Below are positions 1 to 32,622 of a stretch of DNA of 32,622 nt, piece by piece. The translations under genes were made by a program, and so were the position numbers. Within the stretch, counting starts at the first letter, position 1. The number at the start of each line of letters is the position of its first letter. Origin of the DNA: Symploca sp. SIO2E6. GTDB taxonomy: Bacteria; Cyanobacteriota; Cyanobacteriia; Cyanobacteriales; Coleofasciculaceae. Below the pieces are notes generated by a model that saw nothing but the letters and a program-made list of their open reading frames with translations, searched no databases and had not been told where the DNA came from. Where the stretch lies: contig JAAHGR010000016.1 of assembly GCA_010672425.1 (NCBI GenBank), positions 20,410 through 53,031 on the forward strand. The letters are read 5' to 3'.

Positions 1-9
1 AGATGCTGG

Positions 10-142
10 TGGCGAACTTAACAATTGGAAACATTTGCGATGGGACAAAGGTTTTTTGAGTCCCCAACCCCCAATTTGAGGGGGAATTCTGACTCAAAGT
101 TCTCCAGATTGACCTCTGTGTAAAGCAATATTAAGTTCGCCA
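10..142. repeat. Short inverted-repeat-bounded intergenic element (MITE-like)
   Basis: Arms TGGCGAACTTAA (10-21) and TTAAGTTCGCCA (131-142) are perfect reverse complements, 12 bp; no ORF inside. Confidence 0.5.
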
Positions 143-189
143 GCGGTATCTTATTAAGGGGGATGCGAGGGGGATCTCAAAAGATTAAG

Positions 190-1914
190 CTAACACCTAA
201 CACCTAATTCCGGTAGTTGAAACTCCTGTAACACCGTTAATCCCTTGAGAAAGTTCCGGTCTTCACTAATATGAGGAAACTTCAGATAAGAATCTAACAT
301 GCCCTTCTCTAGTTGACGCTGACGCACCACGGCAAAACTTCCAGGACTCAGAATGCGGAGTCGAGGTGGTGGTACATCCTGTAAACGTACAGTTCCATAG
401 GGATTGTTGGTTTCTTTGAGCCAATGCTCAAAGCGCAGGAGAAAGGCTTGGGGATCACTGAGGGTTTGATGAGGCGCTAGCTCAATATTAACTAAGTAAT
501 GAGCCGGAAACTCGTGCTCAGATAAGGTGATACAAAAGTCTTCTAGGGATAAGTTGAATTCCTGCTGTAGGACTTGCATCACCTGAGTTGCATGAAATTC
601 TGTGGTTTTTTCGGTTGTCGAAGACAGTAATCCTCCTCGCCGATGGCGGAAAGCAATAATTGGTGCTTCTTCGTAAAAACCGAGGACTTCTACCACATCT
701 CCAATATCGTAACGGTAAAAACCACTATAGTTAGTGACTAAAATACGGTAGAACTTGCCGGTTTCGACTTCCGTGGGAAGTAAGGTTTTCGGTTGCTCTA
801 CTTCCCATTGGTCTTGGGGAATAAACTCATAAAAGCCACTCTCGATTGCCAGAATACCTCCTTCGTTATTGAGGCTGTGACAAATACCGAAATTGCCTTC
901 TGCCGTACCATACAGAGCCCCAAAAACCGGTGTATCCTCGAAGTAATCAGAGAAACGTTCCACATAAAAATCTGATGTACCTCCCAAGGCTGTAATAATT
1001 AGGGAGAGATCAGGCCAAGCAAGTTTGGGGGTCAGGCGTCCCTCCGCCTGGAGAATCCCTTGCAATTGAGCTGCACGAAAAGGATTAGCTACCCAGCGGC
1101 GTTCCAATTGTGTACGCATTTTGGGTTCTAGTTTGAGCCAAGAGGGGAGGGTTTCTGATTTTAAATCCTCAATTAAGTCTGGCGCATATTGTTCTAGATA
1201 ATTACAAGTCCGTAGCACCAGCATGGGAAAATTAGCGATTAATCCTCCTATTGAGGGATTACCCAGGGCAAAAAGTAAGCAAACATAATGACGGGATAAG
1301 CTATCCGCAATTTCTAAGGTTTCGTAGGGATTGACTAATAGTTGTTTGTAGAGCTGTTTACCTGAGCGCAGGCTGTGGACGGTAACCGGACCATAGTTAA
1401 TACCCCCTGAGGTAACTCCCTGCAAAACTGCCGAGTTGGTTAACAATAACTTACCCAATTGTAGCTTTCGAGATGGATCATGCTGATTTTGCGATCTCAA
1501 GGCTTCTAGGAGAAAACCAATAACCGTCATATTAGATTTTCCCAAGCTTTGTTGATATCTTTGGGTCACAGGCACCATTTTCTGTTTACCCATAGAACCA
1601 CTCGTCAGACTGATATATACCACAGGGTCAGGAGTCAGAATATTCTTTTCCCCTTGAGCAATGCGCTTAGTATAGGTTTCGTAACTACTGTAAGGTAGGA
1701 TCGGAATCTGACGGCAAAACTGATCGATTGTTTTGATGTCCCTTAGCCCAAATTTTCTCCCTAATTCTGTATTTTGATAAGCCTTTAACAGAGTCAGCAA
1801 AAACTGCTCTTGTACAGCCATCGTTTGGCGAGTTTGCCGAACAAAATTTGCTTTAGCGGGTTGAGCAATAGCCTTAAGAAATACCGGTAACCAGAAGTTT
1901 TTCATTCTTAACAA
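190..1914 (-). CDS. GH3 auxin-responsive promoter family protein (acyl-adenylate/amido synthetase fold)
   Basis: 574 aa ORF; motifs such as YISLTSGSMGKQKMVPVT, FGALYGTAEGNFGI and YRYDIGDVVEVLGFYEEAPIIAFRHRRGG are GH3-like. Confidence 0.85.
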   Translation of the reverse strand: MLRMKNFWLPVFLKAIAQPAKANFVRQTRQTMAVQEQFLLTLLKAYQNTELGRKFGLRDIKTIDQFCRQIPILPYSSYETYTKRIAQGEKNILTPDPVVYISLTSGSMGKQKMVPVTQRYQQSLGKSNMTVIGFLLEALRSQNQHDPSRKLQLGKLLLTNSAVLQGVTSGGINYGPVTVHSLRSGKQLYKQLLVNPYETLEIADSLSRHYVCLLFALGNPSIGGLIANFPMLVLRTCNYLEQYAPDLIEDLKSETLPSWLKLEPKMRTQLERRWVANPFRAAQLQGILQAEGRLTPKLAWPDLSLIITALGGTSDFYVERFSDYFEDTPVFGALYGTAEGNFGICHSLNNEGGILAIESGFYEFIPQDQWEVEQPKTLLPTEVETGKFYRILVTNYSGFYRYDIGDVVEVLGFYEEAPIIAFRHRRGGLLSSTTEKTTEFHATQVMQVLQQEFNLSLEDFCITLSEHEFPAHYLVNIELAPHQTLSDPQAFLLRFEHWLKETNNPYGTVRLQDVPPPRLRILSPGSFAVVRQRQLEKGMLDSYLKFPHISEDRNFLKGLTVLQEFQLPELGVRC

Positions 1915-2005
1915 AAAAAGGGAACAGGAAATGGGCTGTCAAAACCAAAGTAATTTGATAGCATAAGATATCGCCTTTGGTCAAGAGCTAGTAATTAGGG
2001 TTTGG

Positions 2006-2050
2006 GAGTAATGAGTAATGAGTAATGAGTAATGAGTAATGAGTAATGAG
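2006..2050. repeat. STRR heptamer (GAGTAAT)6
   Basis: Six tandem 7-bp units plus a partial; followed by palindrome TTGGACTTCAGTCCAA. Confidence 0.95.
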
Positions 2051-2235
2051 CAGTAGTTGGACTTCAGTCCAAAAAAAAGAAGACAAGTCAGCTTCCCTTG
2101 GAGCCTTGGAACCTTCTGCTTTAGAGCCTTAGAGCCTTCTTTCTCCAGAGCACTATTAACAATAGACAAAAAAGCAGATACTATAAATTCTACCGCCTTC
2201 GGCAGTCTTATAACCTCTGCTTTCCCCTGAAGATC

Positions 2236-3588
2236 ATGTCCTCTTCTACAAACGGTCCCTATCAGAGTAGATTATTCAATTTTCTTAACCGGCAATCTCT
2301 TCGATTGACAGATCAAACGAGTCTAGCGCTACGGAATCTGAAAGTTGCCGCTGTTTGGGGAGTGCAAATCCTGCTTTATCCGTTCTACCTACTAACTCAA
2401 GCTAGTCTAACAGTAGCACACCAACTCTCATCACAAGCCGATATTGAAGAGACGCGGAGACGCGGGGATGGGGAGATACGGAGACGCGGGGAGAAGGAAG
2501 ACAAGGAAGACAAGGAGACAAGAAAGATATTCCCCATTCCCCATTCCCAAACGACAAACAACAAACAACCAACAACAAACAACCAACAACAAACAACTCT
2601 GCCATTGGCTCCCCGCCCACTCATTGGCCTAATTCAACCTCATTTGTTGCCACCAGCAAGACTTTTCTGGCGGTTAATGGCATGGATACAAACTAGTCCT
2701 GTTGCGATCGCGGCGAATCTTTTTGAAGAATCGAAGCTCTCTTGTAGTGTGACTATTTTACCTGAGCAAGCTCAACTTCCTCAAGTCCAGTTCCCAGGAA
2801 ATTCTCAGCTACCCAAAGCGCTAGCTTTCCTTGACCACACAACTGCTGAACTAGAAGCTCACCAGTTAGTACCACCTACAGAAGTAGCAATCATACTACG
2901 GGAGAGTAGTTCCCAACTGTTCCACAAGCTACAAAAGCAATTGAGAACACTAGAGGATTCCACCGCATCTCCTGAAGAACCTCAAACTCTCAAAGCTAGG
3001 ATTCAAGCTTTAATTTACGCTGCTTTAGAATACTTTTTTGGTAAAAGTGGCTCTCACTTACCTTGGACAATCACTCTACAGCAACTGTCAACCTCTGCTA
3101 ATCCCTCAGGAGATCCTACCACTTCCCTACCTCCAGTTGGAAAGTCTCCAAACCCAGTATTACCAGATACTGTTGCACCCAACCCCTGGCTCACCTTAGA
3201 AGATTTATTTTGCAATAAGGCAGAACCCACCCCCTCCCAGGAGGAACCCACCCCTAACCCCTCCCAGGAGGAACCCACCCCTAACCCCTCCCAGGAGGGG
3301 GACTGGAGGTTCCAAGGGAAGGAAGAAGGTTGCAAGGTAGAAAGCAGTCCCAGTGGCAAAAATTTACCACCAGGTGATGAAAGTAGATTCTTCCTTGCTT
3401 CCTACTCACGAGTAACAGACAATAATCTAGAACCAGCAGTAGATTGGATTGATACAGATGCATCTTCCACGGGATACGTCAAGCATCCCTTGGAACAAAT
3501 ATTAGACTGGGTAGACTCTACCATGTTAAAATTTGAGGAGTTTGCTCTCAAAATTTGGCGCTGGTTGTGGCAGCGAGGAGATGGTTAG
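2236..3588 (+). CDS. Hypothetical protein with repeat-derived low-complexity insertions
   Basis: 450 aa ORF; complex N-terminus and a C-terminus (HPLEQILDWVDSTMLKFEEFALKIWRWLWQRG) around repeat-encoded segments. Confidence 0.7.
   Translation: MSSSTNGPYQSRLFNFLNRQSLRLTDQTSLALRNLKVAAVWGVQILLYPFYLLTQASLTVAHQLSSQADIEETRRRGDGEIRRRGEKEDKEDKETRKIFPIPHSQTTNNKQPTTNNQQQTTLPLAPRPLIGLIQPHLLPPARLFWRLMAWIQTSPVAIAANLFEESKLSCSVTILPEQAQLPQVQFPGNSQLPKALAFLDHTTAELEAHQLVPPTEVAIILRESSSQLFHKLQKQLRTLEDSTASPEEPQTLKARIQALIYAALEYFFGKSGSHLPWTITLQQLSTSANPSGDPTTSLPPVGKSPNPVLPDTVAPNPWLTLEDLFCNKAEPTPSQEEPTPNPSQEEPTPNPSQEGDWRFQGKEEGCKVESSPSGKNLPPGDESRFFLASYSRVTDNNLEPAVDWIDTDASSTGYVKHPLEQILDWVDSTMLKFEEFALKIWRWLWQRGDG
3226..3300 (+). 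repeat. Intragenic 27-bp tandem repeat encoding EEPTPNPSQ
   Basis: CCCAGGAGGAACCCACCCCTAACCCCT repeated in frame, giving (EEPTPNPSQ)n. Confidence 0.85.
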
Positions 3589-3726
3589 CCAGGGTTTTGA
3601 AGTAATCAATAGGGTTTGAGAGGATAAGCAACAAGTAATAAGTAATATCATGTCCGCCTAATCGTTTACGATAAAAACTTCTCCGCGTCCCCGCAGTACT
3701 AATTCACAATTTAAATGCATGACAGC

Positions 3727-4962
3727 TTAACTATCGGGAGCCATAATTTCTCCCAGATTATCTTGCTTGGTAGAGAATTTGTGTACCATAATGTGTCGGT
3801 AAGTTTCACCGGGAAGCAAGATAACCGAAGGAAAATTAGGCTGATTGACTGAATCGGGGAAATGTTGTGTCTCTAGGCATAAACCTTGATGATTTTGATA
3901 GACAACATCTCCTTTTCCTTTGATTTCCCGCTGACCAAAATTTCCTGAATAAAACTGCATTCCTGGCTGATTAGTGTAGAGTTCCATGACTCTACCAGAT
4001 TGGGGTTCGTACACAGTAGCAGCCAGTTTCAGCTTGTCCGATTCCTCCTTCAGGACATAATTGAGATCGTAGCCTCCTGGATAGTTTTGCTTCAAACTGT
4101 TTCTCAGCTGCTTTATTCCCTCCCCAATCAACCGAGGTTGGCTGAAGTCGTAGGGTGTATCTTTAACTGATTTAATCTCTCCTGTAGGTATAACCTGTTT
4201 ATTGGTAGGTGTATAACTATCAGCATTGATGGTTAAATATTGTCCTAGGATATTTCCAGAAGCATGACCAGCCAAGTTCCAATAAGAGTGGTTAACGAGG
4301 TTAACAGGGGTAGGCTGATCCGTTGTAGCAGTCATTTCCAGCTTCAACTCGTTGTTGTTAGTCAGGGTGTAAATAGCTGTTAGTGTTAAATTACCTGGAT
4401 AACCTTCTTCGCCATCGACACTGAGATAGGTTAGTTTCAATCCCACTCCCTCAGCGCTGTTTATCTGTTCAGTCTCCCAAACCACTTTGTCAAAACCGTG
4501 GTTACCACCATGTATGTGATGGGGACTCGCATTAGCAGCTAGATTATACTGTTGACCATCCAGAGTAAACTTAGCATTTTTAATCCGGTTAGCGACCCGA
4601 CCAACAATTGCACCAAAATAGTAGTGATTAGCTATAAAATAATCTTTTGGACTGTCAAATCCCAGGACTACATCCTCCAGCTTACCGCTGTTGTCAGGTA
4701 AGTGTAATTCAGCAAGAATCGCGCCGTAGTTGGTTATCTTCGCGATTAAACCATTGTTATTAGTTAAGGTATAGAGATAAACTTGTTGACCGTCTTCAGT
4801 CTGACCGAATTCCATCTTCGTGAAGCTGCTGTTTGCTTTGGTCTGAGCGTTATTTGTCGTGGCGTAGGATGGCTCAAAGTTAAATCCCCTGTAGGAGTAT
4901 GTGTTTACTACCAGTAAACTGATTCCCATCACGGTAACAACTGTGAGTAATTTTCTTAACAT
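3727..4962 (-). CDS. Aldose 1-epimerase (galactose mutarotase), predicted secreted or membrane-anchored
   Basis: 411 aa; GAIVGRVANRI, HIHGGNHGFDKVVWE, VNLVNHSYWNLAGH motifs; N-terminal hydrophobic signal-like segment. Confidence 0.92.
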   Translation of the reverse strand: MLRKLLTVVTVMGISLLVVNTYSYRGFNFEPSYATTNNAQTKANSSFTKMEFGQTEDGQQVYLYTLTNNNGLIAKITNYGAILAELHLPDNSGKLEDVVLGFDSPKDYFIANHYYFGAIVGRVANRIKNAKFTLDGQQYNLAANASPHHIHGGNHGFDKVVWETEQINSAEGVGLKLTYLSVDGEEGYPGNLTLTAIYTLTNNNELKLEMTATTDQPTPVNLVNHSYWNLAGHASGNILGQYLTINADSYTPTNKQVIPTGEIKSVKDTPYDFSQPRLIGEGIKQLRNSLKQNYPGGYDLNYVLKEESDKLKLAATVYEPQSGRVMELYTNQPGMQFYSGNFGQREIKGKGDVVYQNHQGLCLETQHFPDSVNQPNFPSVILLPGETYRHIMVHKFSTKQDNLGEIMAPDS

Positions 4963-5071
4963 TGTTGATAATTCAGAGTTTATAGGGTAAATACCCCAGA
5001 AGCGATCGCTAAAATTACTTTATATATACGCGCACACCTTTACCCATTATAAATAATAGCAAAAAAAACGT

Positions 5072-5106
5072 CACCTAACACCTAACACCTAACACCTAAC
5101 ACCTAA
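5072..5106. repeat. STRR heptamer (CACCTAA)5
   Basis: Five perfect 7-bp units; overlaps the last codons and stop of the response regulator. Confidence 0.95.
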
Positions 5107-5458
5107 TTTGATTGATGGTATCGACTAGAGCTTGAGGATGACAAATCTTAGGGAGGTAGGCATCAGCACCTCCGGCAGTTCCCCAGTAAGAGGTAAATTC
5201 TCTTTCTTGTGCAGAGTACATTACCACAGGTAGCTTCTGAGTTTGTTCATTCTCCCTGAGGCGCTGACAAACTTCAGTACCATTCATACGAGGCATAATG
5301 ATGTCCAGAATTACTAATTCAGGGTGGTTTTTCTGGACCTGTTCTAGAGCTTCGACACCATCGCTAGCAAAAATCGCTTTTAGTCCCATCCTGTTGAGGA
5401 TTTTCGAGACGATCAGCTGCTGCGTCCGGTCATCATCTACTACCAATACTTCAGCCAT
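5096..5458 (-). CDS. Response regulator receiver-domain protein (single domain)
   Basis: 120 aa; EVLVVDDDRTQQLI, LVILDIIMPRMNG, VVMYSAQ receiver motifs. Confidence 0.92.
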   Translation of the reverse strand: MAEVLVVDDDRTQQLIVSKILNRMGLKAIFASDGVEALEQVQKNHPELVILDIIMPRMNGTEVCQRLRENEQTQKLPVVMYSAQEREFTSYWGTAGGADAYLPKICHPQALVDTINQIRC

Positions 5459-5606
5459 TGCTCATCACCGTTTGCGATCTCTATCACCTATTGAAAGTGA
5501 TCCAACCAAAAATTTGTATAAAATTTAGATGAATCTAGATAAAGAGTTTGTAAAGAACAGATTACAATAGGGAACTAGGGAGTGTGGGAAAAGTAGCGGA
5601 TTCCCT

Positions 5607-5634
5607 ATTCCCCATTCCCCATTCCCCATTCCCC
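5607..5634. repeat. STRR heptamer (ATTCCCC)4
   Basis: Four 7-bp units ending 6 nt before the ATG of the amidase. Confidence 0.95.
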
Positions 5635-5640
5635 AAACCA

Positions 5641-7047
5641 ATGAACAAAATTGACTTAGCCTTTACCTCTGCTCTAGAACAAGCACAATTGATCCGTAGT
5701 AAACAAATATCACCTTTGGAGTTGACACAACTTTACCTAGAGCGTATCCAAAGGTTAGATTCCCGATTAGGCAGCTTCTTTACCGTTGCCACCCAAACAG
5801 CTTTAGCAGATGCTAAAGCCAAAACCGAGCAGCTCAATCAAACTCAAGATACTGCTGAATTACCCCCATTTTTTGGTGTGCCCACAGCAATCAAAGATCT
5901 CAATGCCGTGGCAGGAATGCCTCTTAGTTACGGTGTACCTTTCCAAAAAAACAATATTCCTAACTACGATGATGGAGTAGTTACCCGCATCAAGCAGGCT
6001 GGATTCATTCTACTAGGCAAAACTGCTACCTCAGAACTAGGTTCCCTACCTTATACCGAACCTCTAGGCTTTCCTCCCACACGAAATCCCTGGAACCTCA
6101 ACTATACTTCAGGGGGTTCTAGTGGTGGTGCTGCTGCCGCAGTAGCAGCTGGCTTGTGTTCTGTGGCTCCAAGCTCTGATGGGGGTGGTTCATTACGAGG
6201 TCCAGCTTTCTGCTGTGGCTTAGTAGGTATTAAACCAGCACGAGGGCGTATTTCCTATGCCCCAGTAGGGGATTATCAAAATGGAATTGCGACTAATGGA
6301 ACTTTAGCTCGTACCGTTGCTGATGCTGCAGCCCTTTTGGATGTGATGTCTGGTTATATTACTGGTGACCCCTACTGGTTACCCGACCCACAAATCTCGT
6401 TTCTCGATTCTACTCGCCAAGCTCTCTCTCAATTAAGGATTGCTTTTTCTACTACCATGCCCATAGTTGGAGAAGCAGCAGAAATCTGTGGACAATCCGT
6501 TAAGCAAACAGTACAACATTTAGAAGAAATGGGTCATATTATTGAACCAGGTTGTCCTGATTTCAGCGGCTTAAGGGAACCATTTATCAAAGTTTGGCAA
6601 GCAGGTGTAGCAGCAAGTGGTATTCCTCCAGAAGCATTGAGTCCGATGAATCGCTGGATCGCTAGTCAGGTGGGTTCTGCTGGGGAATACTTGCAGGCAG
6701 TTAGACAAATGCAATTAGTTGCCCGACAGATTGTCGCATTTTTCGATACTTTTGATGTCCTGGTGCTGCCAACTTACATGCACCCGACGATTCGTGTTGG
6801 TGAGTGGGCGGATCTAAGTCCGGAAGAGACACTACAGAAAATCATTGCCTGGATTGCTCCCTGTCCCCCCTTTAATGTTGCTGGCTTGCCTGCTATTGCT
6901 CTTCCTGCTGGTTTTGACTCCAATGGTTTACCCCTAGGAATTCAACTAGTGGGACGTCCCGCTGCTGAAGCAACTCTGATTGCTCTAGCTGCTCAATTGG
7001 AAACAGTACAACCTTGGAGTCAACATCGTCCTGCTTTTGTTGGATAA
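5641..7047 (+). CDS. Amidase (amidase signature family)
   Basis: [48 protein letters not shown] motif; start set at ATG 5641 because the 5584 start reads through the STRR. Confidence 0.93.
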
Positions 7048-7092
7048 AGAGCGTCTAAGGGAATTTCATAATTGAAATTCTCAATTCCCAAA

Positions 7093-9030
7093 CTACTCCA
7101 CCGTCACAGACTTAGCCAAATTCCTTGGCTGATCAACATCTAAACCTCGCCTTGCAGCAATATGATAGGCTAAAATCTGTAGAGGAATTACAGCCAGAAT
7201 TGGTGAAAGTAATTCCTCCACTGTGGGAACTGCTAACAAATCATCAAAGGTTTCCGCTGCCTCTTGGTTATTCATCGGTGTTACCCCAATTAAACGGGCA
7301 TCCCGTGCCTTAGCTTCCTGGGCATTGGAGAGTACCTTCTCATAGACACAACCAGGCATCGCGATCGCGACCACTGGTACTTTAGCATCTAACAAGGCGA
7401 TCGGACCATGCTTCATTTCTCCTGCGGGGTAGCCTTCCGCGTGAATATAGCTGACTTCCTTGAGTTTAAGTGCTCCTTCCAAGGCAATGGGAAAGTTAAT
7501 CCCCCTACCTAAAAAGATAAAGTCTTGAGTTTCGGTAAACTCATGGGCTAATTCTTCAATATGGAGATCCTGTTTTTCTAATACTTGCTCAATTTCTGTT
7601 GGTAGTTGCCGCAAGCCAGCGATGATTTCCTGAATACGTGAGCTTGTCAAGGTTTGACGCCGAGCTGCCAATTCCAGCGCCAAGCAGTAAAATACGATCA
7701 ACTGGGTGACAAAGGTTTTAGTCGCAGCAACACCAACTTCAATACCTGCATGAGTTTCAATAACTTGAGATACCATTTGACCAAGGGTACTTTCTGGTCG
7801 ATTGGTAATCCCTAGGAGTCGTGGCTGATATTCAGGCTCCAAGCCTTCTCGACGGCGCTGTTCCATATCCAAAGCTGCCAGAGTATCAGCAGTTTCCCCA
7901 GATTGAGTAACCCCAATCGTTAGGGTATTTTTTGTCAGCGGTGCTGGTGCATAGCGAAACTCCGAAGCATACTGCACCATTGTGGGCATACCAGCTAATT
8001 GCTCTAACAGATATTTTCCTACCAAACTAGCGTGCCAGCTAGTACCACAGGCAAGAATCTGAATGTGTTCTAGGTTTTCGTAGAGGGAGTCTGGTATACC
8101 TAACTGAATTGGTGATTGGTGAATTGGCTTCTGGGAACTAGCAACTTCTTGCTCCTCCTCTCCTGCAAGGGGATGCCAATTACTGTTGATATATGTATCC
8201 AAACAAGTCCTTACCACTCCTGGTTGCTCGTAAATTTCCTTAAGCATGAAATGTCGGAATCCCTGTTTTTCAACTTGTCCAGGAGTAAAGCTGAGAGCAC
8301 GGGGCATCTTTTTGAGGCGAGAGCCTTCAAAGTTGTAGACTTCAACACCTAAAGGTGTTAGTCGTGAGAGTTCGCCATTTTCCAGAGATAAAACTGCACT
8401 GGTATGGGGCACTAAAGCTGGGGTATCAGAAGCACAGAAAAATTCTCCTTGACCAAAACCAATGGTTAAGGGAGCCTGTTGCCTGACTACAATTAGTTCA
8501 TCAGTATAGTCAGCACAAACTACGGCAAGGGCAAATGCTCCCTTTAGCCGATTTACCGTCTGTCGCACTGCTTCTAATAGGGGTGTATCGTGTTGGCAGT
8601 CGGGAGTGGGTGAATTGGGTAGATATTCAGCAATAAGGTGAGGAATTACTTCTGTATCTGTCTCCGAGAGGAATTCATGTCCTCGCTGCTTCAACTCCTC
8701 CCGCAACTCCCGATAGTTTTCAACAATTCCATTCTGCACTACTGCCACTCGCCGTGCTGAGTCCATGTGGGGGTGAGCATTGTATTCTTCTGGTTTGCCG
8801 TGGGTTGCCCAACGGGTATGTCCAATGCCAATTTGTGCTGGATTTTCTATAGCATCAAGCTTTTCCCGTAAATTGTGGAGTTTGCCCTTTGCCCGAACAC
8901 AATGGATTTTTCCTTCCCAAACAGTAGCGACTCCAGCAGAATCATAACCCCGGTACTCTAGTTTCTCCAACCCGGAGATTAAAATCTCTGTAGCCGCTTG
9001 GGGACCAATATAACCAACAATTCCACACAT
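7093..9030 (-). CDS. glmS: Glutamine-fructose-6-phosphate aminotransferase (isomerizing)
   Basis: 645 aa; MCGIVGYIG N-terminal nucleophile, SQSGETADT SIS domain, C-terminal LAKSVTVE. Confidence 0.98.
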   Translation of the reverse strand: MCGIVGYIGPQAATEILISGLEKLEYRGYDSAGVATVWEGKIHCVRAKGKLHNLREKLDAIENPAQIGIGHTRWATHGKPEEYNAHPHMDSARRVAVVQNGIVENYRELREELKQRGHEFLSETDTEVIPHLIAEYLPNSPTPDCQHDTPLLEAVRQTVNRLKGAFALAVVCADYTDELIVVRQQAPLTIGFGQGEFFCASDTPALVPHTSAVLSLENGELSRLTPLGVEVYNFEGSRLKKMPRALSFTPGQVEKQGFRHFMLKEIYEQPGVVRTCLDTYINSNWHPLAGEEEQEVASSQKPIHQSPIQLGIPDSLYENLEHIQILACGTSWHASLVGKYLLEQLAGMPTMVQYASEFRYAPAPLTKNTLTIGVTQSGETADTLAALDMEQRRREGLEPEYQPRLLGITNRPESTLGQMVSQVIETHAGIEVGVAATKTFVTQLIVFYCLALELAARRQTLTSSRIQEIIAGLRQLPTEIEQVLEKQDLHIEELAHEFTETQDFIFLGRGINFPIALEGALKLKEVSYIHAEGYPAGEMKHGPIALLDAKVPVVAIAMPGCVYEKVLSNAQEAKARDARLIGVTPMNNQEAAETFDDLLAVPTVEELLSPILAVIPLQILAYHIAARRGLDVDQPRNLAKSVTVE

Positions 9031-9031
9031 G

Positions 9032-9073
9032 TTTTAGATTTTAGATTTTAGATTTTAGATTTTAGATTTTAGA
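9032..9073. repeat. STRR heptamer (TTTTAGA)6
   Basis: Six perfect 7-bp units; 1 nt upstream of the glmS ATG. Confidence 0.97.
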
Positions 9074-9254
9074 TTGAATTGATACAAGCCTAAGTTTAGC
9101 CAAGAAACGTTGAGTGTTGACTGCTCCGTATTCCCAATTCCCACTTCCCCATTCCCTACTTACAGAAAAGAGGGGGCAAATCGCTCCCTCTGTTACCTAC
9201 CTCTCAAGGCATTGCTCAGTGTGCTAGCCTTGAACCATCAATGGTACAAATGTT

Positions 9255-9530
<276 letters not shown>

Positions 9531-9635
9531 CTATGGTAAGTGAAACTTTGATGATCAAGGCTTAGTTTACCGCAGGGCTTCCATCCTCTTAAGCAAAAGG
9601 CCACATAACTTTAAATTCTGTAATGTCAATCGGGA

Positions 9636-9670
9636 GGCTGCAAGGCTGCAAGGCTGCAAGGCTGCAAGGC
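9636..9670. repeat. STRR octamer (GGCTGCAA)4
   Basis: Four perfect 8-bp units, followed by AGAAGACTTCT palindrome and CCCCATT-type repeats. Confidence 0.95.
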
Positions 9671-9715
9671 AGAAGACTTCTCTCAATTCTCAATTCCCCA
9701 TTCCCCATTCCCTAC

Positions 9716-10438
9716 TTAACAACTACCCAATAACCGTCGCCGCACACCTTCAGCAATCTTTTGTCCCAAATATTCTGGAATCAAGCTTTCGTTAGGTCCT
9801 AACAAGTACAAAATTATTCTGGTTCGTCCGCGCCACACCAACAGGTTGGCATTGACTACCAGTAAATCTTCTTGCCAGATAGCCGACATCACTTTGTAGA
9901 ATAGACCAGGTTGATTGTCTGCCTCAATCAATAATGCTGGTAGATGGAAAACTGGATCCACATAGAATTCTGTTTCTACCTGTTCTAGACCAGCATCAAG
10001 GTTAAATTCTACAGCCAACATTTCTTCGACTTCAAAGCTTCCTGCTAAAGCTTCTTGAATAGCACGGCAGACATTTTCCGCTGTTTGCTCCGTCAAAGCT
10101 TTACTGCCACGAGACACAACTAGTTTGATAAATACCAGCATTGGTGTCTTGATTTGACCATAGAGGCTCAGGCTATGGATAGTCAGTCCATAGGCAGCTA
10201 GGACACCAAAAATGTCGCTCAGGAGAAAAGACTGATTGCGGTAAGCAAAATGCAGTGCACTTTTGGAGCCTTCCGATTTAATTTCAATTACTGCACGTTT
10301 AGTTTTGTAAAGTCGGTAGGCAAGCCTAAGATTTTGCAATTGTATCTCACTATTGACAAATTGCTCATAAAACTGAGGGAAGGCTCGATTGAAGCGCTTC
10401 AGAAGTTCTCGTGTGGATGATTTCAAACCCGCAGTCAT
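9716..10438 (-). CDS. ACT-domain-containing protein
   Basis: 240 aa; ADNQPGLFYKVMSAIWQEDLLVVNANLLVWRGRTRIILYL resembles the ACT domains of GlnD/ACR proteins. Confidence 0.75.
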   Translation of the reverse strand: MTAGLKSSTRELLKRFNRAFPQFYEQFVNSEIQLQNLRLAYRLYKTKRAVIEIKSEGSKSALHFAYRNQSFLLSDIFGVLAAYGLTIHSLSLYGQIKTPMLVFIKLVVSRGSKALTEQTAENVCRAIQEALAGSFEVEEMLAVEFNLDAGLEQVETEFYVDPVFHLPALLIEADNQPGLFYKVMSAIWQEDLLVVNANLLVWRGRTRIILYLLGPNESLIPEYLGQKIAEGVRRRLLGSC

Positions 10439-10587
10439 AAGTAGGGGTGGTACGCTTCTTTGATTCTCACCAAGCTAAGCTTGATGACCAGACGCTTTTA
10501 GGTATCATTTTGATACTCTCCCCATCCTAATCTATGCAATGGATATTAAGTTACCTGTGATCGTAACACATCCACAATAGTCTTGAC

Positions 10588-10619
10588 ATTATACCATAAC
10601 ATCTTTATTATGCTATAAT
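10588..10619 (+). promoter_or_regulatory. Candidate extended -10 promoter overlapping a dyad
   Basis: TGC-TATAAT at 10611-10619; dyad ATTATACCATAA / TTATGCTATAAT (11 of 12 symmetric). Confidence 0.45.
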
Positions 10620-10798
10620 AAAATTCAGTTAATCTTCAAAGGGTCTCTAAGAAGATTGAATCAGTATTCTAGGACTATGTCACAATAAACTGCTATTATT
10701 AAATCTGGTCTCAATCAAGCAGTGAGTCTTATCCGTTAGGAAAGGCAGTCTGCCCAATTTTAGGGACACAATTAGAACAATGCCACAGCCACATCTGC

Positions 10799-11320
10799 AT
10801 GGGTTTTTGGAAAAGCTTTTTTAGCAGTTCTGATACTGCTTTGTCCCAGAAGCAGTATGAAGGGGATATCGTAGAAGGTACGATCAATCGCACCGATAAT
10901 AGAACTCGAATATTTTTTAGTACGGATCGAGAAGTTGACCTTTACGACTTAGAAGAACTATGTGATGCCGTTGGTTGGTCTCGGCGTCCCCTGCGCAAGG
11001 TGAAAAAAGCTATTCAGCACAGTTTTCTGGTTACCTGTATGTGGCAACAGCGGGGTAACAGTAGGCGCTTAATTGGCTTTGCTCGAGCGACTTCCGATCA
11101 TGCTTTCAATGCTACTATCTGGGATGTGGTGATCCACCCGGATTTCCAGAGTAAGGGGCTAGGTAAAGCCCTGATGAAGTATATGATCAAGAAGCTGCGG
11201 AGCGAGGATATCAGTAATATCACCTTATTTGCTGACCCTCAAGTGGTAAATTTTTATCGGAGAATGGGATTTATGCCGGATCCAGAAGGCATCAAAGGTA
11301 TGTTCTGGTATCCAGATTAA
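10799..11320 (+). CDS. GNAT-family N-acetyltransferase (Ycf52 / plastid SNAT-like)
   Basis: 173 aa; [24 protein letters not shown] acetyl-CoA loop, [33 protein letters not shown]. Confidence 0.88.
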
Positions 11321-11395
11321 GTTCAGGCTGTTAGCTAAGATGACAGCTAAATTGTCAAAAAGCAAAAAGTAAGTTATACTGGAACCAGTATTAAC

Positions 11396-11469
11396 CGGGA
11401 TGTAGCGCAGCTTGGTAGCGCGCCTGCTTTGGGAGCAGGATGTCGCAGGTTCAAATCCTGTCATCCCGA
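11396..11469 (+). tRNA. tRNA-Pro(TGG)
   Basis: CGGGATG/CATCCCG acceptor stem, anticodon arm CCTGCTTTGGGAGCAGG, T-arm GCAGGTTCAAATCCTGT. Confidence 0.97.
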
Positions 11470-11479
11470 TTGAGGAAGG

Positions 11480-11551
11480 TTAAGGGCGCACGTCGTTAAG
11501 GGCGCACGTCGTTAAGGGCGCACGTCGTTAAGGGCGCACGTCGGTGCGCCC
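11480..11551 (+). repeat. Four 16-bp tandem repeats ending in a GC hairpin
   Basis: (TTAAGGGCGCACGTCG)4; last unit forms GGGCGCAC-GTCG-GTGCGCCC (11532-11551) followed by CTACGTTTT. Confidence 0.9.
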
Positions 11552-11588
11552 CTACGTTTTAATAAGCGAAGCTTCGAGGTGAAAAATA

Positions 11589-11617
11589 TTGACAATCAAC
11601 AAGAAACATGATATAGA
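11589..11617 (+). promoter_or_regulatory. Candidate sigma-70-type promoter
   Basis: TTGACA, 17-nt spacer, TATAGA; about 240 nt upstream of the Tic22 ORF. Confidence 0.5.
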
Positions 11618-11860
11618 TTAGTATCGCAATTGACGCAGCAATGATTTTGGTGGAACTATTCGAGATGGAATAGAGTCTGGAAATCCAGTCCTGAACTAGA
11701 ATCAGACAATTACTTAAGGAGGGAAGAAATCATAAAGACTAGAATTAAGTAGAAGAATTAATAGGGCAAAATCAGGATGACCTAAAAATTAGAACATCCT
11801 TAAGCTAGAGCCTGATGCTCGTTGTGTCAATTTAGATAAGATCATATTCCTGAGGTAATT

Positions 11861-12685
11861 GTGATGAAATCATTGGTTCGCTGGGGGGCAACCCTAGGTT
11901 TAGTCGGCAGCACCCTTTTAGGTTCTTTCTTTACAGCTAATCTCGGAGCACTGGCACTGCCAGAGGAAGAAATTACCGAGAGATTGCAAGCTATTCCTGT
12001 ATTTACCATTACAGATGGTAGAGGAGCACCCTTAGTCCAGACTGTTACTCTTCCACCAAATAACCAAGCAACAAGTCAAGAGAGCCAAACAGTAGACGTA
12101 GCCAGAGTCTTTATGAGTCAGCAAGATGCTAATACTTTCCTGGCAGACTTGAAATCAAAAGATCCTAATTTAGGCAACAGTGTACAAATATCCCCTGTTT
12201 CTTTAGCAGAAGTATACGAACTCGAGAAAAATAGTCGCAGCCAGCAAGAGGATTTAGATTTTGCCTTGATACCCAAACAAGAACAGGTGCGATTGGCACA
12301 GCCACTTTGGGAAGCACAGATAACAGAATGGGAACGTCAGAACCCAAATGAAAAACCCAGAAGTAAAGAATTTCAGGGTGTACCCCTATTTGCGGCTAAA
12401 GCTGGTCCGGGGCAGGGATATCTGACTATCCAATTACAAAATGGTGAGCAGTCAATTCCTTTCTTTTTTGACAAAAGCTTACTACAGGAAATGGTAGATC
12501 GTTATAAACAGCAACAACCAAATCAGGCTAGCAGTGTTGTTATCGAAGTGGTACCTCTTGAAGGATTAATTTCTACCTTACAGAGGGAGGACAATCCAGA
12601 TCTCCAGAAAATCACCCTGATGCCATCCCGGGAGTCCTTACAGTTTTTGCGGAGTCTCCGTTCTAATTCTAATGGTTCCAATTAG
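11861..12685 (+). CDS. Tic22-family protein
   Basis: 274 aa; signal-like N-terminus, ERLQAIPVFTITDGRGAPLV, VARVFMSQQDANTFLADLK. Confidence 0.88.
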   Translation: MMKSLVRWGATLGLVGSTLLGSFFTANLGALALPEEEITERLQAIPVFTITDGRGAPLVQTVTLPPNNQATSQESQTVDVARVFMSQQDANTFLADLKSKDPNLGNSVQISPVSLAEVYELEKNSRSQQEDLDFALIPKQEQVRLAQPLWEAQITEWERQNPNEKPRSKEFQGVPLFAAKAGPGQGYLTIQLQNGEQSIPFFFDKSLLQEMVDRYKQQQPNQASSVVIEVVPLEGLISTLQREDNPDLQKITLMPSRESLQFLRSLRSNSNGSN

Positions 12686-12697
12686 AACTCTGGTAAG

Positions 12698-13594
12698 TTG
12701 TTATTAGTCTCAGGAGTTGAACTCTGGCAGTGGCGTTTAGCTGCCTTACAGGCAGCTAGGGAAGCTGGTATTCCTGTAGAAGAAGTGGATTGGCTCTTAC
12801 AGGAAGTTGCTGGACTTGAACCACTAGCATTACGTCTAGGGTCATTCAAAGATCGAGCTCAAATTCCCTTACAAATGCCACTGAACTCCCTATCTCAGCT
12901 ATGGCAGCAGCGCTTGCAGGAACGATTGCCGGTGCAGTACCTAGTTGGGGTAACCCATTGGCGTCACTTTGCTCTCACCGTTGCTCCTGCTGTCCTGATC
13001 CCTCGCCAAGAAACCGAGTGCCTGATTGACTTAGCAGTAGAAGCGGTTAGCCACAGCTCAAATCCTCAATTGGATTCAGGACATTGGGTAGATTTGGGAA
13101 CTGGTAGTGGCGCGATCGCTTTGGGATTGGCAGAGGTATTGACAAAAGCAACAATCCATGCAGTAGATTGTAGTCCATCGGCTCTAGCGATCGCCCAACA
13201 GAATGCTCAACGGCTGGGTTACTCCCCAAGGATAAAGTTTTACCAAGGGTCTTGGTGGGAGCCCCTGAAACCACTCCAAGGTCTTTGTAGTGGTATGGTA
13301 GCCAATCCACCTTACATACCCAGTAATTTGTTACAACAGTTACAGCCAGAGGTAGTAAACCATGAGCCTCATTTGGCTCTTGACGGTGGCAAAGATGGTT
13401 TAGACTGCATCCGGCAACTGGTTACCACCTCTGCCGATTATCTACAACCCGGTGGCATCTGGTTAATCGAAATGATGGCAGGACAAGCAGCGGCAGTAGT
13501 AGAACTACTAAAGCAGCAAGGCAGTTACACACAGATTCAAATCTTCCCAGATTTAGCAGGAATTGAGCGTTTTGCCTTAGCTTATCGGGTTTAA
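12698..13594 (+). CDS. prmC: Peptide chain release factor N5-glutamine methyltransferase
   Basis: VLIPRQETECLID, VDLGTGSGAIALGLA, VANPPYIP. Confidence 0.95.
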   Translation: MLLVSGVELWQWRLAALQAAREAGIPVEEVDWLLQEVAGLEPLALRLGSFKDRAQIPLQMPLNSLSQLWQQRLQERLPVQYLVGVTHWRHFALTVAPAVLIPRQETECLIDLAVEAVSHSSNPQLDSGHWVDLGTGSGAIALGLAEVLTKATIHAVDCSPSALAIAQQNAQRLGYSPRIKFYQGSWWEPLKPLQGLCSGMVANPPYIPSNLLQQLQPEVVNHEPHLALDGGKDGLDCIRQLVTTSADYLQPGGIWLIEMMAGQAAAVVELLKQQGSYTQIQIFPDLAGIERFALAYRV

Positions 13595-13596
13595 AA

Positions 13597-13631
13597 ATTG
13601 GGAATTGGGAATTGGGAATTGGGAATTGGGA
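13597..13631. repeat. STRR heptamer (ATTGGGA)5
   Basis: Five 7-bp units beginning 3 nt after the prmC stop. Confidence 0.95.
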
Positions 13632-13686
13632 ATTGAATTGCCCATTTAACGTAACCAATACCAATTGACCTGAATATTGGGACAGT

Positions 13687-13714
13687 TACTCATTACTCAT
13701 TACTCATTACTCAT
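13687..13714. repeat. STRR heptamer (TACTCAT)4
   Basis: Four 7-bp units; overlaps the 3' end of the flippase-like CDS. Confidence 0.95.
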
Positions 13715-14641
13715 TACTCCACCCTCCAAATATTGTCCCAAAAAAGGCAAACCTCCAATCGCCGGTAGTAGGTAGCGTGAGGTACAAAGTAGTCCCAATG
13801 CAGCAGCAATCGGAGTAGACAAATAAGGCTGGTAGAACCAAATCAAAGCGGCGTCACGAGTACCAACACCAGCAAAAGTTAGGGGCAATAAACCTGCTAA
13901 AATTGCTAGGGGGGAAAGGGCTAAGTTCGCTAAAAAAGGAGTCCAAGCGTTAAGAGCCAGGATAAATAACCAGATTTGGAGCAGATGGAGAAACCAGATG
14001 AAGATCGAGGTTATCGTAATTTTCAACAACTGTCCCTGATCGCGCCAGAAGTAGTCATGCATTTCTCCCCAGGATGTCTGTAATTTTTCCAGCTTAGAAC
14101 GTAGTTTTTTCGGAGCAAACCTTTTACTGACCAGGAAGAAGATTTTAGCCATTTTCCGGGAAGACAGTAACAAGATACCACAAACTAAGCCAACTGCTAC
14201 CAGCAAACTCATCAGTCCCAACCACCAATCTTGTTGACGATAAAAGCACAAGCCAAACACGCACCAGAGGAGTAGGGAGAGTAAATCGCAGGTTTTCTCA
14301 AACACCACTAGGGATAGAGACAAAGAACCATCTAAATGACCCCGCTGCTTGAGAAAATAAGCTTTAGCAATATCCCCCATTTTGGAAGGTAGTACCATAT
14401 TGAGAACACTTGCCGCCAGAATGAGGCGATTAGCTTCCCCAAAACCCAAGGTAGAACTAGGCATCAACTGTTGCAGCCGCCAAGCAGTAAACATGGTTAG
14501 GGGTATCACCATACCTAAACTAATTGCCATCCACCAGGGGTTACAGTTTGCCAATACTTTGATTAACCCCTGAAAGTCAATTTTCCAGTAGATTATTGCG
14601 AGGATAATCAGGCTGACGACTAGGGAAATCAGGCGTTTCAT
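13700..14641 (-). CDS. Lysylphosphatidylglycerol synthase TM-region / UPF0104 flippase-like membrane protein
   Basis: 313 aa multi-TM; LPSKMGDIAKAYFLKQR and GLLPLTFAGVGTRDAALIWFY signature segments. Confidence 0.85.
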   Translation of the reverse strand: MKRLISLVVSLIILAIIYWKIDFQGLIKVLANCNPWWMAISLGMVIPLTMFTAWRLQQLMPSSTLGFGEANRLILAASVLNMVLPSKMGDIAKAYFLKQRGHLDGSLSLSLVVFEKTCDLLSLLLWCVFGLCFYRQQDWWLGLMSLLVAVGLVCGILLLSSRKMAKIFFLVSKRFAPKKLRSKLEKLQTSWGEMHDYFWRDQGQLLKITITSIFIWFLHLLQIWLFILALNAWTPFLANLALSPLAILAGLLPLTFAGVGTRDAALIWFYQPYLSTPIAAALGLLCTSRYLLPAIGGLPFLGQYLEGGVMSNE

Positions 14642-14888
14642 GGGTGTTAGGCGTTAAAGAAAACGGGTTTCTTCTGATGACAACAAAGAAATATTAGCAT
14701 TTCTCCCCAAGAAACCCGGTTTCTGGAGCGATACTCCAGAATCACCAAATTTTTAATTCTCCATTTTACGTTGGCTGGATGAAGCAAGAATCCCACGTGC
14801 TTACAGCCGTGGGAGTGTCAATTAATCCTAATCTTCTCGTCTCCGCGTCCCCGCGTCTCCATCAAGCAATTTGGGGAAATATATCTAT

Positions 14889-15065
14889 TAGACATCTCCA
14901 GAAAAGGGAGCATCCCATTTTGGCGAGTTGTCTCATTTAGTATGCCTGTAACCCTTGCCATGTCGTTCTTTTGGTAATGTTTTTTCCAAAATGGGATGCT
15001 CCCCCAGAAAAGAACCTGAAACCCTTATGGTACTTAGGTAAATATTGAATTTTTGGAGATGTCTA
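14889..15065. mobile_element. MITE-like element with TIRs and a nested 18-bp inverted repeat
   Basis: Outer arms TAGACATCTCCA (14889-14900) / TGGAGATGTCTA (15054-15065); inner arms GGGAGCATCCCATTTTGG (14906-14923) / CCAAAATGGGATGCTCCC (14986-15003); noncoding. Confidence 0.65.
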
Positions 15066-15069
15066 TTGG

Positions 15070-16044
15070 TTAACTGCCAACTAAGATTGCACTAGCCAAA
15101 GTTTGGCAACTTTCCATCACAACTGCTACTATCTGCTGCGTCATCGGTAAGCTATCTACTACCATGCCAGTACAGAGGAGCATCATGTAGAGGATGGAGT
15201 ACTTGAACAAGGAACGGGCAAGCTGATTATTAGTGGGATTGCACAACAGTAGCCACGCTTTCTTGAGAAACAAGCTGCCTAAAACTAAGGCAATTGTCCC
15301 ATACACTACACCAGATGCTCCTAAGGGATAAACCAATAGCAGGGACATAGGTACAACTAGTAAAGTATAATACCAAATCTGACGAGTAGTTGACTCTTCA
15401 CCCGCTACAACCGGTAGCATGGGTATACCTACTTGGGCGTAGTCATCTTTAATCATCAAGGCCAGAGCCCAGAAATGGGGAGGTGTCCACAGAAAGATAA
15501 TGGTAAACAATAACCAAGGAGTCCAACTTAAGTCACCGGTAACTGCTGCCCATCCTACTAAGGGGGGAATGGAGCCCGCCGCACCACCAATGACAATATT
15601 CTGGGTAGTATGACGCTTGAGTAAGTGGGTGTAAATACCCAGATAAAAGACAAGACCCGAAATTGCTAATAGAGCACTCAATAGGTTAGCAAATACAGCC
15701 AACAGGGTGAAAGAAAGAACCGCTAGCGCAATCGCAAATACCAGAGCATCACGGGATTGTACCTTACCGGAAGGGATAGGACGATTTCTCGTGCGCAACA
15801 TGTCATAGTCGATGTCACGATCATAAATGCAGTTGAGGGTTTGGGCAGCAGCAGCAGCCAGAGTACCACCGACTAGGGTTACTAGCAGCAATAAAGGGTC
15901 TACTTGTCCATGAGAGGCAATCCACATAGCTGCTGCTGTCGTAATCAGCAACAAGGGAATAATCCGAGGCTTTGTTAGCTGATAGTAGCTTTGAATAACT
16001 TGCAAGAAGTTTTCATGCTGACGGGATACACTTGTCCCAATCAT
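15070..16044 (-). CDS. ctaB: Protoheme IX farnesyltransferase (heme O synthase)
   Basis: 324 aa multi-[46 protein letters not shown]. Confidence 0.96.
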
Positions 16045-16197
16045 TAATTCACCTATTCCTTTTATAAAACAATTTTTGCGCTTTGCTCACCTCCCTTTAG
16101 GGGGAAGTTAACGAAATATGAAGGGGGATTTAATTTCTCCGCGTCTGGTGCGTCTGGTGCGTCTGCTTACTCGCTTTTCCACACCTCCCACACTCCC

Positions 16198-17175
16198 TTA
16201 AGGGGAAGTACTGACAGGAGAATTCCTGAGTTGACTGGCAATAGCTCGATCCCGCAATGCCAAAACTGTAAAGGCTACCAGTGAGCCTAGTAAAGCTGCT
16301 CCCACGATTTGATGAGCAACAGTTAGGGGTTCGACTTGTAATTTGAACTTGAAGGTGGCAATACCCAAGAGTATCTGTAAGATCACTAATCCACCAGCCA
16401 AATTAGCCAACTGGCGCAGCAGGAAAGGTAATGCTGGAGAGCGCCAAGCAATCAACACCACTGCCAGAGTTGCCAGAGTTGCCGGGAGGACACCAACAAT
16501 ATGGCTATTCATCACACTACAAAGTTGAGATACCCCAAAACATTGATGTAATGCCCATCGGGAGGCAACTAATCCACCCAAAAGGCTTTGTAAATAAACC
16601 AAAATTGCCGCAATTAAGCCGATCCAGGGTAATTGTCCTGTAGTACCCGTACCTTGATAAGGCGTCAGCGCCATGCCAATTACGATTAGGGTAATGAAAA
16701 ATAACAGTGCTGTTCCCAGGTGAGCCGTAACGATATCAAATCTGAGCAATTCCGTTACGGTTAATCCTCCCAAAACACCTTGGAAAACAATTAAACCAAG
16801 GGCAAAGGTGGAAACCCAAGGCAGCCAGTTGGGCAAAGAGCGCCGCTGCCACCAAGATGAACCAAACAGGAGAATTGTACTCAAACCAACTAAGGATGCA
16901 TCCAAGCGGTGAAACCACTCTAGGAATACTTGCAGGTTCATTTGCCCAGTAGGAACTAACTGACCATAGCACAAAGGCCAGTCCGGACAAGCAAGTCCTG
17001 CATTCATCACCCGTGTCGCACTACCTACTGCCATTAACAACAAAGTAGCGATCGCTATTTTCCACACTAGGCGACGGATACGTTCTTGGGGTTCTGATGT
17101 TTTTTTTACTTTAACAAAATTACGATTGCGAAAGGTTAAGGAATACGCCAGGTTCTGGAGGACTGATTCAGCCAT
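16198..17175 (-). CDS. ctaA: Heme A synthase (COX15/CtaA)
   Basis: 325 aa; GSATRVMNAGLACPDWPLCYGQ, EWFHRLDASLVG, HQIVGAALLG. Confidence 0.95.
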   Translation of the reverse strand: MAESVLQNLAYSLTFRNRNFVKVKKTSEPQERIRRLVWKIAIATLLLMAVGSATRVMNAGLACPDWPLCYGQLVPTGQMNLQVFLEWFHRLDASLVGLSTILLFGSSWWQRRSLPNWLPWVSTFALGLIVFQGVLGGLTVTELLRFDIVTAHLGTALLFFITLIVIGMALTPYQGTGTTGQLPWIGLIAAILVYLQSLLGGLVASRWALHQCFGVSQLCSVMNSHIVGVLPATLATLAVVLIAWRSPALPFLLRQLANLAGGLVILQILLGIATFKFKLQVEPLTVAHQIVGAALLGSLVAFTVLALRDRAIASQLRNSPVSTSP

Positions 17176-17601
17176 AGCAACAATTGCCCATCAAAATTAA
17201 CCAAGAAGGGAGGAGTTCAGGAGTTGGTGAACTACTTCTTTAACTAAAATTTGAGTACCGGCTCATTCCCTTATCGAATGCACTACCACTCTTCGGTGGG
17301 AACCGACCCTCCTTAACCACTTTAACCACAGTTTTCCCACATCACGATAGTTTTAGATATTTTTCAGAATTGTTATTATTGCAGTTTTTCTGGAATGAAA
17401 TCTTATATTTTCCTTAAATAAAATTCATATTGTAAATATTTATAGAGGTTTCTGGTGAAACTAATCTTGAGTCTTGTACAAAAAAACTCATGCCATCGTC
17501 AGGCAATCCTGAAAAAAATCGAAAAATCTACTGCAAGTCCCCACATGACCCTTGACCTGCTTTACCTTGGTAGAGAGTAAGCAGACTTTCACTTTCAGCC
17601 T

Positions 17602-18642
17602 GTGAATATTCCAAGCCAAATTACAACTCTGATAATTGGCATTGCCGTGACTTTGATCAGCCTCTGGTATGGTCAAAACCACGGACTAATGCCGGTAGCA
17701 GCCTCTGAGGAAGCGGGACAGGTAGATGGTCTGTTCAACACGATGATGACCATTGCTACGGGTCTATTTATCCTCATTCAAGGAGCGCTGATCTATTCTG
17801 TGATCAAGTTTCGCAGACGCAAAAATGACCAGACAGATGGCCCATCGGTTCATGGTAATGTTCCTTTGGAGATTGTCTGGACAGCGATTCCTGCGGTAAT
17901 TGTCTTGATCCTATCTTTGTATAGTTTTGAAGTTTACAATATCATGGGGGGTCTAGACCCCATGGCTTCCCATGATCATCACAGTTCCCAGCTAGCTCAC
18001 CATCAGCAGATGTCAACGGATGAGCAAGATGTAGACCAAAGTTTGATTGCCTTTGCTCCCTCTCAAGGACAACTAGCTTTAGGTCTTGGTGCTTCTCCCA
18101 AAACCGAAGGTCAAGAAGCTTCCCTAACAGTAGATGTTATGGGTTTACAGTATGCCTGGATTTTCACTTACCCTGACACTGATATTGTATCTGGGGACTT
18201 GCATATCCGAGTAAACGAAGAGGTGCAGCTCAACCTCACAGCTATGGACGTTTTACATGCCTTCTGGCTGCCACAGTTTAGGATTAAGCAAGACGCCATC
18301 CCTGGTAGAGAGTCCCAACTGCGGTTCACACCAACGAAACTTGGTGATTACCCAATAATTTGTGCCGAACTCTGCGGCTCCTATCACGGAGCAATGGTTA
18401 CCAGACTCTACGTTGACACCCCAGAAGATTATCAGGCATGGGTTCAAGAGCAACTACTTGCTAGTGTAGACAAGCCGGAAGAAACCATTGCTCTCAATCC
18501 GGCTCAGATGTCAGACAGTGAGTTTTTGGCCCCCTATGCTCAAGAAATGGGCATTGACTCACAAACCCTCAAGCACTTGGATCATTCCCATCATGAGTCG
18601 GGGACAGGAATATCAGAACTCAACTCTTCTTCTCTTCCTTAG
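17602..18642 (+). CDS. ctaC: Cytochrome c oxidase subunit II
   Basis: 346 aa, GTG start; CuA motif CAELCGSYHGAM, VNEEVQLNLTAMDVLHAFWLPQFRIKQDAIPG. Confidence 0.96.
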   Translation: MNIPSQITTLIIGIAVTLISLWYGQNHGLMPVAASEEAGQVDGLFNTMMTIATGLFILIQGALIYSVIKFRRRKNDQTDGPSVHGNVPLEIVWTAIPAVIVLILSLYSFEVYNIMGGLDPMASHDHHSSQLAHHQQMSTDEQDVDQSLIAFAPSQGQLALGLGASPKTEGQEASLTVDVMGLQYAWIFTYPDTDIVSGDLHIRVNEEVQLNLTAMDVLHAFWLPQFRIKQDAIPGRESQLRFTPTKLGDYPIICAELCGSYHGAMVTRLYVDTPEDYQAWVQEQLLASVDKPEETIALNPAQMSDSEFLAPYAQEMGIDSQTLKHLDHSHHESGTGISELNSSSLP

Positions 18643-18713
18643 TGTTCTTTGTGCCTTTGTGGTTCATTCAATCACTACTCCTCTTACCTTCATTTGCCCT
18701 TGACGAGTTTCTT

Positions 18714-20399
18714 ATGACTACACAAGCAGAGCAACAAGAATCTGCCCAAAATACAGGTCACGTTGTTGAAAAACAGCAACGACGTTGGCAAGATTACTTT
18801 ACTTTCAACACAGACCATAAAGTGATTGGGCTTCAATACCTAGTCACTTCATTTTTGTTCAGTTTTGTCGGTGGTGCCTTAGCTGCAACCATGCGCACAG
18901 AATTGGCCACACCCTATTCTGATTTGGTAAGTCCCGAAATTTACAACAAGCTGATGACCATGCACGGGACGATCATGATCTTCCTGTGGGTTATCCCAGC
19001 TGGTGCTGCCTTTGCTAACTATCTAATCCCCTTGATGATAGGAGCAGAGGATATGGCCTTTCCCAAGCTCAATGCCGTTGCCTTTTGGATGTTACCTCCT
19101 GCCGGTTTGCTCTTATTAAGTAGCTTTTTCGTCGGTGCGCCGGAAGCGGGTTGGACATCTTACCCTCCCTTGAGCCTCATTAGTTCTCAGGCGGGGGAAG
19201 CAATTTGGATTATGAGCTTGCTGTTGATTGGGACATCTTCGATTTTGGGGGCCATGAATTTTCTGATCACCATGCTGAAGATGCGAGTACCTAGCATGAC
19301 GATTCATCAAATGCCCCTCTTTTGCTGGTCGATGCTGGCTACTTCTGCACTGGGCCTACTTTCTACCCCAGTCTTAGCATCAGCTTTGATTCTTCTGGCT
19401 TTTGATTTGATTGCTGGAACCAGCTTCTTCAACCCGATTGGAGGGGGAGATCCAGTGATTTACCAACACATGTTCTGGTTTTACTCCCACCCAGCAGTTT
19501 ATATCATGATCCTCCCCTTCTTTGGGGTAATTTCGGAAGTATTGCCAGTACATGCTCGTAAACCGATCTTTGGTTATCGAGCGATCGCTTATTCTAGTAT
19601 GGCGATTAGTTTCTTGGGTTTGATTGTTTGGGCTCACCACATGTTTACTAGTGGTACTCCTGGTTGGTTGCGCATGTTCTTCATGGCAGCCACCATGCTC
19701 ATTGCCGTACCCACAGGAATTAAGATTTTTGGCTGGTGTGCCACTATCTGGGGTGGCAAAATCAGCTTTAATACTTCCATGCTGTTTGGCGTCGGCTTTA
19801 TCTCCGCTTTCTTAATCGGGGGACTCACCGGTGTAATGCTGGCGGCAGTTCCTTTTGATATTCACGTCCACGACACCTATTTTGTGGTTGCTCACCTGCA
19901 CTATGTGCTCTTTGGTGGTTCGGTATTAGGTCTCTATGCCGGATTCTACCATTGGTTCCCCAAAATGACTGGGCGGATGGTCAACGAAACCTTGGGACGA
20001 ATTCACTTTGTCATGACCTTCCTTGGTTTGAACCTAACTTTCTTGCCAATGCACGAGTTAGGTTTATTGGGTATGAATCGCCGGGTAGCGATGTACGACC
20101 CCCAATTTCAAACCATCAACATACTCTGCACCGCCGGTTCTTATCTACTAGCAGCTGCCAGTTTACCCTTTATCATCAATGTTCTCTGGAGCTTGAACCG
20201 TGGAACCCAAGCTGGTCGTAATCCCTGGAAAGCTCTAACTTTAGAGTGGCAGACTACTTCTCCCCCAGCCATTGAAAACTTCTCCGAAGAGCCAATTTTG
20301 TGGGCAGAACCTTACGACTACGGTATAGATACTTACAGTGTTGACAGAGAGCAACAGGTGGAAGAGTTACTAGCTGAAGTTAAGGCAGATGCTGGGTAA
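18714..20399 (+). CDS. ctaD: Cytochrome c oxidase subunit I
   Basis: Haem-copper oxidase motifs WFYSHPAVYIMILPFFG, HDTYFVVAHLHYVLFGG; start set at ATG 18714 (MTTQAEQQ) rather than GTG 18642. Confidence 0.96.
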   Translation: MTTQAEQQESAQNTGHVVEKQQRRWQDYFTFNTDHKVIGLQYLVTSFLFSFVGGALAATMRTELATPYSDLVSPEIYNKLMTMHGTIMIFLWVIPAGAAFANYLIPLMIGAEDMAFPKLNAVAFWMLPPAGLLLLSSFFVGAPEAGWTSYPPLSLISSQAGEAIWIMSLLLIGTSSILGAMNFLITMLKMRVPSMTIHQMPLFCWSMLATSALGLLSTPVLASALILLAFDLIAGTSFFNPIGGGDPVIYQHMFWFYSHPAVYIMILPFFGVISEVLPVHARKPIFGYRAIAYSSMAISFLGLIVWAHHMFTSGTPGWLRMFFMAATMLIAVPTGIKIFGWCATIWGGKISFNTSMLFGVGFISAFLIGGLTGVMLAAVPFDIHVHDTYFVVAHLHYVLFGGSVLGLYAGFYHWFPKMTGRMVNETLGRIHFVMTFLGLNLTFLPMHELGLLGMNRRVAMYDPQFQTINILCTAGSYLLAAASLPFIINVLWSLNRGTQAGRNPWKALTLEWQTTSPPAIENFSEEPILWAEPYDYGIDTYSVDREQQVEELLAEVKADAG

Positions 20400-20410
20400 T
20401 TTTTGGAGTA

Positions 20411-20465
20411 GGGAATTGGGAATTGGGAATTGGGAATTGGGAATTGAGAATTGAGAATTGGGAAT
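20411..20465. repeat. STRR heptamer (GGGAATT/GAGAATT)8
   Basis: About eight 7-bp units starting 12 nt after the ctaD stop. Confidence 0.95.
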
Positions 20466-20533
20466 AGTCTACTTTCATTCTCTGGTAGTGAAATTTTTCA
20501 TCGGGACTGGCTTGCAGCCTTGCAGCCTCCTGT

Positions 20534-20568
20534 CTCCTGCCTCCTGCCTCCTGCCTCCTGCCTCCTGC
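20534..20568. repeat. STRR heptamer (CTCCTGC)5
   Basis: Five perfect 7-bp units in the ctaD-ctaE spacer. Confidence 0.95.
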
Positions 20569-20580
20569 CTCCTTGCACCA

Positions 20581-20613
20581 ACAACAAACAACCAACAACC
20601 AACAACCAACAAC
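20581..20613. repeat. STRR heptamer ACCAACA/CAACAAA-type
   Basis: ACAACAAACAACCAACAACCAACAACCAACAACC, just before the ctaE ATG at 20619. Confidence 0.85.
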
Positions 20614-20618
20614 CATAT

Positions 20619-21248
20619 ATGCAAAGTTCAGCTATAGACGAGGCGAAAATTGCCCTTAACTATCATCATGAGCCTGAGGCAGCGGAACATCATCATGGAC
20701 ATCCAGATTTCCGGATGTTGGGAGTTGCTGTTTTTCTAATCGCCGACAGTATGACTTTTCTCGGTCTGTTTGTCGCGTTTTTGATTTACAACCTCACCGT
20801 ACCAGAATTTCCTCCTGAAGGCATTGAATTAGAGTTGTTGCTACCGGGAATCAACACCTTGATTCTGGTTTCCAGCAGTTTCGTCATGCACAAAGGTCAA
20901 AGTGCCCTCAAAAAAAATGATGTTTCTGGTTTGCGCCTCTGGTTTGGCATCACAGCACTAATGGGTGCGATGTTCCTCGGTGGACAGCTTTATGAATACA
21001 GCCATACAGGATTCGGTCTAACCGACAATTTATTCGCTAGTTGTTTCTATGTCTTAACTGGTTTCCACGGTCTTCATGTTAGCTGTGGACTAGGATTGAT
21101 TTTGTTTGTACTGGCGCGATCCCTCAAACCGAATCACTACTCCAAGGAATCCCACTTTGGGGTAGAAGCCGCAGAACTTTACTGGCACTTTGTCGATGTC
21201 GTCTGGATTGTCCTGTTTATCCTAGTGTATTTGCTCCCCCTAGTTTGA
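20619..21248 (+). CDS. ctaE: Cytochrome c oxidase subunit III
   Basis: HPDFRMLGVAVFLIADSMTFLGLFVAF, GFHGLHVSCGLGLILF, ELYWHFVDVVWIVLFILVYL; upstream ORF extension is STRR-encoded. Confidence 0.95.
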   Translation: MQSSAIDEAKIALNYHHEPEAAEHHHGHPDFRMLGVAVFLIADSMTFLGLFVAFLIYNLTVPEFPPEGIELELLLPGINTLILVSSSFVMHKGQSALKKNDVSGLRLWFGITALMGAMFLGGQLYEYSHTGFGLTDNLFASCFYVLTGFHGLHVSCGLGLILFVLARSLKPNHYSKESHFGVEAAELYWHFVDVVWIVLFILVYLLPLV

Positions 21249-21257
21249 GCAGACTGA

Positions 21258-21325
21258 AGATCCCCGACTTCTTCTATCGGAATGTCTGAGTTAATCACAT
21301 ACTTGACCTAAGAAGTCGGGGATCT
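21258..21325. repeat. Inverted repeat (hairpin) downstream of ctaE
   Basis: AGATCCCCGACTTCTT (21258-21273) / AAGAAGTCGGGGATCT (21310-21325), perfect 16 bp. Confidence 0.85.
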
Positions 21326-21557
21326 GGACAACTTGCCGCGATCACCTATTCAATTGTGGCACTATTAGCGAGCAAGATGCTCGCACTACTGAATTTGCTG
21401 ATAAAGGAAATTAAATTTCGAGCAAAAAGTGCGATCACTTATTCAATTGTGGTACTGTCCTACGGTTTCGTTACTATCAGCTTTGGGCAAAATAATCTCC
21501 GCAATTTGGTTGTGTTTGCTGCTAGTATTTGCTATTATTGTGAATAATGGAAAAGGT

Positions 21558-21894
21558 GTGCGCCTATAGACAAATATAGAATAAAAAAATAGCTCACCGT
21601 GGAACTGGCATCCTGCCAGTATAGAGGTAGAAACGGATAAGCGATCGCATCTAATAGTTATCTCGTTTCCTAATTAAGGAAATTGCATTTGGGACAAATT
21701 GCCAAAATTGCATATATTCCACATATTGCGCCTATTGTAGGGGCGGGTTTAGGGATAACTTATCGCATTTGACCCAAATATTGGGATCAAAACCCGCCCT
21801 GACGACGCCACTGGTTAGCGATCACTTACAGTACCGGTGAAGTTGAGCCGATAACCCAATTTGTTTTTGGTGGAGCTACTATCTATAGGCGCAC
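21558..21894. repeat. Inverted-repeat-bounded noncoding segment (possible decayed mobile element)
   Basis: GTGCGCCTATAGA (21558-21570) / TCTATAGGCGCAC (21882-21894), perfect 13 bp. Confidence 0.5.
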
Positions 21895-21968
21895 GGCTAT
21901 TCTATTATTAGATAATAATAGCAAATTTACCACAAAGACACAAAGAGTACAAAGAGATATAGCAATAA

Positions 21969-23615
21969 TCAGATCTTGCAACTCAAATCCCCAGCCTTCT
22001 GACTAAATCGGAGATTTTCCCCGTAGTCCACCGGACAATCAATCACCGTAGGCACATCTTGAGCCATTGCTTCTTGTAGAGTCGGAATCAAATCTGCTAC
22101 AGAATTTACCCGGTAGCCTTTTAAGCCCATACTTTCAGCAAATTTGACAAAATCTGGATTACCAAAATCCACAAAAGCTGATTTCCCAAAATGATTGTGT
22201 TGCTTCCAGCCAATCAAACCATAGCCACCATCATTAAAAACTAGAGTGACAAAAGGTGTACCTACCCGTAGTGCAGTTTCTAATTCCTGGCAATTCATCA
22301 GAAATCCCCCATCACCAGTAACTGCAACGACATTGAGATCTGGGTTAACTAATTTGGCGGCTAGTGCTCCCGGCATGGCAATACCCATGGCCGCAAAGCC
22401 ATTGGAAATGATACAAGTGTTGGGGCGATCGCAATGATAGTGACGAGCCATCCACATTTTATGAGCACCAACGTCAGAAATCACAATATCCTCTGGCGTC
22501 ATTACCTGCCGCAGGTCATAAATTAGTTTTTGGGGTTTAATGGGAAAGCCGTCATCGTTAGCATAACGTTCATAATCTTCACGAATTTCTGACCGTAAAT
22601 CCACAGCAAATGGTGTCGGCTTACCCTCTCGGTCTCCCTGTTTCATAATTTCTTGGAGGGAGTCAGAAATATCCCCTACTACTTCCACTAAGGGAATATA
22701 GCTACTATCAATTTCCGCTGGGGTTGTACCGATATGGATAATGGGGATCTTGCCCTCTGGATTCCATTTTTTCGGAGAATATTCAACCAAGTCATAACCG
22801 ACAGCAATGATTAAATCTGCTTGCTCAAAAGCACAAGTCACATGGTCACGCTGTTGCAGTCCTACCGTCCATAATGCTAGAGGATGAGTGTAGGGAATCA
22901 CACCTTTACCCATAAAGCTACTAACTACCGGAATATTCATCCGGGTGGCAAACTCCGTCAGTTCATCACTAGCATGAGCACGAATCGCACCATTACCCAC
23001 CAAAATTAAGGGATTTTGGGCTTTAGAAATCGCTACTGCTGCTTTACCCAAACTGCGAAAAGAAGCAAAAGTTTTTTCCCGGCTATCTTTGCTCAGAGGT
23101 TGACCAGTTACCTTCATTGCCGCAATGTTTTCTGGCAAATCAATATGAACTGCTCCTGGTTTTTCACTCTGGGCAATTTTAAATGCCTTACGGACAATTT
23201 CTGCCGTATTACTAGGGCGAACAATTTGGGTAGTCCATTTAGTAACCGGAGTAAACATTGATACCAAATCCAAATACTGGTGGGATTCGATATGCATCCG
23301 GTCTGTGCCTACTTGACCAGTAATTGCCACTACCGGCGCTCCATCCAGGTTAGCATCAGCAACTCCTGTCATCAAGTTGGTAGCACCAGGACCAAGAGTG
23401 GACAGACAAACTCCAGCCTTACCCGTGAGCCTGCCATAAAGATCCGCCATAAAGGCTGCACCCTGCTCATGGCGGGTAGTAATAAACTTAATTGAAGAAT
23501 GTCTGAGAGCCTCTAATACGTGCAGATTTTCCTCCCCAGGAAGTCCAAAAACGTACTCTACGCCCTCATTTTCCAAGCACTTGACTAACAGTTCCGCTGT
23601 GTTCATCTCTCCCAT
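21969..23615 (-). CDS. Acetolactate synthase-type ThDP enzyme, large subunit (AlsS-like)
   Basis: 548 aa; YVFGLPGEENL, RHEQGAAFMADLYGRLTGKAGVCLSTLGPGATNL, GDGGFLMNCQELETALR. Confidence 0.9.
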   Translation of the reverse strand: MGEMNTAELLVKCLENEGVEYVFGLPGEENLHVLEALRHSSIKFITTRHEQGAAFMADLYGRLTGKAGVCLSTLGPGATNLMTGVADANLDGAPVVAITGQVGTDRMHIESHQYLDLVSMFTPVTKWTTQIVRPSNTAEIVRKAFKIAQSEKPGAVHIDLPENIAAMKVTGQPLSKDSREKTFASFRSLGKAAVAISKAQNPLILVGNGAIRAHASDELTEFATRMNIPVVSSFMGKGVIPYTHPLALWTVGLQQRDHVTCAFEQADLIIAVGYDLVEYSPKKWNPEGKIPIIHIGTTPAEIDSSYIPLVEVVGDISDSLQEIMKQGDREGKPTPFAVDLRSEIREDYERYANDDGFPIKPQKLIYDLRQVMTPEDIVISDVGAHKMWMARHYHCDRPNTCIISNGFAAMGIAMPGALAAKLVNPDLNVVAVTGDGGFLMNCQELETALRVGTPFVTLVFNDGGYGLIGWKQHNHFGKSAFVDFGNPDFVKFAESMGLKGYRVNSVADLIPTLQEAMAQDVPTVIDCPVDYGENLRFSQKAGDLSCKI

Positions 23616-23667
23616 CTGACTCTCCCCGAAAAATTAATTTACCCTGATGTTGATCAGACTCAAATGT

Positions 23668-23723
23668 AGGAGGCAGGAGGCAGGAGGCAGGAGGCAGGAG
23701 GCAGGAGGCAGGAGGCAAGAGGC
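23668..23723. repeat. STRR heptamer (AGGAGGC)8
   Basis: Eight 7-bp units (last AAGAGGC). Confidence 0.97.
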
Positions 23724-23770
23724 AGCATCAATGAAAAAATTTTCATTACTATGCATGAAAGTAGACTCTT

Positions 23771-23840
23771 CCCAATTCCCAATTCCCAATTCCCAATTCC
23801 CAATTCCCAATTCCCAATTCCCAATTCCCAATTCCCAATT
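23771..23840. repeat. STRR heptamer (CCCAATT)10
   Basis: Ten perfect 7-bp units. Confidence 0.98.
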
Positions 23841-23856
23841 CTAAGGTGCTGCAGCT

Positions 23857-24198
23857 TTAATACTTCACACCTCGATATGTCTTCCCGATCGTCCGTGAGT
23901 TACCTTCGTGCGATCGCGGCAAAGGTTGGGGAACATTTGAGTATTCTGTACCTCGATATTTAGTTGTGCTTCTTTCTAAGGTGGTAGATTGAGGAACAAT
24001 TCTGAGTACTCCCTCAGAAATAATCACCTGGTTACAAGTTAACAAACTTTTTAAAGTCTCCCAGGTCTCTGCTGGGTGCTGTTTGAGCCATTTTTGCACT
24101 ATTAAGGTGGCTTTGGAAGGCTGAAGACTAAAGCGCATCAAAAAGATAGCAAGTACTTGTTCCTTGCTCACCATCATTCTTTCTGCTGAAATATCCAT
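23857..24198 (-). CDS. Hypothetical small protein with two C-terminal YRG(T/V)(E/K)Y motifs (DUF4278-like)
   Basis: 113 aa; TKYRGTEY and KTYRGVKY resemble the short DUF4278 core; assignment by eye. Confidence 0.5.
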
Positions 24199-24316
24199 AG
24201 GTGGTATCTTAATTCTAAGATTATTTTCAATAAGTCAAGCTCATATCTTCAAGCTTATTCATTTGCTCAGGTAAAAACCATTGATTCTATAAAACTTTAC
24301 AAATACTTTAAGGAAT

Positions 24317-24350
24317 GGGAATTGGGAATTGGGAATTGGGAATTGGGAAT
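24317..24350. repeat. STRR heptamer (GGGAATT)5
   Basis: Five 7-bp units (last partial). Confidence 0.95.
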
Positions 24351-24388
24351 CGGAAGTGTTTCATCCCATTCAAACCCTTACAAATAAC

Positions 24389-24437
24389 TAATGACCAATG
24401 ACTAATGACCAATGACCAATGACTAATGACCAATGAC
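24389..24437. repeat. STRR heptamer (TAATGAC/CAATGAC)7
   Basis: Seven 7-bp units, alternating variants, ending 7 nt before the thioredoxin stop. Confidence 0.95.
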
Positions 24438-24444
24438 GATCGAC

Positions 24445-24762
24445 TTAAAGCATAGTTTGTAATCGGGGTAAGAGTTGCTCTGCGGGAAGCAAACCCTCAA
24501 TACGCTCTACCGGTTGACCGTTTTTGAAGAGTACCAATGTGGGCAAAGCTTCAATTTGATACTCAGATGCTAGTTGTGGGTACTTGTCTGTGTCAATTTT
24601 AACAACTTGTAATTTACCCTTCAGCTGAGAGTTCACCGTTTCCAGGACAGGAACCATCATCTGACAGGGACCACACCAATTAGCATAAAAATCTACCAAC
24701 ACAGGTAAATCATAACCAGAGAGTAAGTCTTGGAAAGTAGTGAACTGTTTTGTGACTGCCAT
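24445..24762 (-). CDS. trxA: Thioredoxin
   Basis: 105 aa; VLVDFYANWCGPCQMMVP. Confidence 0.93.
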   Translation of the reverse strand: MAVTKQFTTFQDLLSGYDLPVLVDFYANWCGPCQMMVPVLETVNSQLKGKLQVVKIDTDKYPQLASEYQIEALPTLVLFKNGQPVERIEGLLPAEQLLPRLQTML

Positions 24763-24828
24763 AAAACTAAATCACCTTGTTAGTCATATGGCTCGATTCT
24801 AGTGCAAAATTCTTAGAGCACATAGTAA

Positions 24829-25608
<780 letters not shown>

Positions 25609-26048
25609 AAAGAAGAGTACGATCGCAATTAAAGCAGTTTGCTCTGCTATGCGGTACATTGTTGATCGCCCTCGCATCCCCCTTGGAATCCCCCTCCCGT
25701 CCCCCTTTGAAAGGGGGAAGCCAGAGGATGCTGCGTTTTTGGTTTCACGGTTCGCCAGAGGATGCTACTCCGAAAGGAGAACGCTTCGCGAACGCTTGTA
25801 CTTCCACTAGTAGAGTGCGATAAGCAGTTTGGTTAAAAGTAAGGGTCATTTTTCCATTTTCTGTTGACAAGTGCTGCTGTTTGTGGGACTATACCTAATA
25901 ATCGAATAGGTGTGGGCATATAAACTGTCTTCTCAGCCATTAGCTACGCTACCGATTAGTTATCGCTTGGGTGGGCTTTGTAGTTAAATTATCATCAATA
26001 AGGGTTAAGGATGATCCTCAACCTGCACCCTGCACATGTACGGAATTC

Positions 26049-26076
26049 AATTCTAAATTCTCAATTCTAAATTCTC
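26049..26076. repeat. STRR heptamer (AATTCTA/AATTCTC)4
   Basis: Four 7-bp units ending 1 nt before the ATG of the DUF433 gene. Confidence 0.93.
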
Positions 26077-26077
26077 A

Positions 26078-26320
26078 ATGTTTAGCTTAGACAGAATCAC
26101 CTTTAATCCCCACATCATGGCTGGACAAGCTTGTATTCGGGAGATGCGGATTCCAGTTTCGTTGATTGTGAACTTAGTGGCACATGGGAAACCTGTAGAG
26201 GAGATTTTAGAGGAATACCCTGATTTAGAGTCGGAGGATATTAAACAATCCCTGCTCTATGCAGCTTGGTTGACTAGGGAGCAAGTTTATCCTTTCAAAA
26301 CTGCTCAAACAGTGAAATGA
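26078..26320 (+). CDS. DUF433 family protein (probable antitoxin)
   Basis: 80 aa; GQACIREMRIPVSLIVNLVAHGKPVEEILEEYPDLESEDIKQSLLYAA. Confidence 0.9.
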   Translation: MFSLDRITFNPHIMAGQACIREMRIPVSLIVNLVAHGKPVEEILEEYPDLESEDIKQSLLYAAWLTREQVYPFKTAQTVK

Positions 26321-26679
26321 AGTTTTTAGCAGATATGGGAATTTCTCTTCGCACGGTAGCTTGGTTGCGGGATGCTGGCCATGAAATCGTCCATCTGCGT
26401 GAGCAAGGTTTGCAGAAGCTACCCGATGAGAGAATTTTAGCCAAAGCTCGGAACGAGGGGCGGGTTGTGTTAACTGTAGATTTGGATTTTAGTCAATTGT
26501 TAGCGATGAGTGGGGAATCTTTACCTAGTGTGATTTTATTTAGACTAGGCAACGAAAATTATAACCTGATTAACCAACGTTTGAGCGAGGTTGTTGGTCA
26601 ATGTACAGAGGATTTAGAGGCAGGAGCCATTATTTCCGTGAGTGATGAAGCCTTCCGAGTGAGGCGCTTGCCGATATGA
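26317..26679 (+). CDS. DUF5615 family PIN-like protein (probable toxin)
   Basis: 120 aa; MKFLADMGISLRTVAWLRDAGHEIVHLRE..., VVLTVDLDFSQLL; overlaps the DUF433 gene by 4 nt (ATGA). Confidence 0.9.
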   Translation: MKFLADMGISLRTVAWLRDAGHEIVHLREQGLQKLPDERILAKARNEGRVVLTVDLDFSQLLAMSGESLPSVILFRLGNENYNLINQRLSEVVGQCTEDLEAGAIISVSDEAFRVRRLPI

Positions 26680-26694
26680 TGAGTACAACTTGTC

Positions 26695-26731
26695 AATTGT
26701 TAAATTGTTAAATTGTTGAATTGTTGAATTG
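26695..26731. repeat. Short tandem octamer (AAATTGTT/GAATTGTT)
   Basis: About four 7-8-bp units downstream of the DUF5615 gene. Confidence 0.85.
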
Positions 26732-26914
26732 CTTGCTTGCGATCGCCTGTAGGGACGGGTAAGCGTGATAATTTAGGCCATTTCACCAAAATATTGTGAG
26801 CAAAACCCGCCCTGCCATAACCTCCCGGTTAAGTCAACCTATCCTCAGATTACTGGTTAAAGAGATTACCATCAATGTTAAGGGCGCAAGCATTGTTAAG
26901 GGCGCAAGCATTAA

Positions 26915-26934
26915 GGGCGCACGTCGGTGCGCCC
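26915..26934. repeat. GC hairpin, second copy of the tRNA-Pro-adjacent element
   Basis: GGGCGCAC-GTCG-GTGCGCCC followed by CTACGTTTT, same as 11532-11551, preceded by TTAAGGGCGCAAGCA repeats. Confidence 0.9.
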
Positions 26935-26995
26935 CTACGTTTTGGTTCACCAAATTCGCCTAAACCCTTCCGGCTCATATGTTAGATTTAAGTGT

Positions 26996-27283
26996 ATGAA
27001 GTTCAAGTGGGATGAACGTAAAAACCAAAGCAACCTTGCCAAGCATGGGTTTAACTTTACTGATGCTTTCCGTATATTCAACTTACCTATGCTTGTTGAG
27101 TTGGATGATCGCAATGATTATGGTGAAGATCGATGGATTGGTATTGGTTTACTGGATGGACGAGTGGTAATTGTTGTCTACACGGAACCTAATCAGGAAA
27201 CCATTCGTGTTATTTCACTACGAAAGGCACTGTCTTATGAACGCAGACGCTATGAAGAATACCTCAAGAACCGATTGGGCTAG
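26996..27283 (+). CDS. brnT: BrnT-family toxin
   Basis: 95 aa; MKFKWDERKNQSNLAKHGFNFTDAFRIF..., RVISLRKALSYERRRYEEYL. Confidence 0.93.
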   Translation: MKFKWDERKNQSNLAKHGFNFTDAFRIFNLPMLVELDDRNDYGEDRWIGIGLLDGRVVIVVYTEPNQETIRVISLRKALSYERRRYEEYLKNRLG

Positions 27284-27545
27284 AATTGATGCAATGAACG
27301 ACGAAGATATTGATACATCAGATATTCCACCATTATCAGAGGAGTTTTTTGCTAAGGCGCAATTGCGAATGCCATTGTCGGCAGTAACGACAACAGTCCA
27401 AGTCGATCCAGAGACTTTTGCCTGGTTTCAGGCACAGGGAGAAACGGCTCAACAGCAAATGTCTGTAGCTTTAAGGATTTATGCAGAGGCACACAAAGTC
27501 TATCGAGCATCTGGAACAAAACCGGCATCACAGACGGCGGATTAG
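27252..27545 (+). CDS. brnA: BrnA-family antitoxin
   Basis: MKNTSRTDWARIDAMNDEDIDTSDIPPLSEEFFAKAQLRMP...; overlaps brnT by 32 nt. Confidence 0.9.
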   Translation: MKNTSRTDWARIDAMNDEDIDTSDIPPLSEEFFAKAQLRMPLSAVTTTVQVDPETFAWFQAQGETAQQQMSVALRIYAEAHKVYRASGTKPASQTAD

Positions 27546-28001
27546 ATGTTTAATGTTGCCTGTCATCGAGAAAGAGAGTGAGCCAAGGCTGTTGAATTAG
27601 CTTATCAGGAAGCTCAATGGTAATTTGCACAGTTCAAGAGAATTGGGAAGAGTAACTTACTTTTTCCACTCTCATTGTAGCATTTCAGTTGTTTCACCAA
27701 TTACTAGGCTAGCGATCGCATTTATTCTAATTGAAAATTTACTGATTTTACTGATAATGCTCAATCGCGCCAAATTGCATCCTCATATTTGCCAAAGTCT
27801 TATCTTATCTAGCTTTGAGGGCAATTTTCATACCCTAATCTACACACCTCGGCAAATCGCTGAAACCCTCATTCTTTCGTTGATGTGTGTCGATGCCTTG
27901 CTGGGAAAGAATTTGAGGGGTGTATTTTTTCCATTTTTGGGCAAGATGTGTTACTATAATCAGAGGTGTGTAGATTTGACGGCTAAAACCCTTACTGGGT
28001 A

Positions 28002-28122
28002 ATATCAAGTCCGGATAATTACTTATAATTCCCGGATACCTTGCAACCTTCTTTCTTCCCTCCTGCCTCCTGCCTCCTGCCTTGTTGCAACCAAAGTGTA
28101 AGTATTCAACCGGACATGATAT
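28002..28122. mobile_element. Palindromic MITE-like element with an STRR core
   Basis: ATATCAAGTCCGG...(28002) / ...CCGGACATGATAT (28110-28122) imperfect TIRs, inner TTGCAACC/GTTGCAA arms, (CTCCTGC)3 at 28060-28080 in the centre. Confidence 0.6.
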
Positions 28123-28141
28123 AAGGTCTCTCAGACGAACT

Positions 28142-28375
28142 CCCTACCGGTTGGGTTAAATCGGATTAGTTGGAAACCGTAGACGGTCATAGACCTTGTT
28201 ACGCTGTTGACCCTACCGGTTGGGTTAAATCGGATTAGTTGGAAACGCTTGAGGTATTCGAGATCCCTCCGATAAGAACAGACCCTACCGACTGGGTTAA
28301 ATCGGATTAGTTGGAAACTTTTTCAGCTTATCAAGTTCACGCAGTAGGCGGTAACCCTACCGACTTGGTTAAATC
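28142..28375 (+). CRISPR. Short CRISPR array: three 36-bp repeats plus a truncated terminal repeat, three spacers
   Basis: Repeat CCCTACCGGTTGGGTTAAATCGGATTAGTTGGAAAC at 28142-28177, 28211-28246, 28283-28318 (GG/GT to GA/CT variant), partial 28355-28375; spacers 33, 36, 36 bp. Confidence 0.92.
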
Positions 28376-28404
28376 TCAGATCTTGCACCATTCTCGATAA
28401 CCCG

Positions 28405-28497
28405 CCAGGGGTTCAAACCCCTGGCTAATAGCTAAAGTCGTCTAAAGACGACTGGGTAAGAGTTTCAGTCCACTTAAGTGGACTTTAGCTATTAGCC
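28405..28497. repeat. Nested palindrome cluster (cruciform-capable repeat)
   Basis: CCAGGGGTTCAAACCCCTGG (28405-28424); outer arms GGCTAATAGCTAAAGTC (28423-28439) / GACTTTAGCTATTAGCC (28481-28497); inner hairpins GTCGTCTAAAGACGAC and GTCCACTTAAGTGGAC. Confidence 0.9.
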
Positions 28498-28604
28498 CAG
28501 AGTTTAAAGATGTTGTTGGCGAATTAAGAGGGGGTGAAACCCCTTCACTTTGTTCAAGTTCTGAATTGATAAGACTTTTAGCGCTTTGTCCAATAATGAA
28601 AGAC

Positions 28605-29333
28605 CTAACATCGTTGATCTAAACCAATAACTGCTACCCAATTACTTTGGGCTTCACCTCGTTTTCCCTCTGCCCACAAAGCAGCAGTTAGTGCTGCTCT
28701 GACATCGGGAAATTGGGGATATTGGCGAATGAGTTGACGCATAGTACGTATAGCTGCTTTCTTCTCCCCAATTTGATAGAGTGCTAGAGCATAGTTAGCG
28801 CGAGCCAAGGCAAAATTCGGAGCCAACTCAGCTGCGGTTTGGTAATTAGCGATCGCTTTTTGCCATTTTCCCATTCCTGCTTGAGCATTACCTAAATTAT
28901 TGTAAGCCATGGCATCCTTGGGGTTAAGTTCGAGTACCCGTTGGTAATCAGCAATTGCCTCTTCCCATCTTCTTTGTCCTTCATAAGCCGCACCGCGATT
29001 GAGATAAGGATCAGCGGCTGTTGGTGCTAATTCTATAGCTCGATTAAAATCAGCAACTGCTGCTTCTAGCTGATTCTGACCTACCCGAGAAATCCCCCGG
29101 TTACTCCAACCTACAGGATTTTCTGGCACAAGTTCAATTAGTTGACTCCAGTAATCTTCAGCACCAGAAAAATCACCTCTGTCTGTAGCCGCAAATGCTT
29201 CTTGTCTCAACTCATTTAGTTGTTGAATCTGAGCCTTACTCCAATTTTGGATCTGCACTTCCTGTGCTATGGCCTGCTCAGTCGAGCACCACACTAAAAG
29301 TATACAAATTAAGGTTATAATGGAGCGAATCAT
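28605..29333 (-). CDS. Tetratricopeptide repeat protein, predicted exported
   Basis: 242 aa; signal-like N-terminus, repeated TPR units (PVGWSNRGISRVGQNQLEAAVADFNRAIELAP...). Confidence 0.92.
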   Translation of the reverse strand: MIRSIITLICILLVWCSTEQAIAQEVQIQNWSKAQIQQLNELRQEAFAATDRGDFSGAEDYWSQLIELVPENPVGWSNRGISRVGQNQLEAAVADFNRAIELAPTAADPYLNRGAAYEGQRRWEEAIADYQRVLELNPKDAMAYNNLGNAQAGMGKWQKAIANYQTAAELAPNFALARANYALALYQIGEKKAAIRTMRQLIRQYPQFPDVRAALTAALWAEGKRGEAQSNWVAVIGLDQRC

Positions 29334-29339
29334 AATAGA

Positions 29340-29374
29340 TTTTAGATTTTAGATTTTAGATTTTAGATTTTAGA
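29340..29374. repeat. STRR heptamer (TTTTAGA)5
   Basis: Five 7-bp units just upstream of the TPR gene start; same unit as upstream of glmS. Confidence 0.96.
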
Positions 29375-29408
29375 ATTGAATCAATTACTCATTACTTGCA
29401 TCGCTATT

Positions 29409-29615
29409 TTAAGCAATCTGTAATATTTTTGGGTCTGGCAGTGGTTTTCCTGTCTGCTCATAACCATAGATCAGATCTTCTAAAACTTCCTTAGCATTTT
29501 CCAAAGCTTCTTCATAGGTTTCACCATGAGTGCGTGCGTAGTCTCCCCACTCTGGTAAACTTGCAACATAAGCCTCATCCGGGTCAGACCACTGAATTAA
29601 AATGCTGTATTTCAT
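29409..29615 (-). CDS. hicB: HicB-family antitoxin
   Basis: 68 aa; MKYSILIQWSDPDEAYVASLPEWGDYARTHGETYEEALENAKEVLEDLI. Confidence 0.9.
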   Translation of the reverse strand: MKYSILIQWSDPDEAYVASLPEWGDYARTHGETYEEALENAKEVLEDLIYGYEQTGKPLPDPKILQIA

Positions 29616-29617
29616 GC

Positions 29618-29836
29618 TTATTCTCCTTGCTGCATCTGTTCTAAATCTTTGAGTGCTACAGTGACTTGTTGTTCTTGGTAGGGCTTTGCATCACTACTAT
29701 CCTTACCAGATAAAACAATCGGCTCTGACAAAAGTTTATGAACCCAATAGGAATGACTGCCTTTGCCACGCTTTGGTAAAAGCGTAAATCCGGCTTGTTG
29801 TAGTAGTTGCTTCAGTTTCCTGACTTTTTTAGGTAT
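29618..29836 (-). CDS. hicA: HicA-family toxin, non-canonical ATA at the expected start (absent from ORF track)
   Basis: Open frame (I/M)PKKVRKLKQLLQQAGFTLLPKRGKGSHSYWVHKLLSEPIVLSGKDSSDAKPYQEQQVTVALKDLEQMQQGE*; 2 nt upstream of hicB; no ATG/GTG/TTG at the N-terminus. Confidence 0.75.
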   Translation of the reverse strand: MPKKVRKLKQLLQQAGFTLLPKRGKGSHSYWVHKLLSEPIVLSGKDSSDAKPYQEQQVTVALKDLEQMQQGE

Positions 29837-29893
29837 CCCAACTCATTAACTTAGAATTGATTATTATAGCAGTTCTTACATCTGCGAGATACA

Positions 29894-29928
29894 TCCAATT
29901 CCCAATTCCCAATTCCCAATTCCCAATT
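29894..29928. repeat. STRR heptamer (CCCAATT)4-5
   Basis: 7-bp units abutting the ruvB stop codon. Confidence 0.95.
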
Positions 29929-31009
29929 AATACCCCAAATGTTTCCTCGCTGCCGCCGTTGCTACCCTACCACGAGGAGTTCGATGTAGATAACCAATCT
30001 GTAATAAATAAGGTTCATACACCTCCTCAATCGTTTGAGCATCTTCTCCTGTCGCCGATGCCACAGCTTCTAAACCCACAGGTCCCCCATTAAACTGTTC
30101 AATCATCACACTGAGTACTAATCGGTCAGTCCAATCTAAACCTTGGGGGTCTACATTGAAAACTTCCATCGCTTCCGCTGCAATTTCCTGATTAATTGGT
30201 GCCAACCCTTTTACTTGAGCATAATCCCGTACCCGCCTCAGTAGTCGGTTAGCAATCCGAGGAGTGCCACGGGAGCGGCGAGCAATTTCCTCGGCACCAT
30301 CGACATTCAGGGGCACCTTGAGCAACTCCGCTGTCCGTTGTACAATCAAACTCAGTTCATCCGGCTCATAAAAACGCAAGCGTTGAATTAAACCAAAGCG
30401 ATCGCGTAAGGGTGAAGTCAAAGAACCTACTTTGGTAGTAGCCCCTACCAGGGTAAATTTAGGTAGAGGGATACTGCGAGTACGAGCAGTCTGGCCTTTA
30501 CCAATAGTAATATCTAAGCGATAGTCTTCCATCGCTGGGTAGAGTAATTCTTCACTCATCCGAGAAAGGCGATGGATTTCGTCAATAAATAGTATGTCTC
30601 CCGGTTTAAGATTAACGAGAATACCCACAATATCTCGTGGACGCTCCAAAGCTGGTGCTGCGGTAATTTTACAATTAACCTCCATCTCCGTTGCCAAAAT
30701 CAGCGACATGGTAGTTTTACCCAAGCCTGGGGGACCGTATAATAACAGGTGATCCATGGCCTCGTTTCTCGCTTTGGCTGCTTGGATAGCAATTTCCAAG
30801 ACTCCCTTCAATTCCTTCTGACCAATATAGTCTGCTAAACGCTGAGGTCTAATACCTTCTTCTTGATTACCAGTTTCCTCCGCCGTAGCAGTTGCCTGCA
30901 ACAAGTCAACATCATTTTCTGTCTGACGCTGAGGACGACGGCTCCTTTTTTTCTTGCTTTGCTGTTTTTTCCCACCTTCCTGGGGTTGTTGATTTCTAAC
31001 GATTGCCAT
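29927..31009 (-). CDS. ruvB: Holliday junction branch migration DNA helicase RuvB
   Basis: 360 aa; [54 protein letters not shown]. Confidence 0.98.
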
Positions 31010-31110
31010 GATTTGGAATTTAAAATTTAGAATTTAGAATTTAGAATTGGGGAATTGGGAATAAAGTTTATCATGATCAGCGATAAACTTGGTTGTTGGG
31101 CAATAACCAA

Positions 31111-31138
31111 CAACAAACAACAAACAACAAACAACAAA
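31111..31138. repeat. STRR heptamer (CAACAAA)4 plus degenerate CAACC units to 31158
   Basis: Tandem 7-bp units running to the hisF ATG. Confidence 0.95.
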
Positions 31139-31158
31139 CAACCAACAACCAATAACAA

Positions 31159-31935
31159 ATGCTAGCCAAAAGAATCTTACCTTGTCTGGATGTGAAAGCT
31201 GGACGAGTGGTCAAAGGAGTTAACTTCGTCAACCTTCAGGATGCTGGTGATCCCGTGGAGTTAGCACAAGCATATAACGATGCTGGTGCTGATGAACTGG
31301 TGTTTCTGGATATCACTGCTACCCATGAAGACAGAGATATTATCGTTGATGTGGTCTATCGCACAGCAGAACAGGTATTTATTCCTTTGACTGTGGGTGG
31401 TGGTATCCAATCCTTAGAAACTATTAAATTATTGTTAAGAGCAGGAGCGGATAAAGTCAGTATTAATTCGGCAGCTGTACGTAATCCTGACTTTGTTAAT
31501 CAAGCTAGCGATCGCTTCGGGAATCAGTGTATCGTGGTTGCTATTGATGCCAGACGTCGCCAAGACCCGAATAATCCCGGTTGGGATGTCTATGTGCGTG
31601 GAGGACGGCAAAACACTGGTATCGATGCGGTTTCTTGGGCTACAGAAGTGGAGCAAAGGGGAGCCGGGGAGTTGTTAATTACCAGTATGGATGCTGATGG
31701 AACTCAGGCAGGATATGACCTAGAGTTAACCCATACCATTGCCGAGCAAGTACAAATTCCGGTTATTGCTTCTGGTGGTGCTGGCAATTGTGCTCATATT
31801 TATGATGCCCTAACCCAGGGGAGAGCAGAAGCGGCACTTTTAGCCTCTCTTCTACATTATGGGCAGTTGAGTGTCTCAGAAATTAAAACTTACCTGGCTC
31901 GACACCAGGTTCCGGTCCGATTAACCACGAGCTGA
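31159..31935 (+). CDS. hisF: Imidazole glycerol phosphate synthase subunit HisF
   Basis: 258 aa; [54 protein letters not shown]. Confidence 0.98.
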
Positions 31936-32046
31936 AGATTCGTCCTTTCCGGAATTATTAACTTTTGTTGTGTAAGATGACAAAGTGGACAGTGTCTGCA
32001 ATATTTGTCACTGCTACAATAGGGAAAGTATTACATTTTGTAAATT

Positions 32047-32259
32047 ATGTTGATCGGTATTCTCATATTAGATGTTGTTCTAGTAGCTTGGGCATTGCAC
32101 CTGATGCAGGAAGCCTTTGATACCAAAGAATTCTCTCTGATGCTGGCTGGCACATTAGTAGCCATGTCGGCAGCTGCCATGTTAGTAGTCTATTTTCTGA
32201 TGGGTAGCTACATGGGCTATCTCACCCAAATGGCCCAATCCCCCAATCCGTTTTATTAA
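32047..32259 (+). CDS. Small two-TM hypothetical membrane protein
   Basis: 70 aa; MLIGILILDVVLVAWALHLMQEAFDTKEFSLMLAGTLVAMSAAAMLVVYFLMGSYMGYL. Confidence 0.65.
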   Translation: MLIGILILDVVLVAWALHLMQEAFDTKEFSLMLAGTLVAMSAAAMLVVYFLMGSYMGYLTQMAQSPNPFY

Positions 32260-32327
32260 AAGAAGGAAACAATAAATTGACAACTTGACTAAATGCCGAC
32301 ATCAAGGCATGATAGAAAACGCAAGAC

Positions 32328-32400
32328 GGGGTTATAGCTCAGTTGGTAGAGCACCTCAATGGCATTGAGGGGGTCAGCGGTTCGAATCCGCTTAGCTCCA
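32328..32400 (+). tRNA. tRNA-Ala(GGC)
   Basis: GGGGTTATAGCTCAGTTGGTAGAGCACCTCAATGGCATTGAGGGGGTCAGCGGTTCGAATCCGCTTAGCTCCA cloverleaf. Confidence 0.97.
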
Positions 32401-32579
32401 TAGTAAAATTATAGATTTGAGATTTACTCTCTTTGGTCACTGGTCATTAGTTATTACCCATTGGTGACAAGTTCAGGTAAAAATGCATTGTCAAGGGAGC
32501 TGGGGGAGCTGGGGAAGCTTGGGGAGGTGGGAAAGTAAGATACAAAAATTGGCATAATTTATTTCTTGGAGTTCCCTAA

Positions 32580-32607
32580 CACCTAACACCTAACACCTAA
32601 CACCTAG
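32580..32607. repeat. STRR heptamer (CACCTAA)4
   Basis: Same heptamer as at 5072-5106 and 194-207. Confidence 0.95.
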
Positions 32608-32622
32608 TTGAAGACTCTTTGA

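Follow-up and report, generated by a model that had tools for sequence, protein, structure and literature searches.

A hicA toxin gene with ATA at its start position and the recurrence of such genes in Cyanobacteria

IF3 discriminates against AUA as an initiation codon. In Staphylococcus aureus reporters, AUA starts give ~10 to 30% of the output of AUG (PMC13009471); a change of ATG to ATA in Escherichia coli rpoS yields up to 5-fold less protein (PMC12864459), and Hecht 2017, as cited in that last study (PMC12864459), puts AUA in E. coli at 1% of ATG efficiency at most. Class 1 hicAB toxin-antitoxin modules, the closest described counterparts of the locus analyzed here, are compact and encode a HicB without a DNA-binding domain (PMC10865869). 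Both the hicA family and the principle of the AUA start are therefore already known; what is new is their repeated combination in cyanobacterial hicA, for which we found no description in the open-licence papers that we searched.

The hicAB module and its surroundings

The stretch of DNA that we analyzed (32,622 nucleotides; hereafter, the window) comes from the draft genome of a cyanobacterium, 8.96 Mb split over 1437 contigs. A hicA and hicB pair sits on its minus strand, with ruvB on one side and a gene for a TPR protein on the other. The toxin frame (29618 to 29836, minus strand) comprises 72 codons plus TAA and reads, from 29836 down, ATA CCT AAA AAA GTC AGG AAA CTG and onward to the TAA that ends at 29618; frame reading, a match to Pfam HicA_toxin, alignment, and predicted fold all support its assignment. 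A first-pass annotation had placed an intact 72-codon HicA-like frame directly upstream of hicB, and its coordinates were correct, although it left the minus strand of the frame unstated.

The first codon, ATA (29834 to 29836, minus strand), occupies the family start position, at which the aligned relatives carry ATG. Three codons upstream lies an in-frame TGA stop (29843 to 29845, minus strand), followed by GTT GGG, and the only canonical initiation codons within the frame, TTG at codon 36 and ATG at codon 68, both fall past the GKGSH motif. The sequence thus agrees with the first-pass reading that no ATG, GTG, or TTG is available at the N terminus, and we found no usable start of these three kinds in frame anywhere before that motif. 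CTG at codon 8 was considered as an alternative and rejected, since it precedes the motif but lacks a properly spaced Shine-Dalgarno sequence. The GAG previously reported 5 nt before the ATA is indeed there (29842 to 29844, minus strand), a weak Shine-Dalgarno-like triplet with an anti-Shine-Dalgarno duplex energy of −3.6 kcal/mol; the window hicA therefore has no strong Shine-Dalgarno sequence making up for the weak ATA.

A short out-of-frame ORF, ATG AGT TGG GAT ACC TAA (29829 to 29846, minus strand), overlaps the ATA codon, and in five of the eight ATA loci described below a short ATG ORF terminates close to the hicA start. Translational coupling from upstream was nonetheless rejected, because the corresponding fractions were 0.37 for shuffled upstream sequence and 0.35 for ATG loci, which places the observation within chance for eight loci. 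The leader RNA structure around the window ATA is not stabler than those of shuffled sequences (z = 0.12), and searches for Rfam families and terminators found none. A candidate −10 box, TATAAT (29863 to 29868, minus strand), lies 26 nt before the ATA without a good −35 element; it suggests that hicA transcription could persist, but a consensus promoter scan was negative and gave this no support. Short tandem heptamers, TAGATTT and CCAATTC, lie to either side of the hicAB module (29336 to 29375 and 29893 to 29926 of the window).

The antitoxin gene, hicB (29409 to 29615, minus strand), encodes 68 amino acids from an ATG start. It scored below the cut-off for PF15919 and matched the HicB-like family phrog_497 (E = 3.5e-11), and profile searches found no DNA-binding or other further domain in the protein. 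The gap between hicA and hicB is 2 nt, and a strong Shine-Dalgarno sequence for hicB, AAGGAG (29623 to 29628, minus strand), lies inside the end of hicA, 7 nt upstream of hicB. We recognized a class 1 hicAB by the order hicA before hicB, a HicA of 60 to 85 amino acids, a HicB of 60 to 90 amino acids without a DNA-binding domain, and close or overlapping genes. With proteins of 72 and 68 amino acids, a 2-nt gap, and a HicB free of a DNA-binding domain, the window pair is, by gene layout, a compact class 1-type module.

The product of the ATA frame retains the hallmarks of a HicA. It matches Pfam HicA_toxin (PF07927) at E = 4.4e-7 and 30.4 bits, above the curated cut-off of 27, and in an alignment of 35 sequences it keeps all 14 of the invariant columns, while the nearly invariant columns show just two departures, M to I at residue 1 and E to K at residue 7. 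The GKGSH at residues 24 to 28 supplies the family G-x-S-H motif with its predicted catalytic histidine, H28, which is invariant in the 35 sequences. A leave-one-out profile score puts the protein at the 54th percentile of ATG-started bodies. Its AlphaFold model (pLDDT 88.8) predicts the alpha-beta-beta-beta-alpha, dsRBD-like fold of the family, with helices at residues 5 to 14 and 52 to 70 and strands at 18 to 20, 28 to 32, and 40 to 43; the top structural neighbors of the model include the HicA structures 6g26, 4c26, and 4p78 (probability 0.85 to 0.99, TM ~0.6, E > 0.001). The substitutions that could be polarized to the window branch, 12 nonsynonymous and 13 synonymous, fall below the neutral expectation (P = 0.005, at an assumed neutral fraction of 0.74). 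This ratio is a constrained one, and most of the window branch would therefore have passed under selection, which fits a recent change of start and a continuing weak function alike.

The closest relative that we found is a hicA in a Nostoc metagenome-assembled genome (82% identity). ATG stands exactly at the start position in this gene as in the other relatives, and because all close relatives carry ATG, we infer that the change ran from ATG to ATA. The module as a whole was probably acquired by the window lineage. The ruvB-TPR junction contains no hicAB in either of the two same-genus genomes, spanning ~100 to 140 bp there versus ~600 bp in the window, which makes a gain in this lineage the most likely event, the alternative being a loss from both of the others. 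A TAGATTT-type heptamer is also present at the empty junction in one genome (G001, locus L205). Viral contigs, phages, and plasmids yielded no hicA relative closer than those in the genome collection. The window genome carries a second hicA (L002; G000:C528:13464-13670) that starts with ATG and stops at a TAG, a few codons short of the usual C terminus. It also has two infC (IF3) genes, L201 and L202; the likely start region of L201 reads ACG CCT GTG ATT, i.e., a GTG or a nonstandard start.

ATA starts among cyanobacterial hicA genes

We surveyed 391 cyanobacterial genomes (order-level) with a degenerate pattern of the N-terminal motif, which admits any start codon except CNN and is therefore blind to CTG starts, and with protein searches. 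By our count, the listings contain ~320 hicA-like start sites with ATG, 19 with GTG, 17 with TTG, 10 with ATA, and a few others; these frequencies come from the listings and not from the fetched loci, because every listed non-ATG site was retrieved, as against a fraction of those with ATG. Eight hicA genes combine ATA with a full-length body, an ATG-started hicB, and the lack of any in-frame upstream ATG, GTG, or TTG: the window gene, L018, L035, L062, L074, L087, L088, and L089, of which L035 entered the set by a different route from the other ATA genes. A hicA-like ATA match in genome G153 (L064) was set aside as a chance match to the pattern. The eight genes are spread over different genera, and the nearest relatives of every one of them in the set have ATG, so that the AUA is not conserved among close relatives and the eight ATA starts are most simply explained as independent changes. 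The hicB start, for its part, is canonical in all ~130 loci in which a hicB frame was found (the search motif missed the frame in 12 further loci), and loss of the start codon is therefore a feature of the toxin.

The leaders of six loci (L034, L035, L037, L071, L086, and L091) are almost identical, and most of them contain a start-stop ATG-TAA ~15 nt 5' of hicA. Within this leader clade, hicA starts with ATG in L034, L037, and L071, with ATA in L035 and in L086 (which has a frameshifted body), and with ATC in L091. At a separate locus (L095; G407:C2:5485961-5486170), a full-length and otherwise intact hicA has its ATG one base out of frame beside a run of A, which could reflect phase variation at a slippery homopolymer, a newly arisen frameshift, or a sequencing error.

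Weak start or lost start

The data argue for a strongly reduced toxin output, one that would be very low or zero. We think it probable that a lineage-specific change of ATG to ATA sharply cut translation of the toxin while hicB stayed intact, leaving the window hicA as a hypomorph or an almost silent toxin gene. In this scenario, a compact class 1-type hicAB was acquired by the window lineage, a G-to-A change then turned the hicA start into ATA, and translation of HicA would have dropped sharply. The antitoxin gene, having kept its ATG and strong Shine-Dalgarno sequence, would remain well translated and its product in excess. Rare initiation by fMet-tRNA at AUA would supply at most a small fraction of the normal HicA, easily held by HicB, and the module would then be quiet; it may still act or be heading for loss. 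The change would be one of several independent ones in Cyanobacteria, favored because weakening the toxin would be tolerated or would bring a benefit. Against this explanation we count the absence of a compensating Shine-Dalgarno sequence from the ATA hicA genes, the origin of the window in a single draft assembly, and the saturated synonymous divergence from the nearest relative.

The first-pass annotation had framed the case as either weak AUA initiation or inactivation of the start with the antitoxin intact; this was the right pair of alternatives, although it treated as a single oddity what recurs in seven other genes. The second alternative, complete loss, would have no meaningful HicA made from the AUA, the gene being a fresh pseudogene still in frame since its loss is recent and hicB an orphan antitoxin; we hold it to be possible and rather unlikely. 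Shine-Dalgarno pairing speaks in its favor: TTG-started hicA genes (L115 to L130) pair more strongly than ATG-started ones (P = 0.003), as if offsetting a weak start, while ATA-started genes do not differ from the ATG class (P = 0.89). Three ATA copies are truncated or frameshifted (L067, L075, and L086), the conserved G of KGSH is gone from two of the eight full-length ATA bodies (L062 and L074), and the survey set holds no case of ATA common to two intact close relatives, all of which fits complete loss as well. Broken bodies are not specific to ATA, however, as truncation also affects 20 of the 116 ATG-started genes that were fetched. Decay, moreover, has not gone further in ATA bodies than in ATG bodies (P = 0.12, from violations of conserved columns, and 0.24), nor, by such violations, than in GTG and TTG bodies. 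A pure null of loss also fails to predict the excess of ATA among lost starts. Neutral rates estimated at the fourfold sites of 65 close hicA pairs predict that ATA makes up 38% of start losses, versus 10 of 14 observed (P = 0.013); for intact genes the share is 8 of 9 (P = 0.003), or 7 of 8 when L035 is left aside (P = 0.006); this is a rough estimate, the pairs being nonindependent, the changes unpolarized, and CTG outside the survey, and the excess falls short of significance when third-position changes alone are counted (P = 0.10).

A bolder extension, which we regard as doubtful, is that AUA has repeatedly evolved in cyanobacterial hicA into a real, tolerated start of low output that sets the ratio of toxin to antitoxin and could respond to IF3, the start codon acting as an evolutionary dial. 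Less probable again is an AUA maintained as a possibly regulated low-level start, with toxin output following the IF3 level or the growth state. The eight intact cases and the excess of ATA over other lost starts would suit such maintenance, as would the precedent of infC and ccpN in S. aureus, where AUA initiation depends on the growth medium (PMC13009471); the conserved S. aureus cases, however, share both the rare start and a strong extended Shine-Dalgarno sequence, and the ATA-started hicA genes have neither. That the true codon is ATG and the ATA a base-call or assembly error is very improbable, for although the window genome is a draft and the difference a single base, seven further independent assemblies carry this change as well, some of them in long contigs (5.4 Mb in G433 and 4.2 Mb in G165), and it therefore marks a real recurring class.

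ORF callers limited to ATG, GTG, and TTG miss ATA-started toxins, and hicB then appears to be an orphan. If AUA yields a little toxin, a change of start codon would be a simple evolutionary taming of a toxin, with the module kept; if it yields none, the ATA genes would be snapshots of a loss in which the toxin goes first and the antitoxin later. Under either reading, the eight ATA genes together with their ATG relatives form a ready test set.

Comparison with known systems

The window hicA resembles infC, ccpN, and citZ of S. aureus (PMC13009471) in having an AUA start on an otherwise intact gene, from which lower initiation is expected. Initiation at the S. aureus codons is demonstrated by ribosome profiling and reporters, whereas any initiation at the window ATA is a prediction from sequence; the conserved S. 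aureus cases have strong extended Shine-Dalgarno motifs, in contrast to the weak GAG of the window gene. With the rpoS allele of E. coli O104:H4 (PMC12864459) it shares a single G-to-A change in the start codon and, by prediction, the hypomorphic outcome; rpoS, however, is a regulator mutated in the laboratory, and the window hicA is a natural toxin allele. Selective production of HicB by E. coli hicAB (Turnbull and Gerdes 2017, as cited in PMC5535158) likewise sets antitoxin output above that of the toxin, through a second promoter and autoregulation according to that citation, while in the window it would be the start codon, if anything, that does so. The module itself corresponds to class 1 hicAB (PMC10865869) in gene order, protein sizes, nearly overlapping genes, predicted HicA fold, and cyanobacterial distribution, and it matches the class 1 example of the Planktothrix phage PaV-LD; it differs from class 1 in having ATA where the toxin gene should have ATG.
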